A stretch of DNA of 59,345 bases, from assembly GCA_001789205.1 (NCBI GenBank), contig MFYT01000030.1:1-59345 (forward strand), written 5' to 3'. The stretch is from Candidatus Raymondbacteria bacterium RIFOXYA2_FULL_49_16. GTDB lineage: Bacteria; Fibrobacterota; OXYB2-FULL-49-7; XYB2-FULL-49-35. The notes under the pieces were generated by a model. That model ran no database searches and had not been told where the DNA came from. It saw only the letters and a list, made by a program, of their open reading frames with translations. A program made the position numbers and the translations under genes. This document shows positions 1 through 59,345 of this stretch, one piece after another. Every line of letters begins with the position of its first letter. Position 1 is the first letter of the stretch.

Positions 1-1
1 T

Positions 2-736
2 GAATTAGGTTCCACCTTCTGGCAGTCAATCCAGAATGCCTGCGGGGGAAACCCAACAACCGATTCCGCGGCAGCGGCGCAATCCTATAATAGATCGCCC
101 ATACATTTTCTCTATAATGCAACAGATTTTAATCTTGACATCAACGGCGGCATCACTGACGGGACGGTTCCGGTCAGCCAGTCCCTGCGCGCCTTTAATG
201 CCATGGCCGCTCCCGGGGATACGCTTACCAATGAAGAGATAGAGTATTTTGCGACCCAGCATGCAGTACCGCCATCGCTTGCCGGCCAGGCTCCCTACGA
301 TCCACTTTATGGCACGGGAAATATCTTATTCCGGAGAATATCGAATAATGCGCGAATAACCATTTTCAATGGCGGCCATGTGATAAACTATAATGCCGGG
401 TTGACCTGGCTGTCGCGGCAGAGGAGGAACGCGACCACAACAAATGTTGAACGCAAGAAAGATCCTGCATATCCGGAGATTGTTGTTTTGCCAAATCCGT
501 TTAATCCAAGTACCGCAATAGTTATAAAGTCACAAGGCGCAAAGCCTGAAAGCTATAAAGCCATTATAGAAATTTATAATATTATGGGAGAACTTGTAGA
601 AAGCCCAAGTTTAAATTTAAGTAACGGTATTGGTTTATATAAATGGAATGCGGGGAAGCGAGCGAGCGGAATATATATATTAAAAGTTAAGGTGGATAAT
701 CATATTTTGACAAAGAAAATCACATTGTTACGATAA
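2..736 (+). CDS. Secreted hydrolase with T9SS sorting domain, 5'-truncated
   Basis: The reading frame is open from the first bases of the window, so the N-terminus lies outside; 244 residues are visible. A Gly-Gly-His (His at visible residue 126, bases 377-379) followed by a helix ending in WLSRQRR resembles the catalytic-His end of alpha/beta hydrolases of the prolyl-oligopeptidase/esterase superfamily, which suits the neighbouring esterases. The nucleophile region is not in the window, so the enzyme class is inferred. The last 85 residues are a type-A T9SS sorting domain: LPNPFNPST near base 490, a Trp-Asn-Ala block, SGIYILKVKV and the tail LTKKITLLR. The product is expected to be exported and then anchored or released at the cell surface. 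It leads a co-directional run of secreted proteins ending at 12171. Confidence 0.8.
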   Translation, partial: ELGSTFWQSIQNACGGNPTTDSAAAAQSYNRSPIHFLYNATDFNLDINGGITDGTVPVSQSLRAFNAMAAPGDTLTNEEIEYFATQHAVPPSLAGQAPYDPLYGTGNILFRRISNNARITIFNGGHVINYNAGLTWLSRQRRNATTTNVERKKDPAYPEIVVLPNPFNPSTAIVIKSQGAKPESYKAIIEIYNIMGELVESPSLNLSNGIGLYKWNAGKRASGIYILKVKVDNHILTKKITLLR

Positions 737-850
737 GTATTGCCGCATGACTGTTGGAAGGAGCAAGCCACCTGTTGCAGGCATACTGCCTCCCGCAAAC
801 GATACAGTTGTTGTGATGGGCTCGTCCCTGTCTTTTTATGGAGGTACTTA

Positions 851-3007
851 ATGAAGTCTTTCCTGTTATTTATTGTTTTGTTAATCTCCGCTGAGATTTT
901 TAGCGAACGACCGGTAAATTTTACCGGTTTTGTAAGGTCAGGCCAGGTTTTTCTGACGTGGACGGAAGTGACAAACGGACAGAAATATATAATTTACCGA
1001 AAGACAACCCCGATTGTCCAGTCTGATCTTATTGCCGCAAACAAGGTATTGGAAGTCATTCAAGGTTCTGCCGGCAACAAGGCATTAGCAGAGGAAAGCG
1101 GAGCTTTGGCAGTTGGGAGTTATGGAATTCATAATAATTATAATTTGCTACAGCCGCCATGCAGCCTTGTCACCAATATAATAAATCCGTTGAATTCTGA
1201 CAGTATAGGCATGTCAAATCCAGTGCCTTTTGGCACAGGAATGCTCGTATTGACTACGCATGCGGCAGGCATTTATTACTATGCAGTAACAGCCGTTGCA
1301 GGAGGAGTAGAGGATAATAGCGTGGATGGCGGGAACAGCATTGGCCCCATAGACGAGTCAATCATGGATCCTGCTCCAGTGTTAATATGGCAGGGAACCA
1401 GTTCAATGGGTACTGTAGGTTCAAAGGATCACAGGATATATTTGATGTACATGGATATAGAGCAGAGCAACATTAGTTGTTTAAATATGTATGCATGGCC
1501 ATATATTGTAATAGTACCCGGGAACTATGGAAGCACATCTAATAGAATGGACATGGTTGTACGATTTTTCGGATATCCTGGTTGGGCAAGCGCTCATTCT
1601 GGTTCGGGAAATGGTATTAGCGTGCATGTGCATGAGATGGGATTTTGGGGATTTGGCTACAGCAAGACATACCAATATGATTCCAGCGAAGTAATGTGGT
1701 ATGGCAGTTCTTCTCCAGTTCCTAATTCTGGTCCTGTTGTAAATTATGTTGAAGGCCGCACAATGGATTTTTTAAAATGGATGATTACTGTTGAGCCGTA
1801 TTACGGTAACAGGATTGATACCAACCGGATCTGGGCCACCGGGGAATCAATGGGGGGCTCGGCGACAATTTTATGGCTGACAAATTATCCTCATTTTTTC
1901 GCCTATGGAAGGGCTACGGTCCCACCGACAAATTTTCTGGAAACTGATTGGCATTGGCTTACTAACTGCGAAGGTAAGTGGGGGGCAAGAAATGATAGTA
2001 CGATGAAAGTAGCGTTCACGGGATGGAAGAGTGAATGGCTTACCGGTAATTTTGCAGGCATGACGGTTCATGCGTTTTTGAATAAGGAGCAAATGCTTTT
2101 TAGCATGGAGGGCGTTGACCTGCCGTGGTTCTGTTTTTGTTCCGGTGGACAAGACCCCAGCGTTACCTATCCCAACGAGGGGAGGATGTTTTATAATAAC
2201 CTTGATAGCAGCAGGCATGGATTCAACGGCACGGTTGTAGGCAATGGAGGCCATGGATGCAGCATCACCCACCCGCAATTGGAAACCATACGGAAAAACA
2301 ATTCATTCCCGGCTTTTTCCAAAGTTTCCGGCAATGCGGTATTGCCTCCCCCAGAAGTCCCGGCAGCCATAAATTATACTTATAACAACCATCTTATCTG
2401 GAGCACGCCCTATTACCGTGTGGGCGGCTATCAGAACCAGGTTGATCAGCTCAACCGGTACGAGATAGCCGTGGCTTCATTAGCCGGGGACAATACTGCC
2501 GATATTACTCCGCGCAGGCTGCAAAACTTTACAGCGATTCCCGGGGAGCGATACTATGCGTATAATACAGCGGTGAACGACACTACGAATATATATCAGT
2601 ACGACACCTTGACGGCTGATGCTTATGGCCTTATAACGTTCAAGGGGTTCCAAATACGGTCGGGCGACCAGAGCAGTGGCGGATCGCGGCTTATAATCGT
2701 TCCCGAGAGTCCGGTGACGCCAAAGGAGGCGGCAAGGATGAAAGATAAAAAAGATGACATTGTTTCCATATCGCCGAATCCTTTTAATCCGGTAACGAGG
2801 ATACTGTTTAAGAAGCAGGGGCGTAAAAGTGCTGTGGAAATATATAACGTGAGGGGCGTATTAGTTGAAACATTGCTATCGTGCGCCATGTATCAGGATA
2901 AAGACGTATTTGCATGGGATGCGCATAACTTTCCCAGTGGAATTTATATTGCGCGGACCGTGGTTGACAATAGGGTGTTGTCTAAGCGAATAACATTGCT
3001 GAAATGA
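851..3007 (+). CDS. Secreted FN3-like/alpha-beta hydrolase esterase with T9SS domain
   Basis: 718 residues from the ATG at 851, chosen because GGAGG lies seven bases upstream and a signal peptide (MKSFLLFIVLLISAEIF) follows. An in-frame start at 740 would add 37 residues without signal character. Residues about 20-155 form a fibronectin-III-like module (SGQVFLTW, YYYAVTAVAGG). An alpha/beta hydrolase domain follows with a plausible triad: Ser333 in GESMGG, Asp435 in GGQDP and His468 in GGHG. The arrangement is that of PHB-depolymerase/feruloyl-esterase-like (CE1-like) enzymes, which would remove acyl or aromatic esters from polysaccharide; the substrate is unknown. A T9SS type-A sorting domain (PNPFNPVT near residue 641, ending SKRITLLK) closes the protein. 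It is a clear paralogue of the gene at 56904 and shares FN3 architecture with those at 8272 and 59052. Confidence 0.85.
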   Translation: MKSFLLFIVLLISAEIFSERPVNFTGFVRSGQVFLTWTEVTNGQKYIIYRKTTPIVQSDLIAANKVLEVIQGSAGNKALAEESGALAVGSYGIHNNYNLLQPPCSLVTNIINPLNSDSIGMSNPVPFGTGMLVLTTHAAGIYYYAVTAVAGGVEDNSVDGGNSIGPIDESIMDPAPVLIWQGTSSMGTVGSKDHRIYLMYMDIEQSNISCLNMYAWPYIVIVPGNYGSTSNRMDMVVRFFGYPGWASAHSGSGNGISVHVHEMGFWGFGYSKTYQYDSSEVMWYGSSSPVPNSGPVVNYVEGRTMDFLKWMITVEPYYGNRIDTNRIWATGESMGGSATILWLTNYPHFFAYGRATVPPTNFLETDWHWLTNCEGKWGARNDSTMKVAFTGWKSEWLTGNFAGMTVHAFLNKEQMLFSMEGVDLPWFCFCSGGQDPSVTYPNEGRMFYNNLDSSRHGFNGTVVGNGGHGCSITHPQLETIRKNNSFPAFSKVSGNAVLPPPEVPAAINYTYNNHLIWSTPYYRVGGYQNQVDQLNRYEIAVASLAGDNTADITPRRLQNFTAIPGERYYAYNTAVNDTTNIYQYDTLTADAYGLITFKGFQIRSGDQSSGGSRLIIVPESPVTPKEAARMKDKKDDIVSISPNPFNPVTRILFKKQGRKSAVEIYNVRGVLVETLLSCAMYQDKDVFAWDAHNFPSGIYIARTVVDNRVLSKRITLLK

Positions 3008-3047
3008 TCTTATCAATGTTATTTTTGGAAACAGGCAGGGGGATATA

Positions 3048-5924
3048 ATGCTAATACGGCGAAATGAGTTTCTGATGTTTCTGCTTTTAACCTCCGGCCT
3101 TGTTTTCGGGGGCAGTCCATTTCAGTATAAAATTATCATAACGACGGACCAGCAGCTTGCGCTTTCCGATGTCAGTGTTGCACCAATGGTAGATGCTGCA
3201 AATCAAGCGGTTTCAGGCACCGTGCTCGTGGAGGACACAAATGATCTTCAGGCAGCCCTTGCAAAGGGACAGGTATTGGCAGCGCAGGGATTATATGCCA
3301 CTTTTTACTTTTTTTACATGGATGGCATGGATACTGTGGTCAAGCAGCTGTCGGAAATGGGCCATGAAATAGCTTTCAGGGCAGCTTCGAACTGTGATAT
3401 GTACGGCGGGTCGTATGTGGCATCCTTGCTGCCGTTTATTCCCCTATCCTGGTTGCAGAGCGAATTGATGGCGCATCAAAGGCATTTGCAGAGTCTTTGC
3501 AAAACCCCGGTTCAGGACATTGTTGTCTTATGTGAGGCATGTAGAGGTTCTTTAACACCCTTGATGCTGCGGAAGTCTGGCGTGTTGACCTATTTTGTAA
3601 ATGTATCCAGGGGTAATTTTTTCATAGACGAAACGTGGACAGGGCGCTCGCTCGTGCTTGGCAGAAGTTATCAAGGTACCCCAGTAGGCGGCTCCGGGAC
3701 TGGAGAAACAAACTGGAACTATACCTATGGAACAACATCGAACATCAATCAAATAGACTTAGGTTTATGGAATGATTTTACATCATATCCGGCTGCGAGC
3801 GAGGGCCTTCTGCTGGCTCCCAATTATGTGGTTTATGATTATATTTACATGCATGAGCATACAAGCGTAAAGAGCTTAACGTCACTCGGCGGCAATCAAT
3901 ACGAAATCCTGATGGAAGCCGATACGGCAACCAATTTCCGCTTTGCCAGAGCACCCATGACTCTTCTTATTAAAAAGAGCGGCGTTTCCGTGTCAGATGT
4001 GAGCTGTCAGGGTGTTCATGGAACGTATGGAACCAGGAGTTGGGGAGCGTATTCTACAATACCTGCGGATGCAATTATCGGAGGTCATTTGGATATCGCG
4101 TTTGAGGGAGAGGCAGCTATGACCGCTCCTGAAATAAAGACGTTTACTATGAAGATTGCAAATAAGGGTTCTTATCAGCTAAGCAACATTTCTATTTCAT
4201 TACAGTATGTTTCAACAGCAGTTGAAAGCGTCTCTTTTTCAAATGTTCCATTAACTCTTGCTCCAAACGCATCGCAGGCCATTCCTGTATCAATTACGAC
4301 AAAAATACTTGGTTTTGATGATTATGCCTATGGATTAAAGTCCCTGAATATAAAAGTGGCTTATGAGGAGAATGGGACATCGCGAAGTATAATAAGGAAT
4401 CTTGATATAAACGTAATACCCCTTATTTCAGTAGATGTATTCCCCTATGCTGATATCGTTTTAAGACCGCAGGGGAAGAGTTATTTTTATTTAACCATGA
4501 ATCGCAAAGCAAGCTGGGCTGGAGCGGGCCACTATAAAGCAAGGTATGTTTATCCAAGGTATGTCCAGCCCGCTAACGGAACGACTTCCGGTCATGTCGA
4601 AGTTGAGGTGACCGGGCCCTTTGAGCCAGTATCAAGTATCATTCCTTTTTCTTTTAATAAAGATGGCGAAACATATATCCCTGTTTCAATAAAAAATACT
4701 GACGGAAATGATGAGACGGTAAACGAAATACATTTTAGATATTTTATCGATGGCCTCGGAGAAATATCTCCGCTTCATCCTCCGGTAAAGATACAAGTAC
4801 AAAAGGATCTTCTTTTGGAACCTGCAAACGGGCAGGGCCTGACATTGTTTTATAATTATAATGAAAGCACAGGTGTTAAAACATCTCCAGCTATATGCGT
4901 TGATCCGAATTATAGTGCATATCCTTTTGGGGGCACGGGGACTTCTGTTGACGGTGTATTTGGAAACGGCTTGAGGAGCTTGGAGCACGGCTTTAGAAAC
5001 GTAGCTTCATTTAGTTCTGATTCCGGGAGTATGGTTTTTTGGATGCGCAGGACTGATCCTGACGACAATAAATATATGAAGATGATTACGTCTACTGCAG
5101 GGCATATCATGCCGAATCCCAACATACATTGCACCGGGGGCGAGGTTATCACTATGGAAATAAATAGTTACAGTGCAAATCAGCAGGGCCAGAGTCGCAA
5201 GATAAAATACTATATGGGAATGGCCTCCGGTGGTGCGAAAGTGCTTCTGGCAGATCAACCGCCGTACGATAATTTATATCACCACGTGGCTGTGGTGTGG
5301 AACATACCGCGCCATATGTTCCGGATATATATGGATGGAAATATAGCGGACCAGGCAGACCCGCATGATAATACTGTTCCCTGGCTCCCGGTTCCCCTCT
5401 ATAATCCAATTAAGGAAAATTATTTTATTTTTAATTATGGTGGAAGCGGGTATGACAAAGATGAGATGGCGTTTTTCAACCGGAATCTCTCGGTCAAAGA
5501 GATAAACGATATTATGGCATACGGCATTGATAGAAATGCTGTTCGGGACCCGAACAATCCGGACGACACCATTCCGATAGACCCGATATTTCTGGACAGT
5601 TCAACGTTGGAAAGGGAGAATGTTATTTCCCGGGGGAACAGGGGAAAGATGGGAATTTACATAAGCCCGAATCCTTTTAATCCGAGTGCAATTATATTAC
5701 TCGAATGCGCTGATGCGAGAATGGATAAATTGGCGAATATGGAAATATATTCGATCACTGGTAAACGAATCACCCGTTCTCTTATCCACCCATTCGCTTA
5801 TTCGGGCTCTTATACTCAATATAAATACATATGGAATGCAAAGGATCAGGCAAGCGGAATATATATTGTTAAGACAACAGTGAATGGGAAGAATCTATCA
5901 AAAAAGATAATACTTGTTCGATAA
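3048..5924 (+). CDS. Secreted NodB-like (degenerate) / LamG protein with T9SS domain
   Basis: 958 residues; AGGGGG sits upstream of the ATG and the N-terminus is a signal peptide (FLMFLLLTSGLVFG). Residues about 20-220 resemble a polysaccharide-deacetylase (NodB/CE4) fold: ATFYFFYMDG, then QLSEMGHEIAFR, then RGSLTPLMLRKSGVLTYF. The expected metal-binding His-x-x-x-His after GHEI is replaced by RAASNCDM, so activity is doubtful. The middle is beta-rich and unassigned. Residues about 620-820 look like a LamG/concanavalin-like domain (GTGTSVDGVFGNG, FWMRR, YHHVAVVWN, IYMDGNIAD). The end is a T9SS sorting domain (SPNPFNPSAIILL, SGIYIVKTTV, SKKIILVR). It sits 40 bases after the esterase gene and 13 before the next, so it is probably co-transcribed. 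A role in binding or deacetylating polysaccharide is an inference from weak similarity. Confidence 0.75.
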   Translation: MLIRRNEFLMFLLLTSGLVFGGSPFQYKIIITTDQQLALSDVSVAPMVDAANQAVSGTVLVEDTNDLQAALAKGQVLAAQGLYATFYFFYMDGMDTVVKQLSEMGHEIAFRAASNCDMYGGSYVASLLPFIPLSWLQSELMAHQRHLQSLCKTPVQDIVVLCEACRGSLTPLMLRKSGVLTYFVNVSRGNFFIDETWTGRSLVLGRSYQGTPVGGSGTGETNWNYTYGTTSNINQIDLGLWNDFTSYPAASEGLLLAPNYVVYDYIYMHEHTSVKSLTSLGGNQYEILMEADTATNFRFARAPMTLLIKKSGVSVSDVSCQGVHGTYGTRSWGAYSTIPADAIIGGHLDIAFEGEAAMTAPEIKTFTMKIANKGSYQLSNISISLQYVSTAVESVSFSNVPLTLAPNASQAIPVSITTKILGFDDYAYGLKSLNIKVAYEENGTSRSIIRNLDINVIPLISVDVFPYADIVLRPQGKSYFYLTMNRKASWAGAGHYKARYVYPRYVQPANGTTSGHVEVEVTGPFEPVSSIIPFSFNKDGETYIPVSIKNTDGNDETVNEIHFRYFIDGLGEISPLHPPVKIQVQKDLLLEPANGQGLTLFYNYNESTGVKTSPAICVDPNYSAYPFGGTGTSVDGVFGNGLRSLEHGFRNVASFSSDSGSMVFWMRRTDPDDNKYMKMITSTAGHIMPNPNIHCTGGEVITMEINSYSANQQGQSRKIKYYMGMASGGAKVLLADQPPYDNLYHHVAVVWNIPRHMFRIYMDGNIADQADPHDNTVPWLPVPLYNPIKENYFIFNYGGSGYDKDEMAFFNRNLSVKEINDIMAYGIDRNAVRDPNNPDDTIPIDPIFLDSSTLERENVISRGNRGKMGIYISPNPFNPSAIILLECADARMDKLANMEIYSITGKRITRSLIHPFAYSGSYTQYKYIWNAKDQASGIYIVKTTVNGKNLSKKIILVR

Positions 5925-5937
5925 GGAGGGCTTACCT

Positions 5938-8259
5938 ATGAGCTATATTACGTTTAACAAAAGCTATATTTTATTTCTAATTATCATAATAATAATTCCA
6001 ACATTTTGTGCACAGAAATATTGTTTTGGCGGAGAAGATGCGGAACTTGCCATTGCTGATTCCATTGAAACCACAACCTCACGGATATTCCGATTTGCAC
6101 AATCTAACACCTATACGACACAGGGAACAAAGGCAGTATATAGCGTAAGAGGGTCTCCGTATATTATTCCATCACCATTTTTAAGCGAATATTTTTATAA
6201 AGAATATTTTCCTTACTATAAACAGATAACTCCGAAATATAAAGGAGATGGTTCTTATACACAGGATTATAAGCTCCTTTTTGGATCCAGTTCGAGACTC
6301 TTTACAAGAACTTTTGGCAAAGACTGGAGCGGTTATGATTATTTATGGTTTGATGCTCGCACAAATGAGCCTGGGTTGGTGATAAAAGTCCAAATAGAAG
6401 ACCGTGAAATAGAACCCCCCGTTGTAGGGAAATTTGTGCTTCCTGATTCCGGGCAATGGTACACCCTTCAGCTGGATATGCGGCAAGCGGCCCAAGTGCG
6501 GGGTATCGATCTAAACAATATGGTAAGTATTCAGGTTACCTATACGAAGGGGAATTTTAATAAGGACTATATCACAAGTATGCATGCGGATAATTTTCGC
6601 CTTGTGACAAATGATGAGACCTCAAATTTCACAGTACTGACAAATCAGATGAGTTTTGCATTGCCTTCTTTACCTGCAAAAGCGCCTGCTCCGCACTATG
6701 ATATAGAGCCTGATACCAATGCTCTTTCCAGTATAGAAACCGTGCATTATCAGCGTTCGCTGGGCAATTGCTATTTAAATCCTTCTGGTTTTATTACGGC
6801 ATTTGATAAAAATCATATTGCAATAGCATATACCATACCGTATAACAGTTCTAATGGGAATTGGCCTGTATACAATACCTATACAATTGATGGGGGAGCA
6901 ATATGGGCAAACATCGACTCTCTGGCAGGTTTTTGGACACATAATTGCAGGGCGTTTGACCTTCCCAATAACAGTGCTTTTACCTATTCAACATTAGGTT
7001 GTAATGGCGCGGGTGCAAATTCATGGATTCCAAAACAGTTCGTCCATAAGATTGATTTTAAAGGGAGTCAGGGGTGGTCGCATGATTCTCTGCCGATTTG
7101 CATTGATTCGGACCGGCATAGCTGCGGGCCAACCGGCGGTTTTTGCATTGACAGAGGCGGGAGATGGTGGGTAGTATTTGGCCCCAGGACAAGATTCAGA
7201 GACGAGACGATTTATGCTGACAGCGCCAGGACAATAAATGCGAGGTTTTCCGATGATCTGGGCAAGACATGGCATAGCTGGCGAGTTGCGGAAGGTAAAA
7301 GTGCAATAATTACGGGGGTTACTGTTGCTGGTGCGGGTGCGAGGGAATTTGGCAGGCCATTTATTGTTCCATACGGAGATCATGTGGCTGTGTTCTTTAT
7401 GGTTCCTCCTTATATGTCATGGCAGCGTGGATTATGGTGGACAATATTTAACGGGACTGAATGGTCAACACCGGAATTAATAAATGGCAACGCTGGAGAT
7501 GGCGGGGGAAGTTATTACAGCAATAGCGCGGTTTCATTCAACAACCAAAGTGAGATATTTCTAACAGTCCTTGGCATCAATGGCGTGCTGCATTGGAATG
7601 GTTCAACATGGTCAAATGAACTTACCAATGCTGATCAATTAGGCTTTTTAAGTAATATAGGACAAGGTGTGGCGCTTGTTACCTTTGGCAATAATGTGCC
7701 CAATACATTCAGGGCATATACGAATTACACCGGCACAATAAAGTTATACAGATGGGATTGGAATGCCCGGCAGTGGGGAGCATCGGAGGATATTTCCGGA
7801 GGAGATATACCGCTTTCCGCTTGTGGCAGGGTACCAAACGTATATGTTCCAATATCTTGTCCGCGAAACATGCTTCTGGTGGGATGGAATGAAGATTCTA
7901 CAAAGATAAAAATAGTAAAGATACCCTATGATGGCGGGAATCCAACAACAGGGATAAAAGAGCAACAGAAGGCAAAATTAGTTTCCACAACCATTAGGTT
8001 AAATTTAAACATTCCATTTGCAGAGCGGAAAGTGTGTTTTTTAATTGATAGAGCAGAAAACAAAAGAGCAGAAATAGAGATATTCGACATAAAGGGCAGA
8101 AAAGCCATTGCTCTCTGGAAGGGGAGTTTAAGCGATAACATGACTATTTCCTGGGATGGGAAAGACGATAGAGGGAAAAATGCTTCGCAAGGAATATATG
8201 TGGCAAGGCTAAAAGTTGGTCAAAGAATATTTGCCAGTTCATTTAGTATAATAAAATAA
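5938..8259 (+). CDS. Secreted Asp-box (BNR/sialidase-like) protein
   Basis: 773 residues from the ATG at 5938, preceded by AAGGAGGG; the in-frame ATG at 5914 overlaps the previous gene and has no better site. A signal peptide (LFLIIIIIIPTFCA) is followed by a conserved FGGEDAE segment and a beta-sandwich-like N-terminal third with DWSGYDYLWFD and EDREIEPPVVG. The central part has propeller character, with one clear Asp-box (SDDLGKTW), TIDGGAIW and repeated Trp-rich blades, as in sialidases and BNR proteins. The sialidase Arg triad and FRIP motif were not recognised, so this may be a glycan-binding or glycosidase relative rather than a true sialidase. The C-terminal 90 residues resemble a T9SS/FlgD-Ig domain (FDIKGRKAIALWKG, WDGKDDRGKNASQGIY) but lack PNPFNP. 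It is paralogous over its length to the gene at 27465. Confidence 0.8.
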   Translation: MSYITFNKSYILFLIIIIIIPTFCAQKYCFGGEDAELAIADSIETTTSRIFRFAQSNTYTTQGTKAVYSVRGSPYIIPSPFLSEYFYKEYFPYYKQITPKYKGDGSYTQDYKLLFGSSSRLFTRTFGKDWSGYDYLWFDARTNEPGLVIKVQIEDREIEPPVVGKFVLPDSGQWYTLQLDMRQAAQVRGIDLNNMVSIQVTYTKGNFNKDYITSMHADNFRLVTNDETSNFTVLTNQMSFALPSLPAKAPAPHYDIEPDTNALSSIETVHYQRSLGNCYLNPSGFITAFDKNHIAIAYTIPYNSSNGNWPVYNTYTIDGGAIWANIDSLAGFWTHNCRAFDLPNNSAFTYSTLGCNGAGANSWIPKQFVHKIDFKGSQGWSHDSLPICIDSDRHSCGPTGGFCIDRGGRWWVVFGPRTRFRDETIYADSARTINARFSDDLGKTWHSWRVAEGKSAIITGVTVAGAGAREFGRPFIVPYGDHVAVFFMVPPYMSWQRGLWWTIFNGTEWSTPELINGNAGDGGGSYYSNSAVSFNNQSEIFLTVLGINGVLHWNGSTWSNELTNADQLGFLSNIGQGVALVTFGNNVPNTFRAYTNYTGTIKLYRWDWNARQWGASEDISGGDIPLSACGRVPNVYVPISCPRNMLLVGWNEDSTKIKIVKIPYDGGNPTTGIKEQQKAKLVSTTIRLNLNIPFAERKVCFLIDRAENKRAEIEIFDIKGRKAIALWKGSLSDNMTISWDGKDDRGKNASQGIYVARLKVGQRIFASSFSIIK

Positions 8260-8271
8260 TGGAGGTTTAAT

Positions 8272-10326
8272 ATGAGGTCTTTAGCATTATTTCTTTTTTT
8301 AATAATTGTTTTTGAATACAGTTTAGCATCGGTTAGTAATCTTACCGCGACGTTTAGAAAAGGGAAAACATATATAACTTTTTCCGAAGAGCAGGGTGCA
8401 AATAAAAGCTATAATATTTATAGGTCAGAAAATAAAATTTCAGGCATATCAGGATTAACTCCAATAGCAAATGTTCCGTATAATTCAGGATATGACGCCA
8501 GGTATGGTTTTTATCATATTGTCGAAGATTTAGGGTCGCCGCTTTCAGCGGGAACCGGACTTTTTGTTTATACCCCAAATGAAATGACAGCGGTTTATTA
8601 TGCAGTCACGGTTGTTGCCGATGGCGTGGAAGATAGTACTATTGTTGATGGCGAAAACTCCTTAAATACCCCGTTAAGTGAGGAATATTGGCAGTGGCCC
8701 GGCGGAGTCTTACGGCAAATAAACAGTACGCAATATCTATACTTTTATTGGATGGATTATTTTGACTGGAACCATAATTACGATTATTATGGACATTTAT
8801 TTACAGTTGCAGTATATCCCGGACTGGAAAGCAGGGCCAATGTTCCTATCGTCGTTACTCTTCATGGAGCAGGGGACGCTGGTTTTACCATACCTTATGC
8901 GGGCGGGTCTTCTAATTATCTGGGATTGGGATTAAAGGACCATTCAATAATCCCATTCCGGTCAGGATCAAGCCAGACATGGTGGTATGGTTTCTCGAAT
9001 AATTATGGCGTGCATGATTCATTGAATAAATTTGCCATGCAGATTGGGGACACCATTGTAGGATATACTGAAATGCGGATCCTTTATTATGTTCAATCGC
9101 TGAGATCAGATTCCAGGCTATCCATAGATACCAACCGTATCTATATATCCGGCGGCAGCATGGGCGGCTCAGGGACATTGATAGCTGGATTTCATAATCC
9201 AGATGTTTGGGCGGCAATACGGCCCAACATCGCTATTGTTAACTATGATGACTATTATGGCTATTATGCTTCTTACCCGAATAGTTATTTCGATGGGTTA
9301 TATGGGAAAAAGAACTTGAATTTAACAGCCAGGAATGGCATAAATATCTATAACTGGATGGATGTTACTTGGATTGCGGAACAAAATATTTCCAAGGATT
9401 ATCCGCCAATTGTCAATACTCATGGGTCGCAGGATGCTGGCATGCATATGCGCATGCACAGGCATCTTTATAAAGCATGCGCTAAATCGCGGCACGCGGT
9501 CTGGGGCAAATGGTACAATGGGGGGCATCAGGCGTATAACTTTGATGAAATAGATTTCTTACGTTTTAAGAAAAATGAACTTTATCCCGTATTAACCAAC
9601 GCGTCACAGGATGATAACTATGGCCAGTTTTCAGCAGACACATCAGATAAACCTATAATCAGCGGTAATTTTGTTGACGCTGATTCAGCAGGCATGATGA
9701 ACGCATATATTGACTGGACATCCTCCATGCACGACATGGGGCTTCCTGATGATGATCTTATAGACAGCCAGGATTCAATTGCCATAACGCTTATATCAGG
9801 CAGGCCAAATACGGCCGTGGATATTACTCCTAGAAGGATTCAATATTTTCCAGTGGTTGCAGGGAGGGATTATTCATGGAGAAATGTCGATGTTGCCGCA
9901 GGCAATACGGTAGCGTCTGGAACTGTTGCCGCGGATGAGTATGGCCTTGTCACTATCCCGCAGTTTGCCGTTTCAGAGACAGGGAGCAGGCTTGTTATAA
10001 CATGTGAAGGTGATTGCAGCGCTGCTTCTGTTCAACGGCGGATGGGAACGATGGATGATGTTGATATTTCTGTATTGCCAAATCCGTTTAATGCGGGTAC
10101 GACGATCATTTTAAAGTCGAGAGTAGTAAAGTCAAAAAGGCAGAGAGTCGATGTTGGGATTTATTCAATAGACGGAAAGAAGATTTCTGAGCTGCCCGGG
10201 CTTTTGGCTTCTGACGGGGTCTCGGCTTTTATGTGGAACGCGCAGAAACAGGTGAGTGGTGTCTATCTTATCAAAGCAAAAGTTGGCGATAAAGTGTTGT
10301 TGAAAAAAATAGCATTGGTGAAATGA
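8272..10326 (+). CDS. Secreted FN3-like/alpha-beta hydrolase esterase with T9SS domain
   Basis: 684 residues; GGAGG is six bases before the ATG and a signal peptide (MRSLALFLFLIIVFEYSLA) follows. An FN3-like module covers residues 20-135 (GKTYITFSEE, YYAVTVVADGVED). The hydrolase domain contains VTLHGAGDAGF (oxyanion region) and a plausible triad Ser296 (GGSMGG), Asp388 (GSQDAG) and His419 (GGHQ). The family is CE1-like/PHB-depolymerase-like esterase; an acyl-ester substrate on polysaccharide is inferred. The sorting domain has LPNPFNAGT, SGVYLIKAKV and LLKKIALVK. Domain order matches the genes at 851 and 56904, but it is shorter and more diverged. It lies 12 bases after the Asp-box gene, consistent with one operon. 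Confidence 0.85.
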   Translation: MRSLALFLFLIIVFEYSLASVSNLTATFRKGKTYITFSEEQGANKSYNIYRSENKISGISGLTPIANVPYNSGYDARYGFYHIVEDLGSPLSAGTGLFVYTPNEMTAVYYAVTVVADGVEDSTIVDGENSLNTPLSEEYWQWPGGVLRQINSTQYLYFYWMDYFDWNHNYDYYGHLFTVAVYPGLESRANVPIVVTLHGAGDAGFTIPYAGGSSNYLGLGLKDHSIIPFRSGSSQTWWYGFSNNYGVHDSLNKFAMQIGDTIVGYTEMRILYYVQSLRSDSRLSIDTNRIYISGGSMGGSGTLIAGFHNPDVWAAIRPNIAIVNYDDYYGYYASYPNSYFDGLYGKKNLNLTARNGINIYNWMDVTWIAEQNISKDYPPIVNTHGSQDAGMHMRMHRHLYKACAKSRHAVWGKWYNGGHQAYNFDEIDFLRFKKNELYPVLTNASQDDNYGQFSADTSDKPIISGNFVDADSAGMMNAYIDWTSSMHDMGLPDDDLIDSQDSIAITLISGRPNTAVDITPRRIQYFPVVAGRDYSWRNVDVAAGNTVASGTVAADEYGLVTIPQFAVSETGSRLVITCEGDCSAASVQRRMGTMDDVDISVLPNPFNAGTTIILKSRVVKSKRQRVDVGIYSIDGKKISELPGLLASDGVSAFMWNAQKQVSGVYLIKAKVGDKVLLKKIALVK

Positions 10327-10347
10327 CCTTCAGAGAAGGGGGCGGCT

Positions 10348-10758
10348 ATGAAACGGATAGCCCATGGTTTGCGGGCGGGAATGTTTTTCCTTTTTTGCGC
10401 AGCGAGCTTTGCACAAATGGCCAGCGCAACTGTAAGCTGGAGTTGGAGCAACAGTTTTAACCTGACAACTGCGGTCGAGCATAATCACAATGTATTGCAC
10501 GCGGGAGATTTGATTGTTGCACCCAACCCGTTCAATCCGGCAGTTACCATTATCGTTAATGGCAATGGCGCAGAGACCCTGCGCGCAACGTCCCTGCGAG
10601 TGTATAACACCAATGGCCGCATGGTCGCGGATTTAACTTCAGGCGTGATTAATAACCGGGTCACCTGGGACGCCGGGACCCATCCATCAGGCGTATATGT
10701 TGTCAGGGCAATGACAGGGGGCAATATACTTACCAAACGAATAACCTTGTTGCGGTAG
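10348..10758 (+). CDS. Mini-protein: signal peptide plus T9SS sorting domain
   Basis: Only 136 residues. A signal peptide (MFFLFCAASFAQMASA) is followed by about 30 residues (VSWSWSNSFNLTTAVEH...) and then an apparently complete type-A T9SS sorting domain: APNPFNPAVTIIV, the WDAGTHPSGVYVVRAMTGG block and the tail LTKRITLLR. There is almost no passenger. AAGGGGG lies upstream of the ATG and the frame is intact, with neither stops nor frameshifts. It is either a genuine free-standing sorting-domain protein or a deletion derivative of a larger cargo gene that has kept its frame. It is preceded by 21 bases after the esterase gene and followed by nine before the next gene, so it is likely still transcribed with them. 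Confidence 0.8.
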   Translation: MKRIAHGLRAGMFFLFCAASFAQMASATVSWSWSNSFNLTTAVEHNHNVLHAGDLIVAPNPFNPAVTIIVNGNGAETLRATSLRVYNTNGRMVADLTSGVINNRVTWDAGTHPSGVYVVRAMTGGNILTKRITLLR

Positions 10759-10767
10759 GGAGGGAGT

Positions 10768-12171
10768 ATGCAAAAAATAATATTCATTATACTTGTTTTT
10801 GTCCCGCTGCTTTTCGCGAGAGCGCCTGTTGTTTCCAATGTGCATGTAAACCAGTCGGATATTTCATCTGACTCAGGCGCTATCTGCACGTGGCAGGGCA
10901 TGGTGACGTTCGATGTGCAGGACACGGCCATTGACACCCTGTATATCAGCACATTGCTTTCAGCGGCAGCAGGCATTTACGTACCCGACTCATTGTGGGG
11001 CGATATAAAGACAATCGCAGGAACCAACAAGACCGTGTATTTCAGGTTCACGAACGCTTCATCCTTCGGGGCAGGATGCTCGCTGCGCGTCACTGCAGGC
11101 GACAGCGCGTGCGATGCTTTTTGCGAGCCCCTGCAGCCATTCCCCAGGAGGGTCATCACCTATGAAGACATGGAGGTGCGCCACAACATGTATTGCTGGG
11201 GCATTTTTGGCAGCCATTATTGGGGCAAGGAGGTGCCTGGCACCTTTAACCGCAGGACATTATACAACGAGCCTGGCTGGAGGGTGCGCGGGACTGTCTC
11301 CGCAGCGGTGGGCAACAATGCGTGTCCTGGCCCGCGGTGCGAAAATATCAACAGAATGTTTTTCATGTACCGGTATACGGGTACAAGACTTAATACTATG
11401 ACTGTCCAGATGTATAATATGGACGAGGCGGATAATTACCACATGACAGTACCAATTATCAAAGGACAGTGGGCGTCCATGACCGTTGATTGGAAAAATG
11501 GCGTACCCAATAGTGGTGGCGGGGACGGGTTCCAGGCAGGCGAACGCATGGACGAGATTACCCTCTATATGGGATATCCTTGGGACAACGCGACCGATAC
11601 TATTTTCCTCGATAATATCATTCTTTATGCGCCTGAAGCTGATTCGGTCAATGCTGTACGGAACATGGTTGAACCCATGCCGCGGCGAGTGGGATATATT
11701 GGTTCTTTTGAGACTGGGACCAAGGCGGAGCACTGGCCCGGGGAATACGAACTGACTCAGACCGGCGTATCTGGCGCCTATTACGCCTTTGCGCGGGCCA
11801 TTGCAAACCCTTTGGGTGGTAAATACGTGAAACTGGACCTTCAAGGGGTCGAATACCATGGCAGGTATGCGAGCAACCAGACGCGGCTAATGTTCCGGTA
11901 TTTCATTAAAAGCGCAAGTAAAGAGATGAAGATCCAGTTCATCGACAGTCTAAATACGGTATTGACCCTTACCTATCAAGTGATCTTGAATAACCTTGCC
12001 TCAGAACAATGGCAATGGGCAATGGCTGATTTTACCAACAATGCGACTGAATCCCACAATTTCCAGATAAAGGCAGGTGCGTCAGTCGATTATATAGTCT
12101 TTAAAATGGACGATGCCCAGGAAGGGGATGAATTCTACGTAGACGAAGTAACACTGTACGAACCGCGATAA
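10768..12171 (+). CDS. Secreted tandem jelly-roll (CBM-like) protein
   Basis: 467 residues with a short signal peptide (MQKIIFIILVFVPLLFA) and GGGAGG before the ATG. Residues about 15-120 are beta-rich and unassigned. Two later segments, each beginning PMPRRV/PFPRRV, look like related jelly-roll carbohydrate-binding modules: residues 125-290 (ending TIFLDNIILYAP) and 300-467 (ending EFYVDEVTLYEPR). Both end in the D-(N/E)-(I/V) strand common in CBMs. No T9SS sorting domain is present, unlike nearly all upstream genes, so it may be periplasmic, released by another route, or a binding partner of the esterases. Function as a glycan-binding protein is inferred from fold-like patterns only. It is the last gene of the first secreted-protein run. 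Confidence 0.7.
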   Translation: MQKIIFIILVFVPLLFARAPVVSNVHVNQSDISSDSGAICTWQGMVTFDVQDTAIDTLYISTLLSAAAGIYVPDSLWGDIKTIAGTNKTVYFRFTNASSFGAGCSLRVTAGDSACDAFCEPLQPFPRRVITYEDMEVRHNMYCWGIFGSHYWGKEVPGTFNRRTLYNEPGWRVRGTVSAAVGNNACPGPRCENINRMFFMYRYTGTRLNTMTVQMYNMDEADNYHMTVPIIKGQWASMTVDWKNGVPNSGGGDGFQAGERMDEITLYMGYPWDNATDTIFLDNIILYAPEADSVNAVRNMVEPMPRRVGYIGSFETGTKAEHWPGEYELTQTGVSGAYYAFARAIANPLGGKYVKLDLQGVEYHGRYASNQTRLMFRYFIKSASKEMKIQFIDSLNTVLTLTYQVILNNLASEQWQWAMADFTNNATESHNFQIKAGASVDYIVFKMDDAQEGDEFYVDEVTLYEPR

Positions 12172-12479
12172 TTGATGGCTGTGGTTTACACTACGAAACG
12201 ATATCTGTTCAGAACACACATCAAAGTAGTACAAGCAGAAATTAAAATATCACCTGTTTTTTTCTGAACTAACCTTCTCGTCTTGGAGCAAATTTTACCC
12301 TAAACTGCATATAATTACCTGCTATAGCTTTAACTTAATATCATCATAAGGCTATGATAATTAATAATATGCGGCATTATTAATCTGTGGAATAGGTATT
12401 GCTTTCTCTTTTACGTGCAAATGAGGTTTGATAAGTGTGATTAAACGGTTATTCACGGATCAATAGAAAGGGGTCAACC
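12172..12479. other. Intergenic region upstream of the MerR-type gene
   Basis: This stretch of 308 bases separates the secreted-protein run from the regulator gene. It is AT-rich and holds no convincing ORF. A loose TTGATA at 12428-12433 could be a -35 element but has no good -10 partner. GTTCAGA (about 12208) and TCTGAAC (about 12263) could pair as a long, weak hairpin followed by few T residues. Nothing stronger was seen. Confidence 0.5.
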
Positions 12480-12854
12480 ATGGAAAAAGAAGAAAACATG
12501 CTGAGCATCGGAGACGTTTCACGTTTCCTGAATGTCCCAACCCATACCATTCGGTATTGGGAAAAGGAGTTCAAAGAGTTCCTGAGCCCCGCAAGGACAG
12601 TGGGTCATCAGCGCCGGTATACTGATGATGATGTAAGGAGAATTCGGGATATCATGAGATTATTGAAACACGACGGGTACAGCATTGCCGGTGCAAAGAA
12701 GATCCTTGAGCTCAAGCACAAGCAGGGGCTGCAGGAATCGCCGCACCAGCCGGTCCAGAACGGTATTCCCGAGGACATGGCGTACAAGATCGTTGAAATG
12801 ATCAGAACGCAGCTCAACGTGAACCCCATGGAAGAAAAGGCCGCTGTTGCCTAA
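12480..12854 (+). CDS. MerR-family transcriptional regulator
   Basis: 124 residues; GAAAGGGG precedes the ATG. The N-terminal 70 residues are a MerR-type winged helix: LSIGDVSRFLNVPTHTIRYWEKEF, a wing with GHQRRYTDDDVRRI, then LLKHDGYSIAGAKKIL. The tail (about 40 residues) is short and lacks the Cys residues of metal-sensing MerR proteins. This is the layout of the small MerR-like proteins often found singly in FCB, Aquificota and delta-proteobacterial genomes, whose ligand is usually unknown. It stands alone, with a large intergenic space before it and a palindromic repeat after it, so its target cannot be told from context. Confidence 0.85.
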   Translation: MEKEENMLSIGDVSRFLNVPTHTIRYWEKEFKEFLSPARTVGHQRRYTDDDVRRIRDIMRLLKHDGYSIAGAKKILELKHKQGLQESPHQPVQNGIPEDMAYKIVEMIRTQLNVNPMEEKAAVA

Positions 12855-12967
12855 ATCAGGGAAGAAACTATATTTACCAATGAAACAAGCTGAAAAAAAA
12901 CAGGGGCATGGCGCAGGGGACTCACACTGGAGTACCCTGTATAGCATTCTGCGTGATCTGTTCATCT

Positions 12968-13069
12968 GGCGCTGACCTCACCCTGGAAAAATAATGACTG
13001 ACTACCCCTCTTCCAATTGGGAGAGGGGGCATTTTGTTTATGAATGCCTTCGGGGGTGAGGTCAGCGCC
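12968..13069. repeat. Nested inverted-repeat element (16-bp arms)
   Basis: A perfect 16-base inverted repeat (GGCGCTGACCTCACCC at 12968-12983; its complement at 13054-13069) encloses two smaller hairpins. One is CCCCTCTTCC/GGGAGAGGGG around AATT (13005-13028, one mismatch); the other is GGCATT/AATGCC (13028-13048). The whole could fold as a three-stem structure. It lies between the MerR gene and the giant glycosyltransferase gene, ending 21 bases before that start codon. It may be a REP/MITE-like element or an attenuator of the downstream gene. Confidence 0.7.
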
Positions 13070-13089
13070 TGGAAGAAAGCAGGGGAAGC

Positions 13090-16000
13090 GTGGACCGTCC
13101 GGTCAAATATTCCATTGTCATTGTCACCTATAATTCTGAAACAGACATAGGCATTTGCCTGTCTGCGATCCAGAAAAGTACCCGTAACCACGAAATTATT
13201 GTCATCGACAATGCTTCACGCGACAAGACCCGTGAAGCGATTGCTGGGTTTCCCGGTATCAAGACAATTTTCAACTCTGAAAACCGGGGTTTTTCCGCAG
13301 CAACCAACCAGGGCATCATGGCCTCCACGGGAGAGTACATTGTTCTCCTGAACCCTGATACCGCGGTCTTTCCCCTCTGGGCCGACCGCATGGCTGAAAA
13401 ATTCCAGCGTATATCAAACGTGGGAGCCGTAGGCCCGCTCTCCACCAATTGCATTGGATACCAAAGCGTTTTTGTCCACTTCAAAGACCATGATTTTAAT
13501 AACGATACGGGTTTTCGCGCCATTGCGGAAAAGGTAATGCTCTGCCAAGGAAAACATTTTGAGACAAACCTGCTTATCGGATTTTGTCTCATGTTTAAAA
13601 GAGAAGTCATAGACCATGTGGGATTGCTCGATGAAAGGCTTTTTCTGGGCAATGACGACCTTGACCTTTCGTGGCGGTTGCGCCTGCATGGCTACAAGCT
13701 CATTGTGGCCCAGGACGCTTTTATCGCCCACGAGATGCAGAAGAGCTTTAAAACTGAGAAAAAAGAAACTACTGAAAAACTTGTCCAGAAGAGCACTGAC
13801 GCGCTATACCGCAAGCTGGTCAGATACTATGGCAAAAAGAACCTGCCCACGGCTGAGCAGCTCTGGGGCATACCCTGGTTTAAGCCATCGGATAAGGTGC
13901 AGGCCGAGAAAATTCCCGGACCAGAGACCAAACTGAAAATTATCCTTGTTCCCCCTGCTGACAAAGAGGATGGTTTGGCAAAACTGGCAAGCGGTCTTGC
14001 CGCGCAGTGTACCATTGTTGAAAACGGTCCGGCTGACGCCATGATCTGTTTCAATACCCTGGAGCCGGGGCTTCCCGAACGTCTGGCTGCCGCACAGGTT
14101 CCTGTTATCGCGGTTTTTTCGCACGCAGCAGTTGATTTTCCCCTGCATATAAAACTGATAGACCATTGTAACCATTGTGTTTTCACTGATTTTCATTATT
14201 TCTCCTATGCCCGTTCTCTCGGGTATAGGCATATTTCGTTCATGCGGCTTCCAGTTGTCGATGAAGTTGTTGCTGGCAACGAAACACTGGACATCGTCTG
14301 CCCGGGCGTGTATGCGGACTACCTCTGTTCCGCCCGCGGCGTTGTCATGCGCAAGCTCCTTTTACTCTCGTCAATATACAAGATATCCTTTTCCCCTGAG
14401 GCTGTGACCGCGGCGCGCTGGATCGTTGATACACCCGCGGATACAGGCCATGGTCTTTCGCGTTTTGCGCTTGAAGCCATGGGCCAGGGAAAACTGGTTT
14501 TTACATACCAAGACAATTCCTCTTCTCCCGCGCCGGGGTTAATCGCGGGGGAGCATTTTGTCGCGTTCAATACCCCGGACGACTTGGAAAAAAAACTTTC
14601 CTATTATACCAGCCATGCTGACGAAGTCCGCGCCATCAGCTCGGCCGGTCATAAAGCAGCCTGGGCCCATTTCACAGTAGACAACGGGGTTTTCAGGATA
14701 TGCGCGCTTGTGCGGGAAGTCATTTCTCCCCAGTCGCCTATATGTGCAGAACCAAGAAAGATCAGCGCTTCCAGTCTTCCTTTTATCAGAGCATGCGCAA
14801 ATGACTTTGGAAAGGCGGTGCTTGCGGTTGAAAAAGCAGGGCTTTCCTGCGATGAATCGTCGGAGAAAATGGCTCTTGCCACAGTCCGGCTGAACGACCC
14901 AGCGACCGCTGTATCGGTATTGCGCACCATCGACAAGGGACTTTCAAAAGCAGGCAGCTATTCGCTTGGGCTTTTGCTAAGGGAAAAAGGCGAACATGCC
15001 TCCGCAAAACGGTATTTTGAACAGACGCTTGAGACCAGGCTTGCTTCACTCACCGACCTCTGTTGGGTCCTTCCCGCGGGCATGCCGTACGAACGGACCA
15101 TCTATCTGAAAAGTGTTTTGATGAAAACATCCGGAACAAGCGAGGCCAACGCCCTTGACAATGGCGATAGGGCGCTCAACGCGTGCGCGCTCTATCATCT
15201 GGCCTATATTGCACTTGGCGAAAACAACCTTCCTGGCGCCCGAAAGTATGCGCAGGCAATGCAAGGAATGGGCGCGGTAAACGACCTTATGCGCGTGCTT
15301 TCAGCTCTGGTCTCCTTCCAATCATCGGACAGGGAAGGAGCTGCGCGCCACTGTGGCATGGTTTTCGAATCAAATCCCCTTGGCCGCTCCGCTGGTCTGG
15401 CCCTTGGTTCTATATGCATGTCTTTTGATAATAAGGAATCAGCCTGGCAGGCCTTGATACATGGCATTGATGCGCTCCAGCTGATTTGCCTGGCAAATGG
15501 CCCTGCGGCAGGCGATTATACTTCTCAGCTGAACGAATACCGCAAAGCGCTTGCTGATTGCGGGGCAAATCCGCCCGAACCCAAGCCGTTTTTCACCCTT
15601 GCGCCAACAGCTCCTGTCAGGCGTTATGCCGATTTATTTACCCAGGAAAGCCCCGATGAAATTGATCTGAACACCCTCGAAGAACCTGAAGAGGCGTTGA
15701 TACATAAAAAAGGGCTTGGCAGGTCCATTGCTGTTAGTTTCCGGAACATCCAGTCGCTTGAATGCATGCACGAACTCACCTCAGGGACATTTTCATCGTT
15801 TTCACCGCTTATTGGCGAACGCGTACGCGAATACACCTTTGTGACGGCGGAAAATTTGCTTTCGCGCTGTGGATACGACATCACCTCAATTGCCGCCCAT
15901 CCTCTTGACGAGACAGCGAAGCGCGGTATAACTGACGAACTGGTGCGCGCAGGACGGCTGGTACTCAAACGGCTCGAATATACCGCTGATGAATGGGAGC

Positions 16001-18342
16001 GTTTTTTCGTGCGTTCGTATACTATTACCGCGGTCCCCCGTACGTTCAAGACCGTATCCGCGAAGAAGGTCTCCATTGTCATGCTTACCTTCAACCAGCT
16101 CTCCTATACCAAACAGTGCATTGAGAGTATCAATGCCTGCACTGACACACCCTTTGAAATCATCGTTGTCGACAATGGTTCAACTGATGCCACACCTGCA
16201 TGGCTCTCCGAATGCGAGACAAAGGGGCTGGTGAAGAAGGCCATTTTAAACAAGGAGAACCGCGGCGTTGCCGCGGGATGGAACCAGGGAATGCGCGCAA
16301 CTGACGGCGACTATATTCTCATAATGAACAATGACGTTGTTGTGTCGCGCGGCTGGCTTATTGCCATGCTCCAGTGCGCTGAGAGCAATCCAGCCATTGG
16401 CATGGTGGGTCCCATGACAAACAGCATAAGCGGCCTCCAGCTCGAGCGAGCGGCAAACTACACCTCGCTTGGCGAGTTCCATTCCTATGCCCGGGAATAC
16501 CTGGAAAGAAACGCGGGCAACTGGTGGGAGATATTCAGGATTGTGGGTTTCTGCATGCTGATCAAGAAGGAGATCGCGGCCGTTGTGGGAGATTTTGACG
16601 AGCGCTTTGGCCTTGGAAATTTCGAAGACGACGACTATTGTCTTAGAATACGGCGCGCCGGATACCGCATCATGGTGGCTGGCGATAGTTTTATCCACCA
16701 TTTTGGCAGTGTGAGCTTCTCCAATTCTCCAGTCGACTGGAGCGAACAGATGCTGAAAAACCAGCGTCTTTTCAACGAGAAGTGGGCCTCTTTGGACAGG
16801 GAGACCATTGAAAAGCGGACCACAAGCAAGGCGGGGACGCTTATCGAGGAGGCTGGCCGGCTGGTTGGCAGCGGCAGCTACCGTGAAGCCATTCCGCTCT
16901 ATCTTGCGGCGCTTGAAAAAGAGCCTGCCAATGCCCTTGGATACGAAGGTTTGGGAATTGTGGCCTTTTACCTCAACAATCTTTCTGACGCTGAAAAATT
17001 TTTCATTGAGGCGTTACGGCATGCGCCCAATCATGTTGACGCTGCCTTTAATCTTGCCGATGTATATGAGCGGACCGGCCGCACTGATAAAATGCGGGAG
17101 GTTTTAAGCGATGTTTTGAGAAAAGACCCTGACAACCGGGAAGCTCGGCAGCGGTTGGCGCGCATTTCAACGGACAAGCCCGCTTCCACGCATGGCGCTC
17201 TTTTTGCCGCCGGACTGGTCAAAGAGGCGGAGGAGTGCATTGCCCGGGGCGATTACGACAGCGCCATAAACCAGCTCGCTATAGTCATTGAAAACAACCG
17301 GGACGACCACCGGGCCTTTAACGGCATGGGGCTGTGCGCCTGGTACAAGGGCAAAATTGAGGAGGCCTACTGGTTTTTCAAAAAAGCGGTCACAATCAAC
17401 CCCGTGTTCGAAGATGCGCTCATTAATTTTTCCGACGCAGCCATGGTGGTTGGCAGGACCGAAGAGGTCATCTCCCTCTTTGAGCAGGCGCTTGAACGCG
17501 ACCCATCGCTCAAGACCATTGCTAAAAACCTCGAAAAGATCAGGATCGAATACCGGAAAAACGAAACAGCGTTCAATTTTACCAAGGTGATTGCCGCACG
17601 CGAACTCAATAGCAAAGGAGAGGCCTTTATCAACGAAGGACTGGTGGACAAGGCCGAGGCTGTGTTCCGCGACATACTGGGTCCAGACCCGGGAAATTTT
17701 GTGGCCATCAACAATCTGGGCGTGGTCTGCTGGTATCGCGGCGATCTTAACCAGGCTGTTTCCTATTTCAAGCAGGCGCTTGCGCTTTCACCCACGTATG
17801 AGGACGCGCTTGTCAACATTTTCGACGTTGCCCTCAAACAGCGGACCATTCCCGCCATTATACCGTTGCTCGAGTCGGCGCTGCGGCAAAACCCTTCGCT
17901 GTGCGATGCGCGCGAAATCCTCCATCAGATACAGCTGCGCCGTGACCGCATATACGAAATTCGCTATTATGGACAGATCGACGGATCGCTGGGGCTCAAC
18001 CAGGAGGGCAAACAGCTGCTTGAAGCGTTGAAACTCAACGAGGCCACGCTGAAGTTCCTCGATGCTATTGAGAAAAACGGCGACAACAGCGATTCATACT
18101 GCGGCCTGGGCATAATCCAGTTCTACCGGGCCGAATACGAAGACGCGTTCAAACTCTTTACGCGCGCGGTCGAATTGAACCCCCTTTCGCAGGACGCATT
18201 GCTCAATCTGTACGATGCGGCCTTAAGAATCGGCTATGCGGAGGTGGTCAGGCCACGGCTCCAGAACGCGCTCGATATAGACCCGTCGCTTGCTGACATT
18301 AAACGGATACTTGAAGAAGGGATAACACCGGAGAAACTGTGA
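13090..18342 (+). CDS. Giant multidomain glycosyltransferase (two GT2 domains, TPR repeats)
   Basis: 1750 residues from a GTG at 13090 (AGGGGAA just upstream). Domain order: GT2 domain 1 at about 5-230 (SIVIVTYNSETDI, then GNDDLDLSWRLRLHGY); a GT-B/CgeB-like segment at about 270-545 (GLSRFALEAMGQGKLVF); helical repeats to about 870; GT2 domain 2 at about 990-1230 (VSIVMLTFNQLSYTKQCIES, VVDNGSTDATP, NFEDDDYCLRIRRAGYRIMV); and TPR repeats from about 1260 to the end, in several units. No membrane segment is seen, so it probably acts in the cytoplasm. Such GT2-TPR proteins build glycans or O-glycosylate proteins. It overlaps the next gene by four bases (GTGA), indicating translational coupling. 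Which glycan is made is unknown; glycosylation of surface proteins or polysaccharide assembly are both possible. Confidence 0.85.
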   Translation: MDRPVKYSIVIVTYNSETDIGICLSAIQKSTRNHEIIVIDNASRDKTREAIAGFPGIKTIFNSENRGFSAATNQGIMASTGEYIVLLNPDTAVFPLWADRMAEKFQRISNVGAVGPLSTNCIGYQSVFVHFKDHDFNNDTGFRAIAEKVMLCQGKHFETNLLIGFCLMFKREVIDHVGLLDERLFLGNDDLDLSWRLRLHGYKLIVAQDAFIAHEMQKSFKTEKKETTEKLVQKSTDALYRKLVRYYGKKNLPTAEQLWGIPWFKPSDKVQAEKIPGPETKLKIILVPPADKEDGLAKLASGLAAQCTIVENGPADAMICFNTLEPGLPERLAAAQVPVIAVFSHAAVDFPLHIKLIDHCNHCVFTDFHYFSYARSLGYRHISFMRLPVVDEVVAGNETLDIVCPGVYADYLCSARGVVMRKLLLLSSIYKISFSPEAVTAARWIVDTPADTGHGLSRFALEAMGQGKLVFTYQDNSSSPAPGLIAGEHFVAFNTPDDLEKKLSYYTSHADEVRAISSAGHKAAWAHFTVDNGVFRICALVREVISPQSPICAEPRKISASSLPFIRACANDFGKAVLAVEKAGLSCDESSEKMALATVRLNDPATAVSVLRTIDKGLSKAGSYSLGLLLREKGEHASAKRYFEQTLETRLASLTDLCWVLPAGMPYERTIYLKSVLMKTSGTSEANALDNGDRALNACALYHLAYIALGENNLPGARKYAQAMQGMGAVNDLMRVLSALVSFQSSDREGAARHCGMVFESNPLGRSAGLALGSICMSFDNKESAWQALIHGIDALQLICLANGPAAGDYTSQLNEYRKALADCGANPPEPKPFFTLAPTAPVRRYADLFTQESPDEIDLNTLEEPEEALIHKKGLGRSIAVSFRNIQSLECMHELTSGTFSSFSPLIGERVREYTFVTAENLLSRCGYDITSIAAHPLDETAKRGITDELVRAGRLVLKRLEYTADEWERFFVRSYTITAVPRTFKTVSAKKVSIVMLTFNQLSYTKQCIESINACTDTPFEIIVVDNGSTDATPAWLSECETKGLVKKAILNKENRGVAAGWNQGMRATDGDYILIMNNDVVVSRGWLIAMLQCAESNPAIGMVGPMTNSISGLQLERAANYTSLGEFHSYAREYLERNAGNWWEIFRIVGFCMLIKKEIAAVVGDFDERFGLGNFEDDDYCLRIRRAGYRIMVAGDSFIHHFGSVSFSNSPVDWSEQMLKNQRLFNEKWASLDRETIEKRTTSKAGTLIEEAGRLVGSGSYREAIPLYLAALEKEPANALGYEGLGIVAFYLNNLSDAEKFFIEALRHAPNHVDAAFNLADVYERTGRTDKMREVLSDVLRKDPDNREARQRLARISTDKPASTHGALFAAGLVKEAEECIARGDYDSAINQLAIVIENNRDDHRAFNGMGLCAWYKGKIEEAYWFFKKAVTINPVFEDALINFSDAAMVVGRTEEVISLFEQALERDPSLKTIAKNLEKIRIEYRKNETAFNFTKVIAARELNSKGEAFINEGLVDKAEAVFRDILGPDPGNFVAINNLGVVCWYRGDLNQAVSYFKQALALSPTYEDALVNIFDVALKQRTIPAIIPLLESALRQNPSLCDAREILHQIQLRRDRIYEIRYYGQIDGSLGLNQEGKQLLEALKLNEATLKFLDAIEKNGDNSDSYCGLGIIQFYRAEYEDAFKLFTRAVELNPLSQDALLNLYDAALRIGYAEVVRPRLQNALDIDPSLADIKRILEEGITPEKL

Positions 18343-20591
18343 AAACCCTTTCAGTTATTTTTATCGTTAAAAATGAAGAGGCGCGCATTGGGGCTGTGCT
18401 TGGCGACGTAAAAAAAATCGCCGATGAAATCATTGTCGTTGATACCGGCTCCACTGACCGTACGCGCGAAATCGCCCTTGGGGCGGGCGCCAAAGTTTTC
18501 AACGAACCGTGGGAAAACGACTTTTCAAAGGCACGGAACGCGGCGCTGTCTCATGCGACCCGCGATTGGGTGCTCTGGCTCGACGCGGACGACCGTCTGC
18601 CCGCTGAAGAGGGGCTCAAGATAAAAAGCGCCATTCAGTCCGCGGCAAAGACCCAGGTATTCACCGTTGAAGTGATAAACGCGGTCAAGGACGGCAGACC
18701 CTCCTCATTTCTCCAGATGCGGCTTTTCCCCCGCTCATCAAAGCTCCGTTTCGAGGGGCGCATCCACGAGAGTATTGCGCAGACCGCAAAGGACAATGGG
18801 TTCGAGTTTTGCGCCGCAGAGGTGCGCGTCATACATACAGGGTACGAAACCGCGGCCATGCGCGACGAAAAAATGCAACGCAATCTTTCCATCATCGAGA
18901 ACGAACTGGAGAAAAATCCGGACAATATTGTCCACCGGTTTCTTCTGGCAAACACCTTTCTGGCGTTTGGCAAGCGCACCGAATCCCTGCTTCAGTACGA
19001 GAAAATAGTGGAGACCAGGGAGGCTGCTGGAAAGCAGGCCGATGTCTTTGTCCGCTCCCTGGTCCAACTGGCCAAGGGTGTTACTGACACGGGCAGGTAT
19101 GTGAAGGGTGAGGAATGGGCGCGCAAGGCTGTCGCGGCCCGTCCCGGGGACATGGAGGCGCACTATGTCCTGGCGCGTGCGCTCTTTCTCAGGGGCCAGA
19201 TAAACGAGGCGTTTGCGGAAGTTTCGCGCGCTTTTGACCTGAAACCCTATCTTTCCTCCGTGACCATTGATTTTATAGAAATACGGGCGCTGCTTTACGA
19301 TATGGCTGTGCGCATTTTGGGTCTTAAACAGAAAAAAATCGAGGCCATTGAGCTTGTTCGCAAAGGGATCGAAGAACTGCCCTATTCGCCTGAAATGGTG
19401 AATGTGGCTGCGGCCTTTTTTATTCAGATGGAACGGTTTGATGAGGCAGAGTCGGTCTTCCGCCGGGCCGCCCTGCGCATACCTGAATTTTCCGACCATT
19501 TTAACGAACGTATCAGGGGCCTACGGCTCCTCAAGGACCGGGCAAAAGACCCTGCCCTCATTAATCCCGAATACCTGAAAATGGTGCCAGCCGGCTCTGA
19601 ATCAGCGCTAGTGGTAGGGACGGGCAGCGGGGTCATTGGGCTCGAACTCAAGCGCATGGGAGTTGCACGGGTCTATGGCCTGGTGCTTCCTGGCGAAAAC
19701 AGAAATCTGGCCGTTGCACGGTTCGACGCGATTGTTTCGGATCCCGCGGAGCTTGGCTGTACAGGTATGCTCTTTGATGTCATTCTCTTTGGCGACCAGG
19801 CAGTGCGCGTGCGCGATCCTGGCGCGCTGATCTCCAAAACGCGCGTGTTCTTGAAAGAAGGCGGTATCGCGCTTTTCGTCTTTCCCAATGTGCAGAATTA
19901 CACGGTTCTTTCGGCCCTGGGGTATGGTTTGTGGAACTATGGCGACATGGGTGTGCTGCGATCGGGCATGCGCAGGCTATTTTCGCGGAAGAGCGCTGTG
20001 GGTTTTCTCGATGAACATGGGTTTAAGGCCAAGCACATTCTCGAATGCGTTGACCCTCTTTTTTCACAGCAGGTGGAAAAGACGCAGGCCAAGACAGTGA
20101 ATATCGGCAAGGCCACACTGGATTTTGAAGGGACCGACCTTATCGGCATGCGCGACTTTTTTGTCATCCAGTTCATAATTGCGGCAATCAGGAAAAACAC
20201 CATTCCCGACATTGACGCAGCCTCGCGTCTGAGCGGTAAAGTCGCGGCCGAAAGGGTCGAGGAGCTCCACGCACAGGGGATCGCGCTCATCCAGCAGAAA
20301 AAATACGCCGAGGCTTCGTCTCTCTACTATACTATTCTCAAGGTGAACAAGGACGATTATCTCTCGTATGGGAACCTGGGGCTTGTTGAATGGTATATGG
20401 GAAATTTTGAAGACGCCTATTATCTGTTCAAAAAATCCGTTGCCCTGCAGCCTGATTACGAGGATGGTTTGCTCAATCTATGGGACGCTGCGCAGAAAAC
20501 GAACAAGCAGGACGAGGCAAAGACCATTCTTGAAAAAGCGCTGGCCGCGAACGGAGGTCTTGTTGAGGTGGGGAAGGCGCTGGGGCGATAG
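18339..20591 (+). CDS. GT2 glycosyltransferase with TPR and methyltransferase-like domains
   Basis: 750 residues from a GTG overlapping the previous stop codon. Residues 1-230 are a GT2 domain of the SunS/TPR-linked type (LSVIFIVKNEEARIG, VVDTGSTDRTREIA, VLWLDADDRLP). Residues 230-400 are TPR-like helices. Residues about 420-600 resemble a degenerate SAM-methyltransferase: VVGTGSGVIGLELKRMG, FDVILFGDQ, LKEGGIALFVFPN, and a late FLDEHGF element typical of class-I enzymes acting on sugars or lipids. The last 100 residues are TPR repeats closely related to those of the upstream protein (GNLGLVEWYMGNFEDAYYLF). The pair probably forms one glycan-building unit. The methyltransferase role is inferred because the cofactor-binding region is divergent. 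Confidence 0.85.
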   Translation: MKTLSVIFIVKNEEARIGAVLGDVKKIADEIIVVDTGSTDRTREIALGAGAKVFNEPWENDFSKARNAALSHATRDWVLWLDADDRLPAEEGLKIKSAIQSAAKTQVFTVEVINAVKDGRPSSFLQMRLFPRSSKLRFEGRIHESIAQTAKDNGFEFCAAEVRVIHTGYETAAMRDEKMQRNLSIIENELEKNPDNIVHRFLLANTFLAFGKRTESLLQYEKIVETREAAGKQADVFVRSLVQLAKGVTDTGRYVKGEEWARKAVAARPGDMEAHYVLARALFLRGQINEAFAEVSRAFDLKPYLSSVTIDFIEIRALLYDMAVRILGLKQKKIEAIELVRKGIEELPYSPEMVNVAAAFFIQMERFDEAESVFRRAALRIPEFSDHFNERIRGLRLLKDRAKDPALINPEYLKMVPAGSESALVVGTGSGVIGLELKRMGVARVYGLVLPGENRNLAVARFDAIVSDPAELGCTGMLFDVILFGDQAVRVRDPGALISKTRVFLKEGGIALFVFPNVQNYTVLSALGYGLWNYGDMGVLRSGMRRLFSRKSAVGFLDEHGFKAKHILECVDPLFSQQVEKTQAKTVNIGKATLDFEGTDLIGMRDFFVIQFIIAAIRKNTIPDIDAASRLSGKVAAERVEELHAQGIALIQQKKYAEASSLYYTILKVNKDDYLSYGNLGLVEWYMGNFEDAYYLFKKSVALQPDYEDGLLNLWDAAQKTNKQDEAKTILEKALAANGGLVEVGKALGR

Positions 20592-20594
20592 AAA

Positions 20595-20614
20595 ATAATT
20601 GCGTTGGCAATTAT
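20595..20614. terminator. Hairpin between convergent genes
   Basis: ATAATTGC and GCAATTAT form a perfect 8-base stem around GTTG, placed between the glycosyltransferase stop (20591) and the convergent selenoprotein stop (20622). On the minus strand a TTTTCT run follows, so it could end selenoprotein transcription. It is AT-rich and only moderately convincing. Confidence 0.4.
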
Positions 20615-20621
20615 AGGGTGA

Positions 20622-20837
20622 TCATTCTAGAATTTTTTCTATCTCACCTTCGTCAGGAAACCTGCCTAACTTCTTTTTGGAAAAAACCAGGTTTCCGTTT
20701 TTTTCAACTTCAAACACGCCGCCACTCGATTCAACAAGATCGATCTGCGCGTTGAATTGCTTTTTCAGTATGTCTGCCAGACCGGCAGCCCGTGGCTGGT
20801 AGTTTCACATGCCGCAGTATGTGATGCGAATCTTCAT
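20622..20837 (-). CDS. SelW-like (Rdx family) selenoprotein with in-frame UGA
   Basis: 72 codons including the stop; the frame reads MKIRITYCGM-U-NYQPRAAGLADIL and ends at the TGA at 20624-20622. The in-frame TGA (20807-20805, codon 11) falls at the selenocysteine position of the CxxU redox motif typical of SelW/SelT/SelH (Rdx) proteins, whose hallmark is Y-C-x-x-(C/U)-N-Y-x-P. Downstream it keeps the family layout: QFNAQIDLVESSGGVFEVEKNG and SKKKLGRFPDEGEIEKIL. AGGAGG lies five bases before the ATG, so translation is well supported. A SECIS-like hairpin begins 16 bases after the UGA. The protein should be a small thioredoxin-like cytosolic redox protein. It lies 22 bases after a 63-residue gene and probably shares its transcript. 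The selenocysteine machinery (SelA, SelB, SelC, SelD) is not in this window. Confidence 0.9.
20774..20788 (-). promoter_or_regulatory. Bacterial SECIS-like hairpin
   Basis: On the minus strand, CUGCC-GGUCU-GGCAG forms a perfect 5-base stem with a GGUCU apical loop, starting 16 bases after the UGA. The loop begins with GG, and the same GGUCU loop is known from the E. coli fdhF SECIS recognised by SelB. Loop-to-UGA spacing (21 bases) is within the accepted bacterial range. Confidence 0.8.
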
Positions 20838-20859
20838 CGACGCCTCCTGGATTGGGCCT

Positions 20860-21051
20860 TCATACCCTGCTGAGCAATTCATCAACGTTACTCGAAACAT
20901 GCAGGGCAATTTTCAAATTTATGATATCATCGTTGTCTATGGGGCTTTCCCTGACAGGCCTGCCGGTCAGGAAAGGTATGTACTTCTTGTCCATCACGTT
21001 TTCGAGTTTCACAGTCCTCTTGTCATTAACCGATCCATCACTATTCTTCAT
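20860..21051 (-). CDS. Small hypothetical protein upstream of the selenoprotein
   Basis: 63 residues from the ATG at 21051, which has AGGGAGGT just upstream; a longer in-frame start at 21102 lacks such a site. The protein is charged and soluble (MKNSDGSVNDKRTVKLENVM..., then IPFLTGRPVRESPIDNDD, INLKIALHVSSNVDELL). There is no signal peptide, membrane segment or Cys residue. I do not recognise the family. It is followed after 22 bases by the SelW-like gene with an equally strong ribosome binding site, so the two look like a bicistronic unit; a role as partner or regulator of the redox protein is conjecture. Confidence 0.65.
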   Translation of the reverse strand: MKNSDGSVNDKRTVKLENVMDKKYIPFLTGRPVRESPIDNDDIINLKIALHVSSNVDELLSRV

Positions 21052-21107
21052 ACCAACCTCCCTTGTTTCTTGAAAATAAGGCAAGGGGTGCGCCAAAAAC
21101 AAAAAGC

Positions 21108-21113
21108 ATTATA
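21108..21113 (-). promoter_or_regulatory. Candidate -10 element for the selenoprotein unit
   Basis: A perfect TATAAT on the minus strand lies about 57 bases upstream of the 63-residue gene. No good -35 is visible 17 bases further upstream, so the promoter is tentative. Read-through from the upstream GT-B gene, which ends at 21184, is also possible. Confidence 0.35.
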
Positions 21114-21183
21114 AATCAACAACTTAGATGGCCCGTTGGGAATATTGCTTTGACAAGTCTGTCTCAAAATGAAACAAAGCTGG

Positions 21184-22776
21184 TCACTTCCAGTCGCCAT
21201 AATCGAGTAAGAGACGCAGGTTTTCCGGAATAAAGAAGTATGTCAGCAATTTGTGAGCGAACTCAGGCGGGTTGAAAGCGGGTAGTTTTATATTATGATG
21301 GGTTGTCTTGTAAGAGTTTAGCAGTGATTCGATGTTGCGTGCGTATATTTCAGGGCCGAACAGAGTGTTGATGCTCGATGATACCCGTTCAACATCATGA
21401 CAACCTGACGAGAGGGCGTTTGAAAGCATGGTAAACACTTCGGGATTATAGGCGTGGATTTCACCGAGCATTTTTGTTTCCACCGCTTGTTTGATGAAAT
21501 TGATCTGGGCAGGTACCGAGAGGTATGAAAAATAGATTTTTTCCTGTGAAAAGTGGTCGCGCAGCAGTGCAAGGGTTTTTTCCGCGTCTGTATGGGAGAT
21601 GCCGAATCTTCCTCTCAGAATGCTGATCTTTTTTTCATATTCGGCGAACTGCGTCTCCCTGGTTTTTTTATCTGCTGGGACAATGAGCTCGCTGTAATAA
21701 TTATGGGGCAGTAAGTGGGCAATGCCGGAGAAATCGTCCATGACATAGATCTTTTTCGCAAAGAGGGATTTCCCCAGGATGGGAAATTCGAGATAGGGAA
21801 GGCCAAAGCCCTCCATGACTGAACAGGAGATAATGGCGTCTGACGCACAGGCGAGATCGGTAAGGGTGAAATCATTGGCGATCAGCTGCGGCCCAAATCC
21901 GGCCACACCGACCTTGTAGGTGCGCAAAGTTGAGAAAACAGCCTCTTCGTATGGTTTTTCATCAGGAGCGTCCGCGGGGAGCGTGACCAGCAGATTAGGC
22001 TTTTTGCTCGCGCACAGGGAGATGAGCGCGGCCTCAAGCAGGTTTTTTCTCCTGATGGCACGGCCGGCAAAGAGGAGCCACGGGCTTTTACGGTTGAAGG
22101 TAAAGCCGTTCTGTGCGGCATAGTCCGCGAGTTTTGCGGCAACGGTTGCGCGCGCGGGGGGAGAATCAGCCATGAGCGGGTGGGTAAGGGGGTTGGGTAC
22201 ATAGTGGAGGTGCTCAATGGGCATTCCGCTGAATTTATACGCTGTGTAGTCGTTCCGGTTTATGGTGATCCACCGCGTTCCCGGTGCATCGAAGTAGTAG
22301 GGTTCGCCGATATGTGTGTGCATGAGCGCCAGATTTGACCAGCGGCCCTGCTCCGCGGAATCGTGCACATGCAGCCAGATTTTCCGGTCCGGTTCCTTGC
22401 GCGCAATTCGGCGTACTGCCATGAAGAGCGCGGGGTTTCTGCCCAAGGTCGGATTTTGGACCCAGAGGATGCGGTCCGGACCCGCGGCCTTCAGGAGTTT
22501 TTCCTGGATTCTTTCAGCTACGTCCGCTGGTTTGCCGTGGGCGCTGTCCCAGTAGAATATTTCCGGAACCACTTCGATCCTGACCTTGATTTTTTTTGCC
22601 GTGATGAGCTTGAGCTCTTCAAAGAACCATTCGCTGCGGTCCAGTGTCCCCAGTATAATGGTGATGTCGTTAAGAATGTAGTTGCGCGAGACAAGAATGT
22701 CCAGGCTTTTGAGAATGAGAGAGGAAACGCCCCCAGGGAAGGCGTGATAGTGGACAATGACCGGTGAAAACTGCAT
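21184..22776 (-). CDS. GT-B fold glycosyltransferase (GT4-like)
   Basis: 530 residues; the ATG directly abuts the TGA of the upstream gene (TGAATG), so translation is coupled. The N-terminus is VIVHYHAFPGGVSSLIL, a Gly-rich acceptor-domain loop. The central VPNPL and PWLLFAGRAIRRKNLLEA correspond to the donor-domain start of GT4 enzymes, and SVMEGFGLPYLEFPILGKSL is the E-x-F-G-x-P-x-x-E nucleotide-sugar site. No membrane segment is present. Paired with the GT-A protein before it, it probably adds a second sugar to the same small acceptor or glycan. Pathways that use a GT81-type plus a GT4-type enzyme exist for glucosylglycerate-derived compatible solutes, but no phosphatase lies nearby, so that assignment is only a suggestion. 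Confidence 0.8.
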   Translation of the reverse strand: MQFSPVIVHYHAFPGGVSSLILKSLDILVSRNYILNDITIILGTLDRSEWFFEELKLITAKKIKVRIEVVPEIFYWDSAHGKPADVAERIQEKLLKAAGPDRILWVQNPTLGRNPALFMAVRRIARKEPDRKIWLHVHDSAEQGRWSNLALMHTHIGEPYYFDAPGTRWITINRNDYTAYKFSGMPIEHLHYVPNPLTHPLMADSPPARATVAAKLADYAAQNGFTFNRKSPWLLFAGRAIRRKNLLEAALISLCASKKPNLLVTLPADAPDEKPYEEAVFSTLRTYKVGVAGFGPQLIANDFTLTDLACASDAIISCSVMEGFGLPYLEFPILGKSLFAKKIYVMDDFSGIAHLLPHNYYSELIVPADKKTRETQFAEYEKKISILRGRFGISHTDAEKTLALLRDHFSQEKIYFSYLSVPAQINFIKQAVETKMLGEIHAYNPEVFTMLSNALSSGCHDVERVSSSINTLFGPEIYARNIESLLNSYKTTHHNIKLPAFNPPEFAHKLLTYFFIPENLRLLLDYGDWK

Positions 22777-24255
22777 TCAGTTCCCTGCAAGCTCCTGTAC
22801 GCGGTCGAGTATGGCGTTCCGATTTTTGAAGAAACCGAATGCCAGTTCCTTAACCGCGGCATCAACTTTTTCAGCATAGAACGCCTGGGCGTCCTTTTTT
22901 GGAACGCACAGTTTTTTCTGTACGCGTTCTATGTCCGCGACGCTGGCACATCCCAATTCCGCGAGCTTTTGCGCGCAGAACTCGAGAAACGCCGCTGTAT
23001 AAAGATAATTTAATGCAGAACAGGCGTGCGTAGTATCTTTTACCGCTAGCGCATAACCAATTGCTTCGTGAAGGAAAGAGGTCCATTCCATTGCGCCAAT
23101 GCCTAAAAACAGGGGTTGGCTGGTTGTATCTCTAAGCGCGCGATTGAGTGCTGCGTGGCGTTTTTGTACCATGGCAAAGGTTGCGGGCCGAAGCGTTACG
23201 CGCATGCTTTCCTCGAACAGGGGGAATCTTTCGACCAGGGCCAAGCGCTTTGTTGCCACGTTGAAGACGCTGGTTTCGCCTGGATCAATGAAGGCAATGC
23301 CGGTCTCTTGTGGCCCGCGCATTGTCACATGGCCCAGAGGAGTATCGGCGCCAAGCAAACGGGTGACCCGCTGGTCCAGGGATTCATAGTGCAGAAGACG
23401 TTCGAGGGCCGCTCCAATCACTTCGCCAGGCATGACGCTCAATTTTGCGTCGTCAGTAATGTCATGGAGTTTTGCGCCTAAATAGACCTCGTATATGGCG
23501 GTTCCCGCGGCTATGTTGTCAAATGTCGTGGCAATGTCAGTACCATAGCGCCGCCGCGCGTTGGTCCATGTGCTGGCGCGTTCAAGCGCCACTGCTCCTG
23601 CGCTCAGGACAATGTCTCCCGAAATACCGCCAGGCACATAGGTACCCATAAGTGTGGTAAGCGGACCCACGATCATGCGGGTAAGTGACGCGTCGACAAA
23701 ATGGCGGGCATAGCGGGCGGTAATAAAATAATTCTGGCCTAAAGAGCTTTTTTCGTGATAAGCAACGGTGTCTTTAAATACCCGTTGCCAGGCGGCCATG
23801 TCGTTTTTCAGGTCACCATCGAGAAGTATGAGGGTTTCCGCACCAGTATATCCCATTTCATCGAAGATCAGTTTCAGCGCGCTTCCTTTCCCCGGTGTAT
23901 GGTCGTTGTTGTATCCGTCGTACGACCCGACAAAGATGAAAATATCGTTCCGTTTTTCTTTAGGCAGGCTTTCCAGGGTCTCCTGCGCCGAGAAAAGGGC
24001 AGCGTCAATGGTCGCTGTGTCCGAGTTCTTCTCGGTGCATGTTCCGTCCGAGACGATAAAGGCCACTTTCTGGTCCGCGAAGTTTTCCATAGCGCCCAAG
24101 ATACCTTTCCGTAGCTGACTGCCGATGTTGTCCTGGTTGTGAAAGGTGGGGTGCCCGATGATCCAGCGAGGCGTAAAATCCTTTAGAACAGACCCCAGAA
24201 ACCCAGGCGCGGCATTGGGAACTCCCTGGAACACGTTTGGGGCGATCTGTTTCAT
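22777..24255 (-). CDS. GT-A fold glycosyltransferase (GT81/GT78-like)
   Basis: 492 residues from the ATG at 24255 (MKQIAPNVFQG). A longer frame to 24363 is possible, but those bases are part of a duplicated divergent promoter region also found at 30.46-30.6 kb, so the shorter start is preferred. Key motifs: GKGSALKLIFDEMGY, LILLDGDL (DxD-like acid pair near residues 146-148), PGGISGD and RYGTDIATTFDN, an arrangement like glucosyl-3-phosphoglycerate synthase (GT81) and mannosylglycerate synthase (GT78). The C-terminal 200 residues are helical. The donor and acceptor cannot be read from sequence. It directly precedes the GT-B gene and heads the leftward group. Confidence 0.8.
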   Translation of the reverse strand: MKQIAPNVFQGVPNAAPGFLGSVLKDFTPRWIIGHPTFHNQDNIGSQLRKGILGAMENFADQKVAFIVSDGTCTEKNSDTATIDAALFSAQETLESLPKEKRNDIFIFVGSYDGYNNDHTPGKGSALKLIFDEMGYTGAETLILLDGDLKNDMAAWQRVFKDTVAYHEKSSLGQNYFITARYARHFVDASLTRMIVGPLTTLMGTYVPGGISGDIVLSAGAVALERASTWTNARRRYGTDIATTFDNIAAGTAIYEVYLGAKLHDITDDAKLSVMPGEVIGAALERLLHYESLDQRVTRLLGADTPLGHVTMRGPQETGIAFIDPGETSVFNVATKRLALVERFPLFEESMRVTLRPATFAMVQKRHAALNRALRDTTSQPLFLGIGAMEWTSFLHEAIGYALAVKDTTHACSALNYLYTAAFLEFCAQKLAELGCASVADIERVQKKLCVPKKDAQAFYAEKVDAAVKELAFGFFKNRNAILDRVQELAGN

Positions 24256-24390
24256 GGGAGAAAAGATACATGTATTTCCCTGCGATTGATAAAGAAAAAT
24301 ATGCAGTCGAAGATGTAGTAAATAAAAATCATGGAAAAACCCATTGATATCCTTGTAGACCATATGGCCCCTGTGGACGAAGGGTTGCTA
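24249..24390. repeat. Direct repeat copy A (divergent promoter and methyltransferase 5' end)
   Basis: About 140 bases match 30459-30602 in the same orientation at an offset of 6210-6212. This includes an identical 25-base block at 24278-24302 versus 30488-30512 and matching ATG-GAAAAA start contexts (24331 versus 30543). The two copies bound a 6.2-kb module with the AraC regulator and the Asp-box gene. Confidence 0.8.
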
Positions 24391-24417
24391 GAATTATTAA
24401 CGCTCCTATTTTTCTAG
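24331..24417 (+). pseudogene. Remnant of an RlmD-type methyltransferase 5' end
   Basis: The frame MEKPIDILVDHMAPVDEG parallels the real start of the methyltransferase gene at 30543 (MEKAIEIIVDRMALAGEG), then diverges into LLELLTLLFF and a stop at 24415-24417. Only the first 18 codons or so of the TRAM domain remain. It marks the left end of the 6.2-kb module and shows that the gene, or its promoter and start, was duplicated or displaced. Confidence 0.7.
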
Positions 24418-24506
24418 CGATGCGCATCCAGGCCGGGTTTCCATGAATGAACCATGATTTGTAGAGGCCTCAGGAGTTTTTCTCTATGAAGAAAAGTAAG
24501 TAATCG

Positions 24507-24536
24507 TTGGTTTTGCGCATTTTATAAGGTTATATT
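24507..24536 (+). promoter_or_regulatory. Candidate promoter of the AraC-type gene
   Basis: TTGGTT (24507-24512), an 18-base spacer and TATATT (24531-24536) lie 22 bases upstream of the start codon. The -10 hexamer is the same as in the two stronger promoters at 33395 and 38483; the -35 is weak. Confidence 0.4.
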
Positions 24537-24557
24537 TTAACAATTATAACTGAAGAA

Positions 24558-26864
24558 ATGGATTTCTCCACGATTATTCAGCGTATACGGTTCACGTATT
24601 ATCGGAATTCCCTGAAACGGAGAAGATGTATTCTCAGAATTGATTTATCCGCCTATCGTATCATACTCTGCCTCGCCGCCGTGGCATGCATGTCTCCATT
24701 GCTTCATGGGACCGTTATATTTTCCGAAAGCTTTGAGTACGGTGTTACTTTTACGGACGCCGACTTGGATCAAAACAGCACAAGGATAGAACTCACCCCA
24801 AGTAACTCAATAAGTCAATGGTCTGATTCGGGCGGTGTTGGCCTGCTCGATTGCGACAATCCCGCGCGGCGTGATTACTTCACTTATGGGAAGCGTATTG
24901 GAAACACGTTGATTGGCGTTTCCGGTGTGGACTTTTTCCATCCTGAAGGCGTTACTGTGCAAACAAACGGGAAGCTGCAGTGGAACACCTACCCGGCGTT
25001 GAAATCCGGACAAAACGATTCCTCATCGTCTATCCACGAAGGTTTCGGTATGCGGTTTTTCAGGGGTTGTTCTTTCATAGAGAAGATGATATCTGGGACA
25101 GACCATATTTCCCTGCGGTTCTATATCACCATCGCCTCCTTTTTCGACAGTACCGCCTCACCGACGAAGCTCGTGGGTATTCACGCCTTGATACCTGCGG
25201 ATATTGTCACAATGGCCTTGCGATACAAGAACGGGAAAGAGGCCCAACTGGAATTCAGAGTGCAGCCGTATGGCATTTTGCATACCATGGATATTCCCTT
25301 TGGCCGGACAACATGTGTCGAATATGATTTCAATCATATCAGGCAGACGCATCGGTGTGCGGTTTCAATATGGCTCGACAATAAGGCGGTTTTTCAGAAG
25401 GACCTTCAGGTTGATCCTGAAGTCAAGGTTGCGCCGGTGTTCGGCTTTCAATTCCACTATAGTAATGACCCGCTGCATTATCTGTACGCCGATTATACCA
25501 TAGACGACCTTGTCTGTGCGCATGAGCGGTTTGGTCCGCGTTCCTCTCCTCCAGTCATCCGGATTATTCCCCGTGAAGGGGGTATCTTTGACGTTGTTCC
25601 AGAGGACACCGTCTCCATCGAAGACATTGAATTCCGGTTTTCCCATGACGGTACAACCCGATTCCCCTATTTTTTTCAGCATACCGGTCCGGGCGCCGGA
25701 TTTTGCTATCATTTCAAGTATGTCTATTTTCCCCTTGAAAAACTGACGCTGCAAAGCCATGTTAAAAGGAAAGGCGAAGACTGGAGTGTCTGGAACAGCG
25801 TATACGTATCATTACCTGATACTGTTATGCTAAAAAACAAAGACTGGAGTGTCTGGAGTGTCGCCTTAAAACATCCTGAAGCCTCGGTCCAGAAGCCACG
25901 ACCTGTTGTTGATTCAATTGTGGTCACCCGCGTGGGAGAGACAAAGGCCGTTGATACACTTGTCCGGAACGCTTGGTACGACATTTATTTTTACGCGTCA
26001 GACCAACAGGGCTTTGATAATCTCTTTTACAATTATATTATGCTGAACCATTCGAGCGCCACCGAATGCAACCCACTCAATCAGGGTGGAAACTACGATC
26101 CCAGGGAAAATTATTTTATCAGTCTTTCCAACGATGAAAAATTGGTCTATATAAAAGACACCCCTGGATATTCCCATGCGATTCCGGTCTCTCCCACATG
26201 CACTTCGTATGTCAACGGTATACAAGGGAGTTATGTCGTTGATCAGCTGAAGCGATTCTGGAAGACTAATTTTCGCCTTTTGGCCCAGGCAGAACCGGGT
26301 ATTTGGATGCTGGAGGGTGTTATTTTCAATCGACAGGAGATACCGTCGATCTCACTGAGGAAGAAAATGACGGTAGTTGAAACCCTGACAGTGCGACCAA
26401 ATAAGTTTTCTCGGATGTTTTATTACATAAGTATTCCGATTGTGTTAGTTGTTATCTTTTTATTGTTGTTCCTGTTCCTGTTCCTGTTTAGGAAGAAGAA
26501 TGAGTTGGCGGTCAAGATCAATGACAAAGGTCTTGATTTTCGTGTTAAGTTCGCATTAGAATATATAGCGAATAATTATACAAAAGACTTAACGTTGAAT
26601 GATATTGGAATAGCAGTTAACGCAAATGCTGCTTGGCTGAGTACAACGTATAAAAAACAGACGGGTATTGCTATTTTTAATCATATCAATAAGTTGCGAT
26701 GCGAGAAGGCGATTGAATATCTGCTGAATAATCAAATGAATATTTCTCAGATAAGTTATAAGCTCGGATTTAACGATCCAGCATATTTTAAGCAAGTTTT
26801 TAAGAAGTTCACAGGCAAAGCCCCTTCGCATTTCAGAAAATACAAGCTTGAAGGTGACCTTTAA
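24558..26864 (+). CDS. Membrane AraC-family regulator with extracytoplasmic sensor
   Basis: 768 residues. A basic N-terminus and hydrophobic segment (YRIILCLAAVACMSPLLHG, about 32-50) act as signal or anchor. Residues about 50-320 are beta-rich and resemble a concanavalin/LamG or polysaccharide-lyase-like sandwich (GMRFFRGCSF, AVSIWLDNKAVF, YADYTIDDLV); residues 320-600 are a second beta-rich part. A single strong membrane helix lies near 619-645 (FYYISIPIVLVVIFLLLFLF), followed by a basic stop-transfer. Residues 655-768 are a complete AraC DNA-binding domain with two helix-turn-helix units (LTLNDIGIAVNANAAWLST and MNISQISYKLGFNDPAYFKQ). This is a one-component sensor: ligand outside the cytoplasm, DNA binding inside, with no kinase. 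It likely controls the Asp-box gene downstream (inference). Confidence 0.85.
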   Translation: MDFSTIIQRIRFTYYRNSLKRRRCILRIDLSAYRIILCLAAVACMSPLLHGTVIFSESFEYGVTFTDADLDQNSTRIELTPSNSISQWSDSGGVGLLDCDNPARRDYFTYGKRIGNTLIGVSGVDFFHPEGVTVQTNGKLQWNTYPALKSGQNDSSSSIHEGFGMRFFRGCSFIEKMISGTDHISLRFYITIASFFDSTASPTKLVGIHALIPADIVTMALRYKNGKEAQLEFRVQPYGILHTMDIPFGRTTCVEYDFNHIRQTHRCAVSIWLDNKAVFQKDLQVDPEVKVAPVFGFQFHYSNDPLHYLYADYTIDDLVCAHERFGPRSSPPVIRIIPREGGIFDVVPEDTVSIEDIEFRFSHDGTTRFPYFFQHTGPGAGFCYHFKYVYFPLEKLTLQSHVKRKGEDWSVWNSVYVSLPDTVMLKNKDWSVWSVALKHPEASVQKPRPVVDSIVVTRVGETKAVDTLVRNAWYDIYFYASDQQGFDNLFYNYIMLNHSSATECNPLNQGGNYDPRENYFISLSNDEKLVYIKDTPGYSHAIPVSPTCTSYVNGIQGSYVVDQLKRFWKTNFRLLAQAEPGIWMLEGVIFNRQEIPSISLRKKMTVVETLTVRPNKFSRMFYYISIPIVLVVIFLLLFLFLFLFRKKNELAVKINDKGLDFRVKFALEYIANNYTKDLTLNDIGIAVNANAAWLSTTYKKQTGIAIFNHINKLRCEKAIEYLLNNQMNISQISYKLGFNDPAYFKQVFKKFTGKAPSHFRKYKLEGDL

Positions 26865-27101
26865 GCAAAAATAGTTTATTCCCTCAATGTACATGGGTAG
26901 GTTTCACTGGTGGCTTGGCTCTACCTAAAATACCGTGCCTGCCTTGAAAGTGTACGGGAACTATTTTAGAATTATTGCCTATTTTTAATAATTTCCACCT
27001 TTTTTTAAATATTAATCCCCATCTATTTTTAATTTTTAAATCGCTTTACTCGTATATTTACTTTAGGGTCACCAAATTCCAAAAGAAATGTTGGAGTAAA
27101 T

Positions 27102-27281
27102 ATGAGATTTATAGCAAAAATAAAGAATTTAACAAGTTTGATGATCCTTATGAATTTTACGTTCGTTGCGCTTTTATTCGGTTCAGTAGAATTCCCCGAT
27201 ATTAAGAATTCCAAGAAACCCTTTATAGATGCTACGGACAATTATTATCCTCCGTGGGATTATGATGATGTAGATGGATGA
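27102..27281 (+). CDS. Small exported peptide, 59 residues
   Basis: GGAG lies seven bases before the ATG. The N-terminal half has two Lys residues and a hydrophobic stretch (LTSLMILMNFTFVALLFG), a good signal-peptide or membrane-anchor pattern. The C-terminal 30 residues are acidic and aromatic (FIDATDNYYPPWDYDDVDG). I do not recognise it. It sits in an AT-rich gap between the membrane AraC gene and the Asp-box gene, both on the same strand, and could be a small accessory or signalling peptide of that module. Coding status rests on the ribosome binding site and the signal-like pattern. Confidence 0.45.
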   Translation: MRFIAKIKNLTSLMILMNFTFVALLFGSVEFPDIKNSKKPFIDATDNYYPPWDYDDVDG

Positions 27282-27464
27282 GAATTTTATATATGCAATG
27301 AGCGATTCATTTCTTGATCCGATTTTATTTGTTATAGACCAGCCCTATGCCGGTAGAGGTAATGGCTCTACATGGAAATATATTTACAACAAACTATTAT
27401 TTATATATATATTTATTTATATACAACAGATTATATACAGATGAAATTAATGGGGGGAATGTTT

Positions 27465-29762
27465 ATGCGTACTTTTTTCTTTACCTGCGTCATGGTCTTT
27501 TTAATTCTCAACGCCGCTGCTCCCTGTCTCGGGGCGCAAAAGCGGCTCTTCGGCGGCGAAGACTTTGAAAAAGCGCTTGCCGAATCGCTTGAGGCCGGCA
27601 TTGTCCCCCATATTTTCCGCTACGAGAACACCGATTCATTTAAAACCGAAGGTCAAAAGGCTGTTTATAAAAGTTCCGGATATATAGGGCCGACACCTTT
27701 TTTGTCTAATTATTTCTATCGTGATTACTATCTCTACCAAGAGAATATACCAAAAGAATTTACCGGTGGAGCCTGCCGGCGTCAAGCCAATGTGCTGTTC
27801 GCTGCAGGCGCCAAGTTCTTTACCCAGGTCTATGGCCCTGACTGGTCAGGATATGACCACCTCTTAATTGATGTGCGCTCAAATACGGCTGGATTTAAGA
27901 TCAAACTCCAGCTTGAGGACAGGGAAGTGGAACCGCCAGTGGTTGCTGATTACATCATACCTGCCGCCAATACGTGGTATACTCTAAAGTTCGATCTTAA
28001 TGCTGCAGTGCAGTCCCGTTCATTGGATCTGACCAATGTAACAACTATCCAGCTTCTGTGCGCCAGCAACGGCAATGCCTATGCTGACAACTTCCGTTTG
28101 GTAACAAGCGAAGAGACCTCGCCTTATGCAACGTGTGTGAACCAGCATGATTTCGTCCTTCCCCCGCTGCCAGCCCCAGTGGTTCCGCCAGTACCGGATA
28201 TTGCGCCGGACCTGACCACGCTGGCCCAAATTGAGTCGGTCTTTTATGAGCCTGCCGAGGGCAATGCCCACCTGAACATAAGCGGCTTTATCACTGCTTT
28301 TGATAAACAGCATATCGCGGTGGGATACACGCATGATTACTTTCCGTACAACTATTGCAACGGCATGATAGTGGCCAATGTTTTTCCCGTGCATTCGGTT
28401 TTTACCCTTGATGGAGGCTCAACCTGGCAGGGCAGCAAAGGCCCGGGGACCGTGAACCTGCACGGCGGTTTCTGGTACGGTAACTGCAAGGCATACAGCA
28501 TAGAAAACAACAGCTGCTTTACCTATTCTTCACTCGGATGCGCAGGACCAACAGGCTGGCATCCGCGGCAGTTCATCCAGAAAATGGATTTCAAGGGCTC
28601 CAGCGGATGGTCGCTGGACACATTCCCTGTCTGTGTCGACGCGGACATGCGCCACTGCGGATATGACGCATCATTCTGCTACCTGCCTTCGGGACGGTGG
28701 TGGATGGCTTTTGGCGGCAAATCAAGGCTCTGGGACGATGACGTATATCCCGACAAGCGTCTTGTGTTGAGGGCCAAATACTCGAACGACCAGGGTATTT
28801 CCTGGCACAGCTGGCAGTATGGGAAAACAGCGGCCATCCCCGGCATGAGCTATATGTCGTCCGGCCGGGACTATCCCAGAAGCGCTATTGTGCCGTATGG
28901 AGACCATGTCGCGATCCTCTTTGTGGGACAGACAGCGCCTTGGAATTGTCTCTGGTGGACGTATTTCGACGGTACAAACTGGTCCACTCCGCAACTGGTA
29001 TCATCCCAAGCTTTGGCGGGATATGGAGCGCCACGGGCGATTTCCATAAATAACCAAATATATGTTACCGCACGGGGAGTCAATGGCGTCATGCACTGGA
29101 ACGGGTCGACATGGACGCAGGAGCTGGCCAGCGCCGATAATATGGGGTACCTGACACGTATTGGCAGTGAAGGCGTGGCGCTGGTCACCTATGGAAGTGA
29201 TATCCCGGAATCCTTCCGTGTATGGACTGATTTTACCGGTACGGTCCGGCTCTACCGCCGCGATCCGCAAACCGGAAGCTGGGGGAGTCCCGAGGAGCTA
29301 TCCGGTGGCCCTATTACCCTGAACAGCTTTGACCGCGTACCCAGCTTGTATGTTCCGCCGTCATGTCCGTCCAACATGCTTGTTGTGGGTTGGAACATTG
29401 GTTATACAAAGATAAAAATTCTGAAGATACCGTACGACGGCGGTCCCACCACCGTCATAAAGAGGTCCGAAGGGCCCATAAAAGTCGCTCATCAAATAGA
29501 TGTTCATCTTTTCATTACGGGCGTGGGCGCTAGGGTGTCGTTCGGTGTGCAGGCTTTTGAACATGAAATGGCGTCCATGGATATTTATGATATCCGCGCC
29601 AAAAAGATAACGAACATCTGGAAAGGGCCCTTGCAGCGCGAGACCGAGGTGCGTTGGGACGGCCGCACTATTGAAGGAAAACTGATCGCGCAGGGTATGT
29701 TTATAATAAAAGTTACGGTCGGCGGAAGATCATTTGCGCGGGCTTTTATGGACATACGATAG
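27465..29762 (+). CDS. Secreted Asp-box (BNR/sialidase-like) protein, paralogue
   Basis: 765 residues from the ATG at 27465, chosen because a GGGGGG run lies seven bases upstream and a signal peptide follows (MRTFFFTCVMVFLILNAAAPCLG). Earlier in-frame ATGs at 27372, 27441 and 27459 are less well placed. It matches the protein at 5938 along its whole length: FGGEDFEKALAESLE, DWSGYDHLLIDVRS, the pair EDREVEPPVVAD, FTLDGGSTW, SNDQGISWHSW (Asp-box), MHWNGSTWTQEL. As there, the full set of sialidase active-site residues was not recognised. The C-terminus (MDIYDIRAKKITNIWKGP, WDGRTIEGKLIAQGMFIIKV) is a sorting/FlgD-Ig-like domain without PNPFNP. It sits downstream of the membrane AraC gene, which suggests induction by an external glycan. 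Confidence 0.8.
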   Translation: MRTFFFTCVMVFLILNAAAPCLGAQKRLFGGEDFEKALAESLEAGIVPHIFRYENTDSFKTEGQKAVYKSSGYIGPTPFLSNYFYRDYYLYQENIPKEFTGGACRRQANVLFAAGAKFFTQVYGPDWSGYDHLLIDVRSNTAGFKIKLQLEDREVEPPVVADYIIPAANTWYTLKFDLNAAVQSRSLDLTNVTTIQLLCASNGNAYADNFRLVTSEETSPYATCVNQHDFVLPPLPAPVVPPVPDIAPDLTTLAQIESVFYEPAEGNAHLNISGFITAFDKQHIAVGYTHDYFPYNYCNGMIVANVFPVHSVFTLDGGSTWQGSKGPGTVNLHGGFWYGNCKAYSIENNSCFTYSSLGCAGPTGWHPRQFIQKMDFKGSSGWSLDTFPVCVDADMRHCGYDASFCYLPSGRWWMAFGGKSRLWDDDVYPDKRLVLRAKYSNDQGISWHSWQYGKTAAIPGMSYMSSGRDYPRSAIVPYGDHVAILFVGQTAPWNCLWWTYFDGTNWSTPQLVSSQALAGYGAPRAISINNQIYVTARGVNGVMHWNGSTWTQELASADNMGYLTRIGSEGVALVTYGSDIPESFRVWTDFTGTVRLYRRDPQTGSWGSPEELSGGPITLNSFDRVPSLYVPPSCPSNMLVVGWNIGYTKIKILKIPYDGGPTTVIKRSEGPIKVAHQIDVHLFITGVGARVSFGVQAFEHEMASMDIYDIRAKKITNIWKGPLQRETEVRWDGRTIEGKLIAQGMFIIKVTVGGRSFARAFMDIR

Positions 29763-29819
29763 CTTTATATTATAACATGAGAACCTAACCTCAATTACAA
29801 TTATTTATGTATGCCGATA

Positions 29820-30349
29820 CAGGGAGTTGTACCTACATGTGCTTTGCCCAGTGGGGAACCACTGAACATACGGTCTGGAACGGTAAAAAGATATAGGAAG
29901 CCTTGGCCAGTTGGAGCATTCCCATCCTTAGCGTCAGCAGGTGCGCGATGGTGACACATTCACCTTTCGGGTCACTGACGCGACTGGAGCCAGCCGTTGA
30001 ATCGACCAGAGATATTCTTGGCGATTCTCTGCAGCTTCTTCTGGTACCTCATGTCCTAATCATGTTGTCCGATGCCATAGCCTCGGTGTCCCTGAAAAAT
30101 CGCGGCCCCAATTATCCGTGTTTTGACCGGGACCCGCCCATGCATAGTATGATGAAGGGCATCATGAAAACCAGTGTCACAGCAGCTGAAATTTCCGCAA
30201 TGCCAAACCCGTTCAACCCGGCGGTGAGAATCGCTTAAACCGCCCAGGGGATCATGTGGAACGCTTCGCACAGGGCTTCGGGAGTGTATATCGTTTCCCT
30301 GAGGATTGGTGGCAGATAGTTGACAAAAAAAATCATTTTAGTACGATAG
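29820..30349 (+). pseudogene. Decayed T9SS cargo gene
   Basis: Fragments of a secreted-protein gene are spread over different frames. Near 29830-29900 there is CFAQWGTTEHTVWNG followed by a stop. Near 29945-29990 in another register there is VRDGDTFTFRVTDATGAS. Then come SAMPNPFNPAVRIA and a stop at 30236, GIMWNASHRASGVYIVSLR followed by a stop, and finally LTKKIILVR with a proper stop at 30349. The sorting-domain parts from PNPFNP onward share one frame, but about 40 residues between PNPFNP and the WNA block are deleted, and two in-frame stops remain. It follows the Asp-box gene in the same orientation and was presumably once cotranscribed cargo. Confidence 0.75.
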
Positions 30350-30458
30350 GAGTGATCATTTCCAGATTTGAGAAAAACCGCGCATCCGTTATAAAAAGAC
30401 GGTGAAAACACTTGTCTATCCTGTGAAGTCTTCCGTAGCGCCGGTGATGCGGGCGTTT

Positions 30459-30602
30459 GTTTCATTGTAAGAAAAGATCCAGTATTCCCCTGCGATTGAT
30501 AAAGAAAAATATACAGGTATGAATGTATATTAAATGAAATCCATGGAAAAAGCCATTGAAATTATTGTCGACCGCATGGCCCTTGCAGGGGAGGGTGTCG
30601 GC
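30459..30602. repeat. Direct repeat copy B (promoter and start of the methyltransferase gene)
   Basis: This is the partner of 24249-24390. It keeps the divergent start triplet on the minus strand (CAT at 30463-30465, equivalent to the GT-A start at 24253-24255), the identical 25-base block and the methyltransferase start. Upstream of 30459 the minus-strand reading frame has no similarity to the glycosyltransferase beyond MKQ. Confidence 0.8.
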
Positions 30603-31877
30603 AGAATCAACACTATTCCTGTGTTTGTCGCTGGTGCGCTTTCGGGCGAGCGTGTGCGTGCGCGTATAACCGAGCGGAAAAAGAGCTATATGCGCGGCCA
30701 GACCATGGAGATCCTTTCTCCGTCAGCCGACCGCGTTTCACCGGCCTGTCCCGTATATGGAATGTGCGGTGGATGCAATGTCATGCATCTTGCCTATGGC
30801 GCCCAAGTACAATACAAAAAACAGCTTGTCTGCGAAGCTATGCAGCGCATAGGCGGTTTTTCCAGCATACCTGTGAACGAATGCATCGCCTCACCCCACG
30901 AATTCGGCTACAGGAACAAAATCCAGGTGCCAATACGCGAGAAGAAGCGGCGTTTGGTCATGGGATTTTTCGCGCAGAATAGCCACGATGTGGTCCCTGT
31001 TGCCTCGTGTCCTGTGCACTGCGAACAGGGAAACCGGGTGTATGGCGTAGTGCGCGACATGGTCACACGCTCGGGCATACACGCCTACAGCGAACAGGCC
31101 CATACGGGTGTGCTGCGACATGTGCTGGTGCGTACCGCGCGTTTTACAGGCGAATCTCTGGTATGCCTCATTTCCATGGCGCCGAGCGGCCAGCGCCTTG
31201 AACAGCTTGCGCGCGCCCTGTGCGCCAAATGTCCTGGCGTTAAAGGCGTTGTCCTCAACATAAACAAAACCAGGGGCAATGTCATTTTGGGTCAGGCCAC
31301 CTATCAGTTGGCTGGCCAGCCGTATGTTACCGAGGAGATCGAAGGGCTGCGTTTCAGAATAACCGCGCCGTCGTTTTTTCAGATCAATTCAGCGCAGATA
31401 ACGGTCATGCATTCGATCATCGCCGGTTTTTTAAAAGAGCATGCGTGCGAGACCCTTGTGGACGCGTATTGCGGGGTAGGGGTCTTTTCGCTCCTGCTGT
31501 CGCGCACCGCGAAACAGGTCATTGGCATTGAATCAGTGTCTGAGGCTATCCGGGACGCGCGATTGAATGCGTCGCTGAATAATATCAATAATACTGAGTT
31601 TATCCAAGGCTTTGTCGAAAACGAGATACACAAAATTAAAGATATCGACGCGGTTATTTTAAATCCTCCCCGGACCGGTTGTGAGGGGTCTGTGCTGCAC
31701 GCGCTGGGCAAAGCCAAACCCGGTAAAATTGTCTATGTATCGTGCAATCCCGCAACCTTGGCCCGGGATTTGAAGATTATCACCGATTCTGGCTATAAGA
31801 TCATGTTGGTGCAGCCGGTGGATATGTTTCCGCAGACCGCGCATGTGGAGACAATCGTAGGCCTTACACTGAAATAA
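30543..31877 (+). CDS. rlmD: 23S rRNA (uracil-C5)-methyltransferase, RlmD/TrmA family
   Basis: 444 residues. The start at 30543 (MEKAIEIIVDRM) is preferred over the ATG at 30534 because the diverged copy at 24331 conserves it while lacking the earlier one. A TRAM domain spans residues 1-60. Four Cys residues (69, 75, 78 in CPVYGMCGGC, and 156) form the iron-sulfur site typical of RumA. SAM-binding and catalytic motifs follow: FFQINSAQ, DAYCGVGVFSLLLS, NPPRTGC and the nucleophile Cys401 in YVSCNPATLARDL. The family uses SAM to make 5-methyluridine in 23S rRNA; U747 versus U1939 specificity cannot be read here. It is a housekeeping gene whose 5' end forms the right border of the 6.2-kb module. 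Confidence 0.9.
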   Translation: MEKAIEIIVDRMALAGEGVGRINTIPVFVAGALSGERVRARITERKKSYMRGQTMEILSPSADRVSPACPVYGMCGGCNVMHLAYGAQVQYKKQLVCEAMQRIGGFSSIPVNECIASPHEFGYRNKIQVPIREKKRRLVMGFFAQNSHDVVPVASCPVHCEQGNRVYGVVRDMVTRSGIHAYSEQAHTGVLRHVLVRTARFTGESLVCLISMAPSGQRLEQLARALCAKCPGVKGVVLNINKTRGNVILGQATYQLAGQPYVTEEIEGLRFRITAPSFFQINSAQITVMHSIIAGFLKEHACETLVDAYCGVGVFSLLLSRTAKQVIGIESVSEAIRDARLNASLNNINNTEFIQGFVENEIHKIKDIDAVILNPPRTGCEGSVLHALGKAKPGKIVYVSCNPATLARDLKIITDSGYKIMLVQPVDMFPQTAHVETIVGLTLK

Positions 31878-31914
31878 AAAAAGGTGTGGCATGCAATTCA
31901 TTGCATACCACACC
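31872..31914 (-). terminator. Terminator between convergent methyltransferase and enolase genes
   Basis: A 14-base stem with one mismatch (GGTGTGGCATGCAA / TTGCATACCACACC, 31883-31914, loop TTCA) is followed on the minus strand by a T-rich run (complement of 31872-31882). It is well placed to end enolase transcription; in the plus direction it starts six bases after the methyltransferase stop. Confidence 0.7.
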
Positions 31915-31964
31915 ACAGGAAACGATTTTGTAAGGGCGGGTTTGAAATTATGGATGCATGGTAT

Positions 31965-31997
31965 GTGTAGGGGCGGGTTTCAAACCCGCCCCTACAC
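31965..31997. repeat. Perfect GC-rich palindrome (REP-like)
   Basis: GTGTAGGGGCGGGTTT (31965-31980) and its exact complement (31982-31997) are separated by one base. A diverged half-copy (AAGGGCGGGTTTGAAAT) lies at about 31932-31948. It sits just beyond the enolase stop. There is no T-run, so this looks like a dispersed palindromic repeat rather than a classical terminator. Confidence 0.75.
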
Positions 31998-32018
31998 AAT
32001 TCCACATTTCAATGTATG

Positions 32019-33389
<1,371 letters not shown>

Positions 33390-33394
33390 TTATT

Positions 33395-33423
33395 TTGACA
33401 GGGTTAAAAAAGAATTATATATT
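33395..33423 (+). promoter_or_regulatory. Sigma-70-type promoter of the transglutaminase/SGNH gene
   Basis: TTGACA (33395-33400), a 17-base spacer and TATATT (33418-33423) point toward the gene starting at 33512, giving a leader of about 80 bases. The same hexamers and spacing occur at 38483. Confidence 0.7.
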
Positions 33424-33511
33424 TTACGGTAGAGGGGGATTTTTAGACATAGCCTACAGTTGTTAATCGATTAATTTTTACTATTTATTTTTCAGAAAAA
33501 GGGGGAATTTC

Positions 33512-36500
33512 ATGTTTAAAGCACTGAGTGTCTTTGTAGTTCTTTTGCTGGCCTTTGGCACTCATGCCAAAGTCAGGAGCGTCTGGGTTAAGACGCGAAA
33601 TGTCATCAATTCCTACAGTCTCGACAAACTTGAACACGACGATTATCTTCCCTTATGGTTCCTGGGCCAGAACAAGCTGGTTCCCGCGAACTATAACAAA
33701 GCCGCTGATCCAGAGCTGTTTTGCAAGGTCATCTACCACTGGACCTTTAACCAGGCGCGTGGCTGGCGCGGATTTTCCACGCTTTTTACTCGTGATTTTG
33801 CGTGGAACTGGGCCCAGGCGCAAAAATACGCCATGTGGGCGCACGACTGGACCAGTTTTGCCAAAGAGGGCCTTGCACAGGATCCCTCGTTCACCGACGT
33901 TGCCTGCTACGATCCCATCAAATTCATGAACATTATTCCCACTGGCACATGCGGAGAATTCTCCGCGCTTATGCAAGGGGTGTATGAATCCATGGGGTTT
34001 CAAGTACGCAGATTTGTTCTCGGGGGTGGTTACCACAGTGTTTCCGAGGTCTATTATAATGGTGCGTGGCATCATTACGATTTTGACCAGGCAGGCTGGT
34101 GTATGGACCCCACCAACGACCATGTTATGTCCCTTGCCGAATGGGCGGCAAATCCAACGCATGTCGTGAATACTTACAATGCTGCTTTGGATACAGTAAA
34201 CTATCCTAATTCCACTCGTCCTGTTTATTTTGAAAACGCGGACATGCCTGGCTGGGCCACCAAAGAGCCTACTATATGGCCGGGCGCTCAAAAGACCAGC
34301 GAGTCATACGCCCATCACGATTCATACGAGAATTTTCACGACATGAGCTTTGCTCTGCGCGAAGGGGAATATATCAAATTCAACTGGGACGCTCAATATC
34401 ACACGTGGCCAGGCCTTGGCCTCTATGGCGCCACCTATGTTGATTCCAACTACGACCGTTGGATGTCCGACGGCCAGATGGTATACGAGCCCACGCTTTC
34501 CAATTCGTATAACGATTATTATGACGGCCTGTACCAAGATTCGTCAATGAACCTTGTGGCCGATGGTCTTGTGCCTATCGGGTCTTCGGGATACGCGATC
34601 TGGGCCTTTCATTCAGCGTATCAAATGGCGGTCTGCACGCTTACCACCACGTCCATTGGCACCATTACCAAGGCCATTTCAAAGGACATGGGCGCCACAT
34701 GGACCACGTTTACCGGGACAAACCCTGGAAATATCAAGGAGCTGTACGATTTCCTCCTGAAAATCACCGTTGCTTCAGGGGCCAAGCTCACGGGCTTAAA
34801 GTCCGTTATTAACATTGTCCATAATCCCGGGGCTTTGCCAAGGCTCTCTGTGGTCAATCCTTTGCAAGGACGCAGCACACCCGCATGGAACGATTATATG
34901 GACACTGTGAGGGTCTATCAATATGACCAGGACGAAGTGCTGACAAAAAAGGCCAATCAGGCAATAGACGCTGTTACCACGGTCGATGCGCCGCAGTATG
35001 GAAAGATCACCTCGATCAGCGGAACATACACGTACGCGGTTCCCAATCCGCCTCCTGGAAACTATCAGGTAGGCCTTTTCATGGGAACGGGTTCCATCCC
35101 TGGTACCATGGTGGCCGAATCCGATAATTTCGACACGCCTCCCAACAACTGGGTCTACAGTTATGTTGACCATTGGCGCGGAGTACTTTCAAAACAGCGG
35201 TATTCGCTTGCCGATGGCGCCAAGAAGGCGTCCATGAGGCTGTCACGTACCGCAGTGACTGGCGGTGTGACTTCGGGCACTGTCCACGCAAAGATCCGCA
35301 TGCATTACTGGGTCAACCATTCAACCAGGACCGAACTGGACAGTCTTATTATTTCCTACGCCGTGAAGGCGGTCAATGCGGCGACAACTGATCCAGCCAT
35401 TATACCCCCAAGCATGGGCCCCGAAATTGTGTACTCATGCACAACTGGCACGTTCACGAACGGCCATTGGGACAGCCATGGCTTCAACTTGCAACCCGCG
35501 GTCGGAGCTGTAGGGCTAAAAAACATCTGGATGAAGATAGTGAACCCGGGCCAAAAGCCTTTTGCGCCGCGTGACACTACTGGCGGCGGTGGCCCTGTCG
35601 CGCCGTGCATATTTCCCAGCGGCAATACCCTAAGCGCTGAATTAAATGGCGGCGGAGGTACAAATATCAATAACTACCGCGCCCAGTTTTCAGAGCAGAT
35701 CGTGCAAAATCTGAGGCGCGTCCATTCCTGCCATTGGGATACCACGTGGAATAGATACCGTGTGGCAACTTTTGGCAACAGCATCACCAACCAGAACACG
35801 TACTGGCTTGACCTGAATAACGCTATTGTCAATATTCCAAACGCGGCGGCCATCAACACCTTCCTCGATTCCACCGCCCGCCAGAACAACTGGATGATCA
35901 ATAGCAAAAACGCGGCGCATGGCAACGAATCTGGGCAGAGCATTGGATGGGTCAATTCCGTCGTCAGCAGCGTACTCGCGAACGACCGGCCCATGATCGC
36001 CACCATCATGATCGGCACGAACAACTGCGCCAATGGGGCCCCGCTCGAATGGGGCAACTGCAATTATCCCGGTCCTGGCTGCTCATGCGACCCCTGCTGG
36101 CCCGACACGCTGGAATACCGCGAAATACTTCAGCAGCTCACTGATGCCGGCGTCATGCCTATTGTCCAACTGATCCCGCCCTTTGACGGATCCCAGCTTG
36201 TCGGCTGGAAATATCTGCGCGATTCGCTCATTGTTCCGTACAACAACAAGGTCAAGGCGCTATGTCAAAGCCGTAATATTCCATATATCGATATGTATCA
36301 GTGGGCTGTTGACCATGGCGGTATTAGCCTGTTGTCTGACTGGGCGCATCCGAGGTCCTGCGGTTCGGGCGGCAATGACTTCTCCGATGGGTGTCTTGCC
36401 GGCGGCACTTCTGGTTTGCAGAATGCGCGTAACTATCTCACTATTATGGCTATAAACGACATTACCCGGTATGTGGTCAATGGCGAGGGTTTCCTCTATA

Positions 36501-36805
36501 CGAATGCCGGGCGATTAGCGGCCGTAGACGATATTATGTCATTGGATTGCTTTCCCAACCCGTTCAATCCATCCGCAACAATCAGGTTCCACACACCCGC
36601 TTCATCCGGCGCGCAAAGGGTGGTTATTGGCATCTACAATGTCAAAGGTGTGATGGTGAAATCATTCGCCACATCCTCGCCTTCCGGGTCATTGGTATGG
36701 GATGGCAGGGACATGAATGGCAAAAACGTGACAAGCGGCATGTATTTCTACAGGCTCATAGTGGGCGACAAGTCGCTGCAGGGTAAGATGGTTTTAGCCA
36801 AGTAA
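33512..36805 (+). CDS. Secreted transglutaminase-like / SGNH-hydrolase fusion with T9SS domain
   Basis: 1097 residues with GGGGG before the ATG and a signal peptide (FKALSVFVVLLLAFGTHA). Residues about 60-230 are a transglutaminase-like Cys-His-Asp domain: Cys147 in TGTCGEFSALMQGVY, His175 in GGYHSVSEVYYNG and Asp190 in HHYDFD. Residues about 240-690 are beta-rich with no firm assignment. Residues about 745-985 are an SGNH/GDSL hydrolase: Ser757 in FGNSIT, the GTNN block, and Asp943/His946 in SDWAHP. The T9SS sorting domain has FPNPFNPSATIRF, WDGRDMNGKNVTSGMYFY and LQGKMVLAK. The first part may cleave or cross-link peptide bonds, and the second de-esterify glycan; both are family-based guesses. 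The gene is monocistronic, with its own promoter and terminator. Confidence 0.8.
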   Translation: MFKALSVFVVLLLAFGTHAKVRSVWVKTRNVINSYSLDKLEHDDYLPLWFLGQNKLVPANYNKAADPELFCKVIYHWTFNQARGWRGFSTLFTRDFAWNWAQAQKYAMWAHDWTSFAKEGLAQDPSFTDVACYDPIKFMNIIPTGTCGEFSALMQGVYESMGFQVRRFVLGGGYHSVSEVYYNGAWHHYDFDQAGWCMDPTNDHVMSLAEWAANPTHVVNTYNAALDTVNYPNSTRPVYFENADMPGWATKEPTIWPGAQKTSESYAHHDSYENFHDMSFALREGEYIKFNWDAQYHTWPGLGLYGATYVDSNYDRWMSDGQMVYEPTLSNSYNDYYDGLYQDSSMNLVADGLVPIGSSGYAIWAFHSAYQMAVCTLTTTSIGTITKAISKDMGATWTTFTGTNPGNIKELYDFLLKITVASGAKLTGLKSVINIVHNPGALPRLSVVNPLQGRSTPAWNDYMDTVRVYQYDQDEVLTKKANQAIDAVTTVDAPQYGKITSISGTYTYAVPNPPPGNYQVGLFMGTGSIPGTMVAESDNFDTPPNNWVYSYVDHWRGVLSKQRYSLADGAKKASMRLSRTAVTGGVTSGTVHAKIRMHYWVNHSTRTELDSLIISYAVKAVNAATTDPAIIPPSMGPEIVYSCTTGTFTNGHWDSHGFNLQPAVGAVGLKNIWMKIVNPGQKPFAPRDTTGGGGPVAPCIFPSGNTLSAELNGGGGTNINNYRAQFSEQIVQNLRRVHSCHWDTTWNRYRVATFGNSITNQNTYWLDLNNAIVNIPNAAAINTFLDSTARQNNWMINSKNAAHGNESGQSIGWVNSVVSSVLANDRPMIATIMIGTNNCANGAPLEWGNCNYPGPGCSCDPCWPDTLEYREILQQLTDAGVMPIVQLIPPFDGSQLVGWKYLRDSLIVPYNNKVKALCQSRNIPYIDMYQWAVDHGGISLLSDWAHPRSCGSGGNDFSDGCLAGGTSGLQNARNYLTIMAINDITRYVVNGEGFLYTNAGRLAAVDDIMSLDCFPNPFNPSATIRFHTPASSGAQRVVIGIYNVKGVMVKSFATSSPSGSLVWDGRDMNGKNVTSGMYFYRLIVGDKSLQGKMVLAK

Positions 36806-36828
36806 GGATAAGAAATCATTCAATAATA

Positions 36829-36867
36829 CGCCCTGCGGCATTTTATGGCTGCAGGGCGGTTTTTTTT
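36829..36867 (+). terminator. Rho-independent terminator
   Basis: CGCCCTGC (36829-36836) pairs perfectly with GCAGGGCG (36851-36858) and is followed by eight T residues (36860-36867). It lies 23 bases after the stop of the transglutaminase/SGNH gene. Confidence 0.9.
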
Positions 36868-36878
36868 GGAGATATGCA

Positions 36879-37667
36879 ATGATGAAAGCCATTGACTTGA
36901 ACCATTTCCTATGCACTCTTTTTCCTGCTCTGCCCAAGCCCACGGTTGATCGGGTAACAGCGGGCGATCCTGACCGGGTTGTTAAGAAAATCGCAGTGTG
37001 CTGGATGCCCTTCAGACAGGCCATTCTCAAGGCGAAAAAAGCGTGTGCAAATGTCATTGTGACGCACGAGCCAATTTTTTTCGAACATTGGGACCTTGAT
37101 GGCGAATCCAAGGACCACCCTGAAACAGCGTCAAAACTGCGATTCATCGAGGAACTGGGTATCACCATTATCCGGTGTCACGATGTGTGGGACCGCATGC
37201 CCGAGATCGGCATTCCTTTTGCCTGGGCCAAGTTTCTCGGTTTAACCGACCTGGTTGCTTCAAACCAGTTTAACCGGGTGTATGCGATCAAGACACAGAC
37301 TGCTTTGGCCTTTGCACGCTACCTTGGCAACCGGATCAAAAACCTGGGTCAGGCCTATGTGCCCTTCTATGGCGACCCGAAGAAACGGATTAAAACAATT
37401 GGTATTGGCACAGGCTGCACAGATCCCATGAATACGCTTGCCTTGGGACCCGATGCTGTGGTTGCCGTGGATGACGCGGTCCGTTCATGGATCGCTGGTT
37501 CATTTGCCGAGAGCGCGGGAACACCAGTATATGTTGTCAATCATGGCGTATCGGAAGAACCGGGCATGGCGACCCTTACCGCGTTTCTGAAGAAACATTT
37601 CCCAAAAATTCCCGTGACGCATATCCGTCAGGGGTGTTCGTACCGGACACTATGGCCTCGCGGATAG
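36879..37667 (+). CDS. NIF3/DUF34-family dinuclear metal-binding protein
   Basis: 262 residues; GGAGA precedes ATGATG. The motif NVIVTHEPIFFEHW corresponds to the first metal-binding segment (T-H-(H/E)-P-x-F) of NIF3-like proteins; HDVWDRMPEIGIPFAWA fits the second conserved region; and VVNHGVSEEPGM takes the place of the C-terminal H-x-x-(S/T)-E site. The length matches the compact form without the PII-like insertion. The family is cytoplasmic, often hexameric, and has been linked to GTP cyclohydrolase or metal handling, with no settled reaction. Here the protein lies after a terminator with no obvious operon partner. Confidence 0.8.
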   Translation: MMKAIDLNHFLCTLFPALPKPTVDRVTAGDPDRVVKKIAVCWMPFRQAILKAKKACANVIVTHEPIFFEHWDLDGESKDHPETASKLRFIEELGITIIRCHDVWDRMPEIGIPFAWAKFLGLTDLVASNQFNRVYAIKTQTALAFARYLGNRIKNLGQAYVPFYGDPKKRIKTIGIGTGCTDPMNTLALGPDAVVAVDDAVRSWIAGSFAESAGTPVYVVNHGVSEEPGMATLTAFLKKHFPKIPVTHIRQGCSYRTLWPRG

Positions 37668-37822
37668 CTTAAAAAGAGGACCCTGAGCCCGAAAAACGAG
37701 CGCACTCTTCAGTTGCTCGACGACATCCCTGATATTCATAAAGAGTGGATAAAATAAAGATTTCATCCAGCCAATACTGACTGGATAAGGCTTAGGGACT
37801 TTTGTGCGCCTGAAGACCGCGA

Positions 37823-37990
37823 CTAAACTGTTTGTTCAGCAGGCTGCGGAAAAGTGGAGATAATCTCTTTTGATTTGATGTTGATCCTCAGCCTTTTTAC
37901 GCATGCAGGGCACCAGACACCCGTGCCTGCGTGGGCTGACGCCTTCATTTCACTTTCCTTTATTTCTTTGCAACAGCTTGCACAATCCAT
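37823..37990 (-). CDS. Small zinc-ribbon-like protein, 55 residues
   Basis: GAGGT lies before the ATG. Cys residues at 3, 6, 7, 27 and 30 (MDCASCCKEIKESE and VWCPACVKRL) form a two-knuckle arrangement as in small zinc ribbons. The tail (LRINIKSKEIISTFPQP) is basic then polar. No family name is certain. It follows the SWIB gene after 23 bases on the same strand, so the two are probably cotranscribed; both are the type of small nucleic-acid-associated protein, which hints at a shared role in transcription or chromosome function (inference). Confidence 0.6.
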   Translation of the reverse strand: MDCASCCKEIKESEMKASAHAGTGVWCPACVKRLRINIKSKEIISTFPQPAEQTV

Positions 37991-38013
37991 AATGGTACCT
38001 CAATTCTGTGGAA

Positions 38014-38274
38014 TTAAGAAAGGTGCTTAGAGACAAGCTTGGTCATTTCGAACATATTGACTGTCTGTTTTCCGTCAAAGACTTTTTTCAGCTTTTCGTC
38101 AGCGTTTATGTTGCGTTTGTTTTTTTCGTCCTGGAGATTATTTCCCTTGATGTATTCCCAGAGCTTTTTAACGACTTCGGTCCTGGGCAAGGGTGTTGAT
38201 CCTACTATTGCCGCAAGATCTGTGCTTGGGGTGAGAGCCTTGGAAAATGCTGCGTTTGGCTTGCGTGCTGCCAT
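38014..38274 (-). CDS. SWIB/MDM2-domain protein
   Basis: 86 residues; AGGAG precedes the ATG. The body is a single SWIB domain: ALTPSTDLAAIVGSTPLPRTE, VVKKLWEYIKGNNLQDEKN, KRNINADEKLKKVFDGK and VNMFEMTKLVSKHL. Stand-alone SWIB proteins are known from chlamydiae and many environmental bacteria and are thought to be DNA- or chromatin-associated, although their biochemical role in bacteria is unsettled. It is the first gene of a two-gene leftward unit with the zinc-ribbon protein and is divergent from the IclR regulator. Confidence 0.9.
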   Translation of the reverse strand: MAARKPNAAFSKALTPSTDLAAIVGSTPLPRTEVVKKLWEYIKGNNLQDEKNKRNINADEKLKKVFDGKQTVNMFEMTKLVSKHLS

Positions 38275-38576
38275 TGGTGTCTCCTGTGGTTATTGGTGGC
38301 AAAAAGAACGATAGACTATTAAATATACATTAATCCATGCTCGTAAAGTGGGATGTCCTGTTTCAGCATCAGGGTCAGGCGCTAGTAATGCTGGTTTTGC
38401 AGACGTCAGCTATTCATATGACACAGGGTGTCAGGTTCTTCCTTACGAATGCTTCCCCCGCAGTATAAAATGGAAAGAACCGTTGACAATCCCTTTAAGC
38501 AAAGTTATATTATTTAATAATGATGAATAAGCTTCAACAATGTTGAAATAGAAAAATTTATTACCCCAGGAAACCC
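38275..38576. other. Divergent intergenic region (SWIB / IclR)
   Basis: 302 bases without a convincing gene. A plus-strand open frame at 38348-38530 has no ribosome binding site or domain. The right part carries a strong promoter for the IclR gene; a promoter for the SWIB unit must lie at the left but no clear hexamers were recognised. Confidence 0.5.
38483..38511 (+). promoter_or_regulatory. Sigma-70-type promoter of the IclR gene
   Basis: TTGACA (38483-38488), a 17-base spacer and TATATT (38506-38511) lie 65 bases before the IclR start codon, identical in hexamers and spacing to the promoter at 33395. Confidence 0.7.
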
Positions 38577-39335
38577 ATGGTTAACTCAGTCGCCAAGGCT
38601 TTCAAACTCATCGAATGCATCCTCAAAAACGGCAATAGAGGCACGCTCGTGGAGCTATCACGGGAAATCAAACAGAAAGTGCCTACAGTCCACAACCTGT
38701 TAAAAACGCTTATAGAGTTGGGACAGGTATGCAGAACCGGCGATGAATATCATGTTACCGCCATGCTGGCCGACATGTCATATCCCTATTTTTATTCCGA
38801 TAAACTGACGATGGTCCTTGATCCAGTGATGAAGGTCTTTAATGCGGACATCAACGAGAGTGTCGTACTTGTCGTTGAAAGGAATTTCGAGCGGATTACC
38901 GTAAAGGAATATTCATGCGACCAATCGGTTATCGCAAATTCCAATACCGCCAATTTCCCCAGGTTGTATAATCTGGCCACTGTGTGGGTCCTTATCGCGT
39001 ATTTTCCAGAAAATCGGCTCTGTGAATTTATCAAGAAAAACGGGTTGCCGGGTCCGCAGTGGAACGCCATTACTTCAATAGATACGCTCCAAGCGCAGCT
39101 TCATGAGATACGAAAGCGCCTTTGGGCGACCAGTGGATTCACCGATTGCAAGGTCAGTTCTTTCGCATCCCCTGTTTTTAGAAGCGATGGTCAGATTGTT
39201 GCCGCGCTTGGCACCTATATACCCATGGAACGCCTCAATAAACAAAGGGAGCGGGAGATCATAACCAAGCTGGTGGAAGCGGCCCGGGAAATGTCATTCA
39301 GGCTCGGATTCAAAAACCAGGATACCATAACCTGA
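38577..39335 (+). CDS. IclR-family transcriptional regulator
   Basis: 252 residues. The N-terminal 65 residues are an IclR winged helix (SVAKAFKLIECILKNGNRGT, LSREIKQKVPTVHNLLKTL). Residues 80-250 are the IclR effector-binding GAF-like domain (INESVVLVVE, IAYFPENRL, FASPVFRSDGQIVAALGTYIP). Such proteins sense small carbon compounds. It stands 16 bases upstream of the YCF48/PIG-L gene on the same strand, so it is likely the first gene of that transcript and a regulator of it. The ligand is unknown. Confidence 0.9.
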   Translation: MVNSVAKAFKLIECILKNGNRGTLVELSREIKQKVPTVHNLLKTLIELGQVCRTGDEYHVTAMLADMSYPYFYSDKLTMVLDPVMKVFNADINESVVLVVERNFERITVKEYSCDQSVIANSNTANFPRLYNLATVWVLIAYFPENRLCEFIKKNGLPGPQWNAITSIDTLQAQLHEIRKRLWATSGFTDCKVSSFASPVFRSDGQIVAALGTYIPMERLNKQREREIITKLVEAAREMSFRLGFKNQDTIT

Positions 39336-39351
39336 AAAAAAGGGGGGGATT

Positions 39352-41520
39352 ATGTGTAAGATCGTTTTTTTAATCGTGGCGTTTTTTGTGCTGCAGCCGC
39401 AAGGCGTACCGGACCATTCTTACTTTTATAGGAATGGTTTTGAACCGCTAACGGATGTTTGTTTCGTGAACGACCAGAAGGGCTGGGCATGCGGCGCATC
39501 AGGAGCTATCCTGTACACGGTTGACGGAGGCCAGCACTGGCAGTATGGAAATTCAAACTCCATCTATTTTCTCGAAGGAATACATTTTATTAACGAACAG
39601 ACCGGCTTTGCCATTGGCGGGATCAAATTACCCGAAGCGGATTCGTATCCCTCGATTCTTTTCTGGGACCATTCGGTGCATGCCATGGGTGTTATCCTCA
39701 GAACACAAGATGGGGGCCTTACCTGGGAGAGCCAGAATGCTGATTCCCATTATCCCACCGTATACACAAAGCCTACTGCTTGGCTTTTTGACATTGATTT
39801 TATAGATAGTCTGAACGGATGGACCTGCGGCAGTTTCGGCACTATATACCATACAAGTGATGGCGGCGCTACATGGCTTCAGCAAGCCTATACAGGCCTG
39901 AATTTCCAGAGAAAACACGGCTATTGGTATTATGGTATTGATTTCACAGACCAGAACAACGGCACTGTTGCTGGTGAGGACAGCCTTGTTGCAACAACTT
40001 CTGACGGCGGCAACACATGGACATACCAGAAGGGTCCCCAGATGCTGGTAAACACGGACGTGGCGCCGCAACCCTATGAGGAAGGAAAATTGTACAATTT
40101 CTTCAGAGGGGTATTTTTTATCAACCAGCAGACTGGCTGGGCCGTGGGCGACAATGCCTGCCTCATGAAAACAACTGATGGCGGGGCGACATGGGCGCAA
40201 CAAGCTATTTCTCTGCCCGCGGAACTTCTAGATCTGGTTGATATCAAGGACGTATTCTTCATTGACCCTGATACTGGTTGGGCTGTCTGCCATCTTGGCG
40301 GCGGCATACTGCGGACCCTCAATGGCGGCCAGAACTGGGAATGGATCAAAACAGGCATTCACGGTTGGTTCAATGCCGTGCGTTTCGTTGATCATCTAAA
40401 CGGTTGGGCCGTGGGTGAATGCGGTCAGATCATGCGTACGTCCGATGGCGGCCTGACATGGGAACTGCAACGGGGTGCGCCTCTGAACAATGGCAGTTAT
40501 GCGCCCATTATGGTCGTTCATGCGCACGGTGATGACGAAGCCTATTACATCGGCGCCATGCTCGCGCGATACGGCCTTGATTATGGGCTTCCGCTTGTAG
40601 ATGTACGCACTACAAAGGACTGCAGGGGCTTTGAACTGAGCCGTATTGGCGAGGTAAAGCGCCTTGAAGCGCGTACGGCATGCTCCATCGAGGGGAATTC
40701 GGGTCACCGGACATTCGACGAATTCGACACTGACGAAGACACTTCGCATGCGCAGGAGGTCGCCCAATGGGGTGGCAGTGAGGACCTGATGATGCGGGAG
40801 ATCGTGGAAGCCATACGTAACTGGAGGCCTGCCGTAATCATCACGCACGATTCCATATACGGAGAATACAATAAACAGAACCATATCTCAACTGGAAAAA
40901 TAGCCACAAAGGCCTTTTGGGCAGCAGGAGACCCGCTGCGATTCCCCGAACTGAACCAATCAGCTGGATTAGAGGAATGGGACCCTAAAAAGCTCTATTT
41001 TTTCAGCGCAGGATCGGGCATGCCGCATTTTTCCATGGACATTAATCAAACATGCGCTCGTACTGGTCATACCTATGCGCAACAGGGTACGCGCGCTCTC
41101 CGCAACTATGTGTCCCAAGGCATGAGTGGAAGCTCAACCAGCAGTATCAACCTTCCTCGCATGATCAGTACGGTTACCGCACCATCTTCTGAAACCGATA
41201 TATTGGCAGGAACAGGGGTTTCTATTGATGGTAGTGGTACCCTGACAAAAAACCATACCTGGGTATTGTCCGCATTTCCCAATCCATTCAATCCAAAAAC
41301 AAAAATTATCTTTGATGGAACACTCTCCAGTCCGGATCAAAACATACAGATAACCATTTCGGACATCCATGGAAAGGCCATCGGCAAACTCACTGCCCAC
41401 GGCCGCCAGTTTATCGAAGGTGTTGCATGGGACGCATCAACGCGTCCCAGCGGTGTTTATTTTATTAAAGCACTTGTCGAAGGGCGTCGATGTGTCAGCA
41501 GGATTTTGGTGGTTAAATAA
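39352..41520 (+). CDS. Secreted YCF48-like propeller / PIG-L deacetylase fusion with T9SS domain
   Basis: 722 residues with a signal peptide (IVFLIVAFFVLQPQG) and AAGGGGGGG before the ATG. Residues about 30-380 are a YCF48/Hcf136-type BNR propeller with repeated blades of the form G-W-(A/T)-x-G followed by T-x-D-G-G-x-(T/H)-W (for example YTVDGGQHW, RTQDGGLTW, KTTDGGATW). Residues about 385-560 are an LmbE/PIG-L domain: AHGDDE at 391-396 (usually AHPDDE), THDSIYGEY with His499, and His511 in QNHIS. PIG-L enzymes are zinc N-acetylglucosamine deacetylases. A T9SS domain (FPNPFNPKTKIIF, PSGVYFIKAL) closes the protein. The fusion suggests propeller-guided deacetylation of amino-sugar polymers outside the cell (inference). 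Confidence 0.85.
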   Translation: MCKIVFLIVAFFVLQPQGVPDHSYFYRNGFEPLTDVCFVNDQKGWACGASGAILYTVDGGQHWQYGNSNSIYFLEGIHFINEQTGFAIGGIKLPEADSYPSILFWDHSVHAMGVILRTQDGGLTWESQNADSHYPTVYTKPTAWLFDIDFIDSLNGWTCGSFGTIYHTSDGGATWLQQAYTGLNFQRKHGYWYYGIDFTDQNNGTVAGEDSLVATTSDGGNTWTYQKGPQMLVNTDVAPQPYEEGKLYNFFRGVFFINQQTGWAVGDNACLMKTTDGGATWAQQAISLPAELLDLVDIKDVFFIDPDTGWAVCHLGGGILRTLNGGQNWEWIKTGIHGWFNAVRFVDHLNGWAVGECGQIMRTSDGGLTWELQRGAPLNNGSYAPIMVVHAHGDDEAYYIGAMLARYGLDYGLPLVDVRTTKDCRGFELSRIGEVKRLEARTACSIEGNSGHRTFDEFDTDEDTSHAQEVAQWGGSEDLMMREIVEAIRNWRPAVIITHDSIYGEYNKQNHISTGKIATKAFWAAGDPLRFPELNQSAGLEEWDPKKLYFFSAGSGMPHFSMDINQTCARTGHTYAQQGTRALRNYVSQGMSGSSTSSINLPRMISTVTAPSSETDILAGTGVSIDGSGTLTKNHTWVLSAFPNPFNPKTKIIFDGTLSSPDQNIQITISDIHGKAIGKLTAHGRQFIEGVAWDASTRPSGVYFIKALVEGRRCVSRILVVK

Positions 41521-41531
41521 GGAGGCCAATA

Positions 41532-42638
41532 ATGAAAAGTTTCGCAATCACATTATTCACAAGTATCGCTGTGTTTATCGCCGGCTTTATTATTGTCAAT
41601 CAAATATATGTTAAAAAAAAATATGAAATATCCATTGTACCGAACCTGGACACGACAGTGGCTGAAAGGGACACTATGGATAAAGGATTCAGCAAAGGAT
41701 GGTGTTATTGCCACCGTTCACATCCGGAGAGATGGTTCGATATTCATACTCATATACTAAAACTCAAGCAAGTGGACCAAAAAGGCGTTCCGCTGGACAT
41801 GGTCAAATGCGCCGAGCAGGCATTTACGAGTTGGCAAAACCAGTTTAAGGAATTCGACATCGTCGGTTCAGTCGTTTTAGATGGTTCGCCTGAACGTATG
41901 TATTTGTTCGATGCCGCAGAAAAAACAAAGGGAATGATGGTTTTTGCTTGGGTTGGTTACGATAAACCGGACGCCCAATTGCTTGAAAAACTGGTTAAAG
42001 AGCATGGATGCAAAGGTGTAAAAATGATCAGCAGGCCTGCGTTCAACGCAGGTGTTGATTACCGTGTCTACGACAGCGAAAAATGGCACGAATTGTATGC
42101 AAAAGCAGGGGAGCTGGGTATTCCAGTGCTCTGGCATGTTGTACAGAGGACTGGCGCGGCCCCATATGCTTATGGCGAAGATACGCGAAGTACATGGACA
42201 AAGCTGAATTACACGAATTGGGACGTTCTTAAAATGTTTGAAGGAATTCTTGAAAAGCACCCGAATACAATTTTCATCGGCGCTCATCAGATGTTCATGG
42301 GTGCAAAGGAGTTGGACAGGCTCATGAAAAAGTACCCGAACTTTTTTGTCGATACTTCCGCGGGATGGCGGTTGAAATGGGGTGACCATCTTACCAATAA
42401 AGAAATCCTGGAATTAAGGCCTTTTTTCGAGGAACATGCGGACAGAATCCTTTTTGGGACCGATTTTGTATACAACATCAGGGAAAAGGAAAACGTGCCC
42501 TTTTGGTCCCTGCTGAGCATGTATTCTTTTCAGAATTTTCTCATACAGCTCAATCTCACGCAGCGTTCCTTGGACAAGATCGCCTGGCAAAACGCCTATG
42601 CGCTCCTGAAAATAGAAAAACCGGATATTCTGGATTAA
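41532..42638 (+). CDS. Membrane-anchored amidohydrolase (Amidohydro_2 type)
   Basis: 368 residues; AAGGAGG precedes the ATG. A single N-terminal hydrophobic helix (ITLFTSIAVFIAGFIIVNQIY) suggests an anchored or exported protein. A TIM-barrel amidohydrolase follows with the metal-binding FDIHTHIL, VLWHVVQR (third-strand His), FIGAHQMFMG and the catalytic Asp in ILFGTDFV. In this family the metal hydrolyses or decarboxylates cyclic or aromatic substrates; extracytoplasmic members are less common. It follows the propeller/PIG-L gene after 11 bases and so is probably in the IclR-headed operon. There is no T9SS domain. Confidence 0.85.
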   Translation: MKSFAITLFTSIAVFIAGFIIVNQIYVKKKYEISIVPNLDTTVAERDTMDKGFSKGWCYCHRSHPERWFDIHTHILKLKQVDQKGVPLDMVKCAEQAFTSWQNQFKEFDIVGSVVLDGSPERMYLFDAAEKTKGMMVFAWVGYDKPDAQLLEKLVKEHGCKGVKMISRPAFNAGVDYRVYDSEKWHELYAKAGELGIPVLWHVVQRTGAAPYAYGEDTRSTWTKLNYTNWDVLKMFEGILEKHPNTIFIGAHQMFMGAKELDRLMKKYPNFFVDTSAGWRLKWGDHLTNKEILELRPFFEEHADRILFGTDFVYNIREKENVPFWSLLSMYSFQNFLIQLNLTQRSLDKIAWQNAYALLKIEKPDILD

Positions 42639-42695
42639 CATGAGGAAACTTATTTTATGGAAAGGGTCGTGCCGCTGAAATGCGGACGGACGCAT

Positions 42696-43346
42696 TTAAA
42701 TCCGGTTGTTCTGCGTAATAAACATTGGTATGAATCTGACCCGCGGTTCGGCGTTGGTCGCGCCCAGCAGTATCTCCGCGGCAAGCGTTCCCAAACATGG
42801 CTTTTTGCACAACCGTATCAATCTCCATTTCCGTATCCATTGCCAAATCCATGGAAATGAACTCTTCGCATGCGGCAATATTGGCACTTTTTACGCCTGC
42901 CTGAATACCCTGCCACCTGAGCTTGTTGGTTTGATCCGTCTCCCGCTTGCTTTTTTTATGGCCATGGAGAAACACTATCCATTTATGACCGAGTTTTGCC
43001 ATCTGTTGCGCCGCAATTTTTCCACCATGGAAATGGTCCGCAAGCACCATGGGAGACGAACTCTTAAAATCGACAGGCTCGCAGTGAACCAGGGGTAGTT
43101 TTGTTTGTCTCAGATCGCGGATTTGTCTTCCTGTGCCGTGCAACAATAATTCTTCGGGGTCCCTGACAAAAATGCCCTGCGATGGAACCCCTTTTATTAG
43201 CCCTTCTTTTTCCAGAAGGTTGAGCGCATGCTGAATTGTACACAGGCCTGCGTTAAAACTGGCCATTAATTCGACAACAGAGGGCAACTTTTCATCGGGT
43301 TTGAAAGTGCGTTTTTTTATATCCGTTTTCAGCGACCTGTATCTAT
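42696..43346 (-). pseudogene. Broken GntR/LacI-type regulator gene
   Basis: Reading leftward from about 43346, YRSLKTDIKKRTFKPDEKLP, SVVELMASFN and HALNLLEKEGLIKGVPSQGI match the GntR winged helix of the intact neighbour at 43630-44688. The start codon is missing. About 80 residues of the effector domain are deleted after LLLHG. The middle (LPLVHCEPVDFKSSSPMV, LGHKWIVFLHGHK, LRWQGIQ) is preserved. A further deletion and frameshift near 42800 put the ending LAAEILLGATNAEPRVRFIP in another frame, stopping at 42696. It is a degenerate duplicate of the neighbouring regulator. Confidence 0.8.
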
Positions 43347-43604
43347 CTTAACTACGGTTGCACCGGGCTTTTTTTGGGATATGATGACGGTGATGCTGGC
43401 ACATACTCCCTGACAACGCAATGGCAGCGGGCATTTGCTCTTACAGACTCCGCCGGATTAGGCGACAGCTGCATTCTTTTCCTTCCCGGAAGCGCTGGAA
43501 ACGGCGGTACATACCAGTATATGGGGTCAAACGATAATCGTACTCTTATTATTACTGATTTGGGAAAAAATATATTGACAAAAAAAATTACGCTCATACG
43601 TTGA
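43341..43604 (+). pseudogene. Fragment of a T9SS cargo gene
   Basis: The open frame reads GYDDGDAGTYSLTTQWQRAF, LGDSCILFLPGSAGNGG and TLIITD, then jumps straight to KNILTKKITLIR, the end of a type-A sorting domain, and stops at 43604. The PNPFNP part, the WNA block and any signal peptide are absent. The fragment lies between the broken and the intact GntR regulator genes, opposite in direction, and seems to be the 3' end of a former cargo gene with an internal deletion. Confidence 0.65.
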
Positions 43605-43629
43605 TAAACCCAGCGCATGGCGTTCGTTT

Positions 43630-44688
43630 TCATACGTTGTCGGTAAGAAACATGGGCAGGTATTGTATCCGGATTTGATCTTCATCTCCATGCAGCAATA
43701 TTTCAGCCGCGCGTCTGCCCATTGAATTTCCGTCCCATTTGCAGAAGAACACCGGTTTTCCATGTATACGGACCGGAACATCGCAAAGGTCAAAGGCAAC
43801 GACACTGTAATGGCCGGCCTCATCGGGAGACATTGCGTTAAGTATCTCGGAAAGCGGCTGGAATGACGCGCCGCCCGCAGAAATGATTCCAGTGCAATTC
43901 CGCTGCTTTGCCAGTTCAAGGGCCAGATAATATTTTCTCCTATCCTCGTCTGGTGAGATGCGTTTTTTTCTTACCCGCGCAACCGGCGCCTGTCCCGCTT
44001 CCTCAAGAATCCCCTTCCATCGAATGGAGTCCGTATGGTCCATTTGCAGAAAACGGGGGGTATAGCCATGGAGGAAGAGAATGCGCTCATGACCCAGTTC
44101 TTTAAGCTTCTTCACTGCCATGGAACCCCCTTGGAAACTATTGGGAACAATCATGGGATGCTTGCTATCAAGATCCAGCAGGTCAACGTGAACAAGCGGT
44201 ATTTTCAGGTGCTCAATGGCGTTACGCAGGTCCGGGTCTTCGCATTCTAGGGAAATGAGTGCGTCAAGTCCAAGCGCGTTGATCTCCTTGATTGTTTCGA
44301 GATAAGGCTTATTCCAGCCGCCCACAATGTATAGTAATTTAGAAGCGGCCCTTAATATCTCGTCAATCCCCTTGAACATCGATGAAAAATAGCTTGACGC
44401 AAACATTCCTCCAAGCGGACGAACGGTCAGAACGCCCACTTTGGAAAAGGGGGGCGTTGATGTATAAAACAGATGAGATTCCGAAGGTTTGCAGACATAA
44501 CATCCCTTTGATTTTACTCCTCTTATGAGCCCTTCTTTCTGGAGCAATTTTAGGGCATGTTCAACTGTACCTTTAGCAACACCGAATGTTTTAGCTAGCT
44601 CGATCACCTGTGGCAGTTGAACCTGAGGTTGGTATCTGCCGGATGCAATGCCTTTTTTAATTTCGTTATAGATGCAAAGATACTTCAT
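43630..44688 (-). CDS. GntR/LacI-type transcriptional regulator
   Basis: 352 residues. The N-terminal 65 residues are a GntR winged helix (IYNEIKKGIASGRYQPQVQL, AKTFGVAKGTVEHALKLLQK). Residues 85-352 are a LacI/periplasmic-binding-protein-type effector domain (FKGIDEILRAASKL, LGLDALISLE, LGHERILFLHG, GIISAGGASF, YSVVAFDLCDVP, MGRRAAEILL). This combination is typical of sugar-responsive regulators. It is divergent from the oxidoreductase and beta-helix genes that start at 44784, which it probably controls. A GATAA-N2-TTATC palindrome lies 16 bases upstream of its start. Confidence 0.9.
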   Translation of the reverse strand: MKYLCIYNEIKKGIASGRYQPQVQLPQVIELAKTFGVAKGTVEHALKLLQKEGLIRGVKSKGCYVCKPSESHLFYTSTPPFSKVGVLTVRPLGGMFASSYFSSMFKGIDEILRAASKLLYIVGGWNKPYLETIKEINALGLDALISLECEDPDLRNAIEHLKIPLVHVDLLDLDSKHPMIVPNSFQGGSMAVKKLKELGHERILFLHGYTPRFLQMDHTDSIRWKGILEEAGQAPVARVRKKRISPDEDRRKYYLALELAKQRNCTGIISAGGASFQPLSEILNAMSPDEAGHYSVVAFDLCDVPVRIHGKPVFFCKWDGNSMGRRAAEILLHGDEDQIRIQYLPMFLTDNV

Positions 44689-44703
44689 AATTTATAGGAT
44701 TAC

Positions 44704-44715
44704 GATAAGATTATC
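44704..44715. promoter_or_regulatory. Candidate operator palindrome
   Basis: GATAAGATTATC is an inverted repeat (GATAA-N2-TTATC) in the 95-base divergent space between the GntR/LacI-type gene and the oxidoreductase gene. Its position suits autoregulation and control of the divergent operon. No second copy was found, so the assignment is tentative. Confidence 0.35.
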
Positions 44716-44783
44716 AATATATTATGAAAATATAATCATTTTTTTAAGTATATTTCCATTAATCGAACAGAGAAAAACAAAAT

Positions 44784-45752
44784 ATGGTTCTTAAAAAAAC
44801 AATGCAAATTGCAGTTATAGGTCTTGGAAATTTTTTCAGAAAAACCCATGCCGCCATGTTGAAAAAACTTCAAAAGGAAAGGCTGTTGAACATATGCTGG
44901 ATTGCTGATATATCAGAGAAAAACCTTGAACAGGCATCACGTATTTTTCCCAAAGCAGCGTGTTTTAACACTGCCGGAGCGGTTCTGGAAAAAGTCCGTC
45001 CTGACGCCGCGGTCATTCTGGTGAACGGGAATGCCAAACCAGCGATATTCTCACCCTTTATTAAAGCTGGAATTCCTTTTTTCACGGAAAAGCCGCCCGC
45101 ACCAACATATGTGATATTACGCGATTTTTTATTAAAGCATCGGAAACTTCCGTATCACTTGGTGGCGTGGAATAGGCGTTATGCGCCTGTTATTGTGATG
45201 CTCAAGCGTTTTATCGAGCAAAGGAGCAATAACCTCTCCCTCCTTTGCGCGGACTTCCTGAGATATGACCAGGCCAGCCCCCCTCCGGGAACCGGCAATC
45301 TTCAGCATGTAATTGATACTTTGCGCTATCTTGGTGGTGAAATTGAATCCATGCAATGCGGCAATGGAGCTATTACGATGCAGGAAGAGGACCGCCCCTT
45401 TTCATTTTCCGGTGTTGTCCGCTTCGCGTCAGGTGTCCTTGGCCAGTTCAATTTCAATGTAAATGCCGGTATTGACAAAGAAACCTACCGCGCCATGGCC
45501 ACCAATGAAATGGCCGTAGCGGAAATGGGGTTCCCCAATGATTCGTACAAGGAATACCTGCAATACAAGAACAGAAAGACGGTAAAAAACCTGGGATTCA
45601 ATGGAAATTACCAGCGGGTGAACGGAATCGAGGCCGAATATAGGGAATTCCTAAAGGGCCTGGCGCGCGGAAATAAAACTTCGCCCACACCGTTAGGGGA
45701 TTCTCTTAAAACACTAAAAATGTGCGAAATGGCTGGCCGGCTGCTTAGGTAA
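44784..45752 (+). CDS. Gfo/Idh/MocA-family oxidoreductase
   Basis: 322 residues (a start at the Met of MQIAVIG, 44802, is equally possible). An N-terminal Rossmann fold has QIAVIGLGNFFRKTHAAML, and the family EKP motif appears as FFTEKPPAP near residue 99. The C-terminal alpha/beta domain has HVIDTLRYLGGEIESM, the usual H-x-x-D catalytic region, and GVVRFASGVLGQFNF. The family performs NAD(P)-dependent oxidation, reduction or epimerisation of sugars and inositols in the cytoplasm. It is followed after 14 bases by the first beta-helix gene, so it may process a sugar released by those secreted proteins. Confidence 0.9.
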   Translation: MVLKKTMQIAVIGLGNFFRKTHAAMLKKLQKERLLNICWIADISEKNLEQASRIFPKAACFNTAGAVLEKVRPDAAVILVNGNAKPAIFSPFIKAGIPFFTEKPPAPTYVILRDFLLKHRKLPYHLVAWNRRYAPVIVMLKRFIEQRSNNLSLLCADFLRYDQASPPPGTGNLQHVIDTLRYLGGEIESMQCGNGAITMQEEDRPFSFSGVVRFASGVLGQFNFNVNAGIDKETYRAMATNEMAVAEMGFPNDSYKEYLQYKNRKTVKNLGFNGNYQRVNGIEAEYREFLKGLARGNKTSPTPLGDSLKTLKMCEMAGRLLR

Positions 45753-45766
45753 AAAGGAGACGTAAA

Positions 45767-47332
45767 ATGAATAATAAGATTGTGATTATCCAGGTAATTG
45801 CTTTGTATGCGTCCCTTTTTTCCTATATCACTTTTGATGGGAAAGAAGTGCCGCCCTTCGCTCCCCCGCCGGCAAACGCCGTGAACGTAAGCACTCTTTC
45901 ACAGTTCAGCGCAGCCCTCAACACCCAGACCGCTGGGCAGACCATTGTCCTTGCCGATGGCGTCTATTCCGTCGCAAACATCGAGCCGTTGAGCATCAGG
46001 GTGAACAATCTGACCATCAGAGGCGCATCGGGCGACCCCTCAAAGGTCATCATCTCCGGAAAAGGATTCGAGAACTGCGCCTACCCGGATGAAGAGATGT
46101 TCATGTTCAACAACCATGCGAGCAATGTCACTTTCGCGGATTTCACCATTTCCGAATCGCGCTGCCACGGGATAAAATTGCAGTCAAATGCAAACAACAA
46201 CTGTCTCATTCACAACATGAGGTTCATCAATATTGGCGAGCGTATGATCAAATCGCCCGGCATTGCGATTGGCAATGTCAATGTATCGCTGTCCTGGGAG
46301 ATCAGATATTCCCACTTCGAGAACACAAAGGTCCCCTTGAACGATTCGTGCCGCAATGACCATGACGGGGGCAATTATATTGCGGGCATGGATCTGATGT
46401 CATGCGAAGACTGGAACATCCACGATAATGTATTCATGAATATCAAGGGCGCAAGCGGCATGGCGCGCGGCGCTGTTTTCCCTTGGGCAGGGACGCAGAC
46501 CGGCGGCGGGACTTGGGTGGGCTGCAAGAACATGACAACCCAGCGGAACACGTTCGTGGGGTGCGACCAGAGTATCTGTTACTGGGGCACCGTGACCGGC
46601 GGCCTTATTAAAAACAATATTATTCTTCCAGGAAACATCGGAATAAAAATCAACAACAGCGTAAACATAAAGGTGTACAACAATACGTCCTTCAGCGCGA
46701 ATTCGGCAAGTTCCGGAGCGTTTTCCTTCTCGCAATCAACCGGCTGCGAGCTAAAAAACAATATTATTTACGGCGGCATGACAGCGGTCGGAACAAGCCT
46801 TGATACGGCAAAAAACATGATGATAGGCCGCTCATTGCGGTTAATTGCCGCACAGTGGTTTGGTGATGAGGCGTCAGCCGACCTGCATTTGAAATCCGAC
46901 ACCTGCGGCCCGGTTGACGCCGGTGTGTCTCTTCCCGAAGTGACCGACGACTGGGACGGGCTTTCCCGTGACGCCATGCCGGACATTGGCGCCGATGAGT
47001 TGTCGAACAATACTAATATAACGATGCTTGAGTGCTCACAATCAAACACGCTGTATCTGAGTAACGCCGGGCCCAATCCCTGTAACCCCGTAACAGCGTT
47101 CAGGTATGGTATTCCTGCGCGTTATGCGGGCCTCCCCTTTTCCATCGTTGTTCTTTCGCCCAAGGGCGATGCAGTAAAGACTATAAAAAGCGGCGTGGCT
47201 TTTCCGGGAAATTACATGGTGCGATGGGACGGGAAAGACGATTCGGGAAGGCCAGCCTCAAGCGGAATATATGTTATCCATCTGGCAACCGGTACCGCAT
47301 CAAGGACGGTCAAAGTCGCGTTGATGAAATAA
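45767..47332 (+). CDS. Secreted right-handed beta-helix protein with T9SS domain (1 of 3)
   Basis: 521 residues; AAGGAGA precedes the ATG and a signal peptide follows (IVIIQVIALYASLFSYI). After the family-specific ITFDGKEVPPF start, residues 40-395 form a parallel beta-helix: LADGVYSVANIEPL, TIRGASGDPSKV, HGIKLQSNANN, HFENTKVPL, TQRNTFVGCDQ, KVYNNTSF. This is the fold of pectate lyases and PL6 chondroitinase/alginate lyases; the catalytic Lys/Arg pair could not be assigned with confidence. The sorting domain carries a Cys variant, PNPCNPVTAF, then WDGKDDSGRPASSGIYVI. It is paralogous to the genes at 47346 and 51983. Confidence 0.85.
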   Translation: MNNKIVIIQVIALYASLFSYITFDGKEVPPFAPPPANAVNVSTLSQFSAALNTQTAGQTIVLADGVYSVANIEPLSIRVNNLTIRGASGDPSKVIISGKGFENCAYPDEEMFMFNNHASNVTFADFTISESRCHGIKLQSNANNNCLIHNMRFINIGERMIKSPGIAIGNVNVSLSWEIRYSHFENTKVPLNDSCRNDHDGGNYIAGMDLMSCEDWNIHDNVFMNIKGASGMARGAVFPWAGTQTGGGTWVGCKNMTTQRNTFVGCDQSICYWGTVTGGLIKNNIILPGNIGIKINNSVNIKVYNNTSFSANSASSGAFSFSQSTGCELKNNIIYGGMTAVGTSLDTAKNMMIGRSLRLIAAQWFGDEASADLHLKSDTCGPVDAGVSLPEVTDDWDGLSRDAMPDIGADELSNNTNITMLECSQSNTLYLSNAGPNPCNPVTAFRYGIPARYAGLPFSIVVLSPKGDAVKTIKSGVAFPGNYMVRWDGKDDSGRPASSGIYVIHLATGTASRTVKVALMK

Positions 47333-47345
47333 GGGGGGCGCTGAT

Positions 47346-48941
47346 ATGAAAAAAATGCCGTTTATTCACCAAGCCAATTTTCTCATGGTAATAATTGCCA
47401 TATTTCCCATCGCTATCGGTTCTTATATGACATGGGACGGAAAAACCGTGCCTCTGTTGCCTCCTCCTCCGGGTAATGCAGTTGTTTGCAGCACAGCGAT
47501 CCAGTTATACATGGCGCTGCGGACTCAGACAACCGGCAAGACGATCCTGTTGAAAGACGGCACCTATAATACCGGCACTTTGGAACCCTTGAGGCTGGAT
47601 TCCTCGCATATCACCATACGCGGACTTTCGGGCGATCCCACAAAGGTCGTCATCAACGGTAACGGATTTGAGAGCTGCACAAATGTTGACGAGGAAATGT
47701 TCATGCTGTACACTTCCCACACAACGTTTGCCGACATCACGATCGCAGAATCCCGTTGTCATGGCATTAAATTCCAGGGAGGCAAATGCGACTCCACGCT
47801 GGTGCACAATGTTCGTTTTTACAATATTTGCGAACGTGCAATCAAATGCCCGGGAGACGCGCCGAATCCTCCACGGTCGACCGGCACTGTCATCAGGTAT
47901 TGTCATTTTGAAGACACAAAGATCCCCAGCCCTTCATTGTGCGGTGTGCATTTTAACGGGGAATATATAGCGGGCATGGATGTCATGGACGCTGATTCGT
48001 GGGTCGTGCACGACTGTGTTTTCAGGAACATCCGTGGCGCCAACGGCGATGGCAGGGGGGGTATTTTCTTCTGGGGTGGCTCGTCGGAAATCGGAAACGG
48101 TTTTGTATGCCGGAACATGGTTGCCGAACGAAACACCTTTGTCGGGTGCGACCGCGCCATAGCCTACGGCAATTCCTCTGGAGTGAACGATGTCGAGGGC
48201 GGGATAATCAGGAACAACTTCATTGTCCGCGGGGCCGGTAAAGCCATCGAAGTGGACTTCTGCACGGACATACAGATTTACAACAATACCGTATATTCAA
48301 GCGACCCCACGTATTCACGGGCAGTGTGGTTTGAAAGCAACTTCGGCGGCATTGATTTTAAGAATAATATCGTATTCGGCAATGTCTCGGGAAGCCCGGA
48401 CTCTTCGTCGAACAATCTTATACGCAACAGCTCAGGCGATGCGTCGACCAACTGGTTTACTGACCGGACAAATGGTGATCTGCATCTTACGGCAAATGCG
48501 ACTCAGGCCATTAATACAGGAGCTTCTGGCTTGGTCGTGAATGACTGGGACGGCCATATGCGCATAGTCAGCGTATGCGATATCGGCGCTGACGAATTTG
48601 GTTCGACCAGAGCAGAAAAAGGCCGATCAGGCATTGATAAGGCGTTTGGGGCTATTACCGTGTTGCCGAATCCGTTCAATCCCAGCACAAGAATAGCAGG
48701 CAGCCTGCCTCGACTCGCCGTCTTTGGCGAGTCAGGCAGGCAGCTTGCAGTTGGCGGCAAATATATGGAAATCAACATCTATACTGTTCATGGAAAACTG
48801 GTGCAAAGACTCCCGGCTACCAGCTGCCAGCTATCCGATGGTTTGATTTGGGACGCATCTGATCAGCCAAGCGGTGTTTATGTTGTCACTATTGCGGTTG
48901 GAAATAGGCAATTGAGTTCCATGGCCATCCTGCAGAAATAG
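47346..48941 (+). CDS. Secreted right-handed beta-helix protein with T9SS domain (2 of 3)
   Basis: 531 residues, 13 bases after its paralogue; GGGGGG precedes the ATG region. A signal peptide (FLMVIIAIFPIAIGSY) leads to MTWDGKTVPLLPPPP, then the beta-helix: LLKDGTYNTGTLEPLRL, TIRGLSGDPTKVVI, HGIKFQGGKC, GRGGIFFW, AERNTFVGCDRAI, RNNFIVRGAG. A polysaccharide lyase-like role is inferred from the fold. The sorting domain (LPNPFNPSTRI, SDQPSGVYVVTI) contains an in-frame palindromic insertion at 48703-48741 encoding SLPRLAVFGESGRQ between the PNPFNP strand and the next strand, absent from the paralogues. Confidence 0.85.
   Translation: MKKMPFIHQANFLMVIIAIFPIAIGSYMTWDGKTVPLLPPPPGNAVVCSTAIQLYMALRTQTTGKTILLKDGTYNTGTLEPLRLDSSHITIRGLSGDPTKVVINGNGFESCTNVDEEMFMLYTSHTTFADITIAESRCHGIKFQGGKCDSTLVHNVRFYNICERAIKCPGDAPNPPRSTGTVIRYCHFEDTKIPSPSLCGVHFNGEYIAGMDVMDADSWVVHDCVFRNIRGANGDGRGGIFFWGGSSEIGNGFVCRNMVAERNTFVGCDRAIAYGNSSGVNDVEGGIIRNNFIVRGAGKAIEVDFCTDIQIYNNTVYSSDPTYSRAVWFESNFGGIDFKNNIVFGNVSGSPDSSSNNLIRNSSGDASTNWFTDRTNGDLHLTANATQAINTGASGLVVNDWDGHMRIVSVCDIGADEFGSTRAEKGRSGIDKAFGAITVLPNPFNPSTRIAGSLPRLAVFGESGRQLAVGGKYMEINIYTVHGKLVQRLPATSCQLSDGLIWDASDQPSGVYVVTIAVGNRQLSSMAILQK
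48703..48741 (+). repeat. Palindromic element inside a coding sequence
   Basis: GCCTGCCT-C-GACTCGCC (48703-48719) pairs with GGCGAGTCAGGCAGGC (48726-48741) through 16 base pairs with one bulged C and a six-base loop. It lies in frame within the sorting-domain coding region of the second beta-helix gene, adding about 13 residues. It resembles REP-type palindromes that have moved into genes. Confidence 0.75.
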
Positions 48942-49000
48942 CTAATCTTTTTGCCGAAGAATACCGTTATTTGCATTGCACACTTGTTCATGATTATCCT

Positions 49001-50581
49001 ATGATTTACAACCGATGCCGGTTGAGTATATATTTTATGATGCATATGGTACCTCGCGGTTTTTTCTTGTGTATTATTACTGGACTCTGGTTTGCAGCAA
49101 GCATATCAGCCTCTATCGGCATAAAACTGGCGCTGCCCAAGGCGCACACTGTTATTACCGGAAATACCATCCGGCTTTTAGCGGAAATTCCTAAGGACGC
49201 TGATCCGGTAAAAGAGGTTCGCTTTTATATCGTCTACTCTCCTTTTGTCGATTCTTCCGCGGCCAGCCATCGCACTATAGATTACCTGGGAAAGGCCGAA
49301 GTCCCCCCCTTTGAATACATCGCTGACCTGCGTAGTATTCCCGACCAAAACTGCGGAACCTTGCAGTTCTTTTTCACAGTTGTTGATCCCGCGGGAAAGG
49401 TGGTTGATACGTGCGGGCCAGAACAACGGTTTCTTGTGCTGGACCGGAACTTGAAAATATCAGACAAACGTTTCATATGCCGCGAAACAAACACCCCTCC
49501 GCATATCGACGCTCTTTTAACGGATTGGAAAAACGCCGACTCAATCGGTTTTATCAACGGCGACAACACGATAAAAGCATATTCTCTATGGGATGAAAAA
49601 TATCTTTACTTTGGAATCGAAGTGATCGACAATAGCATAATAGGCCCTTATCCGCAAAGAGGGTATTTGGTAGACAACGCTCCCGATGTCTATAATTTTG
49701 AGCGTATTGATTCCCTGAAGTATGTTCCCGTGCCTAATTATGATGAAGTTGAGCTTTTTTTTGACGCCAAACACGACCATTCTATGACAAGGAAATTGGA
49801 CGATACGCATTTTCTTATAGGCGCAAAAGGGGCATATTATGGGAGGCGCTACGACCGCAAACTCGGTATAAGCAATCTATGGGGAAAGTCCGTCCGTTGT
49901 TCGGTTGCAGTGTATGAAAACCCGTCCAGATATGTAATTGAAGCGGCGTTTCCCTGGCAAGAGTTTCAACTAAAGCCCAAGGAGGGTTTGGCAGTCGGGT
50001 TTGACCTGTTAAATAAAAACTATATGTTTATCGGCAGGCCAAGCATTGGCGTGAGCTGGAACGGATGCGAGTATTATAATTACAACAATCCAAGCGAATG
50101 GGGAGACCTGGTGCTAGCTGGCGGCGATATTCTTTCATCCGCATGGCTGCTTGTCTGCGTTTTATTCATTGGCGCTTCCGCAGTCGTTATTCCGGTTGTA
50201 CTATGGCGCAAGAAACGAATGACGGCCACAAAAGAGGAGTTGCTGAAAAAACAAGCGGTTATTACGAACAACATGGAAAAATATCTCATGGACAACTATG
50301 CAAACCCTGATTTTACCATTGCAGAGGCGGCCCGCCATTCGGGTATCAGTCCCCGATATGCCGGAAGTTTGTTCAAGGCCGAGAAGAAGATATCCTTTTC
50401 CCAATATCTAAATAATTATCGTGTTGAACGGGCGAAAGAAATGTTGCGGGATTTAAAATTAAGCGTTACGGAAATCGCTTTTGCCGTGGGGTACAATTCT
50501 CCGGAACATTTTACCCGTGTTTTTAAATCCATCGAGGAATCATCTCCAAACGAATATCGTCAAACCACCAACAGGGGATAG
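49001..50581 (+). CDS. Membrane AraC-family regulator with CBM9-like sensor
   Basis: 526 residues from the ATG at 49001; a TTG at 48971 or ATGs at 49037/49040 are alternatives, as no strong ribosome site is seen. A hydrophobic signal or anchor (FFLCIITGLWFAASISA) is followed by a beta-sandwich (about 35-160) and a CBM9/DOMON-like domain (about 165-375: IDALLTDWKNADSIGF, WDEKYLYFGIEVIDN, VIEAAFPWQEFQLKP). A membrane helix lies at about 379-402 (WLLVCVLFIGASAVVIPVVLW). Residues 424-526 are a full AraC domain (FTIAEAARHSGISPRYAGSL and LSVTEIAFAVGYNSPEHFTR). The sensor would bind a sugar outside the cytoplasm and act directly on DNA. It lies between beta-helix genes, which it probably regulates. 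Confidence 0.85.
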   Translation: MIYNRCRLSIYFMMHMVPRGFFLCIITGLWFAASISASIGIKLALPKAHTVITGNTIRLLAEIPKDADPVKEVRFYIVYSPFVDSSAASHRTIDYLGKAEVPPFEYIADLRSIPDQNCGTLQFFFTVVDPAGKVVDTCGPEQRFLVLDRNLKISDKRFICRETNTPPHIDALLTDWKNADSIGFINGDNTIKAYSLWDEKYLYFGIEVIDNSIIGPYPQRGYLVDNAPDVYNFERIDSLKYVPVPNYDEVELFFDAKHDHSMTRKLDDTHFLIGAKGAYYGRRYDRKLGISNLWGKSVRCSVAVYENPSRYVIEAAFPWQEFQLKPKEGLAVGFDLLNKNYMFIGRPSIGVSWNGCEYYNYNNPSEWGDLVLAGGDILSSAWLLVCVLFIGASAVVIPVVLWRKKRMTATKEELLKKQAVITNNMEKYLMDNYANPDFTIAEAARHSGISPRYAGSLFKAEKKISFSQYLNNYRVERAKEMLRDLKLSVTEIAFAVGYNSPEHFTRVFKSIEESSPNEYRQTTNRG

Positions 50582-50585
50582 ATGC

Positions 50586-51698
50586 ATGAATTCCCGTGAA
50601 CGCGTTAAAGCCGCTATTGAAAAGAAAATGCCGGATCGTCTTCCCATAGACCTTTTATGGCCCCGCGCAGAGACCATCAGGGCCCTTCAAAAGCATTTCC
50701 GTTGTGGCGCCAAGGAAGAAGTCTTGCGTGCGCTGGATATTGATTTTAGATGGATACCGGTGTTGTGCCAATACCCTGAATATGAAAAAACAACCACGGG
50801 AAAACTTGAAGGAGATGCGCCTGGCGCGGGCCGCAGATATATTTTCCACGACAAACAGACCTTTGAAGACCATTGGGGTATTGTCCAGAGAGTGGGGGAT
50901 GATGGCAAATATGTTGAATGGAAGGACGGTCCCCTTGCGGGAAAAGAAGACCTGGGGGCATGGTCGTTGCCGCATGCCGTATATCCTTCAATAGAGGAAA
51001 TAGCCGGGAACATACAACCTTTTAAAAACAATGTCGTAATAACAGAAATTGAGTTTCCATTCAAAATCGCCTGGCATGTATGCGGGTACGAACATTTTAT
51101 GATGCAGATGGTCTTAAATCCTGATTTTGTACACAAGCTGTACGATCACCTATATGCTTTCCAGGAAAAAAAAGCCTGCATTGCCGCACATGCGGGCTAT
51201 GATATCATTGCGTTGGTAGGTGATATCGCGGGTCAGAATGGCATGTTTTTTTCTCCGGAAATGTTTGACCAATACGACCGCCCTCGTTTTACGCATTTGA
51301 TCAATTCTGTCAAGGCGATACGGCCTGATATAAAAATCTTTTTTCATAGCGACGGCGATGTGGAACCGGCAATACCGTCACTGATACAGTGCGGGGTCGA
51401 CATACTTAACCCTGTCCAATCCGCCTGCATGGACCCCGCAAAAATCAAAAAAATGTATGGAGACCGCCTTACTTTTCATGGCGCAATTTCAGTGCAGGAC
51501 ACGGTCCCCTTTGGAAGCGCGAAAGATGTCAGAAATGAGGTGATAAAAAGGATTCAAACAGTAGGATACAATGGCGGGTACATCGTTAGCCCGGAGAATA
51601 GCATCCCTTTTGATGCGCCGCTTGAAAATATATTGGCCATCTACGACGCGGTAAAATCTTTTGACTATCATTCGCTAAAAAATTATCAAGGGTGTTGA
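50586..51698 (+). CDS. Uroporphyrinogen decarboxylase-family protein
   Basis: 370 residues from the ATG at 50586 (AGGGGATA upstream), starting four bases after the AraC stop; a longer frame would overlap that gene. The fold is UroD/MtaA-like: MNSRERVKAAIEKKMPDRLP, WHVCGYEHFMMQM, GDIAGQNGMFFSPEMFDQY, FFHSDGDVEPAIPSLIQCGVD, LNPVQSACMDP, GAISVQDTVPFGSAKDV, GYIVSPENSIP. The GDIAGQNG, HSDGD and N-P-V-Q segments are as in the UroD-like methyltransferases rather than true HemE. Such genes are frequent in carbohydrate loci of environmental bacteria and their substrate is usually unknown; heme synthesis is not implied. It is coupled to the membrane AraC gene. Confidence 0.85.
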   Translation: MNSRERVKAAIEKKMPDRLPIDLLWPRAETIRALQKHFRCGAKEEVLRALDIDFRWIPVLCQYPEYEKTTTGKLEGDAPGAGRRYIFHDKQTFEDHWGIVQRVGDDGKYVEWKDGPLAGKEDLGAWSLPHAVYPSIEEIAGNIQPFKNNVVITEIEFPFKIAWHVCGYEHFMMQMVLNPDFVHKLYDHLYAFQEKKACIAAHAGYDIIALVGDIAGQNGMFFSPEMFDQYDRPRFTHLINSVKAIRPDIKIFFHSDGDVEPAIPSLIQCGVDILNPVQSACMDPAKIKKMYGDRLTFHGAISVQDTVPFGSAKDVRNEVIKRIQTVGYNGGYIVSPENSIPFDAPLENILAIYDAVKSFDYHSLKNYQGC

Positions 51699-51982
51699 AA
51701 ACCATTAGTATAGCTTGGTAGTGATTTTCGTTGGGCGATATTATATGGAATTATCTTGATATTATTTAAATCTTAGAATAATAAATTGCATAAAGATATA
51801 ATTAAAAGATAAATTTAATGTGAAATGGGGGATAATGGTTTTTGTCAGTTTCCAGTTGCTGTAGTATTTGAATTTGCACCATAGCCATGTCTGTTGATGT
51901 TTCTCCTGACAAATAATCGTGTATCCAGACCCGGTATTCGTACATATAAAAGTGATCTTATGAGGGTGTAGGAGGGGGGGGT

Positions 51983-53497
51983 ATGGTTCTGGCAATACTA
52001 CTAATGGTCTCAAGCATTTTTCTTTCCGCTTATACAACGTGGGACGGAAAAATTGTTCCTCCGCTCCCTGGTTCGGCAAGTCCTTCCCTGTGCAGCACAA
52101 ATACGCAATTGTATATGGCATTACGTACACAAACGGCCAACCGGATTATTGTTCTTAAAGACGGAACGTATAATATCGCATCCTTTGAGCCGCTGAGGAT
52201 AGATTCCAGTGGAATAACGATCCGTGGTGAATCAGGGGACCCAACAAAGGTCGTCATACGCGGCAGTGGATTCAGGAACTGCACCAATCTTGATGAGGAG
52301 ATGTTCGTCCTTTATAACGGTAACGTCACTTTTGCGGATCTTACCATCACCGATTCCAGGTGTCATGGATTGAAGGTCGAGAATGCGCGCGCCGATAACG
52401 TGCTTTTGCATAACGTACGTTTTATAAGCATTGGCGAGCGCAAAATCAAAGGAGGCAGCGTATACGATCCCACGAATTGGGAAATACGCTACTGCCATTT
52501 TGAGGATACATTGGCCCCAATCAATGACGCGTGCAGACAAGACCACGATAATGGCAATTACATTGCTGGTATGGATCTTATGAATGCCAGGGACTGGATC
52601 GTCCACGATTGCGTATTCCGGAACATTCGCGGCGCGACAGGGGGAGGGCGCGGGGCGATCTTCTTCTGGCAGGGTTGTCAGAACATGACCGTTGAAAGAA
52701 ATACTTTCATGGGCTGCGACCGGAACATTTGCTTTGGGAACTCATCGGGCGGCACTGCTGTTACCGGCGGTTTTATCCGGAACAACTTTATTGTTCGCGG
52801 GGCGGACAATGGCATTGAAATGGAGCACTCGTCGTTGGTTAGGATTTATAATAACACACTGTATAGCACAAACCCCACCTATACCATGACGGTGCAATTC
52901 AGCGCCAATGGCGCTGATAACGAATTCAGGAACAACATCATTTTTGGGAACATTTCCGGAAGCGTGCAGACCATGTCGAACAACATCACGAAGAACTCTG
53001 CCGCTGATGCGAATACAAACTGGTTTGTTGATAGAACGAATGGAGACCTGCATCTGACCGCCAATGCAACGCAGGCCACAAATACTGGCGCAGACCTTGT
53101 TTCCGATGATTGGGATGGGCATCTGAGGGAAGGGACTCCCGACATAGGCGCGGACGAATACAATTCCGTACGTGTAGAAGGTGCATACCAGCGTTCTGTT
53201 TCCCCCATGGTATCGATTTCTTCGGTTGAACCCAACCCTTTCAACCCTTCCGTTACCATACAGTATTGCATTTCATCCCTGGTGTGTGAAGGGACCGAAA
53301 ATGCGTTACTTGCCGTATATACTATGTCCGGAAGGCAGGTGAAGGTCATGTTTTATGGAAACGTGAGTGCGGGGATGCATGAAATACAGTGGGATGGCAA
53401 GGATGGCTCGGGAACGCGGGTTGCAGGCGGTATATATGTTTTTTGCTTGAAGATGGGGGAGCGTACGGCGATTTCCAAAGGTTTGTTAATACGATAA
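51983..53497 (+). CDS. Secreted right-handed beta-helix protein with T9SS domain (3 of 3)
   Basis: 504 residues; AGGAGGGGGGGG precedes the ATG. A signal peptide (MVLAILLMVSSIFLSAY) leads to TTWDGKIVPPLPG and a beta-helix closely matching the gene at 47346: LKDGTYNIASFEPLRI, TIRGESGDPTKVVI, SRCHGLKVENARADN, RDWIVHDCVFRNIRGA, GRGAIFFWQG, VERNTFMGCDRNI, RNNFIVRGAD. A polysaccharide lyase-like or glycan-binding role is inferred from the fold. The sorting domain has PNPFNPSVTIQY, WDGKDGSGTRVAGGIYVF and SKGLLIR. About 285 bases separate it from the UroD-family gene; no clear promoter was recognised there. Confidence 0.85.
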   Translation: MVLAILLMVSSIFLSAYTTWDGKIVPPLPGSASPSLCSTNTQLYMALRTQTANRIIVLKDGTYNIASFEPLRIDSSGITIRGESGDPTKVVIRGSGFRNCTNLDEEMFVLYNGNVTFADLTITDSRCHGLKVENARADNVLLHNVRFISIGERKIKGGSVYDPTNWEIRYCHFEDTLAPINDACRQDHDNGNYIAGMDLMNARDWIVHDCVFRNIRGATGGGRGAIFFWQGCQNMTVERNTFMGCDRNICFGNSSGGTAVTGGFIRNNFIVRGADNGIEMEHSSLVRIYNNTLYSTNPTYTMTVQFSANGADNEFRNNIIFGNISGSVQTMSNNITKNSAADANTNWFVDRTNGDLHLTANATQATNTGADLVSDDWDGHLREGTPDIGADEYNSVRVEGAYQRSVSPMVSISSVEPNPFNPSVTIQYCISSLVCEGTENALLAVYTMSGRQVKVMFYGNVSAGMHEIQWDGKDGSGTRVAGGIYVFCLKMGERTAISKGLLIR

Positions 53498-53565
53498 TAG
53501 TATTTGCATGGGAAAGTGAAGCATTAATATCTTTTAAGATGAATAAACCATACAAAGGGGGTACA

Positions 53566-54840
53566 ATGGTTAACAGACTGCTTGTATTTTTATTTTTGGT
53601 AGCAGGCGTTTTTTCTTGCGCACTCGGGTTTCAAGGAACTGGTTCCTGGACTGAATTTTACCCGTTTTTGCACACTGATTCTATTACCCTCGATTCAATG
53701 AAAAAAGTAAATGTGCGTTGGCAAACCAACCAGATGTTGCGCGGATGGAGCAAATACCGGCTTGGCCTGATTGGGAATTCCGTGACAAACGACGGTCCTT
53801 TTCCTTCTGACATGTCAACAGGCTGCCATACATGGTGCGGAACAGGTATAACGAGCAAGCGGCCATCAAGGTTGTTTTGGACGAACTTTTTAAACGAGAC
53901 ATGGGGAGGGCCAACGGCCTTTAGCTCAGACGATCACCCCTGGTTATATGATACGGCATGCCATGGCCCGGAAAATGGCAATCAGATCGGCGCCACCACA
54001 GGCGGCGGTTTTACGTTATTGGGTAATTGTCTCAGCCACATCAAACCCATGTGGGTGACCATCATGTATGGTCACAACAATGCCGCAGTATGGGATGAAA
54101 CCCGCAGAAGCGAGTGGGACAGGCTCGTATCCCGGGCCCTTGACAGCAATGTCATTCCAATCATCGTGACGATTAATCCCTCCTGCGGTTCATGGTATCA
54201 TAATGGTTTGGTGCCTTCGTACAACGATTCATTAAAGGCTTATGCGATCGCCCGCCATGTCCCGGTCATTGATTGGTATGGAGCGGCAGTGAATCCTGCC
54301 ATTGGCGGATGCGATCTCAGGTCCGATTGCTGTACGCGAGACGGGGTCCATCCTGAACGGTCTCAGTCAGCGGGGAATTTCTCAGACAGCATCCTCTTTT
54401 ATCCCTATGCACAGGCAAAAGGGGTCCTTAATCCTGTGTGCGGTCTTTTAAATATTATGACTCTTGAAATGACCTACGAACTCCGGGCAAAAGCCATATT
54501 TCCCGCGGATTCCATAGTCAATACAGGGGTGTTTAAAAATGAGGGTTTTGTCCCGGAAAAATTGGACATTTCCGTATTGCCGAATCCTTTTAATCCTTCA
54601 ATTACGATACTGTTCATGGTGCCAAAAAAGGGAACTTCTGATTTGGTTTCGGTTGAGATATTCAATGCCGCTGGCAGAAAAATAAAGACAATATCAGATC
54701 GCATAGTGGAGCCGGGTGACTACCGCGCCGTATGGAATGGGACTGACGACCATAACAAGCCAGTAGGGGCAGGGTCGTATTATATCAAACTGATTTCAGG
54801 GCAGACTGTAAAAACATGCAAGGCCTTGTTGGCAAAATAG
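53566..54840 (+). CDS. Secreted SGNH/GDSL hydrolase with T9SS domain
   Basis: 424 residues from the ATG at 53566 (AAAGGGGG upstream); an in-frame extension to 53389 would overlap the previous gene. A signal peptide (LLVFLFLVAGVFSCALG) is followed by an SGNH hydrolase: Ser72 in LIGNSVT, the TIMYGHNNAAVW block III, VIPIIVTINPSCGSW, and Asp259/His262 in RDGVHPERS. These enzymes remove acyl groups from sugars or lipids. The catalytic domain resembles the SGNH part of the fusion at 33512. The sorting domain shows LPNPFNPSITILF, WNGTDDHNKPVGAGSYYI and CKALLAK. It follows the third beta-helix gene by 68 bases and may be cotranscribed with it. Confidence 0.85.
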   Translation: MVNRLLVFLFLVAGVFSCALGFQGTGSWTEFYPFLHTDSITLDSMKKVNVRWQTNQMLRGWSKYRLGLIGNSVTNDGPFPSDMSTGCHTWCGTGITSKRPSRLFWTNFLNETWGGPTAFSSDDHPWLYDTACHGPENGNQIGATTGGGFTLLGNCLSHIKPMWVTIMYGHNNAAVWDETRRSEWDRLVSRALDSNVIPIIVTINPSCGSWYHNGLVPSYNDSLKAYAIARHVPVIDWYGAAVNPAIGGCDLRSDCCTRDGVHPERSQSAGNFSDSILFYPYAQAKGVLNPVCGLLNIMTLEMTYELRAKAIFPADSIVNTGVFKNEGFVPEKLDISVLPNPFNPSITILFMVPKKGTSDLVSVEIFNAAGRKIKTISDRIVEPGDYRAVWNGTDDHNKPVGAGSYYIKLISGQTVKTCKALLAK

Positions 54841-54959
54841 ATCCCAGGGAAATATTGGATAATCGCGAACTATAAGTGTAGCTTTAGCTGATAATTTATT
54901 GCCTTCGGGTCTATGTATTTAAAACCCTGTCACCCAGGATGGGGTAGCAAATTATTCAC

Positions 54960-54988
54960 CCAACCCCTTTTTGGGTTGGCCTTTCTTT
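54960..54988 (+). terminator. Probable terminator after the SGNH gene
   Basis: CCAACCC (54960-54966) pairs with GGGTTGG (54973-54979), followed by CCTTTCTTT. It lies about 120 bases after the SGNH stop codon. The T-run is interrupted, so it is moderately convincing. Confidence 0.55.
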
Positions 54989-55043
54989 AAACCATTCCAG
55001 CCAGACTCTATCAATGGGTATATGTTTTTGATATAAAAAAAAA

Positions 55044-55072
55044 TTGACCAGGATTTTCTAAAAATATATATA
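55044..55072 (+). promoter_or_regulatory. Candidate promoter of the gene at 55246
   Basis: TTGACC (55044-55049), a 17-base spacer and TATATA (55067-55072; TATAAA at 55069 with spacing 19) would give a leader of about 165 bases before the GTG start. Confidence 0.45.
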
Positions 55073-55245
55073 AAAATGTTATCCTTTGCGCAGAAAATAT
55101 CAAATTTTCTCTTATTTGCAGGCATATTTTATCATGCTATGCCATATGCTTTTTTATATAATTATACAAGGGGAGTCAAATTCTTAGTCGTCCATAAGTC
55201 TGCTTAAACAATTAAAATAGTGGGGGGGAGGGGGCTTTTTTTTTA

Positions 55246-56877
55246 GTGTATTTTTTATTTTTCAGCCTATTTTTAGCCTCAGTTCCGGTATTTGCCGTTT
55301 GCGGGGCAGATACCTCAGTGTCATTTCAACTACCAAGTATTCCTGGTCATCTCCTGACCATCGACCAGATTGAATACAAGGGAGCATTCAGGCTACCAAC
55401 AGGCGGTGTTACCCCCCTCACCTGGCAGTTTGGAGGACAGGGACTTACTTTTTATCCAAAAGGCGATCCCAATGGTCCTGATGATGGCTACCCTGGTTCA
55501 CTTTTTGGCCTAGGACATGGATATGGATATACTATTTCTGAAATATCCATTCCAGTACCAGTTATTTCAACCACAAAGAACGTGAATGAACTTAACCACG
55601 CCCAGACCCTGCAGCCCTTCATTAACGTTAAAAGCGGCTGCGCTGTGAGTGGCGATGTCCCGCCGCTTACCACCCAGCCGCACGCGCTCGGATATCTGCC
55701 AAAGCAGGGAGACCAGGATACGGACAAACTTTATTTCAGCGGTTACGGTGATGGGTATGCCCCTACTGAAGAATGGAGCCGGGGCTGGTGCAGCATTGAC
55801 CTTTCAAACCCAAACCCTGCTGGTATGTGGACCCTGGGTACATATTCAAATTTTGTCGCAGGTAATAGTTATTTCCAGATACCCACGGAATGGGCGAACC
55901 AATATTGTCCTGGTAAGGTACTTGCGATTGGCGGTTCTTATGCTTCAACGTGCGGAAGGCTTGGCTGTTTTAAAGGTCCCAGCCTTTTTGCCATTTCCCC
56001 ATGGACTCAGGGTGGTCCGCCTGCTCCGGGAACGGCTTTGCTATACACAAAACTCCTGGAATATAACGATACGCATCCAATTGATGCGCATGTTCAAGAC
56101 GCGGACAGTTATGTGGGTGGCGGCTGGGTGGAATATGGCGGAAAGACAGCTGTCATTTTCTTTGGCAAAAAAGACGCGGGAGAGAGTTATTACGGGTATC
56201 CTAAAAACGACTCAGGCCATGTGGTGTATGACGGTGATTCTACGTGCAAATGCACTGCAGTGAACTGCGCAGGCGAGACATATTGCTGGAAAACAGAAGG
56301 CGCGTGCGGGTCTGGCAGGGGTTGGACTGCGGATTGGCCGCGGGCGTGCATATACCTCTTCGATCCTGATGACATTGCGATGGTGGCGCAGGGAACTATG
56401 CAGCCATACGAGCCCAAACCCTATGCGCGGTTTGACTTTACAGACCAGATATTCGATCCTGGATTGCAGAAACGGAGAATCGTCTCCGGTGCAGTCGACA
56501 ATGAACATGGTCTCTTCTATGCGGCTGAATACCAGGCAGATGGCTATGCACCTATTATTCATGTGTTCAAGGTCAGCGGTAATGTCTCAGTGAACAATAA
56601 GGACGGCTCTATTAATAAAAATGTGCGTATTACCGCACGTCCGAATCCATGCAATTCAAGCACCGTGATTACCATCACTGGAATGGGGACAGGACTTTCC
56701 TATGTTGATGTTTATTCTGTCAATGGTTCGCGTGTCAACCATGTCCCAATACGCAATGCGCGGCCTGGTTTGGTAACAATGATATGGGACGGGAACAAGC
56801 AGCCAAGCGGTATATATATCATAAAAGCTTCCATCGGCGAGTGCATGGTATGTAAACGGCTTATTCTCATGAGATAA
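55246..56877 (+). CDS. Secreted protein of unknown function with T9SS domain
   Basis: 543 residues from a GTG at 55246, with a long G-rich site (GGGGGGGAGGGGG) about ten bases upstream. A signal peptide (MYFLFFSLFLASVPVFAVCG) is followed by about 430 residues with propeller-like character: IEYKGAFRLPTGG, GGQGLTFYP, SLFGLGHGYGYTISEISIP, AVIFFGKK, CIYLFDPDDIAMVAQG, VSGAVDNEHGLFYAAEY. I do not recognise the family; the Gly-rich loops and many Cys residues suggest an extracellular, disulfide-containing protein. The sorting domain has the Cys variant ARPNPCNSSTVITI, then WDGNKQPSGIYIIKA and CKRLILMR. The next gene begins within 30 bases, so they form an operon. Confidence 0.8.
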   Translation: MYFLFFSLFLASVPVFAVCGADTSVSFQLPSIPGHLLTIDQIEYKGAFRLPTGGVTPLTWQFGGQGLTFYPKGDPNGPDDGYPGSLFGLGHGYGYTISEISIPVPVISTTKNVNELNHAQTLQPFINVKSGCAVSGDVPPLTTQPHALGYLPKQGDQDTDKLYFSGYGDGYAPTEEWSRGWCSIDLSNPNPAGMWTLGTYSNFVAGNSYFQIPTEWANQYCPGKVLAIGGSYASTCGRLGCFKGPSLFAISPWTQGGPPAPGTALLYTKLLEYNDTHPIDAHVQDADSYVGGGWVEYGGKTAVIFFGKKDAGESYYGYPKNDSGHVVYDGDSTCKCTAVNCAGETYCWKTEGACGSGRGWTADWPRACIYLFDPDDIAMVAQGTMQPYEPKPYARFDFTDQIFDPGLQKRRIVSGAVDNEHGLFYAAEYQADGYAPIIHVFKVSGNVSVNNKDGSINKNVRITARPNPCNSSTVITITGMGTGLSYVDVYSVNGSRVNHVPIRNARPGLVTMIWDGNKQPSGIYIIKASIGECMVCKRLILMR

Positions 56878-56903
56878 TGAGCATCGTGGAGAAGGAGACC
56901 GCT

Positions 56904-59030
56904 GTGCGAAAACTATTTTTTCTGGCCATTGCCATCCTGACATTGTTCTTGTCAATTTCCGGATACGTTCCCACTAACGTTACTGTTGTATATCACTCGG
57001 GCCAGGTGTTTTTAACATGGGACAAACCATTGTCAGCACTGGCGGACACGGAATACACCATATACTGTAATACATCTCCAATAACGCAGTCCGATCTGAT
57101 AGCGGCGAATAAAAGGGTTGTTGTCCCGTCTGACCATGCATCCAACCCTATTCTCAATTTTCTCGCAAATGACGTTACTAGCGGATGGCAATCAACGCAG
57201 CCGCCGATCGCTATTGTCAGGAACATCATAACCCCGCTCGATCCGTTGTTTTCCGGATGCGCCCAGCAGGTTCCTGACAACAAGAACATGGTTGTTTTAA
57301 CAACACAGGTAAACGGATCGTATTACTATGCTGTTACCGCAACGACAGGGGGTGTTGAAGATAAGAGCATCACCAGCGGCAATTCAGCAGGCCCTGTTAT
57401 TGAAATAAAACAAGAACCTGAACCTGTGCTTATATGGCAATCTGAGGCACGGACAGCTCGGATGTATCTGCAATATATGGACATTGAACATCCGATGTTT
57501 AATAAAAATCCTCCCCGGGGCATCTATGCCTGGCCATACTGGGTGGGCGTAAAGGATACGTCGGTTTCTCAAAAAGATACGTGTGTCATGGAATTATATC
57601 TTATTGGCGGCCATCAAACAATGAACGGTATCGGGGATGGCATAAGTCCGTGGGATATTACGGTAAATAAAATAGATGTCGTTGTAAAGCCTACTGACTG
57701 GGACTGCTGGTGGTTTGGATACAGCCAAACTATGGATTTCCAAGACCAGGCGCCCCAAAAGGCGGTCCTTGGTCCTGTAGTCAATTATACACAAGCGCGT
57801 GTCATGGACTTTTTAAAATGGATGATTAAGGAATCGCCGTATTATTCTCCGCGCATTGATACAAACCGTATCTTTGTCCTAGGCAATTCAAACGGCGGTT
57901 ATGGGACACTTACGTTTACGTATAATTACCCCAGCATGTTCGCTTTTTCCATGACAAGCAGCGGGGAGGAGAATCCTGTTCGCTATGTCGTTGACACTGT
58001 CGCAAATAAAGGCATTTTAACCGCGTTCTACGGTTGGAGGAGCGAATATCTGGTTGATCATTATTCTATGACAAAAGCCGCTGACATGATCAATATCCCC
58101 CACATGCTTAGTATAAACAAAGGAAGCGCCCTTCCATTTGTTTTTATACGGTATGGCGGTCAGGACAGTTATTCAGCATATGCGCGCGGCTATTTCCCGG
58201 CGTTTAACGATAGCAGACAGGGCTGGTGCGGCGGTGTTGATGGGTCTGCCGGGCACGATGGCGGCCAGGTGCCTGCATGCCCGCAACTAAGGACCTTGCG
58301 CAAGAACAATTCTTATCCCGCATTTTCCAATGCATCGGGCAATGCCGCTTTGCCAATGCCAAATCCCTATAATGCAGCGGATGACTATATGTTCAATACC
58401 TACTTCATGTGGAGTACGCCCTATTATCAGGTTGGCGGGTTTAAGAACCAGGTTGATGAAACCAATAGATATGAAATAGTCATAGCGTCAACTGCCGGGG
58501 ATGTTGTCGCGGATATTACACCGCGGCGTATGCAGCGCTTCGACGTTGTAGCGGGAAAAGAGTATATACTTAAAAATACAGGGGCAAATGATACGAATAC
58601 GGTATATCAGACCGATACTGTAACAGCGGATCTGGATGGCCTTGTCACGGCTACGGGTTTTCAGGTGAAATCGGGCGATCAAGATATTGGCGGATCGCGT
58701 TTGATCATAGTTCCCAAAGACCCCGTAACACACATCGAAAGGTCTTCTGTTGTTCAAGACGGGTTTCTTGCTGTCTCCATTGCCCCCAATCCCTTTAATC
58801 CAACAGCTGTTGTGTTAATACAAGACAATAGTCTGGGAGCCCGTAGTAGGACTAGTACGATAAAAATATTTGATATTAGAGGAAAACAGGTGGTTTCCGC
58901 AATCGCGGCCTTTACCGGCAACACCTGTACCTATGCATGGAATGCGGGCGCATTACATGCAGGAATGTATCTGATGGAAATAAACGCCGGGAAATATACC
59001 GTTATAAAAAAGGCTATTCTGATAAAATAA
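56904..59030 (+). CDS. Secreted FN3-like/alpha-beta hydrolase esterase with T9SS domain
   Basis: 708 residues from the GTG at 56904, which has AAGGAG seven bases upstream and begins the signal peptide directly (RKLFFLAIAILTLFLSISG). An ATG at 56877 would add nine residues with no ribosome site. It is paralogous along its length to the protein at 851: SGQVFLTW and QSDLIAANK in the FN3-like module, then a hydrolase domain with triad Ser329 (GNSNGG), Asp421 (GGQDS) and His451 (AGHDGG). The family is CE1/PHB-depolymerase-like; an ester on a polysaccharide is the likely substrate (inference). The sorting domain has APNPFNPTAVVLI, AGMYLMEI and KKAILIK. Confidence 0.85.
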   Translation: MRKLFFLAIAILTLFLSISGYVPTNVTVVYHSGQVFLTWDKPLSALADTEYTIYCNTSPITQSDLIAANKRVVVPSDHASNPILNFLANDVTSGWQSTQPPIAIVRNIITPLDPLFSGCAQQVPDNKNMVVLTTQVNGSYYYAVTATTGGVEDKSITSGNSAGPVIEIKQEPEPVLIWQSEARTARMYLQYMDIEHPMFNKNPPRGIYAWPYWVGVKDTSVSQKDTCVMELYLIGGHQTMNGIGDGISPWDITVNKIDVVVKPTDWDCWWFGYSQTMDFQDQAPQKAVLGPVVNYTQARVMDFLKWMIKESPYYSPRIDTNRIFVLGNSNGGYGTLTFTYNYPSMFAFSMTSSGEENPVRYVVDTVANKGILTAFYGWRSEYLVDHYSMTKAADMINIPHMLSINKGSALPFVFIRYGGQDSYSAYARGYFPAFNDSRQGWCGGVDGSAGHDGGQVPACPQLRTLRKNNSYPAFSNASGNAALPMPNPYNAADDYMFNTYFMWSTPYYQVGGFKNQVDETNRYEIVIASTAGDVVADITPRRMQRFDVVAGKEYILKNTGANDTNTVYQTDTVTADLDGLVTATGFQVKSGDQDIGGSRLIIVPKDPVTHIERSSVVQDGFLAVSIAPNPFNPTAVVLIQDNSLGARSRTSTIKIFDIRGKQVVSAIAAFTGNTCTYAWNAGALHAGMYLMEINAGKYTVIKKAILIK

Positions 59031-59051
59031 AATCATTAAAAGGAGGGGGTT

Positions 59052-59345
59052 ATGGTTACAGTATCCGTAAAACTGGTTTTCGTAGCGCTGGCGGTTTTGT
59101 CTTCATTTTTAACAGCGGCAACACCTACGGGATTGACCGCTCTGCATAGGGACGGCCAGACTTTTCTTACCTGGAACGATGTTAGCGGTGCAATAGCATA
59201 CAACATATACCGGTCAACAACAACAACATTATCAAGCACAGACCTTATTCCTTCGCACAAGGTGGCGACGATCGACAGTGGATCATCGTATTATAAATAT
59301 TGGGCGGAAAAGAATGCCGCTTATTTTGGCGGTCCCTTGGCCGGT
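59052..59345 (+). CDS. Secreted FN3-like protein, 3'-truncated by the window end
   Basis: 98 codons are visible from the ATG at 59052 (AGGAGGGGG upstream, 21 bases after the previous stop). A signal peptide (KLVFVALAVLSSFLTAA) is followed by an FN3-like start, TGLTALHRDGQTFLTWNDVS and YNIYRSTTTTLSSTDLIPS, as in the esterases at 851, 8272 and 56904. It is therefore probably another esterase of this set, with the catalytic part and presumed T9SS domain beyond the window. Confidence 0.8.
   Translation, partial: MVTVSVKLVFVALAVLSSFLTAATPTGLTALHRDGQTFLTWNDVSGAIAYNIYRSTTTTLSSTDLIPSHKVATIDSGSSYYKYWAEKNAAYFGGPLAG

Follow-up and report, generated by a model that had tools for sequence, protein, structure and literature searches.

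The question raised by positions 20,622 to 20,837 of the window, by which we mean the whole 59,345-nucleotide stretch of DNA analysed here (contig MFYT01000030.1 of Candidatus Raymondbacteria bacterium RIFOXYA2_FULL_49_16), is whether a short reading frame that is interrupted by a UGA at its eleventh codon is a gene and, if so, how that UGA is read. Our answer, to which we attach a probability of roughly 0.96, is that the interval encodes a bacterial SelW-like selenoprotein of the Rdx family, with the UGA decoded as selenocysteine (Sec) by way of the hairpin that follows it. The frame runs from an ATG at 20837 as MKIRITYCGM-UGA-NYQPRAAGLADILKKQFNAQIDLVESSGGVFEVEKNGNLVFSKKKLGRFPDEGEIEKILE-UGA; the final stop is also a UGA, and the context of codon 11 is Y-C-G-M-UGA-N-Y-Q-P. 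The initial annotation had proposed this frame, with its UGA at the Sec position of the Rdx family, and had placed an AGGAGG ahead of the ATG and a CUGCC-GGUCU-GGCAG hairpin after the UGA at the spacings listed in Table 1. These readings all agree with the sequence, with the addition that the gene is encoded by the minus strand, a point that had been left unstated; a plus-strand reading of the same interval is meaningless.

Table 1. The selW-like gene and adjacent features, in window coordinates
Feature	Positions	Strand	Remarks
Small open frame, up to 80 aa (...DKKYIPFLTGRPVRESPIDNDDIINLKIAL...)	20860..21102	minus	directly upstream of selW; conserved in phylum
Shine-Dalgarno AGGAGG	20843..20848	minus	direct reading; five bases 5' of ATG 20837
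selW-like gene	20622..20837	minus	71 residues, predicted Sec at codon 11, stop UGA 20624-20622
In-frame UGA	20805..20807	minus	codon 11; predicted Sec codon of CGMU (CxxU) motif
Putative SECIS hairpin CUGCC-GGUCU-GGCAG	20774..20788, loop 20783-20779	minus	16 bases past UGA; conservation and compensatory change
8-bp hairpin AUAAUUGC-CAAC-GCAAUUAU, then UUUCUAU	20595..20614	minus	z -2.25

Profile searches assign the read-through product to a well-defined family. Residues 2-70 match Pfam Rdx with an E-value of 2.3e-20, the NCBIfam equivalog model NF041051 (SelTWH_Campy) gives 100.3 bits against a cut-off of 88, and the cut-off of a further NCBIfam model, CXXU_selWTH, is also exceeded; the strength of the Rdx and NF041051 matches argues that the gene is not a product of chance. 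The CxxU motif lies near the N-terminus with the UGA at its second redox position, and it is kept in homologues. Among proteins of solved structure, relatives by sequence similarity include Selenoprotein W (2npb) along with several SelW-related proteins from bacteria, with 2fa8 and 2p0g among the SelW-type structures. When the whole genome (5.43 Mb in 112 contigs, rated 100% complete) was searched in six frames, the selW-like gene, with its one internal TGA, was the only Rdx gene found. The initial annotation had held that standard gene calling would miss such a gene, which is an overstatement: NF041051 is a curated NCBI model that covers the family, so a current pipeline is able to find it.

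Comparison with homologues bears directly on codon 11. Rdx genes were found in 10 of 101 genomes of the phylum or closer, each with exactly one in-frame TGA, and GTDB genome contigs, when scanned, yielded 37 loci. The top one (73% identity, in a Chitinivibrionales record) is a stretch identical to that of a relative within the phylum, which suggests a Fibrobacterota placement for the window; homologues were also recovered from Acidobacteriota, Gemmatimonadota and Desulfobacterota-type records. In each of the 46 homologous loci where codon 11 could be placed, that codon is TGA (locus L068, where it could not, was left out), and these loci amount to 45 distinct sequences, L026 and L033 being one stretch that is counted once. 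Past the UGA, the window gene and its nine phylum homologues differ with a pN of 0.14-0.35 against a pS of 0.66-0.90, values by which the downstream part of the protein is judged to be under purifying selection. The homologues thus keep the UGA and conserve the protein beyond it, which speaks for the initial annotation's reading on through the codon and against a frame that ends there. Carriage of the gene also follows that of the Sec machinery within the phylum, since selA scores above its cut-off in 9 of the 10 Rdx-bearing genomes as compared to 6 of the 91 without Rdx (Fisher p 2e-8). The one Rdx-bearing exception, G071, is 77% complete, and its missing selA match probably reflects that incompleteness. 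Another genome of the phylum, G021, has two full-length selA genes and no Rdx gene.

The hairpin was compared over the same 45 distinct sequences. Its four inner pairs are kept in every one of them, whereas resampling of synonymous codons kept them in 7.3 of 45 on average and in 16 at most (2000 runs). One pair forms between two alanine codons at their third positions and occurs as U-A in 16 sequences, C-G in 26, G-C in 2 and U-G in 1; its mutual information of 1.05 bits is by far the highest among the region's third-position pairs, the next being 0.52, and parsimony on the protein tree calls for at least seven switches between U-A and C-G. Independent double switches on strongly supported branches number two pairs, one of them informative, and with just two such contrasts a formal independent-pairs test is without power. 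Covariation of the hairpin at synonymous sites is nonetheless supported by these comparisons. The loop is GGUCU in 36 of the 45 sequences and GGGCU, AGUUU or AGUCU in the remainder, with G at its second position throughout. The consensus model of a bacterial SECIS, as quoted in PMC13188914, describes an apical loop of 3-9 nt on an upper stem of 4-16 bp, a G within the first two loop positions that is usually followed by G or U, a distance of 16-37 nt from UGA to apical loop, and a minimum free energy at or below -7.5 kcal/mol; the selW hairpin agrees with it on every point (5-nt loop, 5-bp stem, GGUCU, 21 nt, -8.0 kcal/mol).

The hairpin claim of the initial annotation stands as to sequence, position and conservation, and is to be qualified as to folding, because the hairpin is not the minimum-energy structure of the isolated stretch from UGA to stem. 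That place is taken by a competing fold at -10.8 kcal/mol, itself unremarkable (z -0.79), next to which the pairs of the hairpin, -8.0 kcal/mol when taken alone, have a probability of about 0.11. Omitting the first 12 nt, a condition that we infer to hold when a ribosome stands on the UGA codon, makes the hairpin the predicted fold, and omitting the first 15 nt does so in 45 of 46 loci. The case for a SECIS function is one that comparative evidence carries, and not the fold energy of any one sequence. Rfam gave no match over the window at gathering scores; its RF00031 is the eukaryotic SECIS model, which is irrelevant here, so that absence of a match to it is uninformative.

These comparisons also weigh on two other ways of reading the interrupted frame. 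Since termination at UGA in principle competes with Sec insertion, the locus might act mainly as a selenium sensor, in which truncation at codon 10 under low selenium would matter more than the redox protein; the strong conservation of protein past the UGA points instead to a full-length product, and there is no conserved downstream gene to be regulated, which together make a sensor very improbable. A change of TGC or TGT to TGA could, as a matter of general knowledge, leave an in-frame stop at just this conserved Cys/Sec position, and the frame would then be the pseudogene of a former CxxC Rdx protein with a nonsense mutation at its second Cys. A decayed gene is contradicted by the conserved UGA, present in every homologue examined from the Fibrobacterota to the Acidobacteriota, Gemmatimonadota and Desulfobacterota-type records, and by the downstream constraint, seen in purifying selection and in the maintained hairpin, and we consider it extremely improbable.

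The selenoprotein reading makes a demand on the rest of the genome. The initial annotation had concluded that the organism inserts selenocysteine, and the gene content gives this its support: profile searches of the genome find selA (1.7e-151), selB (4e-110) and selD (1e-109), together with selC in the form of a tRNA-Sec of 65.6 bits with anticodon tca, so that neither selB nor selC is absent. On contig C4, selA and selB are followed two genes further on by the tRNA-Sec, and selD, without internal stops, is on contig C96. Judged by this gene content, the organism can insert selenocysteine. Use of the system is further supported by a second selenoprotein gene, that of a formate dehydrogenase alpha subunit (fdhA; locus L070, contig C21:36121-38130 of genome G000, minus strand), whose product has a 2Fe-2S/NuoG-like N-terminal extension and whose one in-frame UGA lies in IDHCARL-U-HASTVVGL. 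That UGA is followed by a GUGGUC-GGUCU-GGCCAC hairpin, which shares the GGUCU loop of the selW-like gene and has a stem of comparable size, although the distance from UGA to loop is 18 nt in fdhA as against 21 nt in selW, and the two proteins are unrelated. The initial annotation had compared the loop with that of the E. coli fdhF SECIS, and here it recurs in the genome's own formate dehydrogenase gene. The peroxiredoxin and FlpD/MvhD families of the genome yielded no further UGA-containing selenoprotein. A general reassignment of UGA in this genome, for instance to Trp or Gly, would equally account for a real protein in which an in-frame UGA is read, but it is vanishingly improbable given that the Sec machinery is complete, that the matches to selA, selB, selD and peroxiredoxin have no internal stops while fdhA has its one at the Sec site, and that UGA terminates both the selW-like gene and its upstream neighbor.

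The surroundings of the gene are less uniform than the gene itself. No conserved operon was found around selW, the neighbors differing among families of the phylum. The small frame directly upstream, a possible co-transcribed neighbor, has no Pfam or NCBIfam match; relatives of its product occur in 40 of the 101 phylum genomes, a second copy is present in the same genome (C85:42200-42367), and in two genomes of another family (L028 and L031) a relative adjoins selW divergently. Many of its carriers are without selA, which argues that the small protein is not tied to selenium. One may speculate that selenocysteine is essentially obligatory in this SelW-like lineage, none of the recovered homologues being a Cys form, and that the lineage is kept in a subset of Sec-decoding Fibrobacterota genomes and possibly tied in function to this small, conserved, phylum-specific neighbor gene, a proposal that we regard as unlikely. 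At the other end, seven bases past the selW stop and between two convergent genes, there is a perfect, A+T-rich hairpin that is probably the transcript end shared by both. A consensus terminator scan found nothing here, as it needs a G+C-rich stem and so missed this one. Farther out (13090-24363), the flanks hold very large glycosyltransferase-2/TPR proteins of 1750 and 750 aa and two proteins of 528-530 aa with no Pfam match, and are apparently part of a glycan-related region that is unrelated to selenium.

With the preferred reading, that of a SelW-like selenoprotein, expression may be pictured as follows. Ribosomes would start at the ATG, SelB carrying Sec-tRNA would bind the first hairpin and deliver Sec at codon 11, and the second UGA, lacking a comparable SECIS (the hairpin after it has a CAAC loop), would end a product of 71 residues that is probably thioredoxin-like and bears a CGMU redox motif. 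The Cys8-Sec11 pair most likely cycles between the selenol/thiol and selenenylsulfide forms, as in a small oxidoreductase whose coupling partner may be glutathione or a thioredoxin. The gene probably makes such a redox protein, a role deduced from the motif, as it was in PMC1088965; we infer both the insertion of Sec at the UGA and this redox role from sequence.

SelW-like proteins have for some two decades been a known family of prokaryotic selenoproteins (PMC1088965, which counts 48 Sargasso genes; PMC1794560), for which Cys homologues are scarce or absent among organisms that use Sec (PMC1794560), a scarcity with which the UGA in 10 of 10 phylum Rdx genes agrees. The window gene resembles the bacterial members (PF10262 Rdx; NF041051, TIGR02174) in size, CxxU motif, single in-frame UGA and predicted downstream bacterial SECIS, and differs from them by lineage only, being from a Fibrobacterota-type genome; no architectural difference was found. 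In Campylobacter jejuni, translation of SelW (CJnc60) past its UGA has been demonstrated by Ribo-seq and proteomics (PMC11955535). That gene too is a small SelW frame with a UGA decoded by tRNA-Sec, and the window protein scores above the SelTWH_Campy cut-off, whereas its own read-through is deduced from sequence. The selW-like gene is in these terms a well-supported further member of an established bacterial family, with Sec insertion as its predicted decoding. Such genes are easily lost because the open frame is cut at codon 11, and missed annotation of SelW genes has an earlier case in the Epsilonproteobacteria (PMC4607533). For the Fibrobacterota-type lineage, we found no description of SelW-like or FdhA selenoproteins in the open-access literature. 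The present result is mainly one of annotation: it shows, as far as gene content can, that this genome makes use of selenocysteine, and it adds predicted SelW-like and FdhA selenoproteins to the Fibrobacterota-type lineage.
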